Shown piece after piece: positions 1-64,000 of a DNA stretch of 64,000 nucleotides. Each line of letters begins with the position of its first letter. The stretch's first letter is position 1. The position numbers and the translations under genes were made by a program. Under the pieces are notes generated by a model that was not told the origin of the DNA, ran no database searches, and saw nothing but the letters and a program-made list of their open reading frames with translations. The DNA is from a virus. Location of the stretch: IMG/VR virus record IMGVR_UViG_3300031857_000005, positions 1-64,000 of that record; one strand, given 5' to 3'.

Positions 1-1
1 A

Positions 2-361
2 AAAAATATTTCTCAAAATAAAGGATTTTTTTATTATTTGGAAAATAAAACAAATAATCTATATGTTTGGGAATATAACATTAAGAATGCGAATAGAAGT
101 TCCATTGAAAAAAAGACACAAGTCAAATTAATTTATTCCAAACCAAAGAACAATTTGACACTTCCAAAAATAATTGATACGTTTTCAACGTGGTTTTCTG
201 AAGAGGAAAAGTCAAAACTACCTCTTTTTGAGATGAAAAGTAAGGATTTGTTTCCAATAAATGAAACATTATTACCACTTTTCAAACGGAAAGTTATATC
301 TTATATAAATTTAGAAAATTACAACCAAAGAAAAAAAGCGATTCAAATCAAAGTAAATTAA
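2..361 (+). CDS. C-terminal part of an unrecognised protein, cut by the window edge
   Basis: The frame is open to the left edge with no in-frame ATG; the first possible start is a TTG at 38, which has no convincing promoter. I therefore read it as the 3' end of a longer gene. The visible 119 residues are basic and mixed alpha/beta, with a stretch FSTWFSEEEKSKLPLFEMK and no motif that I recognise. The next small gene starts 2 nt after its stop, so it is the head of a rightward run leading into glutamine synthetase. Confidence 0.55.
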   Translation, partial: KNISQNKGFFYYLENKTNNLYVWEYNIKNANRSSIEKKTQVKLIYSKPKNNLTLPKIIDTFSTWFSEEEKSKLPLFEMKSKDLFPINETLLPLFKRKVISYINLENYNQRKKAIQIKVN

Positions 362-362
362 T

Positions 363-503
363 ATGGATATTTTAAAAGAAATAAGCAAGATAGTTAAAGA
401 AAATCCAAATGATATGGATTTAGGAAAAAAAATTAGAGTTTTATATACAGAGTTTAAAGAAAAAAAAGATGGGATTTCACAAAAGAAGATTAAAAAAATC
501 TAA
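363..503 (+). CDS. small hypothetical protein, 46 aa
   Basis: ATG at 363 directly follows the upstream stop. The 46-residue product begins MDILKEISKIVKENPNDMD and is a charged, probably helical peptide rich in Lys and Glu. Its 3' end overlaps the next gene by 35 nt in another frame, a longer overlap than usual here, so one of the two starts may be wrong. Function is unknown. Confidence 0.45.
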   Translation: MDILKEISKIVKENPNDMDLGKKIRVLYTEFKEKKDGISQKKIKKI

Positions 504-660
504 TATTATTCTTCAAAAAGAAAATATAATTAGGTATCTGAGTGCGGATGCAATATTAATCTCAGATGATTTTTCATACAATGTTTATAAATTGTATAGT
601 GAGGGTAAATCGGAAGAAGAAATCATAAAATATATTAACGAAAATCAAGATGAAGATTAA
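469..660 (+). CDS. small hypothetical protein, 63 aa
   Basis: A 63-residue protein with a basic N-terminus (MGFHKRRLKKS) followed by a predicted helical part containing LYSEGKSEEEIIKYINEN, a pattern seen in small helix-turn-helix-like phage proteins, though I cannot assign it. It is the only ATG available in the frame. It overlaps the glutamine synthetase start by 11 nt, which suggests translational coupling within one operon. Confidence 0.5.
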   Translation: MGFHKRRLKKSNIILQKENIIRYLSADAILISDDFSYNVYKLYSEGKSEEEIIKYINENQDED

Positions 661-1855
661 ATTAGAGTACTTGTGGTTGGACGGATATAATCCAGAACCA
701 AATCTTAGAAGTAAGGTAAAAATTGTAAATTATAATGACGTAAAAAACGCATTTTTAGATGGTAATTTCCCCGAATGGAATTTTGACGGTTCATCAACAC
801 AACAAGCGGAAACTGGTAGTTCGGACTGTATATTAAAACCTGTGAGACATTATAGTTCAGAAATTTTGCAAACTGTGTATATAATGTGTGAGGTTATGAA
901 TCCTGATGGGACTCCACACAAAACAAACACAAGAAGTAATATCGAAAGTGATGATGAAGATATGTGGTTCGGATTTGAACAGGAATATTTCATCTATGAT
1001 AGAAATAATAAATGTATTTTAGGTCACAATGAAAATAATCTTGAACCACAAGGAAAATATTATTGTGGTGTTGGACAATATGTTGCTGGAAGAGACTTTG
1101 TAGAAGAACATTTAAATATGTGTTTGAATTATGGTTTAGATATAACGGGAACAAATGCCGAGGTTGCGATTGGACAATGGGAATACCAAGTCTTTTCAAA
1201 AGGAAAATTAAAGGCTGGTGATGATTTATGGGTGTCCAGATATTTCTTACATAAGTTATCGGAAAAATATGATTATGGTATCGAACTTCACCCAAAACCA
1301 ATCCAAAGAGGAGAATGGAATGGTTCAGGACTTCATACGAATTTTTCATCTAAAAAAATGAGAGAAGAAGGTGGTGAGGAATACTTCAAATCTGTATTCT
1401 CAAGTTTTGAAGCAAGACACCAATCTCATATAGAAAATTATGGTTCAGATAATCAACTACGACTGACTGGTAAGTTTGAGACACAATCAATTGATAAATT
1501 CAGTTGGGGTATATCAGATAGAGGAGCATCAATTCGTGTGCCACAGTCAACCGCAAATGAGTGGAAAGGTTATATTGAAGACAGAAGACCATCTTCAAAT
1601 GCAGATCCTTACAAAATTATATATCAAATTTGTGAATCATTGAGAAATGCTGAAACAATAAATGATATTAAACACAAAATGAACTTTAAACTTGATATGG
1701 ACAATCTTAAGACGGATTTCAAAACATTACCCAATGAGGAACTATTGAAAGAGTATTTGAATGATGAAGAATTTGAATTAGACAGTAAAACGATGGTTGA
1801 TAATAGAAATAATATACCAACTGAAGAAATAAATTTTAACTTGAATGGAAAATAA
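650..1855 (+). CDS. glnII: type II (eukaryotic-like) glutamine synthetase
   Basis: Should make glutamine from glutamate, ammonia and ATP in the cytoplasm. Signatures of the GSII family are all present: WNFDGSST (43-50) in the N-terminal beta-grasp domain, WFGFEQEYF (106-114) with metal-binding glutamates, GTNAEVAIGQWEYQ (167-180), NGSGLHTNFS (224-233) with the substrate-binding His, RLTGKFET (271-278), SWGISDRGASIRVPQ (285-299) and EDRRPSSNADPY (310-321). The 401-residue length is some 40-50 longer than usual because of an acidic C-terminal extension. It lacks the adenylylation loop of GSI, so activity would not be silenced by that route. It overlaps both neighbours by 11 nt, so it is embedded in the phage operon and not a stray host fragment. 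All visible catalytic residues are intact. Confidence 0.95.
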   Translation: MKIKLEYLWLDGYNPEPNLRSKVKIVNYNDVKNAFLDGNFPEWNFDGSSTQQAETGSSDCILKPVRHYSSEILQTVYIMCEVMNPDGTPHKTNTRSNIESDDEDMWFGFEQEYFIYDRNNKCILGHNENNLEPQGKYYCGVGQYVAGRDFVEEHLNMCLNYGLDITGTNAEVAIGQWEYQVFSKGKLKAGDDLWVSRYFLHKLSEKYDYGIELHPKPIQRGEWNGSGLHTNFSSKKMREEGGEEYFKSVFSSFEARHQSHIENYGSDNQLRLTGKFETQSIDKFSWGISDRGASIRVPQSTANEWKGYIEDRRPSSNADPYKIIYQICESLRNAETINDIKHKMNFKLDMDNLKTDFKTLPNEELLKEYLNDEEFELDSKTMVDNRNNIPTEEINFNLNGK

Positions 1856-2678
1856 GATAAACATTGATGGTTTAATATTTGGAAAGGGTGAGGGTAATAT
1901 TAGTTGGTATCCTGAAAGGGTTCACACCTTACAAGATTTGGTATATCAGATAAAACCAAGAAACATAATTGAAATTGGTTTTAATGAAGGACATTCAATG
2001 ATTTTAATATGTGAGACACTTTTAAAAATCATTGAAGAAAATCCTGAATTTAATCAGAAACCAATAATAGTCTATGTATTTGATGACTGCAAATATGAAA
2101 GCACGTTTAACAATCATTCAATACTTACAGAACATTATAGAAAGTGGAACATACATTTAAATTTAATTCCTGGTAATTCCCTTGAAGTTGTTCCAAAAGT
2201 TTTAGAAACCTCAAAAATCAAGTTTGATTTCATTGAAATTGATGGATGTCATTTTGAAGAATATGTTAAAGGTGACATTAATAATGTGATTAATTTTATA
2301 AACGATAATGGTATAATATATTTGGATGATTACAAATCCTCAAAAGATCCGACAGAAGGTGTTGATAAAGCAGTTGATTCATTTGACTGGTATGATTTTA
2401 ATACCTATTATATTGACGGAGTGTTTTGGGCACACAAAAAAGAAAAACAAATGACAAACAAAAATGAACAAGTTAATCACCCTAATCACTATGGTGGCGA
2501 AACAAACCAATACGAAGCCATCAAAGTAATTGATGCTTGGGATTTAGGATTTAGTTTGGGAAATACTGTAAAGTATATCTCAAGAGCAGGAAAAAAGAAT
2601 AAAGATAAAGAATTAGAAGATTTGAAGAAAGCCCTTTGGTATCTACAACATCACATTGAAACATTAGAGAAGAAATGA
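1845..2678 (+). CDS. class I methyltransferase-like domain fused to DUF3310
   Basis: Two domains in one frame. Residues 1-195 look like a Rossmann SAM methyltransferase of the Methyltransf_24 type: glycine-rich IIEIGFNEGHS (motif I), then IDGCHFEEYVKGDI and GIIYLDDY. Residues about 208-277 are a DUF3310 domain (VNHPNHYGG, then FSLGNTVKYISRAGKK and EDLKKALWYLQHH), related to T7 gp1.7, which is reported to phosphorylate dTMP/dGMP. An in-frame ATG at 2451 (MTNKNEQ) sits exactly before the second domain and could be an internal start giving a free DUF3310 protein. The gene overlaps the previous by 11 nt and the next by 4 nt. The methyl acceptor is unknown. Confidence 0.8.
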   Translation: MENKINIDGLIFGKGEGNISWYPERVHTLQDLVYQIKPRNIIEIGFNEGHSMILICETLLKIIEENPEFNQKPIIVYVFDDCKYESTFNNHSILTEHYRKWNIHLNLIPGNSLEVVPKVLETSKIKFDFIEIDGCHFEEYVKGDINNVINFINDNGIIYLDDYKSSKDPTEGVDKAVDSFDWYDFNTYYIDGVFWAHKKEKQMTNKNEQVNHPNHYGGETNQYEAIKVIDAWDLGFSLGNTVKYISRAGKKNKDKELEDLKKALWYLQHHIETLEKK

Positions 2679-3523
2679 TAGAGACAGGAAAAATTATAAA
2701 TGGTGATTGTATTGAGGTAATGAAGACATTACCAAATAGTAGTGTGGATTTAATCGTCACATCACCTCCCTATGGTGTTGGTATTGATTATGATGTTCAC
2801 GAAGACGATGTGGAATTTGAAGACTATTTGGTGTTTGCTAAAAATTGGTTAACTGAAGCGTATAATGTCTTGAAAGACGATGGACGAATCGCGTTGAACA
2901 TCCCATACGAAATCAACAGACAAAAAAAGGGTGGAAGAATATTCTTTGTTTCTGAGATGTGGCAAATAATGAAAGAAATTGGGTTTGGTTTCTTCGGTAT
3001 CGTGGATTTGGAAGAACAATCACCCCATCGTAGTAAGACAACTGCTTGGGGTTCTTGGATGAGTCCAAGTTCACCATATATATATAACCCAAAGGAGTGT
3101 GTGATACTTGCATACAAAAAACACCACATTAAAAAGGTTAAAGGAGAACCTCAGTGGAAAGGGACACCTACTGAAATTGAACAGGAGGATGGAACCATAA
3201 AAAAGAAAGTTGTATATGAAGAACAAGATAAGAAGGAGTTTATGGAACTTGTTTTTGGTCAGTGGAATTACTTTGCAGATACTAAATCACTCACCAAGGC
3301 GACGTTCTCAATGGACATCCCAACTAAAGCGATCAAAATATTATCCTACAAAAACGATGTGATTTTAGATCCATTCGCTGGTAGTGGAACAACATTAGTT
3401 GCCGCTGAAGTATTGGGAAGAAGATGGTTAGGTATTGAGTTATCACCAAACTATACCGAGATAGCCAATACGAGAGTAAATTACTTTAAAACCTTACAGG
3501 AAATAAAAGAAGAACAACTCTAA
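2675..3523 (+). CDS. DNA methyltransferase, beta-type N6-adenine or N4-cytosine
   Basis: Order of motifs is catalytic TSPPYGVG (motif IV, residues about 29-36) first and the SAM-binding LDPFAGSGTT (motif I) near residue 230, then RRWLGIELSPNY, which is the beta-class arrangement. The TSPPY form is found in both N4-cytosine and some N6-adenine enzymes, so base specificity cannot be decided. It is 282 aa, a normal length for a stand-alone methylase; no cognate restriction gene is adjacent, so protection of phage DNA from host restriction is the likely role. Starts with a 4-nt ATGA overlap and is followed by a strong terminator. Confidence 0.93.
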   Translation: MIETGKIINGDCIEVMKTLPNSSVDLIVTSPPYGVGIDYDVHEDDVEFEDYLVFAKNWLTEAYNVLKDDGRIALNIPYEINRQKKGGRIFFVSEMWQIMKEIGFGFFGIVDLEEQSPHRSKTTAWGSWMSPSSPYIYNPKECVILAYKKHHIKKVKGEPQWKGTPTEIEQEDGTIKKKVVYEEQDKKEFMELVFGQWNYFADTKSLTKATFSMDIPTKAIKILSYKNDVILDPFAGSGTTLVAAEVLGRRWLGIELSPNYTEIANTRVNYFKTLQEIKEEQL

Positions 3524-3527
3524 TATA

Positions 3528-3554
3528 AAACCCACCTTAAAAGTGGGTTTTTTT
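3528..3554 (+). terminator. rho-independent terminator after the methylase operon
   Basis: Stem AAACCCAC / GTGGGTTT around a 7-nt loop, followed by a T tract. Ends the glnII-methylase unit. Confidence 0.9.
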
Positions 3555-3563
3555 ATTTTATGG

Positions 3564-3571
3564 ATATTTAT
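3564..3571 (+). promoter_or_regulatory. late motif ATATTTAT
   Basis: GATATTTATT, 6 nt before the ATG at 3578, immediately after a terminator. Confidence 0.6.
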
Positions 3572-3577
3572 TCATAT

Positions 3578-3886
3578 ATGAAAATAATTATAACGGAAAA
3601 TAAAAGGGACAGACTGGCGTTAAATTGGTTGAATAATAAATTCGGTAATCTAACTAAGGTTGTTAACTATGATAGAACATTTTATGTTAATAAGGATAAA
3701 AAACCGTTATTTTACTATTATCAAGATGATAAAAATAAGTTTGTTTTTATTGATTACACAAGAATTTGGATATTTTTTGAATCCATTTTTGATATGGAAT
3801 ATGAACAAATACAAGATATTCTAAAAATATGGTTGGAAGAAACCTATAATTTGAGTGGATATTTACCTATTGATTACGGACACTAA
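3578..3886 (+). CDS. tagged (class C) hypothetical protein, 102 aa
   Basis: Begins MKIIITENKRDRLALNWLN, a class C tag with I-T-E at residues 5-7. An ATG six codons upstream lies on the promoter box, so 3578 is preferred. The body is aromatic and basic (YYYQDDKNKFVFIDYTRIWIFFES) and is probably a small alpha/beta domain. No function can be read from it. First of two tagged genes in one unit. Confidence 0.75.
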   Translation: MKIIITENKRDRLALNWLNNKFGNLTKVVNYDRTFYVNKDKKPLFYYYQDDKNKFVFIDYTRIWIFFESIFDMEYEQIQDILKIWLEETYNLSGYLPIDYGH

Positions 3887-3906
3887 CCTATAATATAAAA
3901 TAAAGT

Positions 3907-4782
3907 ATGAAAATATTTCTTACCGAAAAACAATTAAAATATTTAAAGTCAAATCTTATTTCAGAGTCAGATGAGGTAAATCAATATGGGTTTACACAGG
4001 ACGAAATGAAACGAATTGAAGAATTTGTTAGAAAAAATGTTAAACAACAATATGAATGGTTAAAAAAAGAAGTTGAGGAGGGTGAGGAACATGCGGAAAT
4101 TTTGGAAAAAATAAAAAGTCATATTAAAAATAATCCTGATATACCTGAAAAATATTTTGATTATATGATTAAAGAATATGAGGGTAAAGTAAAACAATAC
4201 GAAAGAAATAAAAAGAACCTTGAAAATTTTGATTTTGAAGAGTATGTTAAAGATGGTATTGATAGAGATATACACGGAGGAGCATATTCAATGTCTTGGA
4301 ATATCAGAAGCGAAAAATGGGAGAAAGAACAATTAAATAGAAAGTTAACAAAAGAAGACATAACTGATATTTTAGTTACCGCTCTTGAGGGTGGATCCAA
4401 TTATTGGTATTTAATTGATTTACCTGAAAATATAAAATCATATGGGCAATCAAAATCTGAAGCGGTTGGTGAATATGTCTTACGAGGTGGGTCAATTGAT
4501 TTCTACGATAAGGAAGAATATTATGATGTTAGGAGAGCATTAAAAGATGGTGATTACAATATTGGTGATAGTGATGATATGGTTGATGAAAAGAGTTATC
4601 AGGAAGACATTGAAAATACTAAACTTGGACATATTGATATGAACAGAATATTAGAGGCAATAACAAAAATAAAAAGTGAATATCCTGAAGTTTGGAAAAA
4701 TATATTATTGGAAAATGCGGATGCTGGAGATGCCGATGTATTCTTACAACTATGTGTAATGGGTGAAGTTGTTTATGGGTAA
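3907..4782 (+). CDS. tagged (class C) hypothetical protein, 291 aa
   Basis: The N-terminus MKIFLTEKQLKYLKSNLISE ends in I-S-E at residue 20, a candidate prohead-protease site. A long charged coiled-coil region (about 30-110) follows. Residues about 155-165 read VTALEGGSNYWYL, a motif I associate with small phage proteins of unknown function found in many tailed phages, and the C-terminus has a matching conserved feel (ENADAGDADVFLQLCVMGEVVYG). So this is a known orphan phage domain carrying an added tag and coiled coil. Confidence 0.8.
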   Translation: MKIFLTEKQLKYLKSNLISESDEVNQYGFTQDEMKRIEEFVRKNVKQQYEWLKKEVEEGEEHAEILEKIKSHIKNNPDIPEKYFDYMIKEYEGKVKQYERNKKNLENFDFEEYVKDGIDRDIHGGAYSMSWNIRSEKWEKEQLNRKLTKEDITDILVTALEGGSNYWYLIDLPENIKSYGQSKSEAVGEYVLRGGSIDFYDKEEYYDVRRALKDGDYNIGDSDDMVDEKSYQEDIENTKLGHIDMNRILEAITKIKSEYPEVWKNILLENADAGDADVFLQLCVMGEVVYG

Positions 4783-4804
4783 ATAAAAAATTATAAATTA
4801 AAAA

Positions 4805-4830
4805 CCCCACTCAAAAGGTGGGGATTTTTT
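4805..4830. terminator. bidirectional terminator between convergent genes
   Basis: Stem CCCCAC / GTGGGG with A runs on the left and T runs on the right, so it can stop transcription from the tagged gene (plus) and from the SLT gene (minus). Confidence 0.88.
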
Positions 4831-5377
4831 ATTTAAGTGATAACCACTTTGACTTATAATTTTTGTTAGTTCCACAATACCTACCATACTCATTTACAAT
4901 AGGTCTACCCGTGTTATAACAACCACAAACAACATTCCAGTCACCGTATTTATTATAAAGTTTTCGTAGAAGTTTCATACTTGTCCTAATGTTCAACTCA
5001 ATATCAGTCATAATTTTATGATTTGAATATTTTACTTTATTAATTGAATAAGATGTCATAGGCATAATCTGCATCGGACCCAAAGCCCCAACACAAGAGA
5101 TTCTTTCGGGATTGTACCTCCAATCAAAAGGACCTCTGTATGTTGTTTCTTTATACGCCACATTATATGCAACATACTTAGGAATGTTATATTCATCAGA
5201 GTATTTCTCAATACATTCATACATCCGAATAGAAATTGGTGAATTTGGAATACCTGATCCTTCATTCGTGAATTTACTATTAGATTGAATCTCAATCGTT
5301 GACATACCTGATAAGGTAATAATGGTAACAAGACATCCCATCAAGTATACCAATTTTAAAATGTTGGATACTTTCAT
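4829..5377 (-). CDS. SLT-type lytic transglycosylase, membrane anchored or secreted
   Basis: A 182-aa lysozyme-like goose/SLT fold protein that would cleave peptidoglycan. Residues 8-24 form a hydrophobic signal or anchor (LVYLMGCLVTIITLSG). The catalytic Glu lies in VAYKETTYRG (about 73-81), followed by the family motifs GALGPMQIMP (about 98-107) and CGCYNTGRP (about 152-160). Transcribed leftward with the small membrane gene at 5384-5701, 6 nt upstream, so both probably serve host lysis or entry. No Rz-type spanin is obvious. Confidence 0.9.
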   Translation of the reverse strand: MKVSNILKLVYLMGCLVTIITLSGMSTIEIQSNSKFTNEGSGIPNSPISIRMYECIEKYSDEYNIPKYVAYNVAYKETTYRGPFDWRYNPERISCVGALGPMQIMPMTSYSINKVKYSNHKIMTDIELNIRTSMKLLRKLYNKYGDWNVVCGCYNTGRPIVNEYGRYCGTNKNYKSKWLSLK

Positions 5378-5383
5378 AATCTA

Positions 5384-5701
5384 TTATTTTGATGTGTCTG
5401 AGAAAATATTTCTAGCGTATAGTTTAAACACCGAAACACCGATTGAATCTTGATAAACTGTGTAATCACCAGTTTTCTTGTCAATGATAATTAGATGGTT
5501 ATGTTCATCTAATGCTAAGTTAACCTGACTACGATTAACTTTAACCATATGGATGGTTGGTTTCTTTGGACCATATTCGTTATTATATGCTGAACCTGCG
5601 TAAAATCCCGCAAACAACGAAACCACAATAAACGACACAACTACCACATTTCTAAATAAAGGTTTATACCTTTCCACGAATTCATTAAATTTCTGTTTCA
5701 T
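5384..5701 (-). CDS. small bitopic membrane protein beside the lysozyme-like gene, 105 aa
   Basis: Start is set at the ATG at 5701 (MKQKFNEF); the further upstream TTG lies at the promoter box. One transmembrane segment near residues 17-37 (NVVVVSFIVVSLFAGFYAGSAY) is followed by an exported 65-residue domain with beta-rich sequence (NHLIIIDKKTGDYTVYQD). It is operonic with the SLT gene. A holin, pinholin partner or accessory lysis role fits, but there is no family signature. Confidence 0.72.
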   Translation of the reverse strand: MKQKFNEFVERYKPLFRNVVVVSFIVVSLFAGFYAGSAYNNEYGPKKPTIHMVKVNRSQVNLALDEHNHLIIIDKKTGDYTVYQDSIGVSVFKLYARNIFSDTSK

Positions 5702-5717
5702 ATTTTTAAGTTTTAAA

Positions 5718-5732
5718 GATTTATACAAACAT
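5718..5732 (-). promoter_or_regulatory. host-type -7 box (TATGTTTG on minus strand)
   Basis: Reads TTATGTTTGTATAAAT on the minus strand, upstream of the 5701 start. Drives the leftward lysis pair. Confidence 0.5.
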
Positions 5733-5783
5733 AAGAATTTTTAAACAATAAGACAAATGGTATTTACATTTTGGATCTGAAAG

Positions 5784-5791
5784 GTATTTAT
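5784..5791 (+). promoter_or_regulatory. late motif GTATTTAT
   Basis: Overlaps the first in-frame ATG of the DHH gene (5790), which argues for the second ATG at 5796. Confidence 0.5.
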
Positions 5792-5795
5792 GGTT

Positions 5796-7202
5796 ATGAG
5801 AAAAAATTTAATATTAGAATCAGGATTAAGGGATATTAACAAATTAGCTAAAAGATACCCTAAAGCTAAAATATATTTTCACCAAGATTTAGATGGTGTT
5901 ACTACCGCACTTGCAATGAAACACTATTTGGAGAATAATGGTATTAAAGTTGTTGATGCCGAAATAATCCAATACGGGGATAAAGAATTTTCAGTTAAGA
6001 AATTAGATGCTGAAGGTGATACAATGCCTGTACTGGTAGATTTTGCCCACGGAAAACCAATGTTTGTTATTCATACCGATCACCACGATACTCAAGCCGG
6101 AGTTGAACAAGGAACATCAACAAGTTTTAGATCATCAAGATCGAATGTTGAAACAATATCTCAAACAATATCACCTAAAGATATTTTCTCACCTGAAGAC
6201 ATTACATTAATATCAACTGTGGATTCTGCAGATTATGCAAAACACGATATCGCACCTGAACAAGTGATGAACTACCTATTCAAATTAGATAAGGATAAAA
6301 CATTACAAAGAAATAAAATGTTAATGGGGTTGGTTGTTAATAAACTATTATTAGCATATAAAAATAAACCAGGTTTTCTTGAAGAAATTGTTTTAACCGC
6401 AAATCCATCATTAATGAGTATCCTGAATAATATTAGAGGACAAATGATGAGTAAAGGATACGCTGAGGTTGGAGATCTTGAAAAGAATAAGGAAATGTAT
6501 GTCCAAACGATGAAGTCACATCCTAATGTTAAAATTGATGACAACATTATTGTACAATATGGTGGTGGATCAATGATGAAACCAGGTTCTTATGATAGAT
6601 ACACCCCATTTAGAAATAATCCTGATGCCGACTTCTTAGTTATTGCTTGGCCGTTAGGATTGGTTCAAGCATCCTGTAACCCATTCAAAAAAGAAAGAGC
6701 ACTTAAAGGAGTTAACTTAGGTGAGATTAAAGATGAAGTATTAGGAAAATGGGAATCACAATTAAAAGATAGGGATATTCCATTATCAACAATTAAGTGG
6801 ATATCAGAATCAGGAAAAGGATTTACACCTGAATCTGTTGGGTTCACATATAAAGATTTTAGAGCGTTATACGGAGATAAATTCAAATCAAAAGACGGTA
6901 AAGATTTTATGAGAGATATTGATACGGCAATGTCAAAATCATTTACCGATTTAACTGATGAAGAGATGAGTTTACTTGATAGTGTTACCGTAACTGCTTG
7001 GGACATTATCCAATCAAATAGTGGAGGACATAAATGTATAACTAACATTTCGGGATTAAATTATATGGGTAGAAGTAAAAGACCACCTCAAGGGAAATAC
7101 AAATATAGTTCTGAAAATGAGGACGCTGCGTATGTGAAATTTACTAAAATGATTCAGAATGAATTTGTTAGATTATTGAAAGAGAAAGTTCAAGAAGGTT
7201 AA
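5796..7202 (+). CDS. DHH-DHHA1 family phosphoesterase (RecJ/NrnA-like), tagged
   Basis: A 468-aa member of the DHH superfamily that hydrolyses phosphodiester bonds in single-stranded nucleic acid, oligonucleotides or cyclic dinucleotides. Metal-binding motifs: FHQDLDGVTT (28-37), VDFAHG (81-86), TDHHDT (94-99), a later VDSAD motif (about 145), and the DHHA1 GGHKC near residue 410, which binds substrate. The N-terminal MRKNLILESG resembles a class C/D tag with I-L-E. It has late-type promoter spacing, suggesting that it is made late or packaged. Substrate cannot be decided; a role in nucleotide salvage or in destroying defence signalling dinucleotides is inference. Confidence 0.88.
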   Translation: MRKNLILESGLRDINKLAKRYPKAKIYFHQDLDGVTTALAMKHYLENNGIKVVDAEIIQYGDKEFSVKKLDAEGDTMPVLVDFAHGKPMFVIHTDHHDTQAGVEQGTSTSFRSSRSNVETISQTISPKDIFSPEDITLISTVDSADYAKHDIAPEQVMNYLFKLDKDKTLQRNKMLMGLVVNKLLLAYKNKPGFLEEIVLTANPSLMSILNNIRGQMMSKGYAEVGDLEKNKEMYVQTMKSHPNVKIDDNIIVQYGGGSMMKPGSYDRYTPFRNNPDADFLVIAWPLGLVQASCNPFKKERALKGVNLGEIKDEVLGKWESQLKDRDIPLSTIKWISESGKGFTPESVGFTYKDFRALYGDKFKSKDGKDFMRDIDTAMSKSFTDLTDEEMSLLDSVTVTAWDIIQSNSGGHKCITNISGLNYMGRSKRPPQGKYKYSSENEDAAYVKFTKMIQNEFVRLLKEKVQEG

Positions 7203-7543
7203 TCAAAGTATACTCTATCTCCTTTTGTAATATCATATTCTTCACAGGTTCCGCCCATAACTTCTAATATCATATCACCATTACCAGGATATCTCTTACA
7301 TGGGTTAGAAGTACAAGGTTCACAGTTATGATGTATCTTAACAATAGTATTGTTACTTATATAGATAATATCCAAAGGAATTATACAATCCTTCATCCAA
7401 AAAGAATGTTCACTATCATTCATTATAAATAACATTCCATCAAATGTATCATCAAATTTTTTACCCATCATACCTTGTTGAGTGTCTTTTGATGTCATTA
7501 CACATTTGACATTGAACAAATTGTTATTTATTATTATATCCAT
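7199..7543 (-). CDS. DUF192 family protein
   Basis: A 114-aa protein of the DUF192 (COG1430) fold. Key stretch: GMLFIM, then HSFWMKDCIIPLDIIYI and the tail motif ILEVMGGTCEEYDITKGDRV. Family members are small beta-barrels, often exported or associated with carbohydrate-active proteins; biochemical function is not established. Start is placed at ATG 7543 (MDIIINNN); the ORF runs 19 residues further upstream, into the NUDIX gene promoter. It overlaps the DHH gene end by 4 nt (convergent) and diverges from the NUDIX gene. Confidence 0.82.
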   Translation of the reverse strand: MDIIINNNLFNVKCVMTSKDTQQGMMGKKFDDTFDGMLFIMNDSEHSFWMKDCIIPLDIIYISNNTIVKIHHNCEPCTSNPCKRYPGNGDMILEVMGGTCEEYDITKGDRVYFD

Positions 7544-7556
7544 ATACATAAATATA

Positions 7557-7985
7557 ATGGCTAATAGAAAACTAAAAAGATTTTCGGGAATACTTGTCAA
7601 GTGTGGTAATAAATTTTTACTTTGTAAAAGAAGTCCTGATCAGTCTTCACCTAATATATGGTCGGTTCCTGGTGGTGGTGTTGAGTATGGTGAAAAACCT
7701 AAAGAAACTGCAATTAGGGAGTTTTATGAGGAAACTAATATTGATTTAACTAATGAGATTAATGACATAAGATTAGTTGGTACTTTTAATACATATACTA
7801 AAAATGGTGAAGTTAAAGGGATGATGTATATCTACTATTACCAATCAGATGTAGAGATATATCCTGATTTGGATATGGCTAAAGATGGACACGAACATAG
7901 CGAATGTGGGTACTTTAATTTCATGGATTTACCAATTGATGACCATAAAGACCCATTATTTAGATTAATTTTAACACTTTTGTAA
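7557..7985 (+). CDS. NUDIX hydrolase
   Basis: A 142-aa NUDIX protein that would hydrolyse a nucleoside diphosphate linked to another group. The Nudix box runs from GGVEYGE (about 41-47) to REFYEETN; the usual final Gly is replaced by Asn but the catalytic REFYEE core is intact. The start MANRKLKR at 7557 is preferred over the upstream ATG, which lies inside the divergent DUF192 gene. Phage NUDIX enzymes clear damaged or signalling nucleotides or act on capped RNA; which one applies here is not visible. Confidence 0.88.
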   Translation: MANRKLKRFSGILVKCGNKFLLCKRSPDQSSPNIWSVPGGGVEYGEKPKETAIREFYEETNIDLTNEINDIRLVGTFNTYTKNGEVKGMMYIYYYQSDVEIYPDLDMAKDGHEHSECGYFNFMDLPIDDHKDPLFRLILTLL

Positions 7986-8073
7986 AAAAAAATTGTCTTT
8001 TGGTTAACTACAATATATTTATGTGATACAAAACAACATTCCCTTCTAATTTATTGTTGGTTTAACATTAATG

Positions 8074-8117
8074 AAATCCCAAAAATTTTCGTAGTTGATT
8101 TTTTTTGGGATTTTTTT
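8074..8117 (+). terminator. terminator-like hairpin
   Basis: AAATCCCAAAAA pairs with TTTTTTGGGATTT around about 15 nt, followed by T7. It lies between the NUDIX gene and the next promoter; the rest of 7986-8138 is AT-rich with no ORF. Confidence 0.75.
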
Positions 8118-8138
8118 ATGCCGTATCATTTTTATTTG

Positions 8139-8146
8139 TATATTTG
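8139..8146 (+). promoter_or_regulatory. host-type -7 box TATATTTG
   Basis: 16 nt before the ATG at 8163. Confidence 0.6.
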
Positions 8147-8162
8147 TAGAAATAAAAAACAT

Positions 8163-8495
8163 ATGGGGACTTACATTTACACTTACAAGAAAAAATTTAA
8201 TAAGAACGCAACTCTCAACGGAGAGAAAGTTGTTGTTGGAGAAGCAACATACCTTTGTAGAGCCGATTACAGTAACAACTACACAGCGGTTGAGAATCGT
8301 GAGATGATTAGAGCAACAAAACTTCCAAAAGGTGAACAACCTGACTATATCACTTTTGATGGTGAGAATGTTTACAAAAACAACAAGTTTGGTATGTGGA
8401 ATGATGGTTCAGGGTTTTATAGTGGGATTCATCACGAAAACGATCTTGTTGGAAAATTAAAAAAAGTGGGTAGAAAATTTGTTATTGAGAAATAA
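8163..8495 (+). CDS. hypothetical protein, 110 aa
   Basis: Start at the ATG just after the -7 box, not the longer upstream frame. Basic N-terminus (MGTYIYTYKKKFNK), then a beta-rich body with VVVGEATYLCRADYSNNY and GMWNDGSGFYSGIHHENDLVG. Not recognised. Comparable length and order next to 8513 suggest an early operon. Confidence 0.72.
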   Translation: MGTYIYTYKKKFNKNATLNGEKVVVGEATYLCRADYSNNYTAVENREMIRATKLPKGEQPDYITFDGENVYKNNKFGMWNDGSGFYSGIHHENDLVGKLKKVGRKFVIEK

Positions 8496-8500
8496 TTTAA

Positions 8501-8508
8501 TATCTTTG
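8501..8508 (+). promoter_or_regulatory. host-type -7 box TATCTTTG
   Basis: 4 nt before the ATG at 8513. Confidence 0.6.
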
Positions 8509-8512
8509 AGGT

Positions 8513-8788
8513 ATGAATAAGACGGCATTTAAAATCAGAATTATTAACGAATCGTTTGGAGAGTTACTAAACGAAGTATTTATTGATGAGACACAATTCA
8601 AAATTTTTTTGAAGATGGTTCACGGGTGTTTGGAACTTGAGAATGATTTAAGATTCTTCAACGGAGATACATTCTTAATTAACATCCCATTCCGATTCTT
8701 GAAAGATTCCATTATTGTGACAGGAACTAAAGACATTGATATGGTTGAACCAATCAAAAGTAAAATCGAGGCATTAATAACAAAGTAA
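8513..8788 (+). CDS. hypothetical protein, 91 aa
   Basis: Begins MNKTAFKIRIINESFGELLNE; an alpha/beta protein of 91 residues ending in an amphipathic helix (DMVEPIKSKIEALITK). No known motif. It is followed 3 nt later by the lipoprotein gene, so the two are co-transcribed from the -7 box just upstream. Confidence 0.72.
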   Translation: MNKTAFKIRIINESFGELLNEVFIDETQFKIFLKMVHGCLELENDLRFFNGDTFLINIPFRFLKDSIIVTGTKDIDMVEPIKSKIEALITK

Positions 8789-8791
8789 TAT

Positions 8792-9241
8792 ATGAAAAAG
8801 TTAATTTATTTTATCACCATTATGTTGGTGATTGTTTCTTGTCAAAAGACTAACCCACCACCTTACCCACCACCAATTCCACCACAACCTATTGTGACGG
8901 ATACAACGGTGATTGATACCGCAACAAACCTAATTGGTGAGACATGGGTTATTGATGGTTACCGAGTTAATGGTATTGGTGCAATTATTACGATTAGTGA
9001 TACACTTGTCTTTAACACAATTAATTCGTATACTTTTAATGGTAATACCGCAACCTACTCGTTTTATACAACCGCATCTGCGTATTCACTAACAATGAAC
9101 TACACACCTTGGGGTAATTTAACTGGACCAATATTTGAAGGTAATTTAACTAGTGGAGTAATTCTCGGACTTAAATTCACCGACATTACAATGGGTTCAG
9201 GGAATCAAACGGATTATTACCTGTGGATGCATAGAATATAA
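8792..9241 (+). CDS. predicted lipoprotein with proline-rich linker, 149 aa
   Basis: Type II signal peptide: MKKLIYFITIMLVIVSC, with Cys17 as the lipidation site. A PPPYPPPIPPQP linker follows, then a beta-rich domain (about 45-149) with LIGETWVIDGYRV and repeated T/S/N-rich strands, reminiscent of small lipocalin-like or DUF4923-type Bacteroidota lipoproteins. It would sit at the outer membrane of the infected host; superinfection exclusion is a plausible but unproven job for a phage lipoprotein. Confidence 0.8.
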   Translation: MKKLIYFITIMLVIVSCQKTNPPPYPPPIPPQPIVTDTTVIDTATNLIGETWVIDGYRVNGIGAIITISDTLVFNTINSYTFNGNTATYSFYTTASAYSLTMNYTPWGNLTGPIFEGNLTSGVILGLKFTDITMGSGNQTDYYLWMHRI

Positions 9242-9300
9242 GTTTCCTTGTTTAGAAAAACAAGGTGGTGGTAGATCGATCCGTTAATGGACGACCCAAA

Positions 9301-9331
9301 AAAAAGGAATCAGAAATGGTTCCTTTTTTTT
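9301..9331 (+). terminator. rho-independent terminator
   Basis: AAAAAGGAA pairs with TTCCTTTTT, followed by T8. Confidence 0.85.
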
Positions 9332-9338
9332 ATTTATG

Positions 9339-9351
9339 ATATTTATAAATA
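9339..9351 (+). promoter_or_regulatory. late motif ATATTTAT, also containing TATAAATA
   Basis: ATATTTATAAATA, 8 nt before the ATG at 9360; contains the exact T4 late consensus TATAAATA. Confidence 0.6.
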
Positions 9352-9359
9352 AAAAAGTT

Positions 9360-10196
9360 ATGAATATCAGAAGAATTTTAATTTCCGAACAAGAAAAAAA
9401 AGACATATTATCGCAATATGGTGTAAAAAAAGATGTTATCTCTGAACAAACATTGAATGATGATGGAACATATACAATTAAGAATCTTCAAGAGTTTACA
9501 GTACACGCAATTCAGTATGGGGGTAGTGCACCTAGAGTTTACATTAAAAAAGGTGAGACAGTGAAAAAAAATACCGACGGTAAAAGTCTATCCGTAGATG
9601 TTTACTATAAAAAAGAAGACTCAACAGGTAAATTTACAGGTCCTTTGGTTAAATCAGGGTCTAAAGGGAAATTTATTTGTGGTGATTATTTATTAAGATT
9701 TGAAGGTAGTGAACAAACTTACGAACAAATTGTAATGACTGGACAACCATTTAAAACTGCAATGAATAAATTATTCTGTGATGGAAATAAATTAAAATCT
9801 GATAAAGTAGTTGGAGGTGGTGGTGAAGAACAAAAACCAAAAACAGATAATAGATGTAAATTTGTTGAGAAAGAATTCACAAATCAGCAAGTTTGTTATA
9901 TTCCGAATGATAAAACTTGGATGTATGCAAAAACTGATGATGGAAAATGGTACACAACTAAACAAACTGATAAAAAAACATGGTGTGAATTGACGACACC
10001 TAAATTCCAAAAGGCTATTGATAAATTAAATATTGAATGTAAAGGATTGGAACCAATATCAAAGTTGGAACTTAAACCAATTGGTACTATTGAAACTGAA
10101 AAGAATTTAGAATTGGTACCATCAAAACAACAAATGATTGATAAAGGTTTAGAGGCGGCTAAGTTTGTATCAAATCTACAAAACAGACCACAATAA
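9360..10196 (+). CDS. tagged (class D) protein, 278 aa
   Basis: N-terminus MNIRRILISEQ, then VISEQ at 26-30, giving two possible (I/L)xE cleavage points (E10, E29). Residues 30-150 are a soluble beta-rich domain; a glycine/lysine linker (GGGGEEQKPK) leads to a second cysteine-containing domain (RCKFVEKEF, QQVCYIP, WCELTTP, NIECKG) at 165-235 and a helical tail. A two-domain packaged protein with possible disulfide or zinc chemistry in the second half. The start at 9360 is chosen because of tag homology. Confidence 0.8.
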   Translation: MNIRRILISEQEKKDILSQYGVKKDVISEQTLNDDGTYTIKNLQEFTVHAIQYGGSAPRVYIKKGETVKKNTDGKSLSVDVYYKKEDSTGKFTGPLVKSGSKGKFICGDYLLRFEGSEQTYEQIVMTGQPFKTAMNKLFCDGNKLKSDKVVGGGGEEQKPKTDNRCKFVEKEFTNQQVCYIPNDKTWMYAKTDDGKWYTTKQTDKKTWCELTTPKFQKAIDKLNIECKGLEPISKLELKPIGTIETEKNLELVPSKQQMIDKGLEAAKFVSNLQNRPQ

Positions 10197-10200
10197 AATA

Positions 10201-10225
10201 AAAGGAACTTAGGTTCCTTTTTTTA
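10201..10225 (+). terminator. rho-independent terminator
   Basis: AAAGGAAC / GTTCCTTT with T7. Confidence 0.88.
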
Positions 10226-10240
10226 TTTAATTCTTTTTCA

Positions 10241-10248
10241 TATCTTTG
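10241..10248 (+). promoter_or_regulatory. host-type -7 box TATCTTTG
   Basis: 4 nt before the kinase ATG at 10253. Confidence 0.65.
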
Positions 10249-10252
10249 TGGT

Positions 10253-10642
10253 ATGGAAAATACATTATATATCGTAAGAGGAATACCAGGTAGTGGTAAA
10301 TCAACATTTGCAAAAACTTTAGGTGGACAACACTATGAAGCGGATATGTTCTTCATTGATGAGAATGGTGTGTATAATTTTGATTTCACTAAAATAAAAG
10401 ATGCGCATCAATGGTGTCAGAGTTTTGTTAAATCTGATATGATATTGGAATATCCCAAGATTGTGGTTTCAAATACATTCACACAAGAGTGGGAGATGCA
10501 ACCATACATTGATATGGCGAAAGAACATGGGTATAAAGTATTCACTATTGTAGTTGAGAATAGACACGGAGGTGTAAATGAACATAATGTTCCCGAACAA
10601 GTTTTAGAAAATATGCGTAATCGTTTTGAAATTAACCTTTAA
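10253..10642 (+). CDS. P-loop nucleoside/polynucleotide kinase-like ATPase
   Basis: Short (129 aa) P-loop protein with Walker A GIPGSGKST (10-18) and a downstream YPKIVVSNTF segment typical of zeta-toxin/NEDD4BP2-like and T4 Pnkp-like kinases (AAA_33). It contains no separate phosphatase domain. Likely phosphorylates a 5' OH of nucleic acid or a small molecule. In a genome with an RNA ligase and HAD phosphatases, RNA end repair is a reasonable inference. Converges with the endonuclease gene (11-nt overlap). Confidence 0.85.
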   Translation: MENTLYIVRGIPGSGKSTFAKTLGGQHYEADMFFIDENGVYNFDFTKIKDAHQWCQSFVKSDMILEYPKIVVSNTFTQEWEMQPYIDMAKEHGYKVFTIVVENRHGGVNEHNVPEQVLENMRNRFEINL

Positions 10643-11222
10643 CCAAAAACTTTTTAAAATCGGTTGTTGAAGGTTTTTCATTTTTAAAGTAATAAGTTTC
10701 TGTTTTACCATTATAAGTTATTTTCTTATAATATCCATCAGGAACCGTGGCGCCTGATTTGAGTATTGTGGATTTTTTTGAAAATACACAAATTACAATA
10801 ACAGACACCTCATACTTTAATGCCAATTCTCTTTCATACGCTTCTAATAAACGCCAAGTGGTTCTATTGAGATCTTGTTGTTGTAATGTACAGTTAAGGT
10901 AACTAAATGTTTTCTTTAACATAATCTTATCACAATTAAAATCTGCGGCAGGTGCCATATGTCCCTTGTCCCAAATGTTATTTTCATAATCTTTTGAGTC
11001 AGATGTTTTAACAGAATCACAAGTGAAGAAATCCATACCAGATCTTGATGCATTACCTGACGGACAATCCACGGTATAACTCACAGATAAAGGTTGTTCT
11101 AATTTCTCAGAATAAACAACGGTAAAAATATCACTTTTAATGATTACACTATCTCTTAATGGTTTTTGAGATAATAAAATAAAAGGGAAAATAAAAAATA
11201 AGGATAATAAAAACTTTTTCAT
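10632..11222 (-). CDS. secreted DNA/RNA non-specific endonuclease (NUC family)
   Basis: A 196-aa beta-beta-alpha-metal nuclease. Signal peptide MKKFLLSLFFIFPFILLSQ (1-19). The active-site motif DKGHMAPAADF (about 89-99) carries the catalytic His; SYLNCTLQQQDLNRTTWRLLE (about 111-131, N and E ligands) matches the N-x-x-x-Q-x-x-x-x-N-x-x-x-W-x-x-L-E signature. Start placed at 11222 by the signal peptide. Export would put nuclease in the periplasm, degrading incoming DNA of competing phages or host DNA at lysis. Its promoter box (ATATTTAT) is the late type. Confidence 0.92.
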   Translation of the reverse strand: MKKFLLSLFFIFPFILLSQKPLRDSVIIKSDIFTVVYSEKLEQPLSVSYTVDCPSGNASRSGMDFFTCDSVKTSDSKDYENNIWDKGHMAPAADFNCDKIMLKKTFSYLNCTLQQQDLNRTTWRLLEAYERELALKYEVSVIVICVFSKKSTILKSGATVPDGYYKKITYNGKTETYYFKNEKPSTTDFKKFLVKG

Positions 11223-11226
11223 TTCA

Positions 11227-11234
11227 ATAAATAT
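11227..11234 (-). promoter_or_regulatory. late motif ATATTTAT (minus)
   Basis: Reads GATATTTATTGAAATG on the minus strand, 4 nt before the nuclease start. Confidence 0.6.
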
Positions 11235-11237
11235 CAA

Positions 11238-11245
11238 TATATTTG
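11238..11245 (+). promoter_or_regulatory. host-type -7 box TATATTTG
   Basis: 5 nt before the phosphoesterase ATG at 11251; lies back to back with the minus-strand late motif in a 28-nt intergenic region. Confidence 0.6.
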
Positions 11246-11250
11246 CAATT

Positions 11251-11904
11251 ATGGGATTTAAAAAAATATTAACGACAGGAAAAGTGTTCATCACAAGTGA
11301 TACTCACTATGGACACAAAAATATATGTCGTGGTGTGACAAATTGGAGAACACAAGATGGTGAAGTACCGGTAGATTCTACTCGTGATTTTCAAACTATT
11401 GAACAAATGAACCAACGATTGGTTGACGGTATTAATAGTGTTGTTGGACAAGATGATACCTTAATTATGTTGGGTGATGTTTCATTCGGAGGATTTGATA
11501 ATATTGGAATCTTCCTTGAAAGATTGGTTTGTCACAACATTCACCTCGTACTTGGAAATCATGATCATCATATTGAGAACAACCGTGATTATGTACAAGG
11601 GAGATTCCTGAGTGTACAACACTATTTGGAGGTGAACATCAATGGGAAAGACTTTGTACTTTGTCATTACCCATTACAAAGTTGGAACGGATTGAATAAA
11701 GGTGTTATTCATTTACACGGTCATGTTCACTTACCTGAACACCGTAAATTTGGTAATGGTAAAAGAATGGATGTTGGTGTTGATGGTAACGGTATGGATC
11801 CATATAATATTGATGATATCATTAGAATTATGGGTAAAATACCTGTTGGTTCTGACATGAGTGGTGATCATCATTTGGATGGTTTGGTTGGAGTTGTGGG
11901 TTAA
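11251..11904 (+). CDS. calcineurin-like metallophosphoesterase
   Basis: All five MPE motifs are present in 217 aa: SDTHYGH (16-22), MLGDVSFGG (about 70-78), LGNHDHH (about 96-102), LCHYP (about 133-137) and HGHVHLPEH (about 151-159). Similar compact enzymes are common in T4-like and jumbo phages. Substrate (phosphodiester, phosphoprotein or nucleotide) is not visible. A single gene between two opposite-facing or terminated units, with its own host-type promoter. Confidence 0.9.
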   Translation: MGFKKILTTGKVFITSDTHYGHKNICRGVTNWRTQDGEVPVDSTRDFQTIEQMNQRLVDGINSVVGQDDTLIMLGDVSFGGFDNIGIFLERLVCHNIHLVLGNHDHHIENNRDYVQGRFLSVQHYLEVNINGKDFVLCHYPLQSWNGLNKGVIHLHGHVHLPEHRKFGNGKRMDVGVDGNGMDPYNIDDIIRIMGKIPVGSDMSGDHHLDGLVGVVG

Positions 11905-11918
11905 ATCACAACTCCTTT

Positions 11919-11926
11919 ATATTTAT
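11919..11926 (+). promoter_or_regulatory. late motif ATATTTAT
   Basis: 4 nt before the ATG at 11931. Confidence 0.55.
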
Positions 11927-11930
11927 ATGT

Positions 11931-13181
11931 ATGAAGAAAAATTTAATCATTACTGAAAATCAACTTGAGATTATTGTAAATAATCTCTTACTGAATGAAG
12001 CCGTTGGAGTTCCTGAAGGAATCATTGAATCGGCTGAAGAACTATATGAAATCATATTAAACCTATTAAAAGGTATGGATGATTACGACACAACACAAAC
12101 ATTTACTGAAGATAATTTAGATTTAACAATATCTGATTATAAAATACACGAATTAGAGTTAGCAGTTCAAGTTCACGAAATGGATGAATATGATGGACCA
12201 TTCACTATGATATCAGCCGGTGTTGCAAATCAATTTAATTTTGATAGAAAACTACTAATGAAGGTTCATAAACAGGATAACACAATTGAGTTACAATTAC
12301 ATTTTGCATCAAATGGGGATGATTGGGATTCCCAAGACCCTTATAATTACTTTACTAATGATAGAGTTCAATTAATATCTGTAATTGCTCACGAAATTAA
12401 ACATAAGTTTGATAAACAAAAAAAGACAACTGACTTGATAGGGAAAGATGCTGATTATCAAGCATATGCAAGTCAAGGGTTAAACTTCGGAATTCCGGTT
12501 ATTAGTGAATTTATGAGATATAGTTATTTCATTCAATATGTTGAAAATCTTGTTAGACCAACTGAAATGGCAACAAGAATGAAATTAACTGGAGTAACAA
12601 GAGAAAAGTTTAGAGAATTTTTTGAAAATGATAGTGTTGTTAAAGAACTAAAAGAAATTAGAGATTTTAGTTTTGAACATTTTATGGAAGAATTACATAA
12701 TCAAATGGATCGTGTGGATGGTTTATTAGAACACGCAGATGTGGATTATGAAAATATGACTGAAGAGGAAAAAATAAAGGTAGTTATGGATATAGTTTAT
12801 ATTAATCTTATTAGTGCTAAAAGAGATATTTTTGATAAAATGACGGATAGTGTTGATAGTGAAATGGCTAATTTTATGAGAATGTTAGGTATGGGTGTTA
12901 AGCGTGAGAACGATGAAGGATTGGAAAAAGTTAGACATAAATATTTAAATCAACTTGCCAAATATCGTAATAGAGAAAGTCAGTTCTTTGTTGATGAATG
13001 TGAAAGATTTAACTATGTTGCAACAAAATTAATTAAACGACTTGTAAAAATATATTCACTTATTCCTGACGAAAAAGAACAAACCAACGAATCAATTCTT
13101 AATTGGGAGTTACACCAACAAATAATGGAGAAAAAATACGGAAAAAGAAAAATAGAAAAAGAGTTTAAATTTAAACGGTAA
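11931..13181 (+). CDS. tagged (class C/D) HExxH protein, putative zinc metallopeptidase
   Basis: The 416-aa protein starts MKKNLIITENQLEIIVNN and reaches L-N-E at 21-23, so a tag can be removed to leave A24. Residues about 155-165 read SVIAHEIKHKFD, a full HExxH zinc site inside a helix, preceded by FTNDRVQLI; this is how gluzincin/metzincin-like peptidases look. The candidate third ligand is not obvious (several Glu in the following 60 residues). The rest is helical and charged. If real, this is an enzyme carried inside the capsid and delivered with DNA. The tag and HExxH are visible; the activity is inference. Confidence 0.8.
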   Translation: MKKNLIITENQLEIIVNNLLLNEAVGVPEGIIESAEELYEIILNLLKGMDDYDTTQTFTEDNLDLTISDYKIHELELAVQVHEMDEYDGPFTMISAGVANQFNFDRKLLMKVHKQDNTIELQLHFASNGDDWDSQDPYNYFTNDRVQLISVIAHEIKHKFDKQKKTTDLIGKDADYQAYASQGLNFGIPVISEFMRYSYFIQYVENLVRPTEMATRMKLTGVTREKFREFFENDSVVKELKEIRDFSFEHFMEELHNQMDRVDGLLEHADVDYENMTEEEKIKVVMDIVYINLISAKRDIFDKMTDSVDSEMANFMRMLGMGVKRENDEGLEKVRHKYLNQLAKYRNRESQFFVDECERFNYVATKLIKRLVKIYSLIPDEKEQTNESILNWELHQQIMEKKYGKRKIEKEFKFKR

Positions 13182-13186
13182 AATAT

Positions 13187-13214
13187 AATCCTTCACTTTT
13201 GTGGAGGATTTTTT
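13187..13214 (+). terminator. rho-independent terminator
   Basis: AATCCTTCAC / GTGGAGGATT with a TTTT loop and T tail. Confidence 0.88.
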
Positions 13215-13226
13215 ATTATTCATAAT

Positions 13227-13595
13227 ATGAAAAAACTATTATTATTTATTCCACTAATTACACTATTATCATTTAAATCATCAGAAAAAATCTACACAGG
13301 AACCGCATCTTATTACGGACAACATTGGACAGGTAGAAAGACATCATCAGGAGAACTATTCCACAAAGACAGTTTAACTGCGGCTCATAAGTACTTTAAG
13401 TTCGGAACAATTGTGAAAGTAACAAACACAAGTAATGATTCTGTTAGATATGTTAAGATCAACGACAGGTTACCAAAATCATCAAGTTTTGTGATTGATT
13501 TGAGTTACGGAACCGCAAAGGAACTTAACTTCATTAGAAAAGGAATCACCAAAGTGACACTTGAACCAGTTGACACAGTTCCGATTAAGAAATAA
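13227..13595 (+). CDS. RlpA-like double-psi beta-barrel protein (secreted)
   Basis: A 122-aa RlpA domain with a signal peptide (MKKLLLFIPLITLLSF). Family motifs: GTASYYGQHWTGRKTSSGE (about 24-42), LTAAHKYFKFGTIVKVTN (about 49-66) and KINDRLP (about 76-82), which contain the residues (E, H, D) used by lytic RlpA enzymes acting on glycan strands lacking stem peptides. No SPOR domain is attached. Exported to the periplasm, it would help lysis together with the SLT protein. Same genomic neighbourhood as other exported enzymes. Confidence 0.9.
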   Translation: MKKLLLFIPLITLLSFKSSEKIYTGTASYYGQHWTGRKTSSGELFHKDSLTAAHKYFKFGTIVKVTNTSNDSVRYVKINDRLPKSSSFVIDLSYGTAKELNFIRKGITKVTLEPVDTVPIKK

Positions 13596-13603
13596 ATTTT
13601 ACA

Positions 13604-13637
13604 AACCCCACTTCAAATAAGAGTGGGGTTTTTTGTT
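13604..13637 (+). terminator. rho-independent terminator
   Basis: AACCCCAC / GTGGGGTT with T run. Confidence 0.9.
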
Positions 13638-13644
13638 TAATCAG

Positions 13645-13652
13645 ATATTTAT
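13645..13652 (+). promoter_or_regulatory. late motif ATATTTAT
   Basis: GATATTTATTAATAAATTTG, 15 nt before ATG 13668; the same 20-odd nt recur before the class A gene at 48611. Confidence 0.6.
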
Positions 13653-13667
13653 TAATAAATTTGTAAA

Positions 13668-13964
13668 ATGAAAAAAGTAATAAGACTAACCGAATCAGAC
13701 TTGACAAGAATAATCCAAAGGGTTATTACCGAATCCAAAAAGAAACAAAGTAAATCTGAAATATTAAAGATGTCAAAAGAAGAATTGGAAGATGTTTATG
13801 GTGAATTGGAAATAAAGGGTGAATACCATGGAAAAAAAGGAACATTCCACCATTTTAAAAAAGCTATGTTTGATGTTGTTTGTAGTTTTAGAACTGACGA
13901 TACAACACCATCAGGTTTAAAAAGAAATACAAAAGGAATTAAAGTTAAAAATTTAGATATTTAA
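13668..13964 (+). CDS. tagged (class A) hypothetical protein, 98 aa
   Basis: Class A tag with V-I-T-E ending at residue 22, so the mature protein would start SKKKQS. The body is basic with a probable alpha/beta core (ELEIKGEYHGKKGTFHHFKKAMFDVVCSF). First of three consecutive class A genes separated by 4 nt each; their bodies are unrelated by eye, so only the tag is shared. Confidence 0.8.
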   Translation: MKKVIRLTESDLTRIIQRVITESKKKQSKSEILKMSKEELEDVYGELEIKGEYHGKKGTFHHFKKAMFDVVCSFRTDDTTPSGLKRNTKGIKVKNLDI

Positions 13965-13968
13965 TGTT

Positions 13969-14301
13969 ATGAAAAAAGTAATAAGATTAACCGAATCAGA
14001 TTTAACAAGGATTGTTAAACGAGTGATCAATGAAAATAAGAAAAAACCATCAAATGAAAAAATTGAGGATGTGTTAAAAAAACTTATGGATGATTACATT
14101 GGTGAGGATGAATGGAAAGGTGGTTATAAAGAATCGTCAGATAAACCATATGACAGATTTATGGTTAGTTTTAAACAATCGGGGGATGACACCGAAGAGA
14201 TTGCTGAAGAAATCATTGAGAAACTAAATAATAAATTTGAAAGTAACTTATTTAAACTTGGTAACGCAAGTAAAAACTCATTTTGGTTTTATATAAAATA
14301 A
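13969..14301 (+). CDS. tagged (class A) hypothetical protein, 110 aa
   Basis: The tag ends V-I-N-E at residue 22. The body has a helical KKLMDDYIGEDEW segment, then SFKQSGDDTEEIAEEIIEKLNNKFES and a beta ending NSFWFYIK, compatible with a small ferredoxin-like fold. Second of the three-gene cassette. Confidence 0.8.
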   Translation: MKKVIRLTESDLTRIVKRVINENKKKPSNEKIEDVLKKLMDDYIGEDEWKGGYKESSDKPYDRFMVSFKQSGDDTEEIAEEIIEKLNNKFESNLFKLGNASKNSFWFYIK

Positions 14302-14305
14302 TGAT

Positions 14306-14653
14306 ATGAAAAAAATAATTAAACTAACCGAATCAGACTTGACAAGAATTGTTAATCGTGTGATTAAAGAAAATGAATCTAAATCTGATTTATTAGACTT
14401 AACCGTTTTTCAGTTGAGAAAAAAATTGGGTTTACCTAGTGGGTGTAAGATTGAGATTAAAAAGGGTGATGTTTCAGGAAAGAAACTTAAATATACTAAA
14501 TATGTTAAATACATTATTACTCAATTACCGTCACCTGTTGACGGTAATCGTGAAAAAATAATGGATAAAATAGAATCATTAGAATCTAAAGATATTAATT
14601 CTCATGCATCACCCAATTTTGGAAAGGGAGTGACTTGGATTATTAAATACTAA
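14306..14653 (+). CDS. tagged (class A) hypothetical protein, 115 aa
   Basis: The tag ends V-I-K-E at residue 22. The body has LPSGCKIEIKKGDVSGKKLKYTKYVKYIITQLP and a final GKGVTWIIKY strand; its general plan (helix, strands, helix, strand) resembles the preceding protein, hinting at old duplication. A terminator closes the unit. Confidence 0.8.
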   Translation: MKKIIKLTESDLTRIVNRVIKENESKSDLLDLTVFQLRKKLGLPSGCKIEIKKGDVSGKKLKYTKYVKYIITQLPSPVDGNREKIMDKIESLESKDINSHASPNFGKGVTWIIKY

Positions 14654-14677
14654 AAGTATAACATATAAAAAATATTT

Positions 14678-14713
14678 AACCTCCCTTCAGAAATGTTGGG
14701 AGGTTTTTTGTTT
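14678..14713 (+). terminator. rho-independent terminator
   Basis: AACCTCCC / GGGAGGTT, T6. Confidence 0.9.
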
Positions 14714-14730
14714 TATTAAAAAGTAATTTG

Positions 14731-14738
14731 TATATTTG
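14731..14738 (+). promoter_or_regulatory. host-type -7 box TATATTTG
   Basis: 4 nt before ATG 14743; TTG lies further upstream in an AT-rich stretch. Confidence 0.65.
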
Positions 14739-14742
14739 TGTT

Positions 14743-14919
14743 ATGAAAAAACCCTGTAAAGAATGTCCTCATATCGTCCGTAATCGTCATAATGATATGA
14801 TTGTTGATTTTGCTGAGAGAACCGGTAAGAAACACAATTGTCATATGACGGAAGGAAAAAAAGATTTGTGGAATGTAACGGATAAAAAATTGGAGTGTTA
14901 TGGTATTAAAGTTAAATAA
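14743..14919 (+). CDS. small cysteine/histidine protein (DUF6283-like), 58 aa
   Basis: Start at 14743, right after the promoter. MKKPCKECPHIVRNRHND is followed by GKKHNCHMTEGKKD and ECYG, so four Cys and several His can bind zinc in the pattern CxxCP ... CHMT ... C. I recognise the plan from small phage zinc proteins (DUF6283) of unknown function. Overlaps the next gene by 20 nt. Confidence 0.72.
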   Translation: MKKPCKECPHIVRNRHNDMIVDFAERTGKKHNCHMTEGKKDLWNVTDKKLECYGIKVK

Positions 14920-15112
14920 AGATGTTGCTGGACACGTATACGAAGGTAAATACGGACAATACGATGTTAAAATTGAAAGGGGGGTTTCTAATAAATCCAC
15001 TTATTGGTATCCGTATATAAATGTGGGAGGACATTGGAAATTGTTATCTTACTTCCCAACCCTTGAAGAGGCGAAAAAAATTCTTAAAAAAAGAATTGAT
15101 AATGTAAAATAA
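14900..15112 (+). CDS. hypothetical protein, 70 aa
   Basis: Contains GHVYEGKYGQYDVKIERG, then TYWYPYINVGGHW and a C-terminal helix LEEAKKILKKRID. This looks like a small beta-sheet plus helix (AP2/integrase-N-like dsRBD-like plan), but no family can be named with confidence. Confidence 0.7.
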   Translation: MVLKLNKDVAGHVYEGKYGQYDVKIERGVSNKSTYWYPYINVGGHWKLLSYFPTLEEAKKILKKRIDNVK

Positions 15113-15113
15113 T

Positions 15114-15206
15114 ATGGAACTACTAATTTTAATAGGATTTATAGGATTTTGTTTAGGTAATATATTTCAAATACTGATAAGAGATTATTATTTTAAACGC
15201 AAATGA
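15114..15206 (+). CDS. very small membrane protein, 30 aa
   Basis: ATG one nucleotide after the previous stop. MELLILIGFIGFCLGNIFQI is a single hydrophobic helix with a GxxxxxxxG pattern, then RDYYFKRK, a basic cytoplasmic tail. Similar tiny membrane peptides recur in this genome (18493, 22652, 25164, 30650, 40468). Confidence 0.55.
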   Translation: MELLILIGFIGFCLGNIFQILIRDYYFKRK

Positions 15207-15291
15207 AATTTTTTAAATATTTCATATAACGTCCGATGATCAACAATCGTTTTAATGTTGTTTATTTTTTGTCATATTAAAAAATAATTCT

Positions 15292-15299
15292 TATATTTG
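15292..15299 (+). promoter_or_regulatory. host-type -7 box TATATTTG
   Basis: 4 nt before ATG 15304. The 85 nt upstream hold no ORF. Confidence 0.65.
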
Positions 15300-15303
15300 T
15301 GGT

Positions 15304-15507
15304 ATGGAAAAAACGACAGATAAAAACGGAAGGGACATCAAAGTGGGTGACTATGTTAAGGTAGTTAATAGAATTACAGGATCTGTAGAAGATTCTGGTG
15401 TGATTACCAAAATTGAAGGTAGACAAGTTCATCTTGGTGTTGAATCTGTAAATGGTGTGTCATTTGATAACATTTATTTAAGAGGGGATGTAATTAAACA
15501 ATATTAA
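15304..15507 (+). CDS. SH3-like small beta protein, 67 aa
   Basis: VGDYVKVVNRITGSVEDSGVITKIEGRQVHLG has the alternating pattern of a KOW/SH3-like barrel (G-D-x-V-x-V start, V-I-T-K-I, V-x-L-G). No catalytic residues. Possibly a binding module; function unknown. First gene of the unit 15304-16214. Confidence 0.75.
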   Translation: MEKTTDKNGRDIKVGDYVKVVNRITGSVEDSGVITKIEGRQVHLGVESVNGVSFDNIYLRGDVIKQY

Positions 15508-15511
15508 TGTT

Positions 15512-15838
15512 ATGGAAACAATAGATAATACAAAATTGAGCACCGATAAGTTAAAGGTGTTTGTTGATAGATTGAACAAGATTGGTATTGAAGTTAAACT
15601 TTCAGGAAATTTCCCGTGGATTTATATTAATGAGATATGTGGTATAAGAGTAACTGAAAAGTTTGAAGCAAATCACGGATTTACTGTGATGTTTCTTCCA
15701 GGTAGAAATGACTCACCACCATCCGAGTTTACAGATATCACCGAGATATTCAAATTGATTAGAAAATATAATAGAGAGTCTCTTTTAAGAAAAATAATGG
15801 AAGATGATCAAAAAAACGGATTGTATGAAACTGAATGA
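15512..15838 (+). CDS. hypothetical protein, 108 aa
   Basis: Mixed alpha/beta protein: LKVFVDRLNKIGIEVKLSGNFPWIYINEICG, then a helix EIFKLIRKYNRESLLRKIM. The FPWIY(I/L)N element is one I associate with short Bacteroidota phage proteins of unknown function. Overlaps the next gene by 14 nt. Confidence 0.75.
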   Translation: METIDNTKLSTDKLKVFVDRLNKIGIEVKLSGNFPWIYINEICGIRVTEKFEANHGFTVMFLPGRNDSPPSEFTDITEIFKLIRKYNRESLLRKIMEDDQKNGLYETE

Positions 15839-16214
15839 ATTAAGGGTGGGTAGTATTGTTACCCACCCACTATTTGGAACACCAACAGAAGTTAGAGCAA
15901 TCGCATTTAACGGACTATACATAGGAACGGAAGATGGATTACCGATACACATTGATGACTTCAAACCCGTTGAGATAACTGAAAAAATACTAGACTTACT
16001 TCATTTTGTTGAAATGTCAGATACCGCACCTGGTATTGGTGAATTTCATTGGTGGGAAACTGAAAGTATTACACTAACACACCTTTATAAAGGTTTATAT
16101 GGAATTCAGGGTTTTAGTGATATTAAACCTATGAGATATGTTCACCAACTACAAAATGCTTGTTTTGTCATTGATGGTGAAGATTTGAACACAACAGATT
16201 TGTTAATGATGTAA
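15825..16214 (+). CDS. Bacteroidota-phage orphan family with HQLQN motif, 129 aa
   Basis: Begins MKLNELRVGSIV and ends with YVHQLQNACFVIDGEDL. This start and this end, with a variable middle, mark a family common in Bacteroidota phages and prophages (usually '...HxLQNLYFxLTGEEL'). The role is unknown. Start at 15825 is chosen because the family begins with NELRxGxxV. Confidence 0.8.
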   Translation: MKLNELRVGSIVTHPLFGTPTEVRAIAFNGLYIGTEDGLPIHIDDFKPVEITEKILDLLHFVEMSDTAPGIGEFHWWETESITLTHLYKGLYGIQGFSDIKPMRYVHQLQNACFVIDGEDLNTTDLLMM

Positions 16215-16216
16215 TT

Positions 16217-16543
16217 TTAGAATCTTTTATTATGATAAAATTTGTATAACTGTTTAATCGTGTCCTCAAGCATATCAGAAACTTCTGTCACAAAGTCTAT
16301 TTCCTCTTGTTCTGGTAAATCCTCCCACCCAAGTTCATAATTATTCCACATAATTGATTCTACCGCTCTTAAAGTTAAGTCATATTTAAAACCTCTATAA
16401 CTTTCAGTTTCGTAATACACTTGTTGTGCATTAATTGAAAGTAACTTCTTAACCTCATCTAAATCAATTCTTCTACGGAAGAACTTTGTTTCATTCAATA
16501 ATTCTTCCCTCAATATTCTTCTTATGTTTTCTTGTAGGTTCAT
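16217..16543 (-). CDS. tagged (class B2) RRR-module protein, 108 aa
   Basis: MNLQENIRRILREEL tag (L-R-E at 11-13), then TKFFRRRIDLDEVKKLL, the RRR module: a short basic turn followed by about 80 mainly helical, acidic residues. Closest relatives in this window are at 52777, 53523 and 55533. Leftward, second in a two-gene tagged unit, 2 nt after the upstream stop. Confidence 0.82.
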   Translation of the reverse strand: MNLQENIRRILREELLNETKFFRRRIDLDEVKKLLSINAQQVYYETESYRGFKYDLTLRAVESIMWNNYELGWEDLPEQEEIDFVTEVSDMLEDTIKQLYKFYHNKRF

Positions 16544-16545
16544 AT

Positions 16546-16995
16546 TTAATATTTTATTATTTCATAATTTTCTAAATCCAAGTTTTTCAAGGTAATCTCT
16601 TTTTCATAATTAAAAGTTAAATTTTGAATTATTGTTTGATCTAAATTAATATTTGATTTGTGTGTTTTTATTCTGATTATTTTAGCGTTATCATTTATTT
16701 TAACATCGGATAAAAACAACCAATCCGTATCGTAAAATAAATATTCATCAGAGGTTCTTATCCAATGTATATTTTTATCCTTTTTAAATTCCCCAATAAT
16801 ATTAACTAATCTACTCAATTCAATATATTCAGGTATATTCATCAAACCACCATCATTAAAATCTTTATTAAACAGATTATCCCAATTGTCATCAAACCCT
16901 TCCATGTTACCATGAAAATTAATATATTCTTTTTTATATTTATCTTTTATGGTTTCTTCCCTTAATATTCTTCTTATGGATTCTTGTAGGTTCAT
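16546..16995 (-). CDS. tagged (class B2) hypothetical protein, 149 aa
   Basis: MNLQESIRRILREET tag; start placed at 16995 by tag homology, 6 residues inside the frame. The body lacks the RRR turn: it has an N-terminal helical part and a long beta region (WLFLSDVKINDNAKIIRIKTHKS). Not recognised. First gene of the leftward unit behind a late motif. Confidence 0.78.
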   Translation of the reverse strand: MNLQESIRRILREETIKDKYKKEYINFHGNMEGFDDNWDNLFNKDFNDGGLMNIPEYIELSRLVNIIGEFKKDKNIHWIRTSDEYLFYDTDWLFLSDVKINDNAKIIRIKTHKSNINLDQTIIQNLTFNYEKEITLKNLDLENYEIIKY

Positions 16996-17001
16996 ATTAA
17001 A

Positions 17002-17009
17002 ATAAATAT
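17002..17009 (-). promoter_or_regulatory. late motif ATATTTAT (minus)
   Basis: Reads GGATATTTATTTTAATATG on the minus strand, 6 nt before the 16995 start. Confidence 0.6.
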
Positions 17010-17041
17010 CCAAAAATATTGTTTGGTAAATATAAAATGAT

Positions 17042-17049
17042 TACTTTTG
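17042..17049 (+). promoter_or_regulatory. host-type -7 box TACTTTTG
   Basis: 4 nt before ATG 17054; divergent from the minus-strand late motif. Confidence 0.55.
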
Positions 17050-17053
17050 TAAA

Positions 17054-17590
17054 ATGAAAATGGACTTAACTAAACTTACAATGGACGAACTTATTTCTTT
17101 AAGAAATAAAATTGAAGGACTTATTCATTCATATGATGATGGGTATTTGTATATCTGTTCTGTTCGTCAGTTCGGTAGTGTGTGGGAAGAAAGACCAAGT
17201 AGTTTACATTCTTTAAAAGAACTTTGTGGTGAATACAATGGAGACAATGGTATTGTTGATGTATATACCAACAACCCAAATTTGAAATTCCCTGAGATGG
17301 ATTTTTATAATTATGGTGATGTTATGTATATCAAATCCGAAGATGATTATAGACAATGGAATAAGTACAATAAGGATAAAAACCTAATTGAGGATGTAAC
17401 ACAACGACTTGAAGATTGGGAAAATAAAGACAATGTTCCGTTTAGTTACCGTCCACATTTTGCTCCATTTTGGACAAGAGAAGAATTGAATGAATGGATC
17501 ACAGAGTTTGAAAACACTGTTTGGGATTTCACCCCACCAGTTTCAATGAAAGTAGATGAATATTATGATGATGAAAATGAACAAGATTGA
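17054..17590 (+). CDS. hypothetical protein, 178 aa
   Basis: Starts MKMDLTKLTMDELISLRNKIEGLI, a helical start like a small coiled coil, followed by aromatic-rich acidic sequence (YLYICSVRQFGSVWEERP; YRPHFAPFWTREELNEWITEFEN). Ends in an acidic tail. Not recognised; first gene of an early-type unit leading to RNA ligase. Confidence 0.78.
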   Translation: MKMDLTKLTMDELISLRNKIEGLIHSYDDGYLYICSVRQFGSVWEERPSSLHSLKELCGEYNGDNGIVDVYTNNPNLKFPEMDFYNYGDVMYIKSEDDYRQWNKYNKDKNLIEDVTQRLEDWENKDNVPFSYRPHFAPFWTREELNEWITEFENTVWDFTPPVSMKVDEYYDDENEQD

Positions 17591-18182
17591 TAACATAGAT
17601 TTAATAAAACCATTATTGAATTTTTCACATTATGGTGACTTCTATATGTTATATGTATTTAAACGAAAGAAGGATCAACCGGAAGGTGAAAGGGATAATC
17701 ACCAATCAGTAAGAACAATTAAAACTTATTGTATTGAGTCCATCCCATATTTGGAAAAAAGATATGATGAGATTAAACAACTTTGTGAAATGTTTAAGGC
17801 TCGTGCATATATCCATGTCCAAAAACAAAACCACAAAGATGTGTCATTAAATATGTTGGCAATACTTGCCGAACGGATTAGAGACGGTGTATCAAACCAA
17901 AAAGGTTTATTTGATTCAGTTGTTGGGCAAATTAAAACTCAAGAGAAACGGTGGATTGTGGATATTGACGTAACCGATTTTCATGCCGTTACTGAACTAT
18001 CACAATTTATTAATTATCTTAAACCTGAAGGTAAAAAAATTGAAGCGGTTATACCAACAAAGAATGGGTGGCATTTGATAACTGGTAAGTTTGATGTTAA
18101 GACTTTCAAGGAGAGATTTCCTGATATAGACATCGCTAAAAAAAACCCAACATTATTGTATTATCCTGAAAGTTTGGGGTAG
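17577..18182 (+). CDS. hypothetical protein with hhDhD and NGWHLI motifs (possible primase-fold), 201 aa
   Basis: The middle reads CEMFKARAYIHVQKQNHKDV and then KRWIVDIDVTD (about 130-140), followed by AVIPTKNGWHLITGKF (about 164-179). An h-h-D-h-D strand followed by a G-x-H strand is the order of motifs I and II in archaeo-eukaryotic primases, so a degenerate or minimal AEP-like fold is possible; no clear third motif is seen. I have also seen this arrangement in unassigned Bacteroidota phage proteins. Start at 17577 overlaps the previous gene by 14 nt. Confidence 0.72.
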   Translation: MNKIDNIDLIKPLLNFSHYGDFYMLYVFKRKKDQPEGERDNHQSVRTIKTYCIESIPYLEKRYDEIKQLCEMFKARAYIHVQKQNHKDVSLNMLAILAERIRDGVSNQKGLFDSVVGQIKTQEKRWIVDIDVTDFHAVTELSQFINYLKPEGKKIEAVIPTKNGWHLITGKFDVKTFKERFPDIDIAKKNPTLLYYPESLG

Positions 18183-18207
18183 TGTTGTGGTATAAAAAAA
18201 TTATTAA

Positions 18208-18215
18208 TATATTTG
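18208..18215 (+). promoter_or_regulatory. host-type -7 box TATATTTG
   Basis: 5 nt before ATG 18221. Confidence 0.6.
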
Positions 18216-18220
18216 TCAAA

Positions 18221-18481
18221 ATGGAAGTAGAAAAATTTGAACAAGCAAAAAAAGTTAAAGAAGATCTTGATAGATTGGAAAGACAGAAGTATAAATTAGA
18301 ATCTGCGCTTAAATCTTGTGGTTTGAGTGTCACGATTGGATTTACACACTCTGGAGGTTTCAACGGAAAAGGTGAGGTTAGTTTCTATAACAAAGAGATT
18401 ATTAAAGAAATGATAACCAAAGAACTTGAGAGGTTGAATGAAGAAATAGATTTGGTAAAAGAAGAATTTGAAAAATTGTAA
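18221..18481 (+). CDS. coiled-coil small protein, 86 aa
   Basis: MEVEKFEQAKKVKEDLDRLERQKYKLE and a C-terminal LERLNEEIDLVKEEFEKL make two heptad helices around a central loop (LSVTIGFTHSGGFNGKGEV). A helical hairpin dimer is likely. The ORF extends upstream, but the promoter box fixes the start at 18221. Unknown role. Confidence 0.72.
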   Translation: MEVEKFEQAKKVKEDLDRLERQKYKLESALKSCGLSVTIGFTHSGGFNGKGEVSFYNKEIIKEMITKELERLNEEIDLVKEEFEKL

Positions 18482-18492
18482 AAAAAGAAAAT

Positions 18493-18585
18493 ATGATAGT
18501 GTATCTTGTAGGAGGAATTTGTATGGGTGTAATGTTGAGACCATATGTGGATAAATTAATAACAAATTATGTTAATAGAAAATAA
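18493..18585 (+). CDS. very small membrane protein, 30 aa
   Basis: MIVYLVGGICMGVMLRPYVDK: a short glycine-containing hydrophobic helix with a basic tail (NRK). Its stop overlaps the RNA ligase start (TAATG), so translation is probably coupled. Confidence 0.55.
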   Translation: MIVYLVGGICMGVMLRPYVDKLITNYVNRK

Positions 18586-19715
18586 TGGAAAATCAAAATA
18601 GCGTAGCATATGTTGGAAAAATAGGTTCAGTAGTTGAAATACCAAATGCTGACAACATAGAACTTGTACTTGTTGGTGGATGGCAGGCGATAACCAAAAA
18701 AGGTGAATACCAAGAAGGAGATAAAGTTGTTGTTGCAACCACTGATGCGGTAATACCACAAGCATTGTCTGACTTGATGGAAGTGACTAACTACCTTCGT
18801 AAAGGACAACGAGTTAGAACCGTAAAACTTCGTGGATTTTATTCCGAATGTTTGTTAATACCATTCAAGTACTTGGCACCAAAATCATTGGTGAACAATG
18901 TTAATGAAGGTGATGATATGATGGAAATACTTGGAATAACCAAATACGAACCACCGGTTAAAATGGTTACTTTGGGTGGAGGTAAGAAAGTTAGATACCA
19001 CCAAAATCCAAACTTCCATATCTATCACAAATTCCCAAACATGAAGAATGTTCCTGATATGTTCACCGAAGAAGATGAGGTTGTTATCACCCGTAAAATA
19101 CACGGAACTAATGCCAGATTTGGAATAGTTAGAAAGAAAAAACTTTCTTTGTGGGATAGAGTGAAAAAGTTCTTCGGTAATGAGTGGGTTGAGTTTGAAT
19201 ATGTGTATGGTTCTCATAATGTGGAGAAAGGATCTGATTCTCAAGGATTCTACGATACTGATGTGTGGAGAGAAGTTGCCAACAAATATGACATACGAAA
19301 AAAACTTTGGGATCATGTTAAGGATACATATTACCCTGAATCTTTGGAACAAGGACTTACTATCTATGGGGAAATCTATGGTAAAGGAATCCAAAAAAAC
19401 TATGAATATGGTTTGGAGGAAATAAAGTTTGTTGGTTTTGATGTTGAAGTTGATGGTGTTTATCAACCACACCTTGAAGAAACCGTTCATTTTGATTGTT
19501 TGGAACTCCCACAAGTTGAAGTATTATATGAAGGAACTTGGAGTAAAGAAGAACAAGATAAATATGTCTTCGGTAATTTTATAAAAGGAACCAAAGTTCC
19601 TCACGAAGGTATCGTTGTTAAATCTGTGACTGGTGATCGTCATAAAGTTGCAAAGGTTATCAATCCTGATTATTTAATATATGGGGAGAAAAATAATGTT
19701 GGTGACTCCCATTGA
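18585..19715 (+). CDS. RNA ligase (DraRnl/Rnl5-like)
   Basis: A 376-aa ATP-dependent ligase. Residues 1-120 form an N-terminal OB-like domain (VGKIGSVVEIPNADNIELVLVGGW), typical of the Deinococcus Rnl/Rnl5 group. The adenylated lysine is K171 in TRKIHGTNARFG (motif I). Further motifs: LTIYGEIYGKG (IIIa), EGIVVKSV (IV) and HKVAKVINPDYL (V). Such enzymes seal 3'-OH/5'-P ends at nicks or breaks in RNA. With a P-loop kinase and several HAD phosphatases in the window, tRNA repair after host anticodon nuclease attack is a plausible role. Confidence 0.92.
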   Translation: MENQNSVAYVGKIGSVVEIPNADNIELVLVGGWQAITKKGEYQEGDKVVVATTDAVIPQALSDLMEVTNYLRKGQRVRTVKLRGFYSECLLIPFKYLAPKSLVNNVNEGDDMMEILGITKYEPPVKMVTLGGGKKVRYHQNPNFHIYHKFPNMKNVPDMFTEEDEVVITRKIHGTNARFGIVRKKKLSLWDRVKKFFGNEWVEFEYVYGSHNVEKGSDSQGFYDTDVWREVANKYDIRKKLWDHVKDTYYPESLEQGLTIYGEIYGKGIQKNYEYGLEEIKFVGFDVEVDGVYQPHLEETVHFDCLELPQVEVLYEGTWSKEEQDKYVFGNFIKGTKVPHEGIVVKSVTGDRHKVAKVINPDYLIYGEKNNVGDSH

Positions 19716-19732
19716 TGGAGTCATCATTTTTT
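19704..19732 (+). terminator. rho-independent terminator overlapping the ligase stop
   Basis: GACTCC / GGAGTC stem then T6; the stem starts inside the last codons. Confidence 0.75.
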
Positions 19733-19754
19733 CATATAATTAAAAAAAGAAATT

Positions 19755-20021
19755 ATGAGTAGTGTTAGAGTTTATGTGGACCTTGATGATGTCTACGATG
19801 AGATGGATAGAAGTGACAAAAGAACTATGGCTCAGTGGTTACACGATGACGGCATATTAGAATCACACCCAAATCCTGAAATAAGAAAAGTTGTTAGAGG
19901 TGATATAGAATCTCAAGGAGAAAAAGAATTAAGAGATAACCTCACAAAACTATGGAACAATTATTACCTACTAACAAACGAAGAAGAAGAATTAATTAAA
20001 AAACTTTCAAGTAGATTTTAA
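19755..20021 (+). CDS. hypothetical protein, 88 aa
   Basis: Starts SVRVYVDLDDVYDEMDRSDKRTMAQWLHDDG, an acidic helical protein with a C-terminal helix EEEELIKKLSSRF. No motif I know. It precedes the HAD gene by 1 nt, and both probably belong to one unit. Confidence 0.7.
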   Translation: MSSVRVYVDLDDVYDEMDRSDKRTMAQWLHDDGILESHPNPEIRKVVRGDIESQGEKELRDNLTKLWNNYYLLTNEEEELIKKLSSRF

Positions 20022-20022
20022 T

Positions 20023-20442
20023 ATGAGACATCACGCAAATTTCTTCATTAACCGACTTGCAACTGAATGGTTAAAAAATGGTAAATTGATTATTGGTTGT
20101 GATCTTGATGACACAATAATTCCATATAATGAAGAATTAAAAGAACATTGTCAAAAAGTTGTTGACTTGATTTTGGAATGTCAAAAAGAAGGTATTATAT
20201 TTTTAATTAATACTGCAAGAAGTGAACGACAATTGGAAACCGCAAAAGAACAAGTTGAAAAGTTGGGTATTGAAGTTCATGGGGTAAATCAAATGCATCC
20301 TGAGTGGGATAAACCATATGGGATGAATGGTAAGATATATGCAAACATATTCCTTGATGATAGAGGTGGAATAAAAAGTACATATTGGGATTTAAGTGAG
20401 GTTTTATCAATAGTAAAAAGAGAAAGAAGAAATGAAAAATAG
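20023..20442 (+). CDS. HAD-superfamily phosphatase-like protein, 139 aa
   Basis: HAD motif I CDLDDTIIPYNEE (about 26-38), motif II-like INTARS (about 66-71) and motif IV FLDDRGG (about 117-123) show the fold with an intact DxDD nucleophile. It has no large cap. A small-substrate or polynucleotide 3'-phosphatase is plausible. One of four HAD proteins in the window (also 23071, 27014, 33008), each of a different subfamily. Overlaps the next gene by 11 nt. Confidence 0.85.
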   Translation: MRHHANFFINRLATEWLKNGKLIIGCDLDDTIIPYNEELKEHCQKVVDLILECQKEGIIFLINTARSERQLETAKEQVEKLGIEVHGVNQMHPEWDKPYGMNGKIYANIFLDDRGGIKSTYWDLSEVLSIVKRERRNEK

Positions 20443-20677
20443 AATAGAAACAAGACAAATTATTTTTGGTGTGTATGAAAAAGGACACGGATGTGATTCA
20501 TATGTGGGTTATTTTAAATTTGAAAATGATGCAAAAAAAGAACTCAAATCTCAGATGAATCGACTTAAAGAAGAATATGGGACTTCAGATCTTGAGTTGA
20601 AAAACGATAGAGTTGTTAAGGTTGATGGTAGAACAGAAGAAATATTTTTTATTATTCATCCAATTGTATTAAGATAA
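20432..20677 (+). CDS. hypothetical protein, 81 aa
   Basis: IIFGVYEKGHGCDSYVGYFKFENDAKKELKSQMNRLKEEYG suggests a strand-helix unit of the type seen in small 'DUF' proteins that end in a beta strand (EEIFFIIHPIVLR). No assignment. Coupled to the HAD gene upstream. Confidence 0.7.
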   Translation: MKNRIETRQIIFGVYEKGHGCDSYVGYFKFENDAKKELKSQMNRLKEEYGTSDLELKNDRVVKVDGRTEEIFFIIHPIVLR

Positions 20678-20681
20678 AATT

Positions 20682-21656
20682 ATGGGACTAAAACATTTAA
20701 AAGAACAGAATCCTGATTTGAATATCAATTTAATTGATTTGATTTCCAAATTGGATCCGACTAAAACAAAAAAGTTAACACCTTTATTAATTAAGATGTT
20801 AAAAGATGGTATTGAAATTCGTAAAAATGATATGTATTGGGGCGGGAATGAAAATGACTCACCAACAGTAAAAATAATTAAAGAATTACCCGATTCAAAA
20901 ATGACACTTTTGAATTGGTTGTGTGTAAATTATTTCAATGTGGAAAATTTGGATAAACTTCCCCTATTTACAGAATATCTTGAAAGAGGATTGGTGGAAA
21001 ATACGGACATATCAACATATAAAGATTTCAACGACATAATTAGGGAAGTTGGAAAGGCAGCAACTAAAGAGATGTTGAAAAAATCCAAAAAGGATATTAT
21101 GATTGTTCACGACGACGATGAATGGTTATTCTTTAAACCATTAACTCACGATGCTGCGATTACATATGGGTTTGGAACAAAGTGGTGTACATCAATGAAG
21201 AACGATGGTGAGTACTTCTATAGATATTCGGCACAAGGAGTTTTGATTTATGTAATAAATAAAAAGACAAACAGAAAGTTTGGTATTCATAGTAATAATG
21301 AGGTTAAAATTGGTATATATGATGAAGTTGATAATCATATTGATTCATTTGAAACTGGTTTACCTAATGAATTGATTAAAAAACTTTTTGAGTGGTTGGA
21401 TGTTAAAACTAATCATACTAATTATGACTTGTTCTCACCTGAAGAAAAAATTAAGAGTCGTAAACATTATTTCAATGGGAAAGACGAAATTATAGAACTA
21501 ACCGAACAAACTATGGATGAACTTCCAATTCCTGTTGAGGATATGATGATGGAAGAGCCAAGATTGGTACCAAGAATGGCACCAAGGTTAGTACCGATGA
21601 CTATACCAATGAGAAATTATCCTGCAATTTTAAGAGATTTTGACGATTTACCATAA
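20682..21656 (+). CDS. phage protein with GTKWCTS motif, 324 aa
   Basis: Central segment TYGFGTKWCTSMKNDGEYFYRYSAQGVLIYVIN (about 168-200). The KWCT-x(n)-Y-x-x-x-G-x-L-x-Y-x-I arrangement recurs in tailed phages of many hosts, often near a VHDDDEW-like strand as here, and resembles the RHCVG core of PcfJ-type proteins; function is not established. The C-terminus has a short repeat, PRLVPRMAPRLVPM. N-terminal 150 residues are helical. Confidence 0.78.
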   Translation: MGLKHLKEQNPDLNINLIDLISKLDPTKTKKLTPLLIKMLKDGIEIRKNDMYWGGNENDSPTVKIIKELPDSKMTLLNWLCVNYFNVENLDKLPLFTEYLERGLVENTDISTYKDFNDIIREVGKAATKEMLKKSKKDIMIVHDDDEWLFFKPLTHDAAITYGFGTKWCTSMKNDGEYFYRYSAQGVLIYVINKKTNRKFGIHSNNEVKIGIYDEVDNHIDSFETGLPNELIKKLFEWLDVKTNHTNYDLFSPEEKIKSRKHYFNGKDEIIELTEQTMDELPIPVEDMMMEEPRLVPRMAPRLVPMTIPMRNYPAILRDFDDLP

Positions 21657-21685
21657 ATAAATTTGTTTTAATTAAAGTCTTTTAC

Positions 21686-21693
21686 TATATTTG
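21686..21693 (+). promoter_or_regulatory. host-type -7 box TATATTTG
   Basis: 4 nt before the GTG start at 21698. Confidence 0.6.
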
Positions 21694-21697
21694 CAAA

Positions 21698-21904
21698 GTG
21701 AGATTGGGTAAAAGAAAATATAGGATGGTTCTTGATGAACGAAACAAAAGATTCATAATTGAAAAAAAAGTGGATCTTTTGTTTATTAAATATTGGAGTA
21801 GAAGATATCTACGAAACAATAATGATACTTTTTACCATACTGAAGAACATACTTTGGCAAGAAAGATTGTTAACATATTGAATGGGAATGAACATCTTAT
21901 TTAA
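21698..21904 (+). CDS. small basic protein with GTG start, 68 aa
   Basis: GTG start supported by the -7 box. KRKYRMVLDERNKRFIIEKKVDLLFIKYWSRRYLR is strongly basic, followed by HTEEHTLARKIVNILNGNEHLI. The final F/L-x-G-N-E-H-L-I element also starts the gene at 24194 (IFKGNEHLIDL), suggesting a shared piece. May bind nucleic acid; unknown. Confidence 0.65.
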   Translation: MRLGKRKYRMVLDERNKRFIIEKKVDLLFIKYWSRRYLRNNNDTFYHTEEHTLARKIVNILNGNEHLI

Positions 21905-21976
21905 AAATAAAATTTTAGTTTACTATTGACACAATAAAATAAAAAACCTAAACTTTCACTTATAAAAAATAAAGTT

Positions 21977-22411
21977 ATGACAATTAAACAAGCGTTAAAA
22001 GCAAAAAATAAACTCGTCAAAAGTATTGGTGAGAATACAAAATTAATGCAACAGTACAACTCTGTTGAAGTAGGTAACCAACGACCATATAGCACGGAAG
22101 TATTATTCAACCAAATCAGTAAAGACACTTTAGAGTTGGCTGAATTAAAATCTAAAATCCATAAGGCAAACACTCCGGTGTTGGGGGACATTTTTTATAT
22201 GTCAGAATTGAAGTCAATGATTCAGGCTCTTAAGAAAATGGATTGTACCGAAGGTAAATCAAACAAAGATAGATACCGAATGGAGAGTGAATTGGTGATG
22301 ACATCTGAAATTTCATTGGTAACAAGAAATGAAATGGTTAAGTCAATGGAGGATAGAATTGAGAACATCCAAGATAAGTTGGATATTTTCAATGCAACCA
22401 CTGAGATTTAA
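21977..22411 (+). CDS. DIP1984-like helical protein, 144 aa
   Basis: MTIKQALKAKNKLVKSIGENTKLMQQYNSVEVG, then LELAELKSKIHKANTPV and MEDRIENIQDKLDIFNA: three long helices with the spacing of the DIP1984 (septicolysin-like) family, which includes phage and bacterial proteins of unclear function. Assignment is by pattern only. Confidence 0.7.
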   Translation: MTIKQALKAKNKLVKSIGENTKLMQQYNSVEVGNQRPYSTEVLFNQISKDTLELAELKSKIHKANTPVLGDIFYMSELKSMIQALKKMDCTEGKSNKDRYRMESELVMTSEISLVTRNEMVKSMEDRIENIQDKLDIFNATTEI

Positions 22412-22592
22412 TATGGTTTGGGGATAAGGTTAAAAGTATTGGTTTTTCTAACTATACGATCGGCTGATTTGATAATTGATTATGATATAGAAATAGTCCA
22501 CTAAAATTGAACATTCAAATACTCAACCTGCATTTTATTAAAGCTTAAAACTCTTTTTTTGACCTATTTTAATCTTTGAAACAAACTATATA
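22412..22592 (+). other. 180-nt region without a gene
   Basis: No ORF longer than about 25 codons on either strand. It has locally unusual words for this genome (ACTATACGATCGGCTG near 22456) but no clear hairpin other than the downstream terminator. Could hold an untranslated RNA or the decayed end of the gene upstream; nothing firm. Confidence 0.3.
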
Positions 22593-22624
22593 AAACCCCC
22601 AATGTAAGTTGGGGGTTTGTTTTA
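22593..22624 (+). terminator. rho-independent terminator
   Basis: AAACCCCCAA / TTGGGGGTTT, loop TGTAAG, then GTTTT. Confidence 0.9.
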
Positions 22625-22639
22625 TATAAAAAAAATTAT

Positions 22640-22647
22640 TATATTTG
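22640..22647 (+). promoter_or_regulatory. host-type -7 box TATATTTG
   Basis: 4 nt before ATG 22652; heads a run of about 20 tiny coupled genes. Confidence 0.65.
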
Positions 22648-22651
22648 TGAT

Positions 22652-22732
22652 ATGGGATTATTGTTGTTTGTATTATATACATCATTAGTTTTATTAATTG
22701 CGTATTTTTTTAAACACAAAAAAAATATGTAA
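22652..22732 (+). CDS. very small membrane protein, 26 aa
   Basis: MGLLLFVLYTSLVLLIAYFF then KHKKNM: one transmembrane helix and a basic tail. The promoter, the ATG and the overlapping downstream start (TAATG) support translation. Confidence 0.55.
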   Translation: MGLLLFVLYTSLVLLIAYFFKHKKNM

Positions 22733-22848
22733 TGAATGTTGAAGAATTAATTGAGTATTTTCGTGAGGTACACGAAAGTGAACATAAGATATGGTTCACA
22801 ATGGAAGAAATTGAAAAAATAATTAAAGAATATGGAAAAAAGAAGTAA
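22732..22848 (+). CDS. small acidic helical protein, 38 aa
   Basis: MNVEELIEYFREVHESEHK, then MEEIEKIIKEYGKKK; two short amphipathic helices. It overlaps genes on both sides, as is usual in this unit. Unknown. Confidence 0.5.
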   Translation: MNVEELIEYFREVHESEHKIWFTMEEIEKIIKEYGKKK

Positions 22849-23071
22849 TCACTACGGAGATGTTGCAAAATGGATTGAAAAGGTTATTGACTCTTGTGAG
22901 ACATACCAACAAACTTTTACTGCCAAAAAATTGATTAGAAATTTTAATGATCAACTAAGGAGAGACACTCCTGACAAGTATTGGGGAGATTATCAGTATA
23001 GTGTTATTTGGCCACTTGAGGCAATGGTAACATCCAAACGACAATCATTCATAAACAAAATTGAGGGGTAA
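22832..23071 (+). CDS. hypothetical protein, 79 aa
   Basis: HYGDVAKWIEKVIDSCETYQQTFTAKKLIRNFNDQLRRD, then DYQYSVIWPLEAMVTSKRQ: a helical protein of a type seen in many phages as a small orphan (residues resembling 'T..QL..A..L...F...' repeats). Its stop overlaps the next start. Confidence 0.7.
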   Translation: MEKRSNHYGDVAKWIEKVIDSCETYQQTFTAKKLIRNFNDQLRRDTPDKYWGDYQYSVIWPLEAMVTSKRQSFINKIEG

Positions 23072-23652
23072 TGAAAGTTATATTTTTGGATCACGATGGA
23101 GTTATTTGTCTTTCCAATAATTGGGGAGGACGAACGAAAAAATGGGCAAACTATCGTAGTGAAAACCCTGATAGTAGTAAGGAAAAAAAAGACGCTCCAG
23201 TATCTTTTCGTTTTGATGATTTTGACACTAAGTCGGTTAAAGTTCTTAATGAAATTCTTGAAGAAACAGGAGCTGAGATTGTGGTATCTTCAGATTGGAA
23301 ACTACACGCTACACTAGAAGAACTTGGTGAGTACTATGAGTTACACGGAATAAGTAAAAAACCAATATCATTAACACCAAACATAGGTACGTGTACAGTT
23401 CATGGTAATTTATTTATTTGGTCCCCACGATGGGATTTAGAACAAACACGAACAATTGAAATTAGACAATATCTTCATGATCACCCTGAAGTAACTCATT
23501 GGGTCTCTATTGATGACTTGAATATGGGTAAAATTGGTGAACCCTGGAAAGATGAGTGGGCGATAGATAATTTTGTATTGACACCAAAATCAAACGAAGG
23601 TATTAAACAATCTGGGGTTAAAGAAAAGATATTAAAATATTTGAAAGATTAA
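23071..23652 (+). CDS. HAD-fold protein resembling RNA-repair phosphatases, 193 aa
   Basis: MKVIFLDHDGVICL is HAD motif I with D8 and D10 (D-H-D); EIVVSSDWK (about 70-78) is motif II with the Ser-Ser-Asp form; VSIDDLNMG (about 148-156) holds motif IV acids. The 'IVVSSDWR' style motif II is characteristic of the HAD_2-like domain found in 'Swiss army knife' RNA-repair proteins, so a 2',3'-cyclic or 3'-phosphate removing enzyme is possible. The N-terminal region carries a phage-specific insertion (res 14-45). Confidence 0.8.
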   Translation: MKVIFLDHDGVICLSNNWGGRTKKWANYRSENPDSSKEKKDAPVSFRFDDFDTKSVKVLNEILEETGAEIVVSSDWKLHATLEELGEYYELHGISKKPISLTPNIGTCTVHGNLFIWSPRWDLEQTRTIEIRQYLHDHPEVTHWVSIDDLNMGKIGEPWKDEWAIDNFVLTPKSNEGIKQSGVKEKILKYLKD

Positions 23653-23656
23653 TAAA

Positions 23657-23827
23657 ATGAAGGATATAGTTGGGTGTGCTGATTATGATAGTATGGGGAA
23701 TCACGGGAGATTCCCAAAATCAAAATATAAAGAGATGAAAACATTTAAAAGAGGAATTCAAAAAGTTATTTTATGGTTTTCATTTAAGTTTACCAAAAAA
23801 AGAAAAAAAGATATTTGGGAATTGTAA
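23657..23827 (+). CDS. small basic protein, 56 aa
   Basis: MKDIVGCADYDSMGNHGRFPKSKY followed by a basic stretch with KRGIQKVILWFSFKFTKKRKKD. Very high Lys/Arg content suggests nucleic acid or membrane binding. The ATG is 4 nt after the HAD stop. Confidence 0.5.
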   Translation: MKDIVGCADYDSMGNHGRFPKSKYKEMKTFKRGIQKVILWFSFKFTKKRKKDIWEL

Positions 23828-23838
23828 AAAATATTGAT

Positions 23839-24210
23839 ATGACTAAAGAAGAAATGAATAAATACCTTGAGTCCATAGGCGGACTTGAGAATGGGTATTA
23901 CACAGACAGACCACCGATTACAAAATGTGGATTCTTTGGTGTTGATAGTGGTTGGTACCCATTAATTAAAGAATTAATTGAGGATTTAATTAAACTTGGG
24001 TGGAACAAACAAACTTGTCAAGTTAAAGAAAAATTTGGTGGTCTTAGATTTTATATTAATGAAGGTTCTAACGAGATTTATGAAAGAATTGTTAAAGCTG
24101 AAAAAGATAGTTATGAAATCTGTGAAACCTGTGGTGAAAAGGGTAATATGAGAACAGATATTGGTTGGTATAGAACATTATGTAATAAACACTATGAAGA
24201 GTATATATGA
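23839..24210 (+). CDS. phage zinc-motif protein with VKEKFGGLRFY, 123 aa
   Basis: MTKEEMNKYLESIGGLENGYY, then QVKEKFGGLRFYINEG (about 63-78), then ICETCGEKGN and LCNKHYEEY, a likely Zn site (CxxC ... CxxH). The KEKFGGLRFY element is frequent in small phage proteins with a C-terminal zinc knuckle, of unknown role. Start at 23839 is preferred to a TTG-like start upstream. Confidence 0.75.
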   Translation: MTKEEMNKYLESIGGLENGYYTDRPPITKCGFFGVDSGWYPLIKELIEDLIKLGWNKQTCQVKEKFGGLRFYINEGSNEIYERIVKAEKDSYEICETCGEKGNMRTDIGWYRTLCNKHYEEYI

Positions 24211-24502
24211 AATATTTAAAGGTAATGAACATCTAATAGATTTACATCCTGTTGAAGAGTTAATTGATTATACTCAAGAACTTGAGGGTATGATATTTGA
24301 AAAAAATATGGAGAAAGATAAAGAACACATCTTCAAATCAATGTTAGAGGATATACTTACCAGTTGTAATGAACTTGAAGAAAATAAATTACTTGTGGAA
24401 AGATATCCTGATTTGTATAAAAAAATGGATGCCGATATAATAGTTGAAAGTCTAAAAAAGTTTATTTTAGAAATGAACAGAAATCATAGATTAGGGTTAT
24501 GA
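24194..24502 (+). CDS. hypothetical helical protein, 102 aa
   Basis: MKSIYEIFKGNEHLIDLHPVEELIDYTQELEGM and later MLEDILTSCNELEENKLLVERYPDLYKKMD: all-helical and acidic, with the GNEHLIDL element shared with 21698. Overlaps neighbours (17 nt and 4 nt). Confidence 0.65.
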   Translation: MKSIYEIFKGNEHLIDLHPVEELIDYTQELEGMIFEKNMEKDKEHIFKSMLEDILTSCNELEENKLLVERYPDLYKKMDADIIVESLKKFILEMNRNHRLGL

Positions 24503-24807
24503 AAAAAATTGAAATTAGTGAGGGTTGTTTTGGACCTGATGTTATGGTGGATGATGAGTCTTTATTCATGCACGAATATGATAACAGGAAACCTGAAATG
24601 ATTACTGACTTACAGGACGAATTAATTGATGAATTAAAATCATTAAAGGATAAACTCGGTATGAATGATTGGTATCAGATTGCTGAAATGGTTGTTACTA
24701 CTTCTGAAAAATACGAATACGATACGGAAGAATCTGATGAAGGAGATTCTTGTGGACAATGTGGAAATTATAATTGGAAATACATCTATAAAAAAGTGGA
24801 AAAATGA
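24499..24807 (+). CDS. hypothetical protein with C-terminal CxxC, 102 aa
   Basis: KIEISEGCFGPDVMVDDESLFMHE at the start, then acidic residues and GDSCGQCGNYNWKYIYKK at the end, with one CxxC pair. The CGQCGN(Y/W) end is a common zinc-ribbon-like tail in phage orphans, but with only one pair here zinc would need dimerisation or the upstream Cys. Confidence 0.68.
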   Translation: MKKIEISEGCFGPDVMVDDESLFMHEYDNRKPEMITDLQDELIDELKSLKDKLGMNDWYQIAEMVVTTSEKYEYDTEESDEGDSCGQCGNYNWKYIYKKVEK

Positions 24808-25157
24808 GAAAAAGTGTAAAGTTGGTATTGGTTGATCCAAATGAGTTACCGTATGTGGTTGCAAAACAACCAATAATGAAAAATGATTTATATCTAACCC
24901 CAAACAATGAGATTAAAACTTGTGTTGGTGGTGAGACAAGAAAAGAATTAAGTGAATGTCTAAAAATAATGGCAACACCTAATCAAGTACCTAATGATGA
25001 GAATTCATTAAAAAAATTAACAGAGATACTAAGTAGTGGTGGAGAGTTTGAATTGGAGATGGAAGATGAATTCACTAACCCGAAAGCATTTGAAAATGTT
25101 GGATGGGGAGATGGATTACCACAACCTATTTTAGTTGATAATAAAATAGTAATATAA
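24804..25157 (+). CDS. hypothetical protein, 117 aa
   Basis: SVKLVLVDPNELPYVVAKQPIMKNDLYLTPNNEIKTCVGG, then LKIMATPNQVP: beta-rich first half, helical second half, Gly-rich end (NVGWGDGLPQPIL). Short beta-plus-helix orphans of this style are frequent in phages; no function. Confidence 0.68.
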   Translation: MRKSVKLVLVDPNELPYVVAKQPIMKNDLYLTPNNEIKTCVGGETRKELSECLKIMATPNQVPNDENSLKKLTEILSSGGEFELEMEDEFTNPKAFENVGWGDGLPQPILVDNKIVI

Positions 25158-25163
25158 AGAAGT

Positions 25164-25265
25164 ATGTTAAGTATTATTGAACAAGTTATGCATTTATCTG
25201 TAATTGGTTTAACCATTATAGTTATTACCGCACAAATAATTTTTGATGTTTGTTGTAAAGATTAA
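25164..25265 (+). CDS. very small membrane protein, 33 aa
   Basis: MLSIIEQVMHLSVIGLTIIVITAQIIFDVCCKD; one transmembrane helix with a cysteine pair at the end. ATG 6 nt after the previous stop. Confidence 0.5.
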   Translation: MLSIIEQVMHLSVIGLTIIVITAQIIFDVCCKD

Positions 25266-25270
25266 GTATT

Positions 25271-25522
25271 ATGTTAGAAGAAATTGTGGAGTATTATCAA
25301 GATGAGGAAATCCTGAAGGCGGATGGATTTGACGATGCGGTAATTGGAATTGATGAAAAATCAATGAGATTAATTTATTCTGTGAGAAAATGTATTGAAA
25401 TCTTAATCACCGAAGAAGATATGACTTTGGAAGATGCCTTAGAACATTTCAGTTTTAATGTTAGTGGATCCTATGTTGGAGAAAAAACACCAATTTGGTG
25501 TGAAGATATGTTTGAGAATTAA
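25271..25522 (+). CDS. widespread phage orphan (ADGFDDAVIG family), 83 aa
   Basis: Contains ILKADGFDDAVIGIDEKSMRLIYSV and FNVSGSYVGEKTPIWCEDMF. These two stretches mark a small protein family I recognise from many tailed phages of Bacteroidota and Proteobacteria; function is not known. Here it lacks any fusion and is complete. Confidence 0.82.
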   Translation: MLEEIVEYYQDEEILKADGFDDAVIGIDEKSMRLIYSVRKCIEILITEEDMTLEDALEHFSFNVSGSYVGEKTPIWCEDMFEN

Positions 25523-25532
25523 AAATTTTTAT

Positions 25533-25540
25533 TATATTTG
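25533..25540 (+). promoter_or_regulatory. host-type -7 box TATATTTG
   Basis: 4 nt before ATG 25545, inside an otherwise continuous gene run. Confidence 0.6.
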
Positions 25541-25544
25541 TGAA

Positions 25545-25730
25545 ATGAAGAATCCAAAGATTAACACACCAAAGGGTGTTGGTGAAATTGAAACAGTGTA
25601 TATTTCAGAATTAGGGTTCCTTATGATTCGTGTTTATTATGAGGACAAGACTTATGTTTCTTATAACCTTGGTAAACACGATGTTAATGAAAATGTATTC
25701 ACAGATAAAATTATGAATGATGTCAGATAA
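25545..25730 (+). CDS. hypothetical beta protein, 61 aa
   Basis: INTPKGVGEIETVYISELGFLMIRVYYEDKTYVSYNLG looks like a small barrel (GVGxI start, as in KOW-like folds). The start follows the -7 box. Overlaps the next gene by 14 nt. Confidence 0.65.
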   Translation: MKNPKINTPKGVGEIETVYISELGFLMIRVYYEDKTYVSYNLGKHDVNENVFTDKIMNDVR

Positions 25731-25956
25731 ACCTTCTATTATTGATCAAGAATTTAAAATCACATTTACTCAGGACAACGATTGTTGTTCAAATGAATAT
25801 CAATTCATTACAGTTAAAACACAGAATGGTGGTGGTGGAGACTTCTTTGTTATTGAAACTCAAAGATGGGCATTTGATTCTATTGAAGATTTGGTAAGGA
25901 TATTATATCAATTTAAAAATAAACACGACAGAATTAAAATTGAAGAAAAATGTTAA
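25717..25956 (+). CDS. hypothetical protein, 79 aa
   Basis: IDQEFKITFTQDNDCCSNEYQFITVKTQNGGGGDFFVIETQRWAFDSIEDLVRIL: beta-rich with a glycine turn and a C-terminal helix. Begins with two ATG codons (25717/25720). Sequence plan 'GGGGDYxxIETxRWA' is one I have seen in phage orphans; function unknown. Confidence 0.7.
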   Translation: MMSDKPSIIDQEFKITFTQDNDCCSNEYQFITVKTQNGGGGDFFVIETQRWAFDSIEDLVRILYQFKNKHDRIKIEEKC

Positions 25957-26066
25957 GACTTTGGGATTGGATGAGAATGCACATTCCTTATATGTTTGAA
26001 TTGGATCATTACATTAAAGGAATAATTATTAAACGAATTAAAAAAAAACTTAGAAAAAATGACTGA
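25950..26066 (+). CDS. small basic protein, 38 aa
   Basis: MLRLWDWMRMHIPYMFELDHYIKGIIIKRIKKKLRKND: amphipathic, Trp/Met-rich then very basic. It overlaps neighbours by 7-8 nt on each side. May be membrane active; no evidence beyond composition. Confidence 0.48.
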   Translation: MLRLWDWMRMHIPYMFELDHYIKGIIIKRIKKKLRKND

Positions 26067-26313
26067 GAGAGAACTAATACTTTTAGGGTTTAAAAGTGAA
26101 GAAATTATTGATTTTGAAGGACAAGAAAATCCTGATTATTACTATGCGTATGATGTGGTAAATGGATTAACACTTATTACACCATCCAAAGGAGAATTGG
26201 TAGGTGAAGAATGGTATGTTGAAATATTTAATACTGATCCATCTATTAGATTTTATAAGATGGAAAAAGTTCAGGTATTAATTAACACATTGGAAAAAGC
26301 GATAATTAAATAA
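26059..26313 (+). CDS. small phage orphan (MTExELxxLGF type), 84 aa
   Basis: MTERELILLGFKSEEIIDFEGQENPDYYYAYDVVNGLTLITP, then EEWYVEIFNTDPSIRF and a final helix LINTLEKAIIK. The order helix, YYYY strand, WYVE strand and C-terminal helix is typical of a common phage family of unknown function. Stop overlaps the lipoprotein start. Confidence 0.75.
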   Translation: MTERELILLGFKSEEIIDFEGQENPDYYYAYDVVNGLTLITPSKGELVGEEWYVEIFNTDPSIRFYKMEKVQVLINTLEKAIIK

Positions 26314-26624
26314 TGAAAAAACTATTGTTTATTGTTGGATTAATCTCTATTCTTATTGGGTGTAGAACAACATATGTTGATGTTTATTATCTTGAAAAGT
26401 ATCCTGTTGAATGGTCTGATACATTAGTACAACAACCCGATCATTGGCACTACCATAGTAGTGATGGTTGGCTTTGTTTGGAAATACCCGCAGACACCTT
26501 CTGTTTAGATATTAAAGATACTATTATCGTCCCAACATATATGGGAACATATAAAAAAAAAGAATATGAAATAAAATGGAATCTAAAAACATTAAACAGT
26601 TATGAAGGAAAAAAATGTCATTGA
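26313..26624 (+). CDS. predicted lipoprotein, 103 aa
   Basis: Lipobox ILIGC in MKKLLFIVGLISILIGCRTT, Cys17 being lipidated. The mature part is 86 residues with W/Y/H-rich sequence (QPDHWHYHSSDGWLCLEIPADTFC) and a second Cys pair that could form a disulfide. Early-type expression suggests that it modifies the host envelope during infection. Confidence 0.78.
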   Translation: MKKLLFIVGLISILIGCRTTYVDVYYLEKYPVEWSDTLVQQPDHWHYHSSDGWLCLEIPADTFCLDIKDTIIVPTYMGTYKKKEYEIKWNLKTLNSYEGKKCH

Positions 26625-26751
26625 AGTTTGTTTTGGTGTGGGAATGAATCAACTATTTCCAGAGACAATTAAAATTGTGATTGAAAGCGTTAAAAAACCA
26701 ATTAAAGAAAAAGAAGAAGATAGGGATCATGATAAATACATTTATTATTAA
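26602..26751 (+). CDS. small hypothetical protein, 49 aa
   Basis: MKEKNVIEVCFGVGMNQLFPETIKIVIE then a charged tail (KKPIKEKEEDRDHDKYIYY). Starts within the end of the lipoprotein gene (23-nt overlap). Codon pattern is consistent with coding; unknown function. Confidence 0.45.
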   Translation: MKEKNVIEVCFGVGMNQLFPETIKIVIESVKKPIKEKEEDRDHDKYIYY

Positions 26752-26753
26752 TT

Positions 26754-27017
26754 GTGATTAAGGATAATTTTACATATTCAGAAGTACTTGAATTACTTGA
26801 AAAACTTAACGGTAATAAAGTAGAAAATGTTAAGTATTGGTTTGATGAAACTTTGGATGATGGGTTAAGTAATGTTGAAAAAATTTCTTATATCTGTGAT
26901 AATGAGTCAAAAATATTGGAGGCAATTATGAAAGGACATAAGGCTTGTGATAATGACGAGTTTCAAATTGCAAGAGATAAAATGAAAAAGTATAGAAAGG
27001 AGTTAGGATTAATATGA
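26754..27017 (+). CDS. hypothetical helical protein with GTG start, 87 aa
   Basis: GTG start 2 nt after the previous stop. FTYSEVLELLEKLNGNKVENVKYWFDETLDDG and FQIARDKMKKYRKELGLI: acidic helices. No family recognised. Overlaps the next gene by 4 nt. Confidence 0.6.
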   Translation: MIKDNFTYSEVLELLEKLNGNKVENVKYWFDETLDDGLSNVEKISYICDNESKILEAIMKGHKACDNDEFQIARDKMKKYRKELGLI

Positions 27018-27643
27018 AAGGTTATTTAAAATATTACGAACCATTTGAAGATAACGGATATACATCACCAGGTGGGTGGTGGTTAAAGACAACAAAAGAG
27101 TGGGATGTTAATGGACAATCATTTAGTTTATCTGATGAAAGTAAAGAATGGGTTAAAGAAACAAATCCACCCAAGTTAATGGAAGTAGATTTTGATGTAA
27201 TACCTGTTTGTTACTATGATGAAAAAACTCAAAAAGGGTATCATAAGTTTGTTGGGAAAATAAACATACCAAACAAACCTAAATCAAAAATATTCTTGAT
27301 TGACATTGATGGAACAATTTGTGATGACATTAAGAACGAGGACTCTCACCTATACCCAACTGCAAAAGTTATTCAGGGATCATTGGAACAGATTAATAAA
27401 TGGGCGGAAGAAGGACACACCATTACTTTTTTTACCGCAAGGGAGGAAAAGGATAGAGTGGTTACATTAAAATGGCTTTGGGAACATGGATTCAAATTTC
27501 ATCAATTAATTATGGACAAACCAAGAATTAGTGATAATCAAGAATATGTTTGGATTGATAATAGAAAAGTAAGGGCGGTAACATACTTAGGTACTTGGAC
27601 GGATTTAGTTGAGGTGAATGCAAAGATCCAAACATTTGGATAA
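27014..27643 (+). CDS. two-domain protein with C-terminal HAD phosphatase, 209 aa
   Basis: Residues 1-90 (GYTSPGGWWLKTTKEWDVNGQ, PVCYYDEKTQKGYHK) are an unassigned N-terminal domain. From about 93 FLIDIDGTICDD is HAD motif I, FFTAREEKDR (about 137-146) motif II, and VWIDNRKVRA (about 184-193) motif IV. The DIDGTICDD form with a following E-H-x-x-P-x-x-x-x-I pattern matches the BT0820-like/sugar-phosphatase type common in phages. Likely a phosphatase on a small metabolite or nucleotide. Confidence 0.85.
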   Translation: MKGYLKYYEPFEDNGYTSPGGWWLKTTKEWDVNGQSFSLSDESKEWVKETNPPKLMEVDFDVIPVCYYDEKTQKGYHKFVGKINIPNKPKSKIFLIDIDGTICDDIKNEDSHLYPTAKVIQGSLEQINKWAEEGHTITFFTAREEKDRVVTLKWLWEHGFKFHQLIMDKPRISDNQEYVWIDNRKVRAVTYLGTWTDLVEVNAKIQTFG

Positions 27644-27688
27644 TTCAAATTTTTTTAGTAGTATTGTAATCAATATAAAAAAATCAGT

Positions 27689-27883
27689 ATGAAATATTTT
27701 AAATTATTTTTGATGTGGTTGACATTTATTGTCATCGCATCACTTTACGGTGAGTATGTCGTAAGTAGAAATGTTAACGGGTTCCTCCAACTTTTAGGTT
27801 TCGTTGGTATGGTAGGGATCTTTGGAATAATGGGAAACGAAACAATAAAAATTTTAACAAACAATAAGAAAGAAGAAAAATGA
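27689..27883 (+). CDS. small membrane protein upstream of SPFH gene, 64 aa
   Basis: Two hydrophobic segments (LFLMWLTFIVIASLYGEYVV; LLGFVGMVGIFGIMG) and a basic tail. ATG overlaps nothing upstream and ends 4 nt into the SPFH gene, so the pair is translationally coupled and may act as a membrane complex. Confidence 0.75.
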   Translation: MKYFKLFLMWLTFIVIASLYGEYVVSRNVNGFLQLLGFVGMVGIFGIMGNETIKILTNNKKEEK

Positions 27884-28830
27884 TTAGTACAGTAATTTTT
27901 GTAGTGTGTTTGATTGCGGCGGTAGTATTCGCAATGAAAACAAGAGGTAATATGTATGTAACAAGTACAGACAGATGGGGAGATAATAGAGAAAAGTTTA
28001 ATGCGGCGTGGTTATTTAAACCACTTGGTATTTTTGTCTTTGGAACTCTTGTATCGTTATTCCAACCATTTGCGGTTGAAAGAATTGATGCGGGACATAA
28101 GGGTATTATTGTAAACTTAACTGGTGACAACAGAGGTGTACAAAATTACCAATATACAACAGGGTGGGTTATGTATAATACTTGGTTTAAACAAGTTCTT
28201 GAGTTCCCAACTTACCAACAACATATTGAGTATGATGATCAGGTGGTAATTACAAAAGGTGGATTCTCAGCAACAATTAAACCATCATTTAACTACTCAT
28301 TAAAACCTGATGCGATTGGTGATATGTTCGTTAATCTTCGTCTTGAGGTTAAAGATATTGAACAAGGATGGTTGAAAAATGCAATCGTTGGAGCAGTTAA
28401 TGATGAAGCAAATAAATGGGAAGTTGATAGTATCTTTAGTAATCGTCAACAATTTGAGGCGGCAATCGTGGCGGAATGTAATAAACGATTGACAAAATGG
28501 TTTGATGTTTCACAGTTGAGAACGAATATTACACCACCTGAAGCGTTACAAGAATCAATTATCGCAAAGACAAAGGCGATACAACAGGCTGAAGCGTCAG
28601 AACAACAGGCAATCGCAGCAATCGCGGAAGGTAAAAGAAAGGTTGCGGTGGCAAGAGCGGATTCTGCTGAGACAGTTATTAATGCCAATGCCGCAGCACT
28701 TGCAATCAAGATTAAACAAGATAGGTTAACACCGTTGTATATTGAATATTTGAAAGCAAATTCGTGGGATGGGAAGTTACCAACAACGGTGGCAGGTAAT
28801 TCAGGAATGTTCTTAAACTTGAATAAATAA
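27880..28830 (+). CDS. SPFH/prohibitin-family membrane protein, 316 aa
   Basis: Two N-terminal hydrophobic segments (res 2-20 and about 47-65) anchor a Band 7 domain: VERIDAGHKGIIVNLTGDNRG at the start, then the long helical IAKTKAIQQAEASEQQAIAAIAEGKRKVAVARADSAE coiled coil at about 225-275 and LYIEYLKANSWDGKLPTT. Length fits bacterial prohibitin-like proteins. SPFH proteins form large membrane rings that hold proteases (HflKC-FtsH) or organise lipid domains. This gene is visibly GC-richer (GCGGC, GCG codons) than its neighbours, hinting at later acquisition from a host. Likely role: modifying host membrane or blocking membrane-sensed defence (inference). Confidence 0.9.
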   Translation: MISTVIFVVCLIAAVVFAMKTRGNMYVTSTDRWGDNREKFNAAWLFKPLGIFVFGTLVSLFQPFAVERIDAGHKGIIVNLTGDNRGVQNYQYTTGWVMYNTWFKQVLEFPTYQQHIEYDDQVVITKGGFSATIKPSFNYSLKPDAIGDMFVNLRLEVKDIEQGWLKNAIVGAVNDEANKWEVDSIFSNRQQFEAAIVAECNKRLTKWFDVSQLRTNITPPEALQESIIAKTKAIQQAEASEQQAIAAIAEGKRKVAVARADSAETVINANAAALAIKIKQDRLTPLYIEYLKANSWDGKLPTTVAGNSGMFLNLNK

Positions 28831-29099
28831 TGGTTAAGGGATTATTTGGGATGGTGATAATAGTTGTTACCATCCTATTTCTAACAGGATGTGGTTGTAG
28901 TGATGAAGAATATTACAAACGAAAGTTTAAATTTAGTCCAGGTGACTTTGTAACACATAAGGTTAGTGGTGATAAAATTTTAATCACCGATACCTCAAGG
29001 TTTAACTCTGAATGTGGTTGTAATGTGGTGTTAGAATATTATGGAGTAAATTCCGCAGAAAACAATAATCTTTACGAAGAAATTGAATTAACAAAATAA
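28830..29099 (+). CDS. predicted small lipoprotein with SH3-like domain, 89 aa
   Basis: MVKGLFGMVIIVVTILFLTGCGC has a lipobox (LTGC). The mature part FSPGDFVTHKVSGDKILITDT resembles a small barrel as in the 15304 protein. Coupled to the SPFH gene by TAATG, so the three-gene block 27689-29099 looks like a membrane module. Confidence 0.75.
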   Translation: MVKGLFGMVIIVVTILFLTGCGCSDEEYYKRKFKFSPGDFVTHKVSGDKILITDTSRFNSECGCNVVLEYYGVNSAENNNLYEEIELTK

Positions 29100-29117
29100 A
29101 AAAGATTCAAAATACTT

Positions 29118-29147
29118 AACCCTTCCTTAATCGGAGGGGTTTTTTAT
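29118..29147 (+). terminator. rho-independent terminator
   Basis: AACCCTTCC / GGAGGGGTT, T6. Confidence 0.88.
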
Positions 29148-29182
29148 TTCATATTAATTTCTTATTATTAGAAAAAAGAATT

Positions 29183-29368
29183 ATGAGAGAAACAAAATTT
29201 AAGGTAGGAGACAAGGCGTGGAAACCAAAAGGTTATAAATTCCCCTGTACAATAATTGGGGTATTTGAGACAATCAAAGGTGATATCCGTGTTGTAGGTG
29301 AAATGGATGATTACGGATTATTACACATCTTCAACGAAGAACAATTGGATCATTATGGAGAACAATAA
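29183..29368 (+). CDS. SH3-like small protein, 61 aa
   Basis: FKVGDKAWKPKGYKFPCTIIGVFETIKGDIRVVGEM has a KOW-like barrel pattern. Third such protein in the early region. Overlaps the next gene by 14 nt. Confidence 0.72.
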   Translation: MRETKFKVGDKAWKPKGYKFPCTIIGVFETIKGDIRVVGEMDDYGLLHIFNEEQLDHYGEQ

Positions 29369-29561
29369 TATACAATCACCAGTAGAATGGTTGATAGACG
29401 AGGCAATGAAATTAATGATTCAATATATGACAGGAACATTAAATGAAGACACTATTGAAGATGATGTTTATAGAATTGGAACTAGAGCAAAAGAAATGGA
29501 AAAAGAAAGATTGGAATCCCTTAAGGATTTTGATACTTGGAAAGAATGGAAAAACTCTTAA
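29355..29561 (+). CDS. small phage orphan (PVEWL...AKEMEKE), 68 aa
   Basis: SPVEWLIDEAMKLMIQYMTGTL ... TRAKEMEKERLESLKDF: the QSPVEWL start and AKEMEK end define a well-spread family of short phage proteins; role unknown. Start at 29355 is set by the family pattern rather than the longer upstream frame. Confidence 0.75.
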   Translation: MENNNIQSPVEWLIDEAMKLMIQYMTGTLNEDTIEDDVYRIGTRAKEMEKERLESLKDFDTWKEWKNS

Positions 29562-29573
29562 TATATTTTAACA

Positions 29574-29831
29574 ATGACAACAAAATACCCAAAACCAGGA
29601 GAAAAATACCAACATTACAAAGGTGGACAATATGAAGTCATTTGTATGTGTAATCACACGGAGACAAATGAACCACTTGTTGTGTATCGTTCATTATCAT
29701 TTGGATCACAATACGCTCGTCCATTTAGTGAGTGGTACGAACAAGTTAGTACTGTAAAAATAGGTGCGTATGATCAACCAATATATAGATTCCAAAGTAC
29801 TGAAGAACCTAATTATGTAATTCACAAATAA
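29574..29831 (+). CDS. DUF1653 protein, 85 aa
   Basis: PGEKYQHYKGGQYEVICMCNHTETNEPLVVYRSLSFGSQYARPFSEWYEQV is a clean DUF1653 domain: H-Y-K-G-G-x-Y-E-V, then H-T-E-T-x-E-x-L-V-V-Y-R and a RP-x-x-x-W-x-E end. A small beta-barrel of unknown biochemical role, frequent in bacteria and phages, often fused to other enzymes; here alone. Confidence 0.9.
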   Translation: MTTKYPKPGEKYQHYKGGQYEVICMCNHTETNEPLVVYRSLSFGSQYARPFSEWYEQVSTVKIGAYDQPIYRFQSTEEPNYVIHK

Positions 29832-29839
29832 AAAAGGTT

Positions 29840-30079
29840 ATGTATAGAATTAAGATTGAAGAAAGAAACAATGGAGAGAAACGATATATACCACAGAAAG
29901 GTTATTTACACATTTCAGGTGGATGGATTAAACGACAAGAAATAAGATGGGATAATTTATTTTGTGGTTCATTTAGTAGTGAATCTCTTGCTTTGGAAAA
30001 AATTGAAGAATACAAAAAACTGGTTGAAAAAAGAAAGGGTGAAGAAGTTAAATCCACAACTTATAAAATGATTGATTGA
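29840..30079 (+). CDS. hypothetical protein, 79 aa
   Basis: YRIKIEERNNGEKRYIPQKGYLHISGGWIKRQEIRWDNL, then FSSESLALEKIEEYKKLVEKRK: beta start and C-terminal helix, the same strand-helix plan as the 20432 protein, possibly a distant paralogue. ATGA coupling with the next gene. Confidence 0.7.
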   Translation: MYRIKIEERNNGEKRYIPQKGYLHISGGWIKRQEIRWDNLFCGSFSSESLALEKIEEYKKLVEKRKGEEVKSTTYKMID

Positions 30080-30648
30080 TGAAAGCAAAATTGATTAAAA
30101 CAGAAGTAAACTATATCCTTGAAGATGACAAGGGGGTTGTTATCGCGTCAACATCATTGAATAAAGAAGGATTATCATTATCTATTAAAAACTGCCAAGT
30201 CATTGAGAATGGTTATGATTTGGATGAGTTGGCTGAAGAATTAACAGGGCAATATGCAACATTAAATCCAAAATCATTTAAAAGAGGTGTTTTATATGGT
30301 TTCCAAAAAGCACTTGAGTTGATGGGTGATAATAGGTTTAGTGAGGGGGATGTTATGTTAGGGTGGGACGCTGGCGTTATGTCACAGGTTATATGTCACA
30401 CCACTAATTTTGGTTTAAAACGAGAAGATGAACTTAAAAAACATAGAGAATCATATCAAATAGATTTAAAACCAGCATCACTACAACAAACTGAATGGGA
30501 TGTTGAGATTGTGATGAAAAAAGTTATAGATGAAACTAAAATAATTGGTGCTGTAAAAGGTGTAAAAGGGAGTGGAAATAAAATAACAACATATAAATCA
30601 GTCCCAAAACTTGATGTTGATGGATGTTTAATACTTAAAAGAATTTGA
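30079..30648 (+). CDS. Bacteroidota-phage orphan protein, 189 aa
   Basis: MKAKLIKTEVNYILEDDKGVVIASTS ... SLSIKNCQVIENGYDLDELAEELTGQ, then KSFKRGVLYGFQKALEL. I recognise the start and the LSLKNCxxIENGYDLDELA stretch from many phage and prophage proteins of Bacteroidota; function is not established. The C-terminal half (KVIDETKIIGAVKGVKGSGNKIT) is variable. Confidence 0.8.
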   Translation: MKAKLIKTEVNYILEDDKGVVIASTSLNKEGLSLSIKNCQVIENGYDLDELAEELTGQYATLNPKSFKRGVLYGFQKALELMGDNRFSEGDVMLGWDAGVMSQVICHTTNFGLKREDELKKHRESYQIDLKPASLQQTEWDVEIVMKKVIDETKIIGAVKGVKGSGNKITTYKSVPKLDVDGCLILKRI

Positions 30649-30649
30649 T

Positions 30650-30727
30650 ATGGAATGGATTGCAATATCAATGTGCGGTGGAGCTTTATTCTTATGTATA
30701 GTAATGTTAATTGAAAACAACAGATAA
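30650..30727 (+). CDS. very small membrane protein, 25 aa
   Basis: MEWIAISMCGGALFLCIVMLIENNR: a single hydrophobic helix with GG. ATG immediately after the previous stop. Confidence 0.5.
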   Translation: MEWIAISMCGGALFLCIVMLIENNR

Positions 30728-30731
30728 TAAG

Positions 30732-31190
30732 ATGAAAAATAATAAGGAAGAAACACTGAAAAAGTGGGGAGAGTTGTTAGACAAAATGGGTTTAAATGAT
30801 ACGTCAACAACAAAAATAAATATTGCCGAAATGATGGAGGGTAAAGCATCAAAACTATTGAAAGAAGATATGAATAAAGAAAGATATAATCAAATTATTG
30901 ATGAGGTGTATGACAAATACCTAACCAAGTATGTGGGTTATGATGATGTCCCCTCCAAAGAATTGATCCTGTTTGAGATTAAAAACAATACAGAGTTCTC
31001 CGAAAAGTGGGGATTGAAGATTGAGGAAAAAGAATTGAGTGAAAATGAGAGATATAAAATATTTGATGAAAGAGGTTATGAATTTAGAATGAACAATTGG
31101 TCTAAAGAAGAACAATATGATAAAGCAAACATTCCAACCAAACTAATCACACTTGAATATAACCAAGAAAAAATATACATTTATGAATGA
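30732..31190 (+). CDS. hypothetical helical protein, 152 aa
   Basis: Begins MKNNKEETLKKWGELLDKMGL at ATG 30732. All-helical and acidic, with EVYDKYLTKYVGYDDVPSKELILFEIKNN and LSENERYKIFDERGYEFRMN. No motif. Overlaps the next small gene by 8 nt. Confidence 0.7.
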   Translation: MKNNKEETLKKWGELLDKMGLNDTSTTKINIAEMMEGKASKLLKEDMNKERYNQIIDEVYDKYLTKYVGYDDVPSKELILFEIKNNTEFSEKWGLKIEEKELSENERYKIFDERGYEFRMNNWSKEEQYDKANIPTKLITLEYNQEKIYIYE

Positions 31191-31332
31191 ACAAGAAATA
31201 ATCAAAACACAACAGGAGTTAATTGATTTGTTATACTCACAAGTTGTGGACTTATCAATGATGTCCAAGGTTGAATTGGGTGATGATGTAATTGAGGAAA
31301 TTAACCGATTAAAAGGATTGTTGAATGGATGA
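31183..31332 (+). CDS. small helical protein, 49 aa
   Basis: MNEQEIIKTQQELIDLLYSQ, then ELGDDVIEEINRLKGLLNG: two helices, probably a coiled-coil hairpin. Overlaps both neighbours by 8 nt. Confidence 0.55.
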   Translation: MNEQEIIKTQQELIDLLYSQVVDLSMMSKVELGDDVIEEINRLKGLLNG

Positions 31333-31489
31333 TAAAAAACTATCAAAGGAAGAGATTGAAGATATTGAATACCTCCAAAAAAATATAATTAAATCGTTAA
31401 CACTCCCAATACATTTACACGGACTGAAGGAAGATGATGTTGTGGGTGTGAAATCATTGGAAATAACAAAACAAAATAAAGATGAATAA
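31325..31489 (+). CDS. small hypothetical protein, 54 aa
   Basis: MDDKKLSKEEIEDIEYLQKN, then SLTLPIHLHGLKEDDVVGVK. Coupled to thymidylate synthase by an 8-nt overlap. Confidence 0.52.
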   Translation: MDDKKLSKEEIEDIEYLQKNIIKSLTLPIHLHGLKEDDVVGVKSLEITKQNKDE

Positions 31490-32315
31490 AGCCGACAAAT
31501 ATTATATTCAAAATCTACAAAAGATTATATCAGAAGGATCTTGGGATGAAAATCCAAGACCCAAATATTCTGATGGAACACCATCACACTCAAAGTTTAT
31601 AACACAAGTGTTTGAAGAGTATGATATTTTAAAAGGTGAGTTTCCAATTACAACATTAAGGAATACTGCAATCAAAACAGGAATTAAAGAAATACTTTGG
31701 ATATACCAAAAACAAACTTCATCACTTGAGGTTGCTCGTGAATTGGGAATTAACTGGTGGGAAGAATGGAATATTGGTGATAATAGTATTGGGCAAAGAT
31801 ATGGTGCAACAATCAAAAGATACAATTTAATGAATAAATTACTTGATGGGTTAGTTAATGACCCATTTGGTAGGAGACACATTATTAGTATGTATCAGTA
31901 TGTTGATTTAAAAGAAACAAATGGTTTATTTCCTTGTGCATATGAAATCCTTTGTTCCGTTAGAAAGGTAGGTGAAGATAAAGTGTTGGATATGACATTA
32001 ATCCAAAGATCAAACGACTACTTGGTTGCAGGATATATCAACAAGATACAATATTTAGCATTACAAATGATGATTGCAGGACATTGTGGTTATAAGATTG
32101 GTAAGTTTTGTCATCTCGTTCAAAATCTTCATATATATGATAGACATTTTGATGGTGTTTATGAATTATTAAATAGAACACCATTGGAAACAGATTTACC
32201 ATACATTGAGTTAACGGAAAATAAAAACTTCTATGATTATACTATTGACGACTTCAAAGTCCGTAATGTAGATAAAATAACAAAGTTAAGTTCAGAATTG
32301 GAACTTGCAATATAA
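31482..32315 (+). CDS. thyA: thymidylate synthase
   Basis: A 277-aa ThyA that methylates dUMP to dTMP with methylene-tetrahydrofolate. Family landmarks: FPITTLRNTAIKTGIKEILW (about 54-73), DPFGRRHIIS (about 127-136), catalytic Cys in FPCAYEILC (about 147-155), QRSNDYLVAGYINKIQYLALQ (about 172-192) and NLHIYDRH (about 218-225). The usual Asn in the PFN position is Ile-Asn here; the catalytic residues look intact. Supplies dTTP for phage DNA. The DUF3310 kinase-like domain at 2.4 kb would act on its product. Confidence 0.95.
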   Translation: MNKADKYYIQNLQKIISEGSWDENPRPKYSDGTPSHSKFITQVFEEYDILKGEFPITTLRNTAIKTGIKEILWIYQKQTSSLEVARELGINWWEEWNIGDNSIGQRYGATIKRYNLMNKLLDGLVNDPFGRRHIISMYQYVDLKETNGLFPCAYEILCSVRKVGEDKVLDMTLIQRSNDYLVAGYINKIQYLALQMMIAGHCGYKIGKFCHLVQNLHIYDRHFDGVYELLNRTPLETDLPYIELTENKNFYDYTIDDFKVRNVDKITKLSSELELAI

Positions 32316-32327
32316 AATTAAAAAACT

Positions 32328-32576
32328 ATGGAAAGAGACACATCGTGGGATGATCCACAACTATCAGATGGTGATATGCCAATCAGACAACAGAACGCAC
32401 TTAAAAACACATTTCCTGATATGGAAATCCAAAAAGAAATTAAACCACAATCACAACTTGAGGAACTTGATGACTATTTGAGAATGTTGGCAGATATGGA
32501 TAAGATTGGAATTAGAAGAAAGATTGTATTATTGGAAGGATATATTAATAAGATTAAAAACCAAATAAAGGATTAA
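32328..32576 (+). CDS. small acidic/helical protein, 82 aa
   Basis: MERDTSWDDPQLSDGDMPIRQQNALKNTFPDMEIQKE, then LEELDDYLRMLADMDKIGIRRKIVLLEGYINK: a disordered first half and a helical second half. Next to DUF2452, 1 nt apart. Unknown. Confidence 0.68.
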   Translation: MERDTSWDDPQLSDGDMPIRQQNALKNTFPDMEIQKEIKPQSQLEELDDYLRMLADMDKIGIRRKIVLLEGYINKIKNQIKD

Positions 32577-32577
32577 A

Positions 32578-32958
32578 ATGTCCAATAAAAAACCTGATAA
32601 TGTTTCTGACAATCCTGGCATATTACCTTATGGTAGTAATGTCGGGGCACCAGCAATTATTCAAGATAACATTGATGAGTGGAAATTGATTAAAGTAAAT
32701 AAGGTTAATAAACAATTTGAAAGTAAGTTTTTGGAGATTAAAAAAGAATATGAAAAACTTATTGAAGAATATGAATGGAACGAACTTGTTTATAAATCAA
32801 AATTCAATTTTGAACCTGTGATAGGTGAGACATATCATCTTTATTATAACAAGATGGGAAATACATTCTTATCTATTATTGAACCAAACCAATGGAATTA
32901 TGATCTAATTGGTTCATTCATATATAACCACGATAATAAATGGATAAAAAAGGGTTGA
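32578..32958 (+). CDS. DUF2452 protein, 126 aa
   Basis: DNPGILPYGSNVGAPAI near the N-terminus, then KVNKQFESKFLEIKKEYEKLIEEYEWNELVY and FEPVIGETYHLYYNKMGNTFLSIIEPNQWN. This is the complete DUF2452 family pattern, known from large phages, marine viruses and eukaryotes, without an assigned reaction. Length matches the family. Confidence 0.9.
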   Translation: MSNKKPDNVSDNPGILPYGSNVGAPAIIQDNIDEWKLIKVNKVNKQFESKFLEIKKEYEKLIEEYEWNELVYKSKFNFEPVIGETYHLYYNKMGNTFLSIIEPNQWNYDLIGSFIYNHDNKWIKKG

Positions 32959-33007
32959 AGTTTTAATTTTCAATATTAATATATATTAAGAAAAACAAAT
33001 TAAGGAT

Positions 33008-33400
33008 ATGAAGAAAGTAAGTTTTGATTTTGATGGAACCATTTCCCGTCACTTTGGCGGACAACCAAATCCATTTGAGGATGATGTTAGAAATATGGTT
33101 AAACGATTAATAAATGATGGGCATGATGTTCACATTATAACAAGACGATATGGAAATCCAATGATGACAGAAAATCGTGTTGTTTATGATGTTGCGGAAA
33201 TGTTGGGAATAAATCCTGAGAATATTCATTTTACCAATAGAGAATGGAAGTTTAATAAAATTAATGAATTGGGTATTGAATATCACATTGATGATGATAT
33301 GACAGATATTGATTATATTAAAAATAATTGTGGTAATACAAAAGGATTTTTATTGAATAACAATGGACCTGAAGGGTTTTATAAATTGATTAACCAATGA
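33008..33400 (+). CDS. HAD-superfamily phosphatase-like protein, 130 aa
   Basis: MKKVSFDFDGTISRHFGG gives HAD motif I (D7-F-D9-G), HIITRRYGNP (about 43-52) motif II, and YHIDDDMTDI (about 96-105) motif IV. Small, capless. Similar proteins in phages are described as putative 5'-nucleotidases or PNKP-like phosphatases. ATGA-coupled to the next gene. Confidence 0.85.
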   Translation: MKKVSFDFDGTISRHFGGQPNPFEDDVRNMVKRLINDGHDVHIITRRYGNPMMTENRVVYDVAEMLGINPENIHFTNREWKFNKINELGIEYHIDDDMTDIDYIKNNCGNTKGFLLNNNGPEGFYKLINQ

Positions 33401-33633
33401 TAATACATATTTTACCTGAAGAATTTGAGGAAGGATTAAAGGATCCTTGGAAAGCTGGTTTAATTAAAAATCCTTCTATTGATTATGCAACCAACTGTGT
33501 TCACGGATGGTTTGAGGATCAAGATGTGATAGTGTTTAGATTCAAACCATATGGATTTATAAATGACAATAGATACAATTCATACGAAATCTCATATGGA
33601 ATGGCAGGAATAACAATTAATATTACTGTATAA
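33397..33633 (+). CDS. hypothetical protein, 78 aa
   Basis: IIHILPEEFEEGLKDPWKAGLIKNPSIDYATNCVHGWFEDQDVIVFRFKPYG: alpha/beta with a single Cys and aromatic strands. Its stop overlaps the next ATG (TAATG). Confidence 0.65.
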   Translation: MIIHILPEEFEEGLKDPWKAGLIKNPSIDYATNCVHGWFEDQDVIVFRFKPYGFINDNRYNSYEISYGMAGITINITV

Positions 33634-33866
33634 TGAAAACAAGAATCCATGTTAATCAACATTATATTCGATCCAATAAGACAAAGGATACCAAACTTCC
33701 TGTTATAACAATCAAACAAGGAAGAAAGAACACCTATTGTAATGAGGTTGAGATACTTGGACCAAGTAGAATTGTTTATTGTGGAAGTGGGGATAAAAAA
33801 CCAATATTAAGTTGTGGTGCAAGGGTTGTGATAGAAACTGAAAGTGAAATTAAAATTATAAGTTAA
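33633..33866 (+). CDS. hypothetical basic beta protein, 77 aa
   Basis: KTRIHVNQHYIRSNKTKDTKLPVITIKQGRKNTYCNEVEILGPSRIVYC, Lys-rich with regular strands. The VNQHxIRxNKK start is one I know from small phage orphans. Immediately upstream of the repeat-array gene. Confidence 0.68.
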   Translation: MKTRIHVNQHYIRSNKTKDTKLPVITIKQGRKNTYCNEVEILGPSRIVYCGSGDKKPILSCGARVVIETESEIKIIS

Positions 33867-33867
33867 T

Positions 33868-34623
33868 ATGAAAAGAATAGAAAAAATATTATTTAAAATA
33901 ATTGATAAGGAAATTACTAATGTTGACACATACTATAATTCTGGTTCACTTTGGTTAATTTTTACTGATGAGAAAAAGTGGGTTGTTGAATTTACTGACA
34001 GTGGTGTATTATGGTTTAATTATTCTTTTTTTAATGATATTTTTTCTTGGATTGGATTAACTGATAAAAAAGAAGAATACATTAAAAAATGGTTTGAAGA
34101 AAGATTTTTATTTAAACCAAAGGTTGAAGATACCATCCAAAATGGGGTGAAGAACACCAAAATGATAGGAATTTGGAATCAAACTCGTGTTGAAGATACC
34201 ATTCAAAATGGGGTGAAACACACCAGTTGTCTAGAGCTGCGTACCCTAAAAATAGTTGAAGATACCATTCAAAATGGGGTGAAGGACACCCTTCCTTGGT
34301 CAAACAATCCGTTGCAAGCAGTTGAATATACCATTCAAAATGGGGTGAAACACACCTTTAAAGGTAACCTCCGTTTTAACGATAAAGTTGAGGACACCAT
34401 TCAAAATGGGGTGAAGGAAATATATAGCACACTACGACGAACTATTCTTGGGGTTGATGATATCCTTAAAAATGGGATTAAGGAAACCAAAAGTATGGGT
34501 GGAAAAAGAAATGGTAGAGTTGATAATACCATTGAAAATGGGGTAAAACATTGTGAAGATGGTGATTGGTTAGATGGAGACGAAAGAATTGATAAAATTG
34601 TTGAAAATGGTTTGAAAGTATAA
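33868..34623 (+). CDS. open reading frame with N-terminal domain plus eight 22-residue repeats (CRISPR-like array)
   Basis: Residues 1-84 form a compact domain (SLWLIFTDEKKWVVEFTDSGVLWFNYSFF, IKKWFEERFLF). From residue 86 the protein consists of a 12-residue unit V-E-D-T-I-Q-N-G-V-K-x-T alternating with unrelated 10-residue inserts. At the DNA level this is a 36-nt repeat plus 30-nt insert with an exact 66-nt period, so the frame stays open. Repeats 1-5 are nearly identical in DNA, whereas 6-8 diverge mostly by conservative amino acid changes (V/I, E/D, K kept). A repeat protein, an RNA array, or both may be encoded. The N-terminal domain runs directly into the first repeat. Confidence 0.8.
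   Translation: MKRIEKILFKIIDKEITNVDTYYNSGSLWLIFTDEKKWVVEFTDSGVLWFNYSFFNDIFSWIGLTDKKEEYIKKWFEERFLFKPKVEDTIQNGVKNTKMIGIWNQTRVEDTIQNGVKHTSCLELRTLKIVEDTIQNGVKDTLPWSNNPLQAVEYTIQNGVKHTFKGNLRFNDKVEDTIQNGVKEIYSTLRRTILGVDDILKNGIKETKSMGGKRNGRVDNTIENGVKHCEDGDWLDGDERIDKIVENGLKV
34123..34623 (+). repeat. CRISPR-like 36/30-nt interspaced repeat array (8 units)
   Basis: Repeat starts: 34123, 34189, 34255, 34321, 34387, 34453, 34519 and a terminal one at 34588. Each begins GTTGAAGATACC (or close) and contains CAAAATGGGGTGAA, ending in ACACC-like sequence. Inserts at 34159, 34225, 34291, 34357, 34423, 34489 (each 30 nt) and 34555 (33 nt) are unrelated to each other; those at 34225, 34291 and 34423 are 40-47% GC and C-rich, unlike the surrounding gene strand. 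The repeat holds a short hairpin, CCATT-CAA-AATGG. The last repeats decay, as in CRISPR arrays. There is no cas gene nearby and no separate leader, since the upstream sequence is coding. Confidence 0.85.
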
Positions 34624-34632
34624 AAAATGTTG

Positions 34633-34640
34633 TATATTTG
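34633..34640 (+). promoter_or_regulatory. host-type -7 box TATATTTG
   Basis: 4 nt before ATG 34645, 10 nt after the array stop. Confidence 0.65.
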
Positions 34641-34644
34641 TCAT

Positions 34645-34932
34645 ATGAATTTATGGGAAAAAGCACATTCTGAAATATACAACTCTAAAGAAGGAGATTC
34701 TTGGGGTGACATTAAAGTAGTTAAACGAACTCCAAAAAAAATATATTTGGAATCAGGTTTAATTATAACAATAAAAGATAGTAAATACGGGTTTCAGTAT
34801 CTGACATCCAAAAGTATAAAAAGGGGAACAAGAAGTTACCCATTGGTTGATCAAATATTGAGAGACATTGAAGGTTATTTAATTTACAAAATACACTCAA
34901 AAAATGAAATACAAATTAACAATAATATCTGA
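34645..34932 (+). CDS. hypothetical protein, 95 aa
   Basis: MNLWEKAHSEIYNSKEGDSWGDIKVVKRTPKKIYLESGLIITIK: beta-rich, basic, with a helical C-terminus (LVDQILRDIEGYLIYKI). MNLWEKA does not match the tag classes beyond the first residues. Start at 34645 by promoter. Overlaps the next gene by 29 nt. Confidence 0.7.
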   Translation: MNLWEKAHSEIYNSKEGDSWGDIKVVKRTPKKIYLESGLIITIKDSKYGFQYLTSKSIKRGTRSYPLVDQILRDIEGYLIYKIHSKNEIQINNNI

Positions 34933-35602
34933 CACACATAATAAACACAAAGTGTTAAATGGGGATTTACCAGGTGGTGATATTCTACTTCATGGTGGTG
35001 ACATATCCTCAATGGGATATGAACACGAGATTGAGGGGTTTGCCAAGTGGTACGACAAACTTGATAACTACGATCATAAAGCGTTCATTGCAGGAAATCA
35101 CGATTGGGGATTCCAAAATAATGTAGAAAAGATTAAAGGTATTTTGACAGGATATAAATCAATTGATTATATTCAAGACGAGATGATTACCATCCAAGAT
35201 GGTGATAAACCTGAGATTAAAATTTGGGGTAGTCCTTGGCAACCTGAGTTTTATGATTGGGCTTTTAATTTACCAAAAAATGGTGAAGAGTTGAAATCAA
35301 AATGGGACATGATCCCTGAAGGTATTGATATCTTAATTACACACGGACCTGCTTGGGGTATGTTGGATGATGTTGAAGGTAGAAGAGGACAACATTTGGG
35401 TTGTGAATTACTTGCGGAAAGAATCAAACAAATCAAACCAAAGATTCATATCTGTGGACATATCCATAGTGGGTACGGACACTATTATGATGGACACACA
35501 CATTACTTCAATGCGTCAGTATTGAATGAACAATACTTATATACACATACTCCTTGGAATATTGAGTGGAATCCAATAACAAATGAAATTAATTTTTTAT
35601 GA
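34904..35602 (+). CDS. metallophosphoesterase of the MPPED/UPF0046 type, 232 aa
   Basis: Motifs: ISDTHNKH (8-15), LLHGGDISSMG (about 28-38), AGNHDWG (about 62-68), LITHGPAWGMLD (about 143-154) and CGHIHSGYG (about 182-190), with a following FNASVLNEQY. This is the class III cyclic nucleotide phosphodiesterase-like subfamily (MPPED1/2, UPF0046), different from the 11251 enzyme. A 2',3'-cyclic or 3',5'-cyclic nucleotide substrate is possible; degradation of defence messengers is inference. Confidence 0.9.
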   Translation: MKYKLTIISDTHNKHKVLNGDLPGGDILLHGGDISSMGYEHEIEGFAKWYDKLDNYDHKAFIAGNHDWGFQNNVEKIKGILTGYKSIDYIQDEMITIQDGDKPEIKIWGSPWQPEFYDWAFNLPKNGEELKSKWDMIPEGIDILITHGPAWGMLDDVEGRRGQHLGCELLAERIKQIKPKIHICGHIHSGYGHYYDGHTHYFNASVLNEQYLYTHTPWNIEWNPITNEINFL

Positions 35603-36054
35603 TGGAATTAGAAGTTAGAACATTAAATATGACTCAATTGAAATTAATTAGATTTGATTTTGATATGTCACAAAGAGAATTGATAGAAGAATTATTTGGT
35701 TCTATGACAAGAGAAGAACAAGTATGGGCTCAAAAAATGAGTTTAACCATTCCAAATATTAGTTCTGAGGAATTTGATAAGGATGTTTGGGACATTGTAT
35801 TGGTGGATAATTATTTACTTGATTGTATAGAATATATACTAAATAAGTACAATACAAGATATACCGTGGCTGACATTAGTGAAAATTATTATCATCGCGA
35901 TATCTTAATTGAAGAGTTGTTATCTACCAGCATTGATTCATATCTTGATGAATACCTAACAATAGACATGGTTCTTGATAGGATTAATGAAATTGGGATT
36001 AATGGGATTAATAAATTTGAAAAATCTTTTTTAGAAAGATACAATTCAATTTGA
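35599..36054 (+). CDS. hypothetical protein, 151 aa
   Basis: MMELEVRTLNMTQLKLIRFDFDMSQREL, then long acidic helices (SSEEFDKDVWDIVLVDNYLLDCIEYILN) and a C-terminal DYLTIDMVLDRINEIGINGINKFEKS-like region. No known motif. ATGA overlap with the phosphoesterase. Confidence 0.68.
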   Translation: MMELEVRTLNMTQLKLIRFDFDMSQRELIEELFGSMTREEQVWAQKMSLTIPNISSEEFDKDVWDIVLVDNYLLDCIEYILNKYNTRYTVADISENYYHRDILIEELLSTSIDSYLDEYLTIDMVLDRINEIGINGINKFEKSFLERYNSI

Positions 36055-36073
36055 TTATTCAAAAGTAAATTTA

Positions 36074-36081
36074 TATATTTG
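36074..36081 (+). promoter_or_regulatory. host-type -7 box TATATTTG
   Basis: 33 nt before ATG 36115, giving a longer leader than usual. Confidence 0.55.
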
Positions 36082-36114
36082 TATTATTGTTAAACTAAAA
36101 ATAAAAGAAAAAAA

Positions 36115-36366
36115 ATGGCAACAAAATCAGGATTAAAAGGAAGGTACATTTGTAAAGTTGGACACTTGGATGTTTACGCTAAAGACACAATGAAACCAAA
36201 GAAAAACCGTAGACCTGGATCAACAGAAACAGAAGTTGGATCGACGGTATACAATGTTTATCATTCTAAGAAAATGGTTGAGAAAGGTATGAAAACCAAA
36301 GACGAGGCGATTGTTAAAGCAATTGAGGCTTTGGGTAATAAGTACCGAGCAATTTATAATTTGTAA
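36115..36366 (+). CDS. small basic protein, 83 aa
   Basis: MATKSGLKGRYICKVGHLDVYAKDTMKPKKNRRPGSTETEVGSTVYNVYHSKKMVEKGMKTKDEAIVKA, pI high. The N-terminal basic arm, beta core and C-terminal helix resemble small nucleoid-binding proteins, but no HU or H-NS signature is present. Single-gene unit with its own promoter and terminator, consistent with high expression. Confidence 0.75.
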   Translation: MATKSGLKGRYICKVGHLDVYAKDTMKPKKNRRPGSTETEVGSTVYNVYHSKKMVEKGMKTKDEAIVKAIEALGNKYRAIYNL

Positions 36367-36367
36367 A

Positions 36368-36397
36368 ACAAAAGTCGGATGAAAGTCCGACTTTGTT
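36368..36397 (+). terminator. terminator-like hairpin
   Basis: AAAGTCGGA / TCCGACTTT with a short loop; the T tail is weak (GTTGTATTT). Confidence 0.6.
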
Positions 36398-36405
36398 GTA
36401 TTTAT
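36398..36405 (+). promoter_or_regulatory. late motif GTATTTAT
   Basis: 4 nt before the GTG start at 36410. Confidence 0.5.
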
Positions 36406-36409
36406 AAGT

Positions 36410-36829
36410 GTGAGAAATATTATTAGACAGATATTAAAAGAAGAAACCAAAATAGCTGACAGAATTAAAAAAATGATTCAGAGGTTATTTCCTGATACAT
36501 TAGTTTATACTGATTTTTTTTACGATAATTATGATGACGAGGATGTTGAGTATAATATAAGAATAACTTATAGATTGTCAGAAAAAACAAGAATTAGTGA
36601 GGATGAATATGGTGGTGTTAAACCATATGAAGGAGTTATAGTTTTTGATATTCTAAAAATTGAGTCAACAACATATGATAGTCGTGATGAATATAAAACT
36701 TTCTATTATGACGATGACTTACCTGAAGTGGTTTGGGATGTGTTCCAAGAATCCTTATATGAAAAGATTGAACCAATTACACCATTCTTATATTCCTATA
36801 TAAGTTTTGATATTAATACAAGAACATAG
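36410..36829 (+). CDS. tagged (class B) protein with GTG start, 139 aa
   Basis: GTG start; tag (M)RNIIRQILKEETK with L-K-E. The body starts IADRIKKMIQRLFPDTL, then a beta-rich acidic region with YNIRITYRL and FDILKIES. Its plan (helix, hydrophobic turn, strands, helix with PF) matches the bodies of 48239 and the first half of 50176: a third repeated domain type. Ends 17 nt into the convergent gene. Confidence 0.75.
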   Translation: MRNIIRQILKEETKIADRIKKMIQRLFPDTLVYTDFFYDNYDDEDVEYNIRITYRLSEKTRISEDEYGGVKPYEGVIVFDILKIESTTYDSRDEYKTFYYDDDLPEVVWDVFQESLYEKIEPITPFLYSYISFDINTRT

Positions 36830-37823
36830 ATTGAAATGTGTTAAACGACATTGGTTGTTTAACATTTGGATTATATTTAAATGATACATTCATATCAACA
36901 ACAGGTCTTCTACCTAATGGAATTGAAAGTCCCCTACTAACCTGATACTCCAAAGATTCTTTAATATCGTCCTCACCAACATTTGGCATTTCACCTTTAA
37001 AGAATTCACCATCACCTTTAACAACTTTTCTTTCTTCCATCTTTTGAACATTTGTTACTAGTACATCAACAATCGCTCTATTCTCAATAACATCAAATGA
37101 TGTAATCTTAAATGTGACTTTTATTTTACTGTCACCCCATCCTGAAGTTATAAATAAGTTTTTGTTTTCAACCTCTGAACTTGTTAATGATGATTTAAAA
37201 TGCTCTTCTTTCTTTGATATTAATTCATCTAAAGTAATTCTACCCTCAATAATTTTATTCATTTCTTCTCTTGATACTGAAATCATTTCCTCACCAATTT
37301 CTCTATTATATCTGGTAGGACGAGAATGACTCATATGTTTGGAAGTTGATGAAGAATAATTATAATCTACGGCAAACCATTTACCAAATTTGAATGCGTA
37401 TATTGGATACCAACCATATGATGAAACAACATAAACCCATTCATTATCACGACTATTCTTCCAATTACCCTCCAAGTTAGAACCTTTAAATGGTATTTTG
37501 TCGGCAACATAAGTTGAGGATAATGTATTACTTGTTCTTTTTTGATTTAAGAACCTTTTTGGATCCTTGTAATTAGATTGAGTTACATTCTCATAATCAC
37601 CATCAGGACGATAGTTTAATGTGTAGATATTATAATATTTACGAGCTTCATTCCTTGGAATATTAAATGTGGATAATGAGTTCTCAAAGAAGTCTAACAT
37701 CTTTTTTTCAGTTCCCAAATCTCTTTTAAATTTATTAACAAATTTAAAAAGACGAATCTCCATCGGATTGAAGATACTTTTTTCAGTTTCTTCCTTTATA
37801 ATGTATTTAATTAAATCTTTCAT
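36813..37823 (-). CDS. tagged (class B1) protein, 336 aa
   Basis: MKDLIKYIIKEETEKSIF tag (I-K-E), then a large unique domain: FVNKFKRDLGTEKKMLDFFENSLS, VVSSYGWYPIYAFKFGKWFAVDYN (about 130-155), a helical region, then FITSGWGDSKIKVTFKITSFD and a beta-rich C-terminus ending SMFLY. Nothing recognised; it looks like a two-domain soluble protein. Single leftward gene behind its own late motif. Confidence 0.8.
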   Translation of the reverse strand: MKDLIKYIIKEETEKSIFNPMEIRLFKFVNKFKRDLGTEKKMLDFFENSLSTFNIPRNEARKYYNIYTLNYRPDGDYENVTQSNYKDPKRFLNQKRTSNTLSSTYVADKIPFKGSNLEGNWKNSRDNEWVYVVSSYGWYPIYAFKFGKWFAVDYNYSSSTSKHMSHSRPTRYNREIGEEMISVSREEMNKIIEGRITLDELISKKEEHFKSSLTSSEVENKNLFITSGWGDSKIKVTFKITSFDVIENRAIVDVLVTNVQKMEERKVVKGDGEFFKGEMPNVGEDDIKESLEYQVSRGLSIPLGRRPVVDMNVSFKYNPNVKQPMSFNTFQSMFLY

Positions 37824-37829
37824 CTCTTA

Positions 37830-37837
37830 ATAAATAT
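37830..37837 (-). promoter_or_regulatory. late motif ATATTTAT (minus)
   Basis: 6 nt upstream of the 37823 start on the minus strand. Confidence 0.6.
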
Positions 37838-37883
37838 ATCTACAATAATGTTTTGATACATATTATAATTAAATAAAAAGAAA

Positions 37884-38237
37884 ATGGCACATCCAATAAT
37901 CCACGCAAAAAGCTCGGCAAAACAATTCGGAGGGAATTGGGAAGAATACATACATCTACACGAATGGATGGATCAAACTAAATCATGGGTAGGACATTCA
38001 GATCATAGAATGTTTCTACATCATTCGGAAGGTATTTTTATAGGGGAGAAAACCTTTGGGACACACTTCAAAAATAGTGAGGATAAAATAGTATACACCA
38101 GATATGTTTTAGAACAACATATAAAAGAAGACTGTAATAATTACATTCCGTCTGCAAAAGAATGGGTTACGGCAATGAAAAATCACGACAAACCATTATG
38201 GATGATTAAAACGATGAAGTTAGATTTCAACGATTAA
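37884..38237 (+). CDS. DUF6915 family protein, 117 aa
   Basis: AHPIIHAKSSAKQFGGNWEEYIHLHEWMDQTKSW, then DHRMFLHHSEGIFIGEKTFG, EQHIKEDCNNYIPSAKEWV: conserved His, GG and E-x-x-F-G pattern matching the DUF6915 family of phage and bacterial proteins. The many His and acidic residues suggest a metal-binding helical fold; activity is unknown. Confidence 0.82.
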   Translation: MAHPIIHAKSSAKQFGGNWEEYIHLHEWMDQTKSWVGHSDHRMFLHHSEGIFIGEKTFGTHFKNSEDKIVYTRYVLEQHIKEDCNNYIPSAKEWVTAMKNHDKPLWMIKTMKLDFND

Positions 38238-38239
38238 TA

Positions 38240-38247
38240 CTATTTAT
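38240..38247 (+). promoter_or_regulatory. late-like motif CTATTTAT
   Basis: 14 nt before ATG 38262. Confidence 0.4.
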
Positions 38248-38261
38248 TAATAAAAATTAAG

Positions 38262-38945
38262 ATGAATAGACAACTTAAATCATTATTTGACTTCCTAAAA
38301 AGAATGGGTGCAACCGAAGGAAATATAAACTTTGGAATTTGGGATGATAATATTGAATATACTGATCAAAATATCACAAATGAAAATGGGAAAAACATCC
38401 CAATACCACCACCACTTGATAGATATCTTGAAACTATTGTTGATGAGCATATGGATGAAATATATAAAGATAAAAGGGAAGAAGATACGGGGTATAGAAG
38501 AGTGTATATGACATTTGATTTAGATAATTATAAAATCAAAATGGAAATTGAAGCTCAGTTTTATGATAGTGAGACTGACGGAAGTTCGTATGATTTTAAA
38601 GATGAAAAACCTAATTGGGGTAAAGTTGTTAACGAAGTATTTGATGAATTAGATTACAATGGTGTAATCATTTTAAGTTATGAAGGTGGTGGAGATAGTG
38701 GATACATACAATCTGAAATGAGTTTAACTGATAAAGGTGAAGAGGTTCCTATTGACGATAGATTAGAGGACATTGGATATTTTATGTTAAATGGTTCATT
38801 TAGTGGTTGGGAAATTAATGAAGGTTCTCAAGGACATATGTACTTCAATAGACAAGAGGCTTGGATTGAACATACTTGGAATACCGAAAAAGACAGAGAA
38901 TGTTATAATGATATTATAATATCTGCGAATGACACTACCGACTAA
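38262..38945 (+). CDS. DUF6878-like protein, 227 aa
   Basis: The middle and end hold LSYEGGGDSGYIQ (about 146-158) and FSGWEINEGSQGHMYFN (about 184-200), followed by an I-x-H-T-x-N end. The GGGDSG and GWE(I/N)NxGxxG pair is characteristic of phage proteins related to DUF6878. The N-terminal 60 residues (LFDFLKRMGATEGNINFGIWDD) are extra. No tag. Confidence 0.75.
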   Translation: MNRQLKSLFDFLKRMGATEGNINFGIWDDNIEYTDQNITNENGKNIPIPPPLDRYLETIVDEHMDEIYKDKREEDTGYRRVYMTFDLDNYKIKMEIEAQFYDSETDGSSYDFKDEKPNWGKVVNEVFDELDYNGVIILSYEGGGDSGYIQSEMSLTDKGEEVPIDDRLEDIGYFMLNGSFSGWEINEGSQGHMYFNRQEAWIEHTWNTEKDRECYNDIIISANDTTD

Positions 38946-38957
38946 TCAAACAATGAC

Positions 38958-38965
38958 ATATTTAT
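38958..38965 (+). promoter_or_regulatory. late motif ATATTTAT
   Basis: 28 nt before ATG 38994. Confidence 0.5.
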
Positions 38966-38993
38966 AATAAAATAAACAAATAAAATTTTAAAT

Positions 38994-39590
38994 ATGTCTT
39001 ATACTAAAGAACAAGTTGAAACGGCAGTAAAAGCCAAAGGGTATGTTTGGTTTGAAGATACCAACAATAAAGGTTATGATGTTAATATTGTAGGAATTAG
39101 AAATTCTGCAACAGGTGATAAAGTAACAAATCTTTTTGATGATTATCTAACAATTTCTTACAAAGAAAATGGTGAATGGAAATTCCATATTTGGGCAGCA
39201 ACAACTGATCCAGGAACAAAAGGTGTAATGCAATATGGTAATAAAGCTGGTGTTGCAAGATTGGTTGAGGGACAATATCGTGGTTCACACACTATGAGAC
39301 TTCATGCTGGTAAATATGAGGCTTTAGGGCAAAACAAACCTGTGAAAGTATTTAGAGATCCTAACAAGGATATGAAATATGATGAAACCAAAATTCAGGA
39401 AGGAGTTTTTGGTATTAATATTCATAAGGCAGGTGCCGACTCAACTTATGTTGAAAACTGGAGTGAGGGATGTCAAGTATTTAAAAAATCAAAAGATTTT
39501 GAAGAATTTATGAATATTTGTAGAAAGGCTAAAGGGATTCACGGAAATTCATTTACATATACTTTAATTGAAACTGCGGATATTAAATAA
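38994..39590 (+). CDS. L,D-transpeptidase-like phage protein, 198 aa
   Basis: The C-terminal half reads FGINIHKAGADSTYVENWSEGCQVFKKSKDFEEFM (about 136-170). H-x(13)-S-x-G-C is the active-site order of YkuD-type L,D-transpeptidases (His, Ser-x-Gly-Cys), so a cell-wall cross-bridge enzyme or carboxypeptidase fold is likely. A GSHTMRLHAGKYEALGQ stretch lies before it. No signal peptide and no tag; the late motif suggests a virion or lysis role. The stop overlaps the next ATG (TAATG). Confidence 0.75.
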   Translation: MSYTKEQVETAVKAKGYVWFEDTNNKGYDVNIVGIRNSATGDKVTNLFDDYLTISYKENGEWKFHIWAATTDPGTKGVMQYGNKAGVARLVEGQYRGSHTMRLHAGKYEALGQNKPVKVFRDPNKDMKYDETKIQEGVFGINIHKAGADSTYVENWSEGCQVFKKSKDFEEFMNICRKAKGIHGNSFTYTLIETADIK

Positions 39591-39889
39591 TGAAAATTAT
39601 TATCACTGAAAAACAAATGTCTAAACTTGCGGGTAACAAAATTACCTGCAAGTGTGGACATTCTTGGGTAAAAGAAGATGGTGATGAACACCCATATTTA
39701 TGTCATTCTTGTGGTTGGGATCAAGACCAAGGTAAGTATGATAAAAAAGAACTTAAGAAGTTTTGGGATAATTATGATGGAGAAATAAATGAAAAGTGGT
39801 CTGAAAAATACAAACAATCAATAGATTGTAATAATGCAAAAGGATTCTCTCAAAGAGCACATTGTCAAGGAAGAAAGAAAAGAAAATGA
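39590..39889 (+). CDS. tagged (class C) zinc-ribbon protein, 99 aa
   Basis: MKIIITEKQMSKLAG tag followed at once by TCKCGHSWVKEDGDEHPYLCHSCGWDQ, two CxxC pairs forming a zinc ribbon, then a helix and a C-terminal IDCNNAKGFSQRAHCQGRKKRK, a basic motif that I recognise at the end of many phage virion-associated proteins. The tag-plus-DNA-binding-zinc combination fits a DNA-associated head protein. Confidence 0.82.
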   Translation: MKIIITEKQMSKLAGNKITCKCGHSWVKEDGDEHPYLCHSCGWDQDQGKYDKKELKKFWDNYDGEINEKWSEKYKQSIDCNNAKGFSQRAHCQGRKKRK

Positions 39890-40431
39890 AACTAATCTTA
39901 AATGAAAATCAAATTACCAAATTAGCAATCCAAGGAAACAAAAGGATTAAGAATGCGATATTCAAAATATGGAATGATATCGGAGATAACGATATGCTTT
40001 TTGCTCAAACACATAATATATTAGGGTTTTCACCTGAAACAATTGAACAAACCACAGGTTTAGGACGCACATTATCAATGTATTATTTAGAATGGAAAGG
40101 TGGTGTTGATGAAAACGGGAATTTAAATTTTTCAAAATTGGAAGAAGAGTTATTTAAGCCAAGAACTATTACCTCATCTCATTTGAAAATTAAATTAAAT
40201 TATGAACCATTTGATTATGAGATTGAGAATGACAAAGTACCATATGACATTCTTGTTAAAATAAAGATTTGGGAGAATTGGGGTGCTAAATTTAAGGAAT
40301 ATTATGATGATTTTGGTGATGATAGTCAGGTAGTTCATGATGTTTTATATGATATTTATGAAGAACTAAATGCCGAAATATACAAAAAAACAGGATTTTT
40401 CATAATGACTATTATGGAATTTGTTGATTAA
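39886..40431 (+). CDS. tagged (class C) hypothetical protein, 181 aa
   Basis: Start at 39886 (MKLILNENQITKLAIQG, L-N-E at 4-6), ATGA-coupled to the zinc-ribbon gene. The body has FAQTHNILGFSPETIEQTTGLGRTLSMYYLEWKG, then a beta-rich acidic half and a helical C-terminus. Not recognised. Confidence 0.78.
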   Translation: MKLILNENQITKLAIQGNKRIKNAIFKIWNDIGDNDMLFAQTHNILGFSPETIEQTTGLGRTLSMYYLEWKGGVDENGNLNFSKLEEELFKPRTITSSHLKIKLNYEPFDYEIENDKVPYDILVKIKIWENWGAKFKEYYDDFGDDSQVVHDVLYDIYEELNAEIYKKTGFFIMTIMEFVD

Positions 40432-40443
40432 TAATTTTATTCT

Positions 40444-40451
40444 TATATTTG
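40444..40451 (+). promoter_or_regulatory. host-type -7 box TATATTTG
   Basis: 16 nt before ATG 40468. Confidence 0.6.
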
Positions 40452-40467
40452 TAAAAAATATAATTTT

Positions 40468-40641
40468 ATGGGTAGTAAAGATGTTAAAAATTTAATTCTA
40501 ATTGCGTTTGGGCTTTTTTTAATTTTCAGTTATATTTCAGGAACCTTAGATCCATTTGAATCGGGTAAATTTGCAAGATTTATTCAGGTTTGTGTATTTG
40601 GATTTATTGCTTATTTGTATTTAGATTCAAAAAGTAATTGA
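40468..40641 (+). CDS. two-helix small membrane protein, 57 aa
   Basis: LILIAFGLFLIFSYISG and FIQVCVFGFIAYLYL are two transmembrane helices joined by a short polar loop (TLDPFESGK). Clear -7 box upstream. A small early membrane protein; unknown. Confidence 0.62.
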   Translation: MGSKDVKNLILIAFGLFLIFSYISGTLDPFESGKFARFIQVCVFGFIAYLYLDSKSN

Positions 40642-40673
40642 TAATCTAAGAATTTATCTGTATATTATTACAG

Positions 40674-40862
40674 ATGAAATTTAAAATAGAAGAAAATACT
40701 AGACCAATACAAACGCAGTATTATGTTTTGTACAAGAAGAACTTTCTTTCAAGATGGAAATATACTAAAAATAAACTCGGTTTGACGGCATATTGGGTAA
40801 CAAAAAAAGGTGCTGAAGTATATATTCAACAAGAAAAAATTAGATTAGGTTTAATTAAATAG
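40674..40862 (+). CDS. small basic protein, 62 aa
   Basis: MKFKIEENTRPIQTQYYVLYKKNFLSRWKYTKNKLGLTAYWVTKKGAEVYIQQEK: strands and a C-terminal helix, strongly basic; possible nucleic acid binder. Starts 32 nt after the previous gene. Confidence 0.65.
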   Translation: MKFKIEENTRPIQTQYYVLYKKNFLSRWKYTKNKLGLTAYWVTKKGAEVYIQQEKIRLGLIK

Positions 40863-40864
40863 TA

Positions 40865-41125
40865 ATGAAAAGTTATAGACAAAAATTGGCAATTTGGGTT
40901 GATGAAAAAATTAGTCAAACTGAAAATCCTGAAGTATTATCCGTTTTGAATGATGTTAAAAAACAAATCAAAGGTATGGAAACTGAGGAAGAGTATATGG
41001 TAAATAAATCATACGATAAAGGTTATACTGACGCATCACAAAATAGAGGTAGAAGTTCTAATTATTATAAGACATTATATAAGTTAACAGATTATCTTAA
41101 ACGAAGTGTTAGTAAAAAAGTTTAG
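40865..41125 (+). CDS. hypothetical protein, 86 aa
   Basis: KLAIWVDEKISQTENPEVLSVLNDVKKQI, then a Tyr/Asn-rich disordered part and KTLYKLTDYLKRSVSKKV. Helical, basic tail. Two nt after the previous stop. Confidence 0.65.
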   Translation: MKSYRQKLAIWVDEKISQTENPEVLSVLNDVKKQIKGMETEEEYMVNKSYDKGYTDASQNRGRSSNYYKTLYKLTDYLKRSVSKKV

Positions 41126-41126
41126 T

Positions 41127-41348
41127 ATGTTCAAAAAGTTAAAAAACTTACTATATGGTAAGTTACCTGAAAGTAAGTTTGAAAAAAAAATAGTTTTAGT
41201 TAAGTATCCCCCAGTTTGTATTACCTGTGAAAAAGAAATGGATTCTTTGAGAATGAATCGTCCATTTTGTGATGAATGTCTTAATACTATTAAAGATGTT
41301 ATAAATAAAAAAAATAAAAAGAATGAGAGGAAATCTAAAAAAATATAG
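41127..41348 (+). CDS. small zinc-finger protein, 73 aa
   Basis: MFKKLKNLLYGKLPE, then PVCITCEKEMDSLRMNRPFCDECLNTIK: two CxxC pairs 16 residues apart, a treble-clef-like site, with a very basic tail (KKNKKNERKSKK). Likely nucleic acid binding. Overlaps the next gene by 26 nt. Confidence 0.7.
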   Translation: MFKKLKNLLYGKLPESKFEKKIVLVKYPPVCITCEKEMDSLRMNRPFCDECLNTIKDVINKKNKKNERKSKKI

Positions 41349-41799
41349 TGATGGGTGGTTTATTGAATCCATAGTTGACGATAATGGAATTAAGTTACCA
41401 CACCCAAGTAGAATAAGAGTCCATCCTGAACAATTAACTAATGATGATCCTTATCGTACAAAATATGGTGTTGATGATGAGGTTTATTTTGAAGTTAAAA
41501 CTATTGCCTTTGGTGATTCGGAGTTCAATGTAATGGATGAGGATGTTGCGATGATTATTGAAACTAAAACTGATACTTCAGAAAAAGAAGAAGTGGAAAC
41601 TGAAGAAGAAGTTAATGTTGAAGAACCTGAATTTAATTTTGAAAACAACTCTAAAATGGAATACAGAATTGCGGTTGGTACGGATCCATTGAAACTTATT
41701 ATTTCGGTGAACGAACTTTTACAACAAGATTGGATACCTCAAGGTGGAATGTGTGTTGACGATACTTATTTTTATCAGGCAATGGTTAAAATAAATTAA
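41323..41799 (+). CDS. protein with C-terminal DUF1737 domain, 158 aa
   Basis: N-terminal LKKYSDGWFIESIVDDNGIKLPHPSRIRVHPEQL is a small barrel; a very acidic linker (SEKEEVETEEEVNVEEPE) leads to MEYRIAVGTDPLKLIISVNELLQQDWIPQGGMCVDDTYFYQAMVK, a clean DUF1737 domain (about 110-158). DUF1737 is a small alpha/beta module of unknown function, found in phages and bacteria. Confidence 0.82.
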   Translation: MRGNLKKYSDGWFIESIVDDNGIKLPHPSRIRVHPEQLTNDDPYRTKYGVDDEVYFEVKTIAFGDSEFNVMDEDVAMIIETKTDTSEKEEVETEEEVNVEEPEFNFENNSKMEYRIAVGTDPLKLIISVNELLQQDWIPQGGMCVDDTYFYQAMVKIN

Positions 41800-41801
41800 G
41801 T

Positions 41802-42194
41802 ATGTCTTTGTTTAATATACAACCAAGATATTCAAATCCTGTAGAAAAGTTCGGTTATAAAAAACTTGATTTAATACAGAGGTTTTTAAAAAAATATTTT
41901 AATGATAATCAAATCTATATCAGAAATATTGAAATTCAAAAAAAACTTGAATTACCTTCATTTGCGAGTGTGACATTTAGTACCTCTGAAACGATAACAC
42001 CAATAGAAGTAACTACTTTAATTATAAATTATTATAGTTCATCTATTAATGGTTTATATTGGAATATATCAGTAAAACCCGAAGTTGAAAAAATGATTGT
42101 TGATATTTTTACTTTAAAAAATCAAGGAATTGATGAAGCTTTATTAAAAAATATTGAGGAAACTGAAAGAAATTATTTAAGAGAATTATATTAA
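41802..42194 (+). CDS. hypothetical protein, 130 aa
   Basis: YSNPVEKFGYKKLDLIQRFLKKYFND, a beta middle (ASVTFSTSETITPIEVTTLIINYY) and a C-terminal helix with KNIEETERNYLREL. No recognised motif. Ends 4 nt into a convergent small gene. Confidence 0.68.
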   Translation: MSLFNIQPRYSNPVEKFGYKKLDLIQRFLKKYFNDNQIYIRNIEIQKKLELPSFASVTFSTSETITPIEVTTLIINYYSSSINGLYWNISVKPEVEKMIVDIFTLKNQGIDEALLKNIEETERNYLRELY

Positions 42195-42319
42195 TTCTGA
42201 CTCTTTAATTCCGTAGTTAACTTATTTAATAATACTCTATTATTCTCAAGACGCTTTAAGTTCTTGGTTAAGTTTCTTCTATTTTTTTTTCCTTTACCTT
42301 CTTTTCTTGCTTTTGCCAT
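42191..42319 (-). CDS. small very basic protein, 42 aa
   Basis: MAKARKEGKGKKNRRNLTKNLKRLENNRVLLNKLTTELKSQN: an extremely basic N-terminus and a leucine-zipper-like helix. ATG at 42319 on the minus strand; only short ORF in an otherwise empty 180-nt gap. Could bind DNA or RNA. Confidence 0.5.
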   Translation of the reverse strand: MAKARKEGKGKKNRRNLTKNLKRLENNRVLLNKLTTELKSQN

Positions 42320-42361
42320 TGTTATATGTTTAAATTTTATTAATTAAAGTTGTATATAAAT

Positions 42362-42369
42362 ATATTTAT
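42362..42369 (+). promoter_or_regulatory. late motif ATATTTAT
   Basis: 5 nt before ATG 42375. Confidence 0.6.
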
Positions 42370-42374
42370 GATTA

Positions 42375-43985
42375 ATGAAAGATCTAATCCGACAAATATT
42401 AAGAGAAGATATAAGTACAAGTTTACCAATTAAACTTAGTGGTAGTTATAGAGTTCCAAAAAATATACCATCACGAGGAGATGCATTACACGCATTCAAC
42501 AGAAGAAAATCTGATGGGTTTGGTGGATATATGTTAACAGGTGGACCAATACCAAGTCAATGGAGCGGTTATGTTACACTAAATCAAGGGAAAGGTATTA
42601 ATCAAGTTTTAAGAGAGTTAATTGACAAAGGCGTTAAACCTGATGTTACAGATATTACTATTAATATTAATGATTATACTGTTAATTGGAGTGCAACTAT
42701 TGATGAGAGTAGTGATGGTAAATCATATTATGGTGTAGGATCAAGAGGTTCTGCTGGCGGAAATGCCGATTCAAGAGCGTTAGGACAGATATCAAAATTA
42801 AAATCTAAAAATCCTGAGTATTGTAATTGGAAAGAAGTGTTGGATTTAAATGTAACAACACCGTTTAAGATTAGACAATTCTTTTTAAAATACACTAAAT
42901 GTAAAGAAGGTGAAGAAAATGATGTTGATAAACTTTATGATAAATTAAAAACTAAAGGAGGTAAGAATTTAGAAAATAAAGTTAAAGATTGGATTAAAGA
43001 TACTGGAATTGAAAGTAAATTCAAATCATTCAAAGACATTATCAACTCAAATGAGTACAAGGATTTGTTAAAGTTTCTTGAAGTTAAGGAATCAATACAA
43101 CTAAAGGAAGAATCTAACATACAATCAAGATTAATTTCTGTAATGAAAAATGCAGGATTTAAAACCGCCGCAGATTCCGTTGGGGGAATTGAGAACCTAT
43201 TCAGAATACTTGGTAGGGATAAAGAAATTACTATGAAATATCTTCTTAGTCATTTTAATGATTTAAAACTTGAAAAGTTCGGAAATGGATTTTATTTGTC
43301 TCAGGGTTATAATGCATTTTTAGAAAAGGATTCACCATTTTGGGGTGGAAATATAAAAGTATTTGATGATTACTTTTCCCATTTCTTGCATGACATACCT
43401 TATGAATTATACCTTGAATATAGAAAAGATTTACTGAGAGAAATAATAAGTAGATATCCTGAATTAAATGATGGGAGTCAAGTAATCGTATATAAAGACA
43501 GAGGATTATATCAAATATTAGACAGGTTTTATGTAAATGATGAGGTAATTACCGAAAGCACTTCAAGAAAAGATAGAACCATTTCAATGATAGATGACAT
43601 CGGTATTTTGGATACAATACAATTAGTAGGAGGTATTGATAATCTAAAACGAATTTTAGGTAATGATTATTTTAATAAACATAAAAAAATTGAAGTAATT
43701 AGTGAAATTGCAGGTCATTTTGGAGGTAGAGGTGAAATACATTTTAGTGATTTTGATATTGATGTTAGTTTAGGTAAGGATGTTTATAGTGATGGAAGTT
43801 ATCAAGAGACATTTGTACATTATGTTGATGATAATGAATATTTTTACCATAAAACATGGATGTTTGATGAAGATGGATGGATGTTGGATGAACCAATTGA
43901 TGAAGGATATATGAATTTATATAGTTTGGTGGATTATCAAATTGATGAAATATTTAATGTATTAATTGATAAATTTTTAATTTAA
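42375..43985 (+). CDS. tagged (class B1) multidomain protein with two GG modules, 536 aa
   Basis: MKDLIRQILREDISTS tag, then a unique 220-residue domain with GGYMLTGGPIPSQWSGYVTL and GVGSRGSAGGNADSRALGQ. At about 243 LKEESNIQSRLISVMKNAG starts GG module 1 (SVGGIENLFRILG), and at about 393 ITESTSRKDRTISMIDDIG starts GG module 2 (LVGGIDNLKRILG). Each module is preceded by an (I/L)-x-E site that looks like a copy of the N-terminal tag, so cleavage could release three pieces. Late unit, first of four consecutive tagged genes. Confidence 0.82.
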   Translation: MKDLIRQILREDISTSLPIKLSGSYRVPKNIPSRGDALHAFNRRKSDGFGGYMLTGGPIPSQWSGYVTLNQGKGINQVLRELIDKGVKPDVTDITININDYTVNWSATIDESSDGKSYYGVGSRGSAGGNADSRALGQISKLKSKNPEYCNWKEVLDLNVTTPFKIRQFFLKYTKCKEGEENDVDKLYDKLKTKGGKNLENKVKDWIKDTGIESKFKSFKDIINSNEYKDLLKFLEVKESIQLKEESNIQSRLISVMKNAGFKTAADSVGGIENLFRILGRDKEITMKYLLSHFNDLKLEKFGNGFYLSQGYNAFLEKDSPFWGGNIKVFDDYFSHFLHDIPYELYLEYRKDLLREIISRYPELNDGSQVIVYKDRGLYQILDRFYVNDEVITESTSRKDRTISMIDDIGILDTIQLVGGIDNLKRILGNDYFNKHKKIEVISEIAGHFGGRGEIHFSDFDIDVSLGKDVYSDGSYQETFVHYVDDNEYFYHKTWMFDEDGWMLDEPIDEGYMNLYSLVDYQIDEIFNVLIDKFLI

Positions 43986-43992
43986 TGAATGA

Positions 43993-45363
43993 ATGATTAC
44001 AAAATTGTTAAAAGAAGAATTATTTAGAATACAAGACTTAATGAATATTAAGAGAACTATTCTTAATGAGGAAAAAGCCGCAACCTCTACAGTTGAGGGA
44101 AAATGTTTAAATCTTAAAGATTATTCAAAATCGTTTAGTGCCGCTCAGGCAGCAACTGATTTAAGAGCACAAGAATTTATAAATGGTATTTTAGAGTATG
44201 TTAAGACAACTACACCTGATTTATATAGTAAATGGCAATCAGGAACATTTTTAAGTATTAGTAAAGTAACATTAATTGGATGTGCATCAAATAGGGTGAC
44301 AAGTGATAGAGAAAAAAAATATGTTCAGTATTCATCTACTGGTGGTAGAGCAGTGTTACCTACTATGGATAATAATTATGTGGTAAAAACATATAATAAA
44401 GCTTCTTATAATACTGTGTTATCAGGTTCGGGAATAAGTGATTTAAATTATCCAGAATACCAAGTATTTTTTGATGATAATCTTAAATATGCGTCAGACA
44501 GAGTAAATAACTTATGGAAAACAATGAAAAACCTCTTAACAAAAAACAGAATTGTGTTTATAGACACACCAACAATAGAAGCTCATATAGTTAATACGGG
44601 TGGAAGGTTAGATGAAAATAGAGACACCGCAAGTTACCCTAATCCAGGACAAATAGTCTTATTCAAAGGTACAATCTGTGAATATAAAGGAGAAAGAAGT
44701 CCTGATTTATCTTGTATTAAAGGGTTAACGGTTGAGTTTAACTATGATGAAGTTGTTGAAGCAACGGAAGGTGCCGCACATTGTTGTAATAAAGGTAGAT
44801 TTAACTTAACACTAAATGGTGAACCAATAGTTAGAGATGATGGTAAATTATACGCAAGTGTTAACAACGCGAGTGCAGAACAAGAAGAAACAGGATATGG
44901 AAATGAATTTTACAGAACCACGAAAGACTCCAAAGGAAAGGATGTTTTAAATAAAAATGTTTTTGGAAAACTTGGTACTATGGATATACAAGTTTTACCT
45001 GATAAAGAACAGTTGACAAGTGTTAGATGGAATAGTACACACAAATGTTGTGAAACTACTAAAAACCAAGGAAATATGAAAAATAAAGATCGAAAAACCG
45101 CTTGTTTTCCTGCGGGAAATTATAGATATAATGTCTTTACAATTGATGATGAAAAGGCTAAGGCAATATATGATAAGGCAGTTGCAAATAATGATAAATT
45201 TTTGACTTTAAAAAGTAGTACTGATCATCCTGAAGCTCATAAAGAATCCGTAAGAGTTTTAGTAAAAAATGCAAACGGGGAAACCGTTTATGATGTTATT
45301 GGTAGTCCATATGGACCGTTTCAAATACCATTCTGTGCTAAACCAACCAATATAGTAGCGTAA
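43993..45363 (+). CDS. tagged (class D) large soluble protein, 456 aa
   Basis: The N-terminus MITKLLKEELFRIQDLMNIK continues to I-L-N-E at 23-26. After it come a helical segment (FSAAQAATDLRAQEFINGILEYVK) and a long beta-rich region with cysteines in pairs (AAHCCNKGRF; HKCCETTKN), a GRLDENRDTASYPNPGQIVLF stretch and a C-terminal domain with YDVIGSPYGPFQIP. It lacks transmembrane segments. Could be an enzyme or structural cargo; I do not recognise the fold. Confidence 0.78.
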   Translation: MITKLLKEELFRIQDLMNIKRTILNEEKAATSTVEGKCLNLKDYSKSFSAAQAATDLRAQEFINGILEYVKTTTPDLYSKWQSGTFLSISKVTLIGCASNRVTSDREKKYVQYSSTGGRAVLPTMDNNYVVKTYNKASYNTVLSGSGISDLNYPEYQVFFDDNLKYASDRVNNLWKTMKNLLTKNRIVFIDTPTIEAHIVNTGGRLDENRDTASYPNPGQIVLFKGTICEYKGERSPDLSCIKGLTVEFNYDEVVEATEGAAHCCNKGRFNLTLNGEPIVRDDGKLYASVNNASAEQEETGYGNEFYRTTKDSKGKDVLNKNVFGKLGTMDIQVLPDKEQLTSVRWNSTHKCCETTKNQGNMKNKDRKTACFPAGNYRYNVFTIDDEKAKAIYDKAVANNDKFLTLKSSTDHPEAHKESVRVLVKNANGETVYDVIGSPYGPFQIPFCAKPTNIVA

Positions 45364-45375
45364 TATTTTTATTAA

Positions 45376-45723
45376 ATGAAAGATTTGATTAAACATATAT
45401 TAAAAGAAGAAACAGAACCAAATGATATTGATAAAAAACTTCTTAATTTTTTATTGAGAAGAGTTAGAATTGAGGAAAAAGATTTGGGAACCGATTGGCT
45501 TGATAATAGACCCTTAAGAGTTACAGAATATAGATTTGAGGGATTACCTGGTTATGGATTTAATAGTTTTAATAATAAACCAACAATGGAATATAAAATT
45601 ATTGAAATGTTATATGAAAATGACATAACCGAATATGTTTATAACATGAATGAAAGAAATCCTGAAAGAATAAAAATAATCAAAACCATAAGACATTTTT
45701 TAAATAATCTATTAACAAAATAA
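45376..45723 (+). CDS. tagged (class B1) hypothetical protein, 115 aa
   Basis: MKDLIKHILKEETEPND tag. The body LLNFLLRRVRIEEKDLG then LRVTEYRFEGLPGYGFNS, and a C-terminal helix KTIRHFLNNLL. Same general plan as 36410 and 48239 (third domain type) by pattern only. Confidence 0.75.
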   Translation: MKDLIKHILKEETEPNDIDKKLLNFLLRRVRIEEKDLGTDWLDNRPLRVTEYRFEGLPGYGFNSFNNKPTMEYKIIEMLYENDITEYVYNMNERNPERIKIIKTIRHFLNNLLTK

Positions 45724-46130
45724 TGAACTTACAAGAAAATATACATAGGATTAAATCAATGATGGGTTTATACGAACAAACATCTGAGATTAAAGTTAAG
45801 GCATCTATTGAGGGACTCATTAATTTCTTTGATCCTGCAAATAAAAAAGTTTACAGGTACCAACTTCAAGCCAAAGTGGATGAAAAAACTTCAGTTAATA
45901 TATTTGTTAAATCAATTGATGATATAACTGGTAGTTTAACTTATATTAATCCTGAAGATGATACTGAAGAAACACAACAAATACCTGTAGATGAATTAAA
46001 TAAAATTAAACTTGATTCACCAAAAAAAATGGATATTAATAATATCTTATCATTTAGAAAATATCTAAAGACAATAGAGATTAATTTAATATTTGTTGAG
46101 GAAAAACAGTTACAAATTGTTAGTCATTAA
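45723..46130 (+). CDS. tagged (class B2 variant) protein, 135 aa
   Basis: MNLQENIHRIKSMMGLYEQ: the variant ending M-M-G-L-x-E-(Q/I) is shared with 52049 (RIQSMMGLNEI), with cleavage expected after E18. The body is a beta-rich domain (IKVKASIEGLINFFDP, YRYQLQAKVDEKTSVNIFVKSIDD) that looks like a small barrel. Overlaps the upstream stop. Confidence 0.78.
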   Translation: MNLQENIHRIKSMMGLYEQTSEIKVKASIEGLINFFDPANKKVYRYQLQAKVDEKTSVNIFVKSIDDITGSLTYINPEDDTEETQQIPVDELNKIKLDSPKKMDINNILSFRKYLKTIEINLIFVEEKQLQIVSH

Positions 46131-46175
46131 TCAACACCTCTTTTTTATTAAAATTACTTTTTGTATTATTAATAT

Positions 46176-46376
46176 ATGTCAGTGGTATATGTTAAAATAT
46201 TAAATTACGAGAATGGTGTTACCTACACCAAACAAAAAGTATGTACAATACTTGATGAGGATCAGTATGGTAATGTTACCGTTAAAATTTATAACGATGA
46301 TATTAAAGATTACGAATTAAGAGTGTTAATGAAAGGACAATATTCAAGTCACCCATACTTAATGGAGTTTGATTAA
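46176..46376 (+). CDS. small beta protein, 66 aa
   Basis: VYVKILNYENGVTYTKQKVCTILDEDQYGNVTVKIYNDD: five-strand pattern like a KOW barrel. No tag. The upstream region has only a weak -7-like sequence (TTTTTGTATTATTAATATATG). Confidence 0.65.
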   Translation: MSVVYVKILNYENGVTYTKQKVCTILDEDQYGNVTVKIYNDDIKDYELRVLMKGQYSSHPYLMEFD

Positions 46377-46406
46377 AAATTAATATACTCATAATTAAGA
46401 TTCTTC

Positions 46407-46414
46407 ATATTTAT
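46407..46414 (+). promoter_or_regulatory. late motif ATATTTAT
   Basis: 6 nt before ATG 46421. Confidence 0.6.
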
Positions 46415-46420
46415 AGTAAT

Positions 46421-47200
46421 ATGAAAGAACACATAAGACATATCTTAAGAGAAGAAACCTCAAGACAAACCAAACTCATTCATATGATAACTAATTTGGG
46501 GTTAACCAATACCGCAAAAGCCGTTGGTGGATACAATAGATTAGTTAAAGCATTAGAAGGTACCCATTTTTTTTTAACTCAAATTGATATAACACCAATA
46601 GATATTCGTTATTATTTGTCTGGTAGTAGAGGACAAGGTAAAGGTAATCTTTTTTATAGAATTATTATGGACCCTTATGATTTTTGGGATAGTTGGGAAG
46701 ATTATGACACATACCAATTAATGGAAGAATTAAATGAGGAAAATCTTAAAAATGTAAGAAAAATATTATCTGAAGAGGAAGGTGAGGATTTATCGGATAT
46801 ACCTTTAAATGAATTACTTTGGTATGATCAATCTGATCGTATTGGTAACGCTTTGAGAAATTCGGCAAATATTGTTGATGGAGATGCTTATGGTGATCAC
46901 TTATATAAACAGATGAGTGATGCTCTTGAAAAATACGGAGGAAAAGTATTGGAGTTCAATAACGAAAACATATCCTTCACCGTAGATATGGAAACCTATA
47001 TCTCAGAATTAAATGATGAAACAATTGATTATATTATAGAAAGATGTGGACTTGATTTCTCTTGTTTATTTGATGAGTTAAAGAGTGATGGTTGGATAGA
47101 TAAACCAAAACCGAGATTCAATGAGGATTGGTACAATAATAACTTTGATACCAAGTACTTCAACGAGGTATTTTCAGACAATATAGGCGAATATTTATAA
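46421..47200 (+). CDS. tagged (class B1) GG-module protein, 259 aa
   Basis: MKEHIRHILREETSRQTKL tag leads directly into a GG module: MITNLGLTNTAKAVGGYNRLVKAL (about 21-44). A large acidic domain follows (DPYDFWDSWEDYDTYQLMEELNEENLK; FTVDMETYISELNDE; RFNEDWYNNNFDTKYFNEVF). The distal part is specific to this protein. Function unknown. Confidence 0.8.
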   Translation: MKEHIRHILREETSRQTKLIHMITNLGLTNTAKAVGGYNRLVKALEGTHFFLTQIDITPIDIRYYLSGSRGQGKGNLFYRIIMDPYDFWDSWEDYDTYQLMEELNEENLKNVRKILSEEEGEDLSDIPLNELLWYDQSDRIGNALRNSANIVDGDAYGDHLYKQMSDALEKYGGKVLEFNNENISFTVDMETYISELNDETIDYIIERCGLDFSCLFDELKSDGWIDKPKPRFNEDWYNNNFDTKYFNEVFSDNIGEYL

Positions 47201-47204
47201 TAAT

Positions 47205-48242
47205 ATGAAAAAACTCATAAGACATACACTAAAAGAAGAAACAGGAATACAAAATAGATTAAATCAATTAATCAAACAAAGTGGTATTATAAATGCATCA
47301 AATGCGGTTGGTGGTTTTACTAATTTAGTGAAGATATTGGGGTTAGAAATGAGTGATTTAAAAACCCAAGAGATGTTAGTTAAAAACTTTATTTATTATG
47401 TAGATATAGAAGATATTGATATATCACATTTAGAAATTAATAAAGATAGATCAGATAAAGTAAGAATTAAAATACATTTTGAGACAAATAATCCTGCCAG
47501 TAATATGGAATCTTGGCTTGTAAGGACTTTATGTGATGAAATGAATAAGTTTTTTCCATTTAAAACAGCAGCATCCTGGGAACCTGCATTTGCTGGCAGA
47601 GGTGTAACGGTAATATTAAATTCTGAAAGAATAGAGGAAACTGATGAAATAAATGAATCATCATATATCCGTCCTGAAATTAGACGAAGAGTACGAAATT
47701 TAGATAGATTGGTTAATGCAATTCTACCTAATCTTTATACTTGTGACTATCCCAATGGAGAGACATTTATTCAAGGAGTTGTGGATGAGATACGATGGTT
47801 ATCTTTTGAGGATGATTATGGTTTACAGGATTTAAAATTTGAAGAACTTTCAGATTTCGTTTTTAATTATATGGGTGATGAATTGATTGAGTATTATGAA
47901 GACAGATGTAGTGGTATGATGGAAAGTAGAAAGATTATTAAAAAAGTATTAATGGAGGAAGAAATTAAAAAATTACCATCATTCTTTACAAGAAGAATCG
48001 ATCATCACAAGTTTGAGAAGATGATGAGAAAAGGAATACCATATATATTTCACGATTCAAACTCATTAGAAGAGTTTAAATATAAATTGGTTGAGGCAAC
48101 ATTAGAAAACTATATACACTATAAGTATGAAATAAATATTGATGAACTACCACAGGAAGATAAAGACACATTCATAAAATATATGATAGAAGTATATGAT
48201 CCAGTATTAACGGCATATTATAGAAACTTTTATAAAAGATGA
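47205..48242 (+). CDS. tagged (class B1) three-module protein, 345 aa
   Basis: MKKLIRHTLKEETGIQN tag; GG module at 22-46 (SGIINASNAVGGFTNLVKILG); an EINESSYIRPEIRRRVRNL site starts a first RRR module near residue 147; RKIIKKVLMEEEIKKLPSFFTRRID (about 243-267) is an internal tag-like sequence followed by a second RRR module. Thus three different modules, each preceded by (I/L)-x-E (L-K-E, I-N-E, L-M-E). It looks like fused former single-module genes. Confidence 0.82.
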   Translation: MKKLIRHTLKEETGIQNRLNQLIKQSGIINASNAVGGFTNLVKILGLEMSDLKTQEMLVKNFIYYVDIEDIDISHLEINKDRSDKVRIKIHFETNNPASNMESWLVRTLCDEMNKFFPFKTAASWEPAFAGRGVTVILNSERIEETDEINESSYIRPEIRRRVRNLDRLVNAILPNLYTCDYPNGETFIQGVVDEIRWLSFEDDYGLQDLKFEELSDFVFNYMGDELIEYYEDRCSGMMESRKIIKKVLMEEEIKKLPSFFTRRIDHHKFEKMMRKGIPYIFHDSNSLEEFKYKLVEATLENYIHYKYEINIDELPQEDKDTFIKYMIEVYDPVLTAYYRNFYKR

Positions 48243-48568
48243 AAGAACTAATCAGATATATATTAAAAGAAGAAGTTAATCATAAAAAACTAAATATGAT
48301 TAAGAAATATGTTGAGAAATATATTGATAGTAACAAAAATCTTAAAGGTAATGTGTGTGAGGTATCGGCTCAAAGTGATAGAGGAACAATTGTTGTTGAT
48401 ATTTATATAGATGATGATCATTATATATCGTTAGATTATGAATATAACTTGTATTTTTTACAAAAAAATATTGAAAGTAAAATAATGGAAGCATTTGGGA
48501 TTAAAAATAGATATGACATTATTGTGTACACAGAAAAATGTTCATCAGATAGACTTACATATGATTAA
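48239..48568 (+). CDS. tagged (class B1) hypothetical protein, 109 aa
   Basis: MKELIRYILKEEVNHKKL tag. The body is helix (NMIKKYVEKYIDSNKNLKG) plus strands (TIVVDIYIDDDHYISLDYEYN) plus helix (IESKIMEAFGI) plus strand, the third domain type, also in the first half of 50176. 4-nt overlap with the upstream gene. Confidence 0.78.
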   Translation: MKELIRYILKEEVNHKKLNMIKKYVEKYIDSNKNLKGNVCEVSAQSDRGTIVVDIYIDDDHYISLDYEYNLYFLQKNIESKIMEAFGIKNRYDIIVYTEKCSSDRLTYD

Positions 48569-48587
48569 AAGTAAAAGAGTTAATTAG

Positions 48588-48595
48588 ATATTTAT
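48588..48595 (+). promoter_or_regulatory. late motif ATATTTAT
   Basis: Same leader as at 13645 (ATATTTATTAATAAATTTG), 15 nt before ATG 48611. Confidence 0.6.
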
Positions 48596-48610
48596 TAATA
48601 AATTTGTAAA

Positions 48611-49135
48611 ATGAAAAAAATTATAAGATTAACAGAATCAGATTTAACAAGAATTGTTAATCGTGTGATTAATGAAAATCAAGAAGAAGTTGATCGCATA
48701 TTAGATAAAATAAGTGATGGTGGATATGGGTCTTTAAGTATTGATGAAAAAAGATACTTGAACGCATTTTCTAAACACGAAGGACGACCTGATGATTTTG
48801 TTGACCCATCAGAACAATATGATGAAAGTGAAAAAGAAGGTGAAAAATTCACATCATCATTTAAACATATACCCACAATAGAATTTGTTGTTACTTCAAT
48901 AGAAAAAAAGACAAAGAACTTATATATTTTATATGGTACTATACAATTTAACAATAAAGAATATATAGGTGGTTTGTATTTGAATAAACTTGGTAAACTT
49001 ATTGATTTTGATTTTTATGAAGAACCAAAAAGTATTCATGACGATGTTAGTATATTCAAAGATGATATTGAAGGTATTGAACACGAGGTTACGATGTTTT
49101 TTAAAGATGAGGTTATACCATCTTTAATAAATTAA
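48611..49135 (+). CDS. tagged (class A) hypothetical protein, 174 aa
   Basis: The tag ends V-I-N-E at residue 22. The body begins RILDKISDGGYGSLSIDEKRYLNAFSKHEG, a helical pattern like the DUF6576-type C-terminal helix of bacterial proteins, then a beta domain (IEFVVTSIEKKTKNLYILYGTIQFNNKEYIGGLYL). Likely a two-part cargo protein. A terminator follows. Confidence 0.8.
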   Translation: MKKIIRLTESDLTRIVNRVINENQEEVDRILDKISDGGYGSLSIDEKRYLNAFSKHEGRPDDFVDPSEQYDESEKEGEKFTSSFKHIPTIEFVVTSIEKKTKNLYILYGTIQFNNKEYIGGLYLNKLGKLIDFDFYEEPKSIHDDVSIFKDDIEGIEHEVTMFFKDEVIPSLIN

Positions 49136-49146
49136 AATCTATTTAC

Positions 49147-49180
49147 AAACCCACACTTTAACAGGTTGTGGGTTTTTTGT
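49147..49180 (+). terminator. rho-independent terminator
   Basis: AAACCCACA / TGTGGGTTT, T6. Confidence 0.88.
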
Positions 49181-49188
49181 TTGCACCA

Positions 49189-49196
49189 TATCTTTG
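49189..49196 (+). promoter_or_regulatory. host-type -7 box TATCTTTG
   Basis: 17 nt before ATG 49214. Confidence 0.6.
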
Positions 49197-49213
49197 TAGA
49201 AACGATAAGAGAT

Positions 49214-49486
49214 ATGAAAACCAGAGAAGAAATTAAAAAAGACATTTCAATTATTATTATTAACATGCACGATCAAAAACACAATAGTGATGATATTTTA
49301 AGACGATTGGGTGCGATTGAAGGTATGTTAATAATATTAGGTAAAACCAAAATGCACGAACCATTACCGTTTAAAGAAACGGAAGTAACTATTACTGGGT
49401 TTTGGGGTAAAACCACTACAGGTGTTGAAACAGAGTCGTACAAAGATTGTATTTTAAGATTGGCTAAAGAAGTTATTAATGAATAA
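49214..49486 (+). CDS. hypothetical protein, 90 aa
   Basis: MKTREEIKKDISIIIINMHDQKHNSDDILRRLGAIEGMLIILG: helical first half; second half beta (ETEVTITGFWGKTTTGVETESYKDCILRLAKEVI). Start chosen from the promoter. Untagged, early type, inside the late region. Confidence 0.68.
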   Translation: MKTREEIKKDISIIIINMHDQKHNSDDILRRLGAIEGMLIILGKTKMHEPLPFKETEVTITGFWGKTTTGVETESYKDCILRLAKEVINE

Positions 49487-49501
49487 TAAACAATAAGAGA
49501 T

Positions 49502-49681
49502 ATGGAAAAACATACACAAATAGTAAAGATGGATAAATCAATCCTTGAATATTTTAGAATGGTTATGGATTTTGATAACCAAAGTAAGAAATACAGAGAA
49601 GTTACCGAAAAAGAGTTTATCAATGAATTAACCAAGTCATTGAATTGTTGTGTAGGAAACAAAGAAATTGTTTGGGTGTAA
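49502..49681 (+). CDS. small hypothetical protein, 59 aa
   Basis: MEKHTQIVKMDKSILEYFRMVMDF then KYREVTEKEFINELTKSLNCCVG; helical, with a Cys pair near the end. 15 nt after the previous gene, same unit. Confidence 0.58.
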   Translation: MEKHTQIVKMDKSILEYFRMVMDFDNQSKKYREVTEKEFINELTKSLNCCVGNKEIVWV

Positions 49682-49705
49682 TTTGTTTAATTAAAAATAG
49701 TTTTC

Positions 49706-49713
49706 TATCTTTG
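49706..49713 (+). promoter_or_regulatory. host-type -7 box TATCTTTG
   Basis: 5 nt before the GTG start at 49719. Confidence 0.6.
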
Positions 49714-49718
49714 TTTTT

Positions 49719-50015
49719 GTGAGAGATTTAACAAAATATATTGAGTCCATTTTTAAAACCAGTAACCATTACACCCTTATAATGGAAACTCCATATGTTA
49801 TTACATATGAAAACGGAGTTAATGTAATTACATTTCATGTTGATTATAAGAATGATGATTTTATTTTTGAAATCTGTAATTCAGTATACCGTGTTGGGTT
49901 AAAAATAGTTTGTGACGGATTATTAAAACACCTCCCAAAAGGTTCATATATTTATAAATTAAACGAAATTAACATACCAATATCAAATATTGTCAAAGAA
50001 TATTTCATAATATGA
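49719..50015 (+). CDS. hypothetical protein with GTG start, 98 aa
   Basis: (M)RDLTKYIESIFKTSNHYTLIMETPYVITYENGVNVITFHVDYK; beta-rich middle and Gly turn (LLKHLPKGSYIYK). Superficially RDLTKYI resembles a tag, but there is no (I/L)xE and the promoter is host type, so I do not count it as tagged. Confidence 0.65.
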   Translation: MRDLTKYIESIFKTSNHYTLIMETPYVITYENGVNVITFHVDYKNDDFIFEICNSVYRVGLKIVCDGLLKHLPKGSYIYKLNEINIPISNIVKEYFII

Positions 50016-50155
50016 GAAAGTGTAAAGATTGTGAAAGTGATGAGGTGTTTGTGGAGTGTAATTATCCCAATTTAGATTATCCATTATATCAATGTTTCGG
50101 TTGTTATTGTGAAGAATATGATTATTATGTTTTTGGTGGAGATGATGAAGAATAA
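50012..50155 (+). CDS. small cysteine-rich acidic protein, 47 aa
   Basis: MRKCKDCESDEVFVECNYPN ... QCFGCYCEEYDYYVFGGDDEE: CxxC at the start and CxxCxC in the middle, a likely zinc knuckle. ATGA-coupled to the previous gene. Confidence 0.6.
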   Translation: MRKCKDCESDEVFVECNYPNLDYPLYQCFGCYCEEYDYYVFGGDDEE

Positions 50156-50163
50156 ATAAGTGT

Positions 50164-50171
50164 ATATTTAT
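50164..50171 (+). promoter_or_regulatory. late motif ATATTTAT
   Basis: 4 nt before ATG 50176. Confidence 0.6.
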
Positions 50172-50175
50172 TTGT

Positions 50176-50934
50176 ATGAATCTAAAAGAATCAATAAAAA
50201 AAGTATTAAGGGAAGAGAGGAATCATAGTAAATTAATAGTTAAATTATTAAATAGACTGATAGTTTCAAAATACGAAGATGTATGTAAGATTGAAGTTGT
50301 TCATCCTTCTGTTGATTCTGATTACGATTTTTATAGAGTGTTTGTTTATTTTAATCAGCATGGAAAAAATGGGTCTAAATATTGGGAAGAGAATATACTG
50401 AATGAAGTTTGGGAATATGTTCACGATACATTTGGGATTTCACCAGCTCTTCATTCAGTTCGTGTACCATCTTGTAATGATAATAAACTTAATGAAAATA
50501 GTGTGGATACAAGATTTAACAGAATAAAATCAATGGTTGATGAATTTGGCGTATTTAATACCATCAAAGCGTTAGGTAGTTATACCAAGTTTAAAAAAAT
50601 ATATGGTGACAATCTAACAAAAGATGAGAAAGTTATTTTAATAAGGGAACTTGTAAAAGAATATGGTGAAGACGGAGATTATATTGATGTTATGCCATAT
50701 GACATTTTTGTTGAAATTGATTATAATCAAACTGATTCATACGATTACACCACTGAAGTCATATATGTAAACAAGGGTGGTTACTTTAATTTTAGACAAT
50801 ATAGTTATGATGATGAACTTGATGATTATGATTGGGAAGATTATCATAATGGGAGTGAATATTTGTTTGTATTATCTGAATCAGAGTTAGAAAATATTAT
50901 TCGTGTTATATTTGAGAGGGTAATTCATAAATAG
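50176..50934 (+). CDS. tagged (class B2) two-module protein, 252 aa
   Basis: MNLKESIKKVLREERNHS tag. Module 1 (about 18-100) is the third domain type (LIVKLLNRLIVSKYEDVCKIEVVHPSVDS ... WEYVHDTFGISP). K-L-N-E-N at about 108-112 precedes a GG-type module 2: FNRIKSMVDEFGVFNTIKALGSYTKFKKIYG, where the G-G is G-S. Then an acidic C-terminal domain. Each module again follows an L-x-E. Confidence 0.78.
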   Translation: MNLKESIKKVLREERNHSKLIVKLLNRLIVSKYEDVCKIEVVHPSVDSDYDFYRVFVYFNQHGKNGSKYWEENILNEVWEYVHDTFGISPALHSVRVPSCNDNKLNENSVDTRFNRIKSMVDEFGVFNTIKALGSYTKFKKIYGDNLTKDEKVILIRELVKEYGEDGDYIDVMPYDIFVEIDYNQTDSYDYTTEVIYVNKGGYFNFRQYSYDDELDDYDWEDYHNGSEYLFVLSESELENIIRVIFERVIHK

Positions 50935-50992
50935 ATTCTTTCTTTACAATGAAATTAAAAAGAATTATACTTCAGGGTAAATAAAGAGAATT

Positions 50993-51622
50993 ATGGAATT
51001 ATTAGAATCACTACAGTGGAGATACGCCACCAAGAAAATGAATGGGGAGAAAATCCCACAGGACAAATTAGAAAGAATCCTACAAGCAACAAAACTCGCA
51101 CCAAGTTCATACGGACTAACTCCGTATAAAGTAATTGTTGTAGAGGATCAGAAACTAAAAGAAGAACTACAAGGAGTATGTTACGGACAAACACAGTTAA
51201 CTGAATCATCGGCAGTACTTGTATTTGCAACTTGGGATGATGTAACTGAAGAATCCGTGGATACATATATGAAAGAGATTGCAAGTCAAAGGGAAGTTCC
51301 TGTAGAGTCATTAGAGGGGTTGTCAGGAATGATTAAAGGATCACTATCCAATATGACACAAGAACAAAAGATTTCATGGGCACAGAGACAAGCATATATT
51401 GGTTTAGGATTTGCTCTAACGGCAGCAGCAACAGAACAAGTAGACAGTACACCAATGGAAGGATTTAATCCTGTTGCGGTAGATAGAGTACTTGGATTAC
51501 AAGATTATGGTTTAATGTCAGTAGTTGTATTACCGTTAGGATATAGAGATAGTGAGAATGATTACCTTTCAAATCTAAAGAAAGTAAGAAGAGATGATGA
51601 AATGTTTTTTATTAGAAAGTAA
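50993..51622 (+). CDS. NfsB-like nitroreductase, 209 aa
   Basis: FMN-dependent NAD(P)H oxidoreductase. Landmarks: LLESLQWRYATKKMNGEKIP (3-22), ILQATKLAPSSYGLTPYKVIVV (about 29-50) with the FMN phosphate contacts, and WAQRQAYIGLGFALTAAATEQVDSTPMEGFNP (about 124-155), typical of NfsB/YfkO-type enzymes. Complete. It is GC-richer than its neighbours and behaves as an auxiliary metabolic gene acquired from a host. It has no tag. Possible roles: redox balance or detoxification during infection. Confidence 0.92.
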   Translation: MELLESLQWRYATKKMNGEKIPQDKLERILQATKLAPSSYGLTPYKVIVVEDQKLKEELQGVCYGQTQLTESSAVLVFATWDDVTEESVDTYMKEIASQREVPVESLEGLSGMIKGSLSNMTQEQKISWAQRQAYIGLGFALTAAATEQVDSTPMEGFNPVAVDRVLGLQDYGLMSVVVLPLGYRDSENDYLSNLKKVRRDDEMFFIRK

Positions 51623-51642
51623 TATGTTTTTATTAAAATGTG

Positions 51643-51650
51643 ATATTTAT
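51643..51650 (+). promoter_or_regulatory. late motif ATATTTAT (with TATAAATA)
   Basis: GATATTTATAAATAAAA, 12 nt before ATG 51663. Confidence 0.6.
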
Positions 51651-51662
51651 AAATAAAAACCC

Positions 51663-51926
51663 ATGAAAAAAGTTATAAGATTAACAGAAAGTGAATTAAC
51701 TCGTCTGATTAAAAGAATCATTAAAGAAAATGAAGATGATATAGATATGTCTAATTACTCAAACGATGACAGACTAAAAGGACTTAAAGATCAAATTATC
51801 ACTTATTTAAATGATAATGGGGTTTATCCTAATGAGGAATCTGATGATGATATTCTTGATGAATTATATTCCTTATATAGTCAAAGAGATCCACAAGCAA
51901 TTAGATTTGTAAGAAGATTAAGCTAA
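51663..51926 (+). CDS. tagged (class A) hypothetical protein, 87 aa
   Basis: Class A tag (E-S-E-L-T-R-L-I variant) ending I-I-K-E at residue 22. The body is acidic and helical (DRLKGLKDQIITYLNDNG, DDILDELYSLYSQRDPQAIRFVRRL). Lies between the nitroreductase and a 20-nt duplicate of that gene's 3' end at 51957. Confidence 0.78.
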   Translation: MKKVIRLTESELTRLIKRIIKENEDDIDMSNYSNDDRLKGLKDQIITYLNDNGVYPNEESDDDILDELYSLYSQRDPQAIRFVRRLS

Positions 51927-51956
51927 ATTCTTTTAAGAATATTAAAAGAATGTAAT

Positions 51957-51976
51957 ATGTTCTTTATTAGAAAATA
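51957..51976 (+). repeat. partial duplicate of the nitroreductase 3' end
   Basis: Reads ATGTTCTTTATTAGAAAATAA, encoding MFFIRK-stop, as does the true nitroreductase end at 51602-51622 (ATGTTTTTTATTAGAAAG then TAA). The tagged gene at 51663 sits between the two copies, as if inserted. Confidence 0.55.
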
Positions 51977-52001
51977 ATAATTAAAGAAAAGATTTAAGAA
52001 T

Positions 52002-52029
52002 GGGGATATAATAAATGTCCCCTTTTTTA
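52002..52029 (+). terminator. terminator-like hairpin
   Basis: GGGGAT / GTCCCC with T6. Confidence 0.75.
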
Positions 52030-52036
52030 TTTTGTG

Positions 52037-52044
52037 GTATTTAT
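52037..52044 (+). promoter_or_regulatory. late motif GTATTTAT
   Basis: 4 nt before ATG 52049. Confidence 0.55.
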
Positions 52045-52048
52045 ATAT

Positions 52049-52780
52049 ATGAATTTACAAGAACAAATATCAAGGATCCAATCAATGATGGGACTGAATG
52101 AAATATCAAACCCATACTCAATTACTTGGTTAGAACCAACAAAAGAATATTTTACTCAAGAGTTAGACGAATTACTTGGAAATGATATGAGGTTCAGCAA
52201 AGATGAGTTCTTCCATCCACAAAATTATGATTTAATGTATTCATTATTTCCACATACATTTAAACTTATTGCGGAACACGCAAAAGGAAGTGAAGTGGAT
52301 GATGAACAAGAAATTAAAGACATTCTATTAGATAAAGAAATATCTGATTTAATGAATGATTGGGACGATTTCAGAAAGGTTCTATTAAATGATAGACAAT
52401 CACAAAGGGAGGGGTTTAATCTGTTTAATAAAGGAAGAATGAAAGAGTGGGATGATAATAAAATCAACAACACATTTTATATGGGAAAGTTCTCAAAAGA
52501 GTTTCCAGGAATGTTTAAAGATACAACATCGTCAGGTTTAATTAAACAAATGAAAAGTGATGATGGTGAAGTTAATCCACACCACAAAGGATATTTTGAT
52601 AATATAGAAAACTTAAGAAACGAAAGACACAGAGAACTTCCATCTCCATTTGTTATGAAATTACCGTCAGGTGGGAGAGAAGGAAATGAATATACATTAA
52701 TTGGTGGACACAAACGCTCAACAATTGCTAATCAACTAAATGTACCAATATCTGTTTGGTTTATAGATTTATCGGAATGA
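52049..52780 (+). CDS. tagged (class B2 variant) protein with ParB/sulfiredoxin-like C-terminus, 243 aa
   Basis: MNLQEQISRIQSMMGLNEI tag (L-N-E at 16-18). The C-terminal 50 residues read PSPFVMKLPSGGREGNEYTLIGGHKRSTIANQLNVPISVWFID. The I-G-G-H-(K/R)-R-x-x-x-A pattern is the ParB/sulfiredoxin nucleotide-binding core, used in CTP switches or as a nuclease/kinase fold. The middle helical domain (PTKEYFTQELDELLGNDMRF) is unassigned. A packaged ParB-like enzyme would be delivered with the genome. Confidence 0.78.
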   Translation: MNLQEQISRIQSMMGLNEISNPYSITWLEPTKEYFTQELDELLGNDMRFSKDEFFHPQNYDLMYSLFPHTFKLIAEHAKGSEVDDEQEIKDILLDKEISDLMNDWDDFRKVLLNDRQSQREGFNLFNKGRMKEWDDNKINNTFYMGKFSKEFPGMFKDTTSSGLIKQMKSDDGEVNPHHKGYFDNIENLRNERHRELPSPFVMKLPSGGREGNEYTLIGGHKRSTIANQLNVPISVWFIDLSE

Positions 52781-53511
52781 ATTCACAAGAAAACATATTA
52801 ATATTAAAAAGTATCGCCAAAAAGATATCAGATAAACTTCATTGTGATAGACACGGATCCTGTGTACATTTTGCGGAAATATTTGTTGAGGAAGTTAATG
52901 ATAAACATCCTGAATTATTAAATGATTTTGATGTTATTGAGGGATATGTTAATGTAAAGTTTGGGAATGGAATACCTCAAGAACATACTTGGATTAGATT
53001 AAATAATGGTGAAATTATTGATCCAACATTTTCACAGTTTGACAAATACGATAAAAACGCACAGTACAGTAAAAAAAGAACTAAAGTTTATTCAGGACAA
53101 GAATATTATGATGAGGGTAAAGAAGGATCGTGGTTCTCCGAAAGAAGAAAAAACCTCCCAAGTTCAGTATTCAAGGAAGGAAAAAGAGAGTCTATAAGAA
53201 AGGTATTAAGGGAAGAAACCAAATTACCATTAATCATTAGGAGAAGGATTAACACCTTGGAGGATTTGTTATACAATCATATGGCAACATCATATGCTCC
53301 ACACAAAGTTTGTAGATATAAAAACGAAGATGACTTACTTATGTATGTTATTGCATCGGTAATAGAAGATATGTATTATAGATACTTTGATGAAGAGATT
53401 AGTGATTTATCAAAAGAGTGGGAAGATATGTATAGATTAATGGAAAAATACATTACGGATGAATTTGGGGATAAAATAAAAAATTATTACCACATCCACT
53501 GTGGAGATTAA
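52777..53511 (+). CDS. tagged protein: transglutaminase/cysteine-peptidase-like domain plus RRR module, 244 aa
   Basis: MNSQENILILKSIAKKIS (weak B2 tag), then CDRHGSCVHFAEIFVEEV (about 25-42), PQEHTWIRLNNGEIIDPTFSQF (about 70-91): the Cys, His and Asp of a transglutaminase-like catalytic triad in the correct order. At about 141-165 GKRESIRKVLREETKLPLIIRRRI is an internal B2 tag followed by an RRR module to the end. Likely cleaved between the enzyme and the module. ATGA overlap with the upstream gene. Confidence 0.78.
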   Translation: MNSQENILILKSIAKKISDKLHCDRHGSCVHFAEIFVEEVNDKHPELLNDFDVIEGYVNVKFGNGIPQEHTWIRLNNGEIIDPTFSQFDKYDKNAQYSKKRTKVYSGQEYYDEGKEGSWFSERRKNLPSSVFKEGKRESIRKVLREETKLPLIIRRRINTLEDLLYNHMATSYAPHKVCRYKNEDDLLMYVIASVIEDMYYRYFDEEISDLSKEWEDMYRLMEKYITDEFGDKIKNYYHIHCGD

Positions 53512-53522
53512 TGAGTAATACT

Positions 53523-54218
53523 ATGAACCTACAAGAACATATAAGAAGAGTATTAAGGGAAGAAAAAAGATTCTCACCATTTATCAGTAGAAGATTACCA
53601 GAGGATGAGATAAATACATACTTCAATGAAGTTAAGAATCGTTTAATGGGAATGATAACAAGTGATAAGTCATCTATGATGGAAAAAGATGAATTTAAAC
53701 AATTTATCATTACATACACAATTAATTTCATAATGGAAAACTATTATGATACATTTCCTGAAATGACGGACTTCTATGAAAAATTATTTGATGATTTATA
53801 TGAATATTATAATAATGAAATGGATGAATCTTATGAGAGTATAAATAATATGAACCTACAAGAGAACATAAGAAAAGTATTGAGGGAAGAAAATAATATA
53901 CCGTCATATATTAGAAGAAGACTCGGTATTTTACAGGAGTATATGGATGATTTGGATCCAAACGATATTTGTAAATACTGGGATTATGATGAGGTTGATG
54001 GATTCACAAATGAGGTATTATCAGAGATAGTTAGAATTATAGTTAATAGTATTCCTGAAATACATTCAGAAGATTGGTTTAATGCTTATGATGAAGTACT
54101 TGGTGTGTTAACCGATTTAAATTACCACTTGGAAATTAACGACTTTTTTATTCACACACTTGATAATTGTGATAATTATGTAAATGAATCAATAGATAGA
54201 AATGAAAGAATTAATTAG
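53523..54218 (+). CDS. double-tagged protein with two RRR modules, 231 aa
   Basis: MNLQEHIRRVLREEKRFSPF starts module 1 (FISRRLPEDEINTYF); at about 110 a complete second tag, MNLQENIRKVLREENN, starts module 2 (IPSYIRRRLGILQEYM). The internal ATG at 53851 with its own tag shows that two single-module genes were fused by loss of a stop codon; it may still be used as a start. An ATG four codons upstream (53511) exists but the tag begins at 53523. Confidence 0.82.
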   Translation: MNLQEHIRRVLREEKRFSPFISRRLPEDEINTYFNEVKNRLMGMITSDKSSMMEKDEFKQFIITYTINFIMENYYDTFPEMTDFYEKLFDDLYEYYNNEMDESYESINNMNLQENIRKVLREENNIPSYIRRRLGILQEYMDDLDPNDICKYWDYDEVDGFTNEVLSEIVRIIVNSIPEIHSEDWFNAYDEVLGVLTDLNYHLEINDFFIHTLDNCDNYVNESIDRNERIN

Positions 54219-54636
54219 ACATATAATAAAAGAAGAAACATCAAGAAAAACTAAACTATTAAAAATGGTTGATAGTATTGGGGTTCTAAACACGGCAGAT
54301 GTTGTTGGTGGGGTGGAAAAATTATTTGATATATTAGGAAACGAGTTCTTCACCGACTCCAATAAGATTGATATTATTAAAGAAATTATAGAATCAAATA
54401 ATGGGGAATATATCTCATTGAGTGAACTAGGTGAAGAACCAATATTGGTAGATGATGACGGTGTAGAGTTTTCACAAATAGAAATATTATATTCAACAGA
54501 TGTAATGTTATATCATTATGAAAAAGAAACAGGAAAAGATCATGGAGAATCATTTATGGATTATGTACAATTACGAAGTTATATAATAGATGATATCTTT
54601 AATATGTTGGTTGACTATTATATAAATAACAATTAA
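54202..54636 (+). CDS. tagged (class B1) GG-module protein, 144 aa
   Basis: MKELIRHIIKEETSRKTKLL tag, then KMVDSIGVLNTADVVGGVEKLFDILG, a clear GG module, then an acidic part (YISLSELGEEPILVDDDGVEFSQIEILY) and C-terminal helix IDDIFNMLVDYYINN. Closest to module 2 of 42375, including the DDIFNMLVD-like end. Overlaps the upstream gene by 17 nt. Confidence 0.82.
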   Translation: MKELIRHIIKEETSRKTKLLKMVDSIGVLNTADVVGGVEKLFDILGNEFFTDSNKIDIIKEIIESNNGEYISLSELGEEPILVDDDGVEFSQIEILYSTDVMLYHYEKETGKDHGESFMDYVQLRSYIIDDIFNMLVDYYINNN

Positions 54637-54641
54637 GTGGA

Positions 54642-55073
54642 ATGAAAGAATTAATCAGACATATAATAAAAGAAGAAACCAACCGAAAGACAAGGATGGT
54701 AAAAATCATTAATAATATGGGAATTGATAAAACCATAGAGATGATAGGGGGATTTGATAAGTTTGAGAAAATAATGGATATAAATGATCCGATGGATTAC
54801 CTACATCTATTTAACGGAATGGATGAAGTCGAATCAAAACAATACGAAAAATCTTTTATATATCGTTTTAACCCAAAACGCAATATAATGATGGTTAACC
54901 CTAATATAGAAAGAGTATATATCAATCAATATGAAATATGGAATGTTCTAAGGCGTGAATTTGATTTAAATAATAATGAAGCTCTTGATGCCGTAAATGA
55001 ATGGTTAAAAGATGAATATGGTGTAGAAGATTTTATGTTATTAGTTTCAAGCGCTTTAGATACAATTAAATAA
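54642..55073 (+). CDS. tagged (class B1) GG-module protein, 143 aa
   Basis: MKELIRHIIKEETNRKTRMV tag identical in its first 13 residues to that of 54202, then KIINNMGIDKTIEMIGGFDKFEKIM. The middle shares YLHLFNGMDEVE with FLNLFNDMDEII of 55073, so these two are closer sisters. C-terminal helix NEALDAVNEWLKDEYGVED. Confidence 0.82.
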   Translation: MKELIRHIIKEETNRKTRMVKIINNMGIDKTIEMIGGFDKFEKIMDINDPMDYLHLFNGMDEVESKQYEKSFIYRFNPKRNIMMVNPNIERVYINQYEIWNVLRREFDLNNNEALDAVNEWLKDEYGVEDFMLLVSSALDTIK

Positions 55074-55531
55074 TGAAAGAATTAATTAGACATATATTAA
55101 GGGAAGATCAAAACAGAGAAGAAAGACTCAGGTTAAAAATTATCTCCATTATTAGAGATGCAGGACTTTCCCAAGCAATAAGTGTGATAGGAGGGGTTAA
55201 TAATTTGATTAGAATATTGGGGGTAGAAAACTCAATGAAATTTCTCAATTTGTTTAATGATATGGATGAGATAATTTTTGTTGATGAATACAATGATGAC
55301 GATGAGTATACATTATTTAGATTCAGGGAAGGATTAAATTATTTTGTCCTAAGAAATGATACAGGAACATTATTCATCTCCAAAGATATTATGGATGTAT
55401 TAAAGACTATGGAAAATGATGATTATTTCTATATTTATCTATGGATTAAAAGATGGGTTAAAAATCAATACGGAATAGAACCAAGAAATATCTTAACAAC
55501 TGCTGGCGGAGATTTAGAAACGATGGGATAA
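55073..55531 (+). CDS. tagged (class B1) GG-module protein, 152 aa
   Basis: MKELIRHILREDQNREERL tag (L-R-E), then SIIRDAGLSQAISVIGGVNNLIRILG and FLNLFNDMDEIIFVDEYND. C-terminus YLWIKRWVKNQYGIEPRNIL resembles the 54642 end. The start codon overlaps the upstream stop. Confidence 0.82.
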   Translation: MKELIRHILREDQNREERLRLKIISIIRDAGLSQAISVIGGVNNLIRILGVENSMKFLNLFNDMDEIIFVDEYNDDDEYTLFRFREGLNYFVLRNDTGTLFISKDIMDVLKTMENDDYFYIYLWIKRWVKNQYGIEPRNILTTAGGDLETMG

Positions 55532-55532
55532 C

Positions 55533-55880
55533 ATGAAAGAATTAATTAGACATATAATAAAGGAGGAAACAAAGTTACCGGCATTAATCAGAAGAAGGGT
55601 ATCTGAAGATGAGTTAGAACGAGAGTTTAAAGAATCGTTAAAAGATGCATTGGCAATGATTAAGAGAGGAAAAGACGATAGTTTACAATCCTTTACATAC
55701 CAACGAATGTTAGAACATCTAATATGGGTAACAATTAGTATGTTAATTGATTCGATCCATTATGAATTATTCTCAACAATCCCTGAAAATATAAATTGGT
55801 ATGATGAAGTATTCAAAATGTTAGAGAAACATTACAGAAGTAGAATTGTTGATGAATACATGAAACATTTTAGATTATAA
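55533..55880 (+). CDS. tagged (class B1) RRR-module protein, 115 aa
   Basis: MKELIRHIIKEETKLPALIRRRVSEDELEREF: B1 tag joined to an RRR module whose linker ETKLPxxIRRR is identical in form to that of 52777, so tag classes B1 and B2 have been swapped on the same module by recombination. The rest is helical with a WYDEVFKMLEKHY end shared in style with 53523 module 1 (FYEKLFDDLYEYY). Confidence 0.82.
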   Translation: MKELIRHIIKEETKLPALIRRRVSEDELEREFKESLKDALAMIKRGKDDSLQSFTYQRMLEHLIWVTISMLIDSIHYELFSTIPENINWYDEVFKMLEKHYRSRIVDEYMKHFRL

Positions 55881-55888
55881 TTAAGTAT

Positions 55889-56302
55889 ATGAATATACAA
55901 GAAAACATAAGAAGAATATTAAGGGAAATGAGTGATGACTTATATGTTATACAGGATGAAGATAATCTTTTTTTACAAAGTCTTCCTCGTTCTATTAAAA
56001 GAAGAATAACCCATAAAGATTTAAAATGGTTTGATAATAGAATTGATGATTATATTCGTACAGTAACACACAAAGTCGGTTATAATTTATTTAAATCAAT
56101 GGTTCTTGAGGGTATTATCAATGAATTTGTAACTGTATTTAAACTTAATGAATTTTCAGATGAACAAAATGAATGGGGGTTTTTTGAGTATGAATCAGAA
56201 GAATCAAAAAAGGCATTTGATTTGTTTTCTAAATTAAAACCATTTCTTGATGATAAATATGGAAAAAGAATACGACAAGGATGGGAACAAAAAATGAGAT
56301 AG
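55889..56302 (+). CDS. tagged (class B2) RRR-module protein, 137 aa
   Basis: MNIQENIRRILREMSDDL tag, then a 16-residue spacer and SLPRSIKRRITHKDLKWFDNRI, an RRR module with K for the middle R. Last gene of the tandem array; the next 870 nt carry no long ORF. Confidence 0.8.
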   Translation: MNIQENIRRILREMSDDLYVIQDEDNLFLQSLPRSIKRRITHKDLKWFDNRIDDYIRTVTHKVGYNLFKSMVLEGIINEFVTVFKLNEFSDEQNEWGFFEYESEESKKAFDLFSKLKPFLDDKYGKRIRQGWEQKMR

Positions 56303-56324
56303 AATTAAAGGATTTATTATAATA

Positions 56325-56411
56325 AAAGAGTATAGACTCAAATCATTCATTCCATCTTACCGTTCGTAAACTCACTACAGATTCCATTCATAATTTTATC
56401 CTATACTCTTT
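56325..56411 (+). ncRNA. candidate structured RNA: 11-bp stem closing an 87-nt element
   Basis: AAAGAGTATAG (56325-56335) pairs perfectly with CTATACTCTTT (56401-56411), enclosing 65 nt. It follows the last gene of the array and is not a standard terminator, since the loop is too long and only a short T tract follows. Transcript existence is unproven. Confidence 0.4.
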
Positions 56412-56425
56412 GTTTACAGTAAACA
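56411..56425. promoter_or_regulatory. palindrome TGTTTACAGTAAACA
   Basis: Perfect 7-bp arms around a single A. GTTTAC/GTAAAC arms recur at 58822 and as half-sites near 56432, 56739 and 56755, suggesting one DNA-binding regulator. Confidence 0.5.
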
Positions 56426-56549
56426 GGTTAGTGTAAACAACTATAACCAAATAAGGATACAACCTTATAATCCATCATTATAAGTCTCCTACCTTATAAT
56501 GTAAAATACTATTAACATTATGTAGGGTATTTGTAAAAAGTATTTCCCC

Positions 56550-56615
56550 CATTTAAATCACTCCACTTCGTTCCGTTCTCCCTCATTTAAATCACTACAC
56601 TTCGTTCCGTTCCCC
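56550..56615 (+). repeat. tandem direct repeat, 2 copies, 34-nt period
   Basis: Copies begin CATTTAAATCACT at 56550 and 56584 and continue CACTTCGTTCCGTTC, with two or three differences. Each contains the palindrome ATTTAAAT. Confidence 0.8.
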
Positions 56616-56676
56616 ATATATAAAAGACAATAGAGTAACACATATAGAAATCCATTGGTGTTCACTAAAAGAGAAT

Positions 56677-56693
56677 GTTCACGGATCGTGAAC
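56677..56693. promoter_or_regulatory. operator-like palindrome GTTCACGGATCGTGAAC
   Basis: 7-bp perfect arms, 3-nt centre; half-sites GTTCAC at 56660 and TGAAC at 56706 flank it. Upstream of two tiny ORFs. Confidence 0.55.
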
Positions 56694-56712
56694 AAAGGAA
56701 AATAATGAACAG

Positions 56713-56787
56713 ATGAGGGGATTAGTTTTAGTAAACATAAGTGTCATCATATTAGTAAACGTAGTTTATAATGAAATGATGAGGTGA
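56713..56787 (+). CDS. possible 24-aa membrane peptide
   Basis: MRGLVLVNISVIILVNVVYN, then EMMR: one hydrophobic helix. No cleavable signal. It is directly followed 2 nt later by a second tiny ORF. Weak evidence: length is within chance, but composition and coupling are suggestive. Confidence 0.3.
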   Translation: MRGLVLVNISVIILVNVVYNEMMR

Positions 56788-56788
56788 A

Positions 56789-56878
56789 ATGTTATTTACA
56801 AGTGTTGTAAGTATGTCTAAATTTGGAGGGGATATTACTGAAGGATTCCTTAACGGATTCGTTGAAGAACTATTCTAA
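56789..56878 (+). CDS. possible 29-aa amphipathic peptide
   Basis: MLFTSVVSMSKFGGDITEGF, then LNGFVEELF: amphipathic, in the style of small toxic or phenol-soluble-modulin-like peptides. GAGGTG precedes the ATG at a Shine-Dalgarno distance, unusual here. The palindrome TTACAA-GTG-TTGTAA (56796-56810) lies inside its 5' end. Confidence 0.35.
   Translation: MLFTSVVSMSKFGGDITEGFLNGFVEELF
56796..56810. promoter_or_regulatory. palindrome TTACAAGTGTTGTAA
   Basis: 6-bp perfect arms, centre GTG. Confidence 0.4.
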
Positions 56879-56879
56879 C

Positions 56880-57120
56880 GACATAAATGTCTGTCCCCCG
56901 CTAGTGGATAGTAACCTTACATTTTTTGCTGGATTTTGTATATAGTAAAAAAAGTGTTGTTCTTGGTACCGATAGAGGGGAAAAATTGACGCCAGACATA
57001 GTGTCAGGGACATTTTGTCAGGTAAATTTAGTTGATTGTGGGAGAGAGTGGGAACATCAAAACCCTGTGAGGGGATTGTCCCGTGTTTAACTCTCGACTG
57101 ACATTTTGACAAAAACAAGT
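56880..57120. repeat. cluster of GACAT-type inverted repeats
   Basis: GACATAAATGTC (56880), GACATAGTGTC (56995), GACATTTTGTCAGGTAAA (57009) and GACATTTTGAC (57110) share the form GACAT-N-TG(T/A)C. A fifth copy, GACATTTTGACAGGTAAA, is at 58960. Spacing of the copies is irregular. Likely protein-binding sites or part of a replication origin. Confidence 0.55.
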
Positions 57121-57134
57121 TTTTTAACATAAAA

Positions 57135-57145
57135 AGTTATTAACA
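57135..57145 (+). repeat. AGTTATTAACA element
   Basis: Same 11-mer as the left arm of the inverted repeat at 58803; followed by a CCCC-TCTGACG-GGG hairpin just before the next gene. Confidence 0.45.
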
Positions 57146-57178
57146 ATTCCCCTCTGACGGGGTTAACAAATGTAAATT

Positions 57179-57490
57179 ATGAAAGAATTATTAGATGAAT
57201 TTATATGTACCGTTACTGAAGAAAACCGTACTATAACCCTGACATACTGTCATCCCACTTATTCCCACTCAGGAACTTGTGTATTTGAGTCACACCAAAT
57301 GAAGGGAACCTCCAAACCAATTGTTCAAAAGTTTTTAATCATGACGGGATGTGACATGGGGGATGTGATAGAATATATCTATCAGACAAGGGGATTATCA
57401 GAAAAAGATTTTGATGAGGTGAATATGATTATCAGGGAACACTCAAGGACTATAGTTGAGAAGGAGGATCCAGATCCTCATCAGTCATAA
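57179..57490 (+). CDS. hypothetical protein, 103 aa
   Basis: MKELLDEFICTVTEENRTITLTYCHPTYSHSGTCVFESHQMKG: three Cys and several His in the first 40 residues, then helices (PIVQKFLIMTGCDMGDVIEYIYQ) and an acidic end. MKELLDEFI only loosely resembles a B1 tag and lacks the basic face. The codon and word usage (GGGG, CCCC) differs from genes left of 56 kb. Confidence 0.65.
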   Translation: MKELLDEFICTVTEENRTITLTYCHPTYSHSGTCVFESHQMKGTSKPIVQKFLIMTGCDMGDVIEYIYQTRGLSEKDFDEVNMIIREHSRTIVEKEDPDPHQS

Positions 57491-57605
57491 TATGTTTTCT
57501 AATATAATTGGACACACAACCATTGGGGAAATACTTCAACATAAGGGAAGATACCAAGATGACAAGGGGAAAGATAATCCCCAATAGAAATAAAATGTAG
57601 AACAT
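57450..57605 (-). CDS. small membrane protein, 51 aa
   Basis: MFYILFLLGIIFPLVILVSS, then LMLKYFPNGC and a polar tail. Leftward; overlaps the 3' end of the plus gene by 41 nt and starts 2 nt after the stop of the next leftward ORF. Confidence 0.42.
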   Translation of the reverse strand: MFYILFLLGIIFPLVILVSSLMLKYFPNGCVSNYIRKHIMTDEDLDPPSQL

Positions 57606-57607
57606 AA

Positions 57608-57703
57608 CTAATCCTTAAATAAATAAATGATAAGTCCTGATATGATGAGGGATATGATACACACAACCAACATCCCCACGGTAACAACAGACTTCAACAA
57701 CAT
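57608..57703 (-). CDS. very small membrane protein, 31 aa
   Basis: MLLKSVVTVGMLVVCIISLI, then ISGLIIYLFKD: a hydrophobic helix. TTGTATCTTTATG upstream on the minus strand resembles a -7 box. Forms a pair with 57450-57605. Confidence 0.42.
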   Translation of the reverse strand: MLLKSVVTVGMLVVCIISLIISGLIIYLFKD

Positions 57704-57787
57704 AACATAAAGATACAAAACAATTTGTGTTATTCCAACATCTTTTTATAAAAAGATTAAATGTGTGAAACAATTTAAATTACTCCG

Positions 57788-57795
57788 ATATTTAT
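57788..57795 (+). promoter_or_regulatory. late motif ATATTTAT
   Basis: 13 nt before ATG 57809. Confidence 0.55.
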
Positions 57796-57808
57796 TGTTA
57801 AAAAGATT

Positions 57809-58630
57809 ATGGGAAATTTATTTCAACAAATAAAAGATTCAGTAAAAGGACAGAAAAGTGATTTCTGTTCAAGATCCACAAGGGTTACACTACTAACTCA
57901 AGGTAGAGTTGAGTCAGATGAAATCACATATACAAACTGTTATGGAGTTTCATCAGGGATTACCTATTCTGACATACAACTAAATAATAACTATATCCCC
58001 GACTGTGTTAGAGGGGGAAGTCCAATTGTTTCTAAATCGGGGTATAAATATTTTGTTCAGTATGGAACAACCAATTGTGAAACTCCACCATCAGGGGAGA
58101 ATAAAATATTATTTCCTTGTGCAGGTTTAGGTGAAGTAGTTGTTGATACAACGGGATATAATCTAACACAAGGTAGTATATATGAAATGACACTTAATCC
58201 ATTAAATCCTGGACCAATACCTAGATTACAATGTTTTACAGTTGGAGAACAAACAAATCAACAAGCTGAGTATAACATTATGGGAATCAAGGGAACTGTT
58301 GAAGACTGTAATGTATGTGGAGGTCCACCAAAACCAACTGTAACATTCCCAACTTCAACACCAACACCAACTCTACCTACATATTTTTCATATATAGTTG
58401 GTGATACATCATATAATAATCAAATAGATGCTTGTACGCCAGGTGGGGGAACAATTACTGTTTATTCAAGTACTAATGATCCAATTGTTAATTCAACATT
58501 CTTATATAGTGATATACTATTAACAATACCATACAATTCAGAAGGTTTTGTTTATTACTCAGGAAAAGGAGACTCTGTAATCAGTACGGGATCTGATGGT
58601 AAACTCACAAGTTTTAGTCTTTGTACTTAA
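57809..58630 (+). CDS. probable virion surface/fibre-like protein, 273 aa
   Basis: Beta-rich, Gly/Ser/Thr/Asn-rich with scattered Cys (CSRSTRVTLL, VRGGSPIVSKSGYKYFVQYG, LFPCAGLGEVVVD). A Pro/Thr linker (PPKPTVTFPTSTPTPTLP, about 175-193) separates two beta domains, the second with TYFSYIVGDTSYNNQIDAC and ending LTSFSLCT. This is the look of a phage fibre, head-decoration or adhesin protein; no family is named. Late motif in front, strong terminator behind. Confidence 0.7.
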   Translation: MGNLFQQIKDSVKGQKSDFCSRSTRVTLLTQGRVESDEITYTNCYGVSSGITYSDIQLNNNYIPDCVRGGSPIVSKSGYKYFVQYGTTNCETPPSGENKILFPCAGLGEVVVDTTGYNLTQGSIYEMTLNPLNPGPIPRLQCFTVGEQTNQQAEYNIMGIKGTVEDCNVCGGPPKPTVTFPTSTPTPTLPTYFSYIVGDTSYNNQIDACTPGGGTITVYSSTNDPIVNSTFLYSDILLTIPYNSEGFVYYSGKGDSVISTGSDGKLTSFSLCT

Positions 58631-58634
58631 ATAC

Positions 58635-58668
58635 AATCCCCCACATTACATGGGGGATTTCTTTTTTT
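58635..58668 (+). terminator. rho-independent terminator
   Basis: AATCCCCC / GGGGGATT, then a T-rich tail. Confidence 0.9.
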
Positions 58669-58673
58669 ATATA

Positions 58674-58740
58674 AGCAGGTTGGAGTCCACCCTCTTAGAG
58701 AAGAACCTGTTTCCCTGACCCGTCTTCGGACTGAACCACT
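58674..58740. ncRNA. candidate structured RNA with a GTC-TTCG-GAC tetraloop hairpin
   Basis: CAGGTT (58676-58681) pairs with AACCTG (58704-58709); GTC-TTCG-GAC at 58722-58731 is a stable tetraloop; AGTCC (58684) can alternatively pair with GGACT (58728). GC is far above the local average. No ORF fits. Not a tRNA by arm geometry. Confidence 0.4.
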
Positions 58741-59072
58741 GACAATACAAAGGTACGGATTATAATTGACACCACAAAACATTCCCCCATATATTTTATG
58801 TGAGTTATTAACAATGGGGTTGTTTACATATGTAAACTGATAGGGGGAGGTATTACTTATGAACATATGTTAATAACTTAATATCCCCTCCCTCAGATAG
58901 TGGCATACCCCCTATATTGGGGATTACCCCCTCCCCCCTCCCGTATGCCCCCCATATATGACATTTTGACAGGTAAAAAGGGGGGACAATCCCAAAAACA
59001 AAGTATTCGTAAAAAAAATTTTGGAAAAAATTTTTGGTATTTTTCCATTTCTATATTATAGGAATTTTTTAT
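58741..59072. other. non-coding region with nested inverted repeats and C/G runs
   Basis: Contains inverted repeats AGTTATTAACA (58803) / TGTTAATAACT (58868) enclosing the palindrome at 58822, GGCATAC (58902) / GTATGCC (58943) around C-runs, and the GACATTTTGACAGGTAAA motif at 58960. No convincing gene on either strand. Confidence 0.6.
58822..58837. promoter_or_regulatory. palindrome GTTTACATATGTAAAC
   Basis: Perfect 16-nt palindrome; arms match the palindrome at 56411. Confidence 0.55.
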
Positions 59073-59080
59073 TATATTTG
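59073..59080 (+). promoter_or_regulatory. host-type -7 box TATATTTG
   Basis: 4 nt before ATG 59085. Confidence 0.65.
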
Positions 59081-59084
59081 TATT

Positions 59085-59585
59085 ATGGAAAAAATCTGTA
59101 AAAAGTGTGAAACAGAAAAAGAATTGTCTTACTATAGAAAGGGGAGGACTACTTGTAAATTATGTGAAAATAAAATTAGGTATATACAAAAACAGGAAAG
59201 AAGAAAAGTGGATCCCCAATATGACAAAGAAATTAAGTCATATGATGTAATGAGAAAAAGGAAAAAAGAGAAGGAGAATCAACTAACGGGGTTTATTCAG
59301 AAGATGAGACAATCCATTAGAAAATCATTCAAAAGACAAGGGTATACAAAGAACTCAAGAACATATGATATACTTGGGGAATCTTGGGGGAATGTGAAAT
59401 TATATTTTGAGTCTTTATTCCAAGATGGAATGACATGGGATAATCATGGGGAATGGGAGATTGATCACATTATTCCATTATCAACATCCAATTGTGAAGA
59501 AGATGTTATTCGTCTATGTCATTACTCCAATCTTCAACCCCTATGGAAAAAGGATAATAAATTGAAGGGGTGTAAAATTCTGTAG
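59085..59585 (+). CDS. HNH homing-type endonuclease, 166 aa
   Basis: N-terminal zinc knuckle ICKKCETEKELSYYRKGRTTCKLCENK (two CxxC), a basic helical linker (about 30-95), then the HNH core: WEIDHIIPLSTSNCEEDVIRLCHYSNLQPLWKKDNKLKG (about 125-163) with the D-H, N and K-x-D-N-x-x-K residues intact. Free-standing phage HNH enzymes of this type act as mobile elements inserted between genes. Its own host-type promoter and the flanking repeats fit that view. Confidence 0.9.
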   Translation: MEKICKKCETEKELSYYRKGRTTCKLCENKIRYIQKQERRKVDPQYDKEIKSYDVMRKRKKEKENQLTGFIQKMRQSIRKSFKRQGYTKNSRTYDILGESWGNVKLYFESLFQDGMTWDNHGEWEIDHIIPLSTSNCEEDVIRLCHYSNLQPLWKKDNKLKGCKIL

Positions 59586-59666
59586 TGTTGTTTATCCCCC
59601 TATATATGTAAAAAAATTCTGGAAAAATTTTTGATAAAATCGGGTATTATGTATATCATTATGATT

Positions 59667-59948
59667 ATGTCTAAACAAAAAAATAAAAAAAGAAATATTA
59701 GGATAGGGGATAATATAATAAGGGTTCCTTCTAAATCAATTAAATTTACTGACTTATATAATGAGTTTGAATTTGCTACTACCAAAGTGGGGGATAAACA
59801 TTATATATTTGAATCATCTTCAGGATATGTAATTGGTCAAGGGGATAGTTACACAAGAGCAAGAAATAACTCAAAGGAATTTCTTAATAGGACTAATGGT
59901 AGATTTTCAGAATTGATTAATTATTTTTTAACCCCTCCAACTAAGTAG
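59667..59948 (+). CDS. hypothetical basic protein, 93 aa
   Basis: MSKQKNKKRNIRIGDNIIRVPSKSIKFTDLYNEFEFATTKVG ... YIFESSSGYVIGQGDSYTRARNNSKEFLNR: basic arm, small beta domain. ATGs at 59649 and 59661 are alternatives. No tag. Confidence 0.65.
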   Translation: MSKQKNKKRNIRIGDNIIRVPSKSIKFTDLYNEFEFATTKVGDKHYIFESSSGYVIGQGDSYTRARNNSKEFLNRTNGRFSELINYFLTPPTK

Positions 59949-59960
59949 GGTTTTTTATTT
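59930..59960 (+). terminator. weak terminator overlapping the stop codon
   Basis: AACCC / GGGTT stem, then T6. Confidence 0.55.
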
Positions 59961-59965
59961 CCCGT

Positions 59966-59973
59966 ATATTTAT
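59966..59973 (+). promoter_or_regulatory. late motif ATATTTAT
   Basis: 5 nt before ATG 59979. Confidence 0.6.
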
Positions 59974-59978
59974 CTTAT

Positions 59979-60275
59979 ATGAAAATTATTATCACCGAGA
60001 ATCAAAACGATTTAATAAGACGATACCAATTATTCAAAGATGAGGTATATAAACAAATGGGAACTTCAAACCCTTGTTATTATAATGATTACTTTGATTT
60101 TGACAGATACAAACGGGATATGATAAATTCCTCAATTAATGAGGTTGTTGGTGATTTGGGTATTGATGAAAGAATATTGACAACATTCAAAGGTGAATTA
60201 TTAAATGAGTTACTTGGTATTATTAGAAGATACTACAATAAATTCCTTAAGGAGAACTGTCGTCCAAGATGGTAA
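59979..60275 (+). CDS. tagged (class C) protein, 98 aa
   Basis: MKIIITENQNDLIRRYQLF: class C tag, then a helical body (EVYKQMGTSNPCYYNDYFDF, SSINEVVGDLG, LLNELLGIIRRYYNKFLKE). The CYYNDYFDFDRYKRDMI part resembles the middle of RRR-module proteins (for example CEHYPTLKIFMEGFI in 60294), so it may be a diverged copy. Confidence 0.78.
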   Translation: MKIIITENQNDLIRRYQLFKDEVYKQMGTSNPCYYNDYFDFDRYKRDMINSSINEVVGDLGIDERILTTFKGELLNELLGIIRRYYNKFLKENCRPRW

Positions 60276-60281
60276 TGTAAT

Positions 60282-60289
60282 ATATTTAT
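60282..60289 (+). promoter_or_regulatory. late motif ATATTTAT
   Basis: 4 nt before ATG 60294. Confidence 0.6.
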
Positions 60290-60293
60290 CTAT

Positions 60294-60620
60294 ATGAAGA
60301 TTATTATAACGGAAGAACAATATGACAATTTATATTTAAGGAGAAGATTGTCTGATATAATGGATGAAGGATTATTCTTAATTGATAATGCCCATAATCT
60401 TTATAGGGGTACTGACTTTTGTGAACATTACCCCACTCTTAAGATATTCATGGAAGGTTTTATTGAGGACATTATAAATCAATATTATAATATGACTGGT
60501 GATGATATACGGGAATTTATCTATGATTATATTGGGCAAGAAAACTTTATTGATATGTTGCTTGATGTTCATGGTGAGGAGATTGAAACCTTATATAATG
60601 AAATAACAAAAGATTGTTAA
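60294..60620 (+). CDS. tagged (class C) RRR-module protein, 108 aa
   Basis: MKIIITEEQYDNLYLRRRLSDIMDEG: class C tag on an RRR module, the third tag class seen on this domain. Body FCEHYPTLKIFMEGFIEDIINQYYN, then IYDYIGQENFIDMLLDVHGEEIETLYNEI. Own late motif, as for its neighbour. Confidence 0.8.
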   Translation: MKIIITEEQYDNLYLRRRLSDIMDEGLFLIDNAHNLYRGTDFCEHYPTLKIFMEGFIEDIINQYYNMTGDDIREFIYDYIGQENFIDMLLDVHGEEIETLYNEITKDC

Positions 60621-60698
60621 TATAACATCACCCCCCATCTCTAATTTATCCCCCATATCTCAAAAAAAAATTTCCAGAAAAATTTTCAGAAAATCCGA

Positions 60699-60706
60699 GT
60701 ATTTAT
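60699..60706 (+). promoter_or_regulatory. late motif GTATTTAT
   Basis: 13 nt before ATG 60720. Confidence 0.55.
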
Positions 60707-60719
60707 AATAAAAGATACT

Positions 60720-61058
60720 ATGAAAAAATTTATTATAACAGAAGAAGAAAAAAGTAGAATCTTGGGTATGCACAAATCATACGCATCAATGATTAACGAA
60801 CAAGTGTTAACCGATGAAGAAGTACAAAATCGTTTAGCGGTTTTATATATAATGAAAACACAAAAATTAGATAAACTAAAGTCAGAAAACTATTTAAAAA
60901 ATGAGGGTGGTTATGACAACTTTATTACAGGATTTGATGGACAAAATGAGCCTTATATGGATTGGTTAAAATCTATAGGGTTAGAAAGAGGTGATGTTTA
61001 TATTGATGGTGGTAATAGAGATCGTGTTTTAACTAAATTAAAAGAACTTGAAAAATAA
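60720..61058 (+). CDS. tagged (class C/D) hypothetical protein, 112 aa
   Basis: MKKFIITEEEKSRILGMHKS, continuing to M-I-N-E at residue 27 with Q28 after the cut. The body LTDEEVQNRLAVLYIMKTQKLDKLKSENYLK, then GGYDNFITGFDGQNEPYMDWLKSIGLERG: helical, acidic. The EEEKSRILxMHK stretch is a tag form I have seen on phage virion proteins. Confidence 0.78.
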   Translation: MKKFIITEEEKSRILGMHKSYASMINEQVLTDEEVQNRLAVLYIMKTQKLDKLKSENYLKNEGGYDNFITGFDGQNEPYMDWLKSIGLERGDVYIDGGNRDRVLTKLKELEK

Positions 61059-61081
61059 ATAAAAGTCATTTTATAATTATT

Positions 61082-61112
61082 AACCCCTCCAGTTAGAGGG
61101 GTTTTTTATTTT
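61082..61112 (+). terminator. rho-independent terminator
   Basis: AACCCCTC / GAGGGGTT, T6. Confidence 0.9.
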
Positions 61113-61117
61113 TCCAT

Positions 61118-61125
61118 ATATTTAT
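61118..61125 (+). promoter_or_regulatory. late motif ATATTTAT
   Basis: 9 nt before ATG 61135. Confidence 0.55.
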
Positions 61126-61134
61126 CTTTATACC

Positions 61135-61530
61135 ATGGAAGAAAATCTTAAAATAAAACAAACCCTTAAAAGGACATTTGAGAATAAGACATATGAAACT
61201 TCATTTGAAGATGAGGTTAATAGTTGGAATGGGGAAAGTGATTATGAGGAATATGTATTCAAATACTATATTGAGGTTGGGAAGGTAATTGGTAAGGGTG
61301 GTAATACCGGTGCTGGAATCAATGTGGTTATCACGGATATTCATAGAGATGGTGATGACTATTATTATGATTGGGCTGAATCTGATTATAGTGAAAACGC
61401 TTGGTATATTGATAAATTGTCGGATATCTTATATGACGAAATAATTTCTATGTATCCATTCTCCATTTATCCCACTTTCTATGGTTATGATGAATATGAG
61501 AATTTATCTGACAATCAAAAAAATATTTAA
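61135..61530 (+). CDS. hypothetical protein, 131 aa, untagged
   Basis: MEENLKIKQTLKRTFENKTYETSFEDEVNSW, then a beta domain IEVGKVIGKGGNTGAGINVVITDIHRDGDDYYYD and an acidic end. Late motif but no (I/L)xE tag, so either a virion protein by another route or a tagless late gene. Confidence 0.7.
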   Translation: MEENLKIKQTLKRTFENKTYETSFEDEVNSWNGESDYEEYVFKYYIEVGKVIGKGGNTGAGINVVITDIHRDGDDYYYDWAESDYSENAWYIDKLSDILYDEIISMYPFSIYPTFYGYDEYENLSDNQKNI

Positions 61531-61533
61531 TTG

Positions 61534-61541
61534 ATATTTAT
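61534..61541 (+). promoter_or_regulatory. late motif ATATTTAT
   Basis: 5 nt before ATG 61547. Confidence 0.6.
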
Positions 61542-61546
61542 TTAAT

Positions 61547-61861
61547 ATGAAAAAGATTATTAAATTAACGGAATCAGATTTAACAAGAATTGTTAATCGT
61601 GTAATTAACGAGGATTATTCTTCTAATTTTAAAAGAAGGTTTAAATCAATTAATGATGAAATATTGGAGTTGATTGATAGTGCTAAGGATGAGGTTGATG
61701 AGGATGATTTTGATGACTATTATGATTATTTGGAGGGTCTTGTTTATTGGGTTGTACAAGAACTACAATCAAGATATGGAGATGATGATGATTTTTGGTA
61801 TGATGACGAGGACGAAATAATTGAGTACATTAAAGATAAGTATGATGAGTACTTGGAATAA
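61547..61861 (+). CDS. tagged (class A) acidic protein, 104 aa
   Basis: The tag ends V-I-N-E at residue 22. The body is extremely acidic after a basic start (FKRRFKSINDEILELIDSAKDEVDEDDFDDYYDYLEGL; GDDDDFWYDDEDEIIEYI), about one third Asp/Glu. A DNA-mimic-like surface is possible; such proteins can inhibit DNA-binding host factors, but this is inference from composition. Confidence 0.78.
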   Translation: MKKIIKLTESDLTRIVNRVINEDYSSNFKRRFKSINDEILELIDSAKDEVDEDDFDDYYDYLEGLVYWVVQELQSRYGDDDDFWYDDEDEIIEYIKDKYDEYLE

Positions 61862-61873
61862 ATAAAATAAGTT

Positions 61874-62413
61874 ATGAACAGAAGCTATAGTAAAATCAGG
61901 CATATACAAGAATCTAATTTAAAATTGGAAAAAAGATTCTTAAATGAACAAATAACAACGGGAACAACAACGGGAACAACAACGGGAACAACTCAAGTTG
62001 ACATTAATGAAGAACAAGGTATAACTCCTTCGTGGGAATCAAAATACACCGAATGGGCGAATAATAAATCAGGCAATCCCGAATTGGCAATGAAACTAAT
62101 GTCAAGATATTGGGATTTAAAAAATCATCCTGAAATGCCTGTTAAGTACAAAGATTTTAATAATTTAACTGACGCTAACGAACTACAAGATCTTATTGAT
62201 GAAATGGAAGAGGCGGTAATAATTAACAAACTGAATCAAGACATTACAAGAGTAAATCATTTTGGGGATTATCATGATGGTAGATATCAATCCGATTATC
62301 ATAAAAAACATGATATAAGTGTTGGTCCTGAGGCTAAAAAAGAGAGAGAAAAAAGACAAGAAGAAAGAAGACGAGAAGAAGATAGAAAATGGTTTGAAAG
62401 AATGAGACACTGA
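61874..62413 (+). CDS. tagged (class D) protein with TTG repeat, 179 aa
   Basis: MNRSYSKIRHIQESNLKLEK, continuing to F-L-N-E at residue 25, then ITTGTTTGTTTGTTQ, encoded by a 12-nt unit (ACAACGGGAACA) repeated three times in tandem, and so able to change length in frame by slippage. The rest: WESKYTEWANNKSGNPELAMKL, YWDLKNHPEMP and a highly charged C-terminal helix KKEREKRQEERRREEDRKW. Confidence 0.75.
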   Translation: MNRSYSKIRHIQESNLKLEKRFLNEQITTGTTTGTTTGTTQVDINEEQGITPSWESKYTEWANNKSGNPELAMKLMSRYWDLKNHPEMPVKYKDFNNLTDANELQDLIDEMEEAVIINKLNQDITRVNHFGDYHDGRYQSDYHKKHDISVGPEAKKEREKRQEERRREEDRKWFERMRH

Positions 62414-62429
62414 ATATGAAATAAACATT

Positions 62430-62464
62430 ACCCCCATTCCTAATAAGAGTGGGGTTTTTTGTTT
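62430..62464 (+). terminator. rho-independent terminator
   Basis: CCCCA / TGGGG stem, then T6. A second small hairpin CCGAC-TTC-GTCGG follows at 62496-62508 with its own T run. Confidence 0.8.
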
Positions 62465-62528
62465 TCTGCCTTTTATGTGTTTTTTTGTCCCGTTCCCGAC
62501 TTCGTCGGTTATTTTTTGTTTGGATGAT

Positions 62529-62536
62529 ATATTTAT
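62529..62536 (+). promoter_or_regulatory. late motif ATATTTAT (with TATAAATA)
   Basis: ATATTTATAAATAAAA, 14 nt before ATG 62551. Confidence 0.6.
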
Positions 62537-62550
62537 AAATAAAATTAATT

Positions 62551-63357
62551 ATGAAACATATTTTAAACGACATATCTTTGGAAGACAAGAAGAGAATCCT
62601 TGAACAACATGACGGTGGAAAAAAATTGGTTATTGAAAACTTTAATAAATTGGTTAATAACAAATTGGGTACCGTAAAGGTTTTGGTTGAACAAGATGAC
62701 GAGTTCTTAAAGACTGACTGGGTTCAGACAAGTTATGTAACCCCATTGTTAACCAATGGTTATTCTCAAGTTGCTGAAATAGATCTTCCTGATGGTACAT
62801 ACAAAATGGGAGGTAGTGGATATCAAATTAATATTAACGATTCCACTGATAAAGAAACTGGATATTCATTAATTGTTCAGAGTGGAATTAGAGGTGAATG
62901 GGAAGGTGATATAACAATTACATCAAAAAAACCAAGTAAAAATTATGCTGGTATATTCTTTAAAAATGTTGGATATACTGCACCTGAAAAAACTATTCAA
63001 ACAGGACAAACTCAAACTTTATCAAGTAAGGTATCAACTGAAGGACTTAAAAATGTTTCCGACTCAATGATACAATCCCCACCATTTAAAGGTTATTATA
63101 GTGGTTATGTAATTGGTGGGACTTTTAATGGTGTAAATTATGAATGGGATTTTAATGGTGTTGAGGGTATGTCAGGAGTTAGAGGTATGGTTGATGGACA
63201 GATTATTTGTGATAATAATACTGGTTTAAATAAACAAACAAAAAAGGAAATCACAGATGCTATTAACCCAGGATTTTGGCTTGGTTTTTATAGTTCACAA
63301 TCAAAATTTGTGTGTTATATGACAACAAATAATACCCCTAAAGTGGTGACATTTTAA
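62551..63357 (+). CDS. tagged (class D) beta-rich protein, 268 aa
   Basis: MKHILNDISLEDKKRILEQH: tag with R-I-L-E-Q at 15-19, and V-L-V-E-Q near residue 46-50 as a second possible cut. The rest is beta-rich and Gly/Ser-rich (GTYKMGGSGYQININDSTDKE, GYYSGYVIGGTFNGVNYEWDFNG), like a virion or lectin-like domain. The downstream class A gene is 22 nt away. Confidence 0.78.
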   Translation: MKHILNDISLEDKKRILEQHDGGKKLVIENFNKLVNNKLGTVKVLVEQDDEFLKTDWVQTSYVTPLLTNGYSQVAEIDLPDGTYKMGGSGYQININDSTDKETGYSLIVQSGIRGEWEGDITITSKKPSKNYAGIFFKNVGYTAPEKTIQTGQTQTLSSKVSTEGLKNVSDSMIQSPPFKGYYSGYVIGGTFNGVNYEWDFNGVEGMSGVRGMVDGQIICDNNTGLNKQTKKEITDAINPGFWLGFYSSQSKFVCYMTTNNTPKVVTF

Positions 63358-63379
63358 ATAAATAAATAAAAACAAAAAA

Positions 63380-63700
63380 ATGAAAAAAGTAATTAGATTA
63401 ACCGAATCAGATTTAGTCCGAATAGTTAGAAGAGTAATTAAAGAAGGGGTAACCGTAGTAAACCCTTGGTCGGATATTGAAAGTGTCGATAAAGGAGATA
63501 CTATGAAAGTAACTTCTAAAGATGGTGCCATTGATCATTTTAAGAATGGAAAAAGATGGACTGGATATATTGGATACAATATTATACAAAATCCAAGACA
63601 GGTACAACTTGATCAATCAGGTGCTATGAATGTTGTTTCATTTGACCCAACAAGAAAAACCGTAACATTCCAAAACGGAGTTGTAATTGGACCGGCATAA
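63380..63700 (+). CDS. tagged (class A) beta protein, 106 aa
   Basis: Class A tag (L-V-R-I-V-R-R variant) ending V-I-K-E at residue 22. The body VDKGDTMKVTSKDGAIDHFKNGKRWTGYIGYN, then VVSFDPTRKTVTFQNGVVIGPA, looks like a small SH3/OB-type barrel. Closes with a strong terminator. Confidence 0.8.
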   Translation: MKKVIRLTESDLVRIVRRVIKEGVTVVNPWSDIESVDKGDTMKVTSKDGAIDHFKNGKRWTGYIGYNIIQNPRQVQLDQSGAMNVVSFDPTRKTVTFQNGVVIGPA

Positions 63701-63718
63701 TAATACAAAAATAATTTT

Positions 63719-63749
63719 AAAACCCCACCTCATCCGTGGGGTTTTTTGT
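63719..63749 (+). terminator. rho-independent terminator
   Basis: AACCCCAC / GTGGGGTT, T6. Confidence 0.9.
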
Positions 63750-63756
63750 TTTCAAT

Positions 63757-63764
63757 ATATTTAT
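63757..63764 (+). promoter_or_regulatory. late motif ATATTTAT
   Basis: 5 nt before ATG 63770. Confidence 0.55.
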
Positions 63765-63769
63765 CTAAT

Positions 63770-64000
63770 ATGAAAATACAAAACGATGCAATACTATGGT
63801 TTAGGAGACGAATAAATGATCCTGAAATAATGGATGTTCTTAAAGATATTGTTGAGGAGGGGTATGAATATGTTAATCCCTGTGATTATAAGAACAATTT
63901 TAAATCTTATTTAAATGACATTGTTTATGGTTCCGTTCAGACATTCATAAATTCATATGATGAATTGTATAAAACAAAAAGTGATATGAGGGTTCTTGAG
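63770..64000 (+). CDS. RRR-module protein, cut by the right edge
   Basis: MKIQNDAILWFRRRINDPEIMDVLKDIVEEGYEYVNPCDYKNNFKSYLND: an RRR module (WFRRRI) with almost no tag, only MKIQNDA remaining. The 77 visible residues align in plan with 16217 and 60294. Continues beyond the window. Confidence 0.7.
   Translation, partial: MKIQNDAILWFRRRINDPEIMDVLKDIVEEGYEYVNPCDYKNNFKSYLNDIVYGSVQTFINSYDELYKTKSDMRVLE

Follow-up and report, generated by a model that had tools for sequence, protein, structure and literature searches.

Probable CRISPR-adaptation-like uptake of host DNA into the 3' part of a phage protein gene

In a CRISPR array, nearly identical repeats of 23-47 nt alternate with unique inserts that hardly vary in length. 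An array of similar appearance lies inside an open reading frame of the virus record IMGVR_UViG_3300031857_000005 (304,365 bases), the first 64,000 nucleotides of which, hereafter the window, were analysed here. The locus raises the question of whether the repeats encode protein and enclose hypervariable inserts, or whether a guide-like array is hidden in the gene; the two readings could also hold together.

The layout that had been predicted from the letters of the sequence was recovered in the window, with seven repeats of 36 nt starting at position 34123, spaced six times by 66 nt, and with a length of 30 nt for the first six inserts and 33 nt for the seventh; after a last interval of 69 nt, we also identified a truncated eighth repeat (Table 1). 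No insert of the window array contains an in-frame stop and, as had been claimed, inserts 2, 3 and 5 have a higher GC content than the window (0.30). A 17-mer core of the repeat, ACCATTCAAAATGGGGT, is present in 4 copies in the window versus 0.00 expected from dinucleotide shuffles.

Table 1. Features of the array gene, in positions of the window
Feature	Position	Strand	Remarks
Whole gene	33868..34623	+	ORF; 251-aa protein, N-terminal domain and repeat array
N-terminal domain	33868..34122	+	85 codons; AlphaFold2, alignment A2
Repeat 1	34123..34158	+	VEDTIQNGVKNT
Insert 1	34159..34188	+	Private to the window's phage
Repeat 2	34189..34224	+	
Insert 2	34225..34254	+	Private to the window's phage; GC 0.40
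Repeat 3	34255..34290	+	
Insert 3	34291..34320	+	Private to the window's phage; GC 0.47
Repeat 4	34321..34356	+	
Insert 4	34357..34386	+	Private to the window's phage
Repeat 5	34387..34422	+	
Insert 5	34423..34452	+	YSTLRRTILG; common to other phages, cluster C2; GC 0.43
Repeat 6	34453..34488	+	Decayed
Insert 6	34489..34518	+	KSMGGKRNGR; common to other phages, cluster C6
Repeat 7	34519..34554	+	Decayed
Insert 7	34555..34587	+	EDGDWLDGDER, 33 nt; widely shared, clusters C0/C12
Truncated repeat 8 and stop codon	34588..34623	+	Repeat at 34588-34620

The same repeat core was found in many large lake phages. A protein search of IMG/VR recovered 20 loci with relatives of the whole gene, and a search of viral contigs with a 26-nt repeat core recovered at least 119 stretches, which after the removal of duplicates corresponded to 77 arrays with 837 units among the matches listed. 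A shorter pattern taken from the repeat core had no exact match in the GTDB collection. The array is nearly always preceded by the N-terminal domain, with one ORF family in 71 loci, and an identical array of 26 units was present in more than 10 contigs; the arrays are therefore not assembly artefacts. Two array genes were observed in tandem within one phage at L015, L043, L062, L091, L096, L109 and L116. Both genes of such a pair have a separate N-terminal domain and array, and the two arrays frequently differ in age.

The length of 736 of the 737 inserts that precede a repeat in the 77 listed arrays is divisible by three and only one of the 737 has an in-frame stop, from which we conclude that the array is translated. 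Stops in the other two frames were counted in 213/573 and 340/573 inserts, and 573 of the 737 are exactly 30 nt long. For the 53 clusters of inserts that are shared between phages and show differences, omega was estimated at 0.32 (bootstrap 0.23-0.44), as compared to 0.98 and 1.48 for the same clusters in shifted frames. Lasting units are retained for their peptide and the protein is kept in frame, such that only units without stops or frameshifts persist. Frame, lengths and omega thus uphold the part of the original prediction that concerned a coding repeat with variable inserts, whereas the guide role suggested next to it found no support. In the repeats of old units, we found no constraint at the DNA level beyond protein coding: synonymous divergence in these repeats is not below that in the inserts, and the upkeep of a hairpin was likewise rejected as a source of constraint, its integrity hardly varying between age classes. 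Several old inserts show wide conservation at the protein level and look domesticated (clusters C0, C1, C2, C7 and C17), examples of which are EDGDWLDGDER, TLRRTLLG, HDDVYHHKGR and the 81-nt insert TPSGYLGSIEMKGKIVHQ.

The array continues a folded N-terminal domain, as originally proposed, for which the AlphaFold2 model is confident from residue 1 to about 83 (pLDDT about 90-96) with the predicted fold order H-EEEE-HH. Conserved positions in alignment A2 include W29, I31, T33, W38, E41, L48-W49, N51, F55 and W75. The domain had no match in Pfam, and a Foldseek search of the PDB gave no fold match at E <= 0.001 for the domain and nothing significant for the full model. The repeats are predicted to be disordered, with a pLDDT of about 35 in a model based on an alignment of 36 rows. 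We infer that the product is a small folded domain followed by a long disordered tail, the peptides of which are continually replaced, and that the N-terminal domain may serve to display this changeable set. Identity with a tail tape-measure protein was considered and rejected; the matches were weak, with 25-30% identity, and mostly located inside the repeats.

The inserts fall into 455 clusters, 310 of which were seen once, and singletons located beside good repeats were classified as young. The GC content of the young inserts is 0.389 versus 0.32 in the loci, with values of 0.45/0.38/0.34 at the three codon positions versus 0.41/0.32/0.24 in phage genes, and their amino-acid content is near that of randomly read DNA. 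GC3 drops with the age of the insert, from 0.332 in singletons through 0.282 to 0.255 in shared diverged inserts, as expected for foreign DNA that adjusts to an AT-rich genome.

Traces of growth are also visible in the repeats. Private repeat variants have been copied successively around unrelated inserts (nine in L099, four in L006 and three in L007), and identical repeats account for 10.2% of the adjacent pairs versus 1.9% of the non-adjacent pairs. Identical flanking repeats surround 12% of the singleton inserts versus 0% of the shared diverged inserts; all inserts between identical repeats (32/32) are exactly 30 nt, and those between diverged repeats measure up to 114 nt. In the close relatives L091, L109, L110 and L118, the 5' half of the array and its interior have gained new units, and most of the 3' units are conserved. 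The mean relative position is 0.37 for singletons versus 0.52 for shared diverged inserts, and singletons make up 45% of the inserts at unit 1 versus 23% in the last four units, a weak 5' polarity of new units. Furthermore, the order of the units differs between the relatives L096, L106 and L120 and units have therefore been shuffled too; units are both lost and shuffled between phages.

The main test of the source of the inserts compared 36 young inserts with 396 Bacteroidota genomes at E <= 0.1, and 79 of the 396 genomes were matched as opposed to 3 of 396 with the reversed inserts, most of the 79 genome matches being owed to two rpoB inserts. In an earlier search, 39 other inserts were compared with 295 genomes of the order to which a Paludibacter genome belongs, and full-length matches fell in recognisable genes; the reversed control matched 11 genomes against 13, but with matches of just 19-25 nt. 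A third set, consisting of lower-GC inserts, gave two further source genes. Ten inserts match conserved Bacteroidota chromosomal genes, the names of which were read from translated conserved motifs, in all three phases and with five in the sense direction (leuS in L022, katG in L034, era in L099, rpoB DMPFLEDGTP in L091 and L109, and gltB in L002) and five in antisense (the MoxR-type ATPase gene moxR in L006, rnfB in L101, rpoB VLGWAGEKLG in L049, gatA in L062 and pyk in L121). The source matches are 80-93% identical, the weakest being those to gltB and rnfB (24/30 each), because the true hosts are absent from the genome sample. Distant genomes reveal conserved genes only, and the list of sources is therefore no sign of a preference for essential genes.

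No match to the source inserts was identified in 50,697 phage records, from which planted 30-mers were recovered as a positive control. In 1.08 Mb of phage flanking DNA, 42 inserts had matches at E < 0.05 versus 28 shuffled inserts, which is little or no excess, and there was no full-length match beyond the shuffled level. Searches with exact patterns located the rpoB insert in the viral collection inside arrays only, and the first 20 nt of insert 3 of the window were confined in this collection to the window's phage. None of the four private inserts of the window was traced to a source, two of the four having been in the query. It had been proposed that inserts conserved as protein, with no nucleic-acid matches and no small RNA, would indicate an ordinary repeat protein; the outcome is split, in that the old inserts are conserved as protein and the young ones have nucleic-acid matches. 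One insert, L099:14603-14632 (TATTCAGACGTGATATATCACGTCTCCTAC), is largely palindromic, and a similar palindrome was observed in a genome of the order Bacteroidales (L214), outside long open frames.

We favor the hypothesis that this is a phage protein gene, the 3' part of which probably expands by taking up host DNA in a manner akin to CRISPR adaptation. Each new unit consists of an exact copy of a neighbouring 36-nt repeat and a new 30-nt piece, the pieces that could be identified derive from chromosomal genes of Bacteroidota, irrespective of strand and phase, and the older units are kept by protein-level selection. The copying may be performed by an integrase of the Cas1-Cas2 type, for which the partly palindromic repeat would be the substrate; Cas1-Cas2 copies the repeat together with the foreign piece. 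A search for Cas1 alone did not find it in 16 phage records, possibly including fragments, and no reverse transcriptase was found in 7 phage records. As the phage records yielded none, the integrase is probably the host's own, and host Cas1-Cas2 working in trans is our first guess, at about even odds, with another integrase as the main alternative. Whether each infection can add, by a CRISPR-type integrase, a 10-residue peptide that is read from any strand and frame of the host chromosome, with selection of the useful peptides, seems to us evenly balanced. No protospacer-adjacent motif, including that of Flavobacterium columnare, was identified at the ten source sites, which are homologues and not the true sources. 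In 297 Bacteroidota genomes, no CRISPR-like array with the repeat was found and the matches were isolated and weak; the six that were inspected correspond to unrelated sequence with no repeat array.

How does the array compare with known systems? The targeted renewal of a region of a phage protein is shared with diversity-generating retroelements, where the region that varies is copied with mutations from a template repeat. Here, in contrast, no reverse transcriptase was identified in the 7 records, and the 455 clusters with their many singletons are unrelated foreign pieces and not mutated copies. The palindromic amphipathic repeat coding sequences of the Mollicutes are likewise tandem, palindromic, coding and mobile between genomes, but have a different motif and, as far as the accessible part of that source describes them, no capture of host DNA between the repeats (PMC2996958). 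Close in size, in the start of the repeat and in insert source are the II-C and VI-B arrays of F. columnare, which have 36-bp repeats beginning with GTTGT and inserts near 30 bp, are both served by the II-C Cas1, and in VI-B contain many host-genome spacers (PMC8092290). One F. columnare array thus relies on the integrase of a different locus, and the same might apply to the phage array by analogy. Unlike the F. columnare arrays, the phage array is located inside a protein gene under protein-level selection, no cas1 was found, the polarity is weak, and the ten homologous sites have no protospacer-adjacent motif. The CRISPR arrays of huge phages are compact, usually without Cas1/Cas2, and some of their spacers are directed against host genes, but they are described as CRISPR-Cas loci and arrays and not as a translated gene (PMC7162821); in the translated array, no effector is known and the source strands are mixed.

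We also considered explanations other than CRISPR-type capture. An ordinary repeat protein, in which mutation and recombination diversify the loops, would agree with the frame keeping, the low omega in shared inserts and the exchange of units between phages, but it gives no account of the 30-nt out-of-frame and antisense matches to rpoB, leuS, gatA and pyk, the GC content and codon-position composition of the inserts are unlike those of the phage, and the source test contradicts it, so that we find this explanation hardly credible. Capture by a phage or host recombinase unrelated to Cas1-Cas2 is possible, if somewhat doubtful. The failure to find Cas1 in the 16 phage records and the weak polarity with internal insertions are consistent with such an enzyme, whereas the exact 30-nt ruler combined with the duplication of a 36-nt repeat is a feature for which Cas1-Cas2 is the only system that we know of, and the lack of a reverse transcriptase in the 7 records also argues against it.

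A hidden guide array, the transcript of which would yield processed guides to silence host genes or to engage a Cas effector of the host, is quite improbable. The palindrome CCATT-CAA-AATGG, noted in the original prediction, is indeed present, and together with the dimensions of the array, the host genes rpoB, leuS and gatA among the sources, and the spacers of huge-phage CRISPR arrays against host transcription and translation genes (PMC7162821), it would suit a guide array. However, the guide-RNA reading is disfavored because sense and antisense sources are balanced at 5:5, as RNA the repeat does not exceed shuffled sequences in stability (z = -0.25), and selection acts at the protein level with strict frame keeping. 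Furthermore, the repeat matched no CRISPR repeat in Rfam, Cas1 was not found in the phage records, the sampled Bacteroidota showed no array with a matching repeat, and conserved source genes are over-represented since only those can be recognised in distant genomes. Rather unlikely, in our opinion, is also a spacer sink, in which the repeats mimic CRISPR repeats on which the host Cas1-Cas2 wastes its spacers, while translation is tolerated or maintains transcription. The resemblance to the F. columnare repeats and inserts, including the common GTTG start, the Cas1 that there serves a second array with many host-derived spacers, and the origin of the inserts from both strands of host DNA all favor a sink, but the conservation of diverged inserts as protein would be needless for it, no CRISPR-like arrangement of the repeat was seen in the 297 Bacteroidota genomes, and no insert was traced to a phage. 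A role as a spacer sink may coexist with the protein role.

The near-identical 36-nt repeats, the unique inserts of near-constant length and the duplication of the repeat with each new unit are what a CRISPR array displays, and the array-like half of the original prediction holds at the DNA level, in the copied 36-nt repeat with its new 30-nt insert and in the matches to bacterial genes. The array differs from CRISPR in the lack of an identified cas1, in being a translated gene by the frame, stop and omega tests, and in its sources, which were found to be chromosomal, with none in the phage records, and not mobile elements; it still works like CRISPR at the acquisition step. We know of no system in which a whole CRISPR-like growing array is translated as protein, and no description of a gene of this kind was found in a literature search that lay mostly outside the subscription journals. 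If the array does grow by CRISPR-type capture of host DNA, it would to our knowledge be the first protein gene that evolves by programmed capture of foreign DNA, with CRISPR-type adaptation being used for protein-making and not for memory, and it would provide a record of the bacteria infected by uncultured phages. One would then have to ask if phage genes are served by Cas1-Cas2, and in what way arbitrary DNA gives rise to new peptides.

Some observations concern the surroundings of the arrays. Thymidylate synthase genes are common near them (31482-32315 in the window; L014, L033, L136 and others), and many of the adjacent thymidylate synthases carry LQDILDNGVKK, which is similar to the repeat peptide. 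The idea that the repeat arose from the adjacent thymidylate synthase gene (LQDILDNGVKKE compared with VEDTIQNGVKHT) was rejected as unconvincing, with at best 20/36 identical nucleotides. Among bacteria, the thymidylate synthase of the window has its best relatives in Bacteroidales contigs, in keeping with Bacteroidota hosts. GIY-YIG homing endonuclease look-alikes are frequent near the arrays (L014, L128 and 18 other loci), and in 32 loci (for example L109:2103-2439 in the orientation of the array) the array gene is followed at a short distance by a conserved gene of about 105-120 aa, not assigned to a family, which is a possible partner.
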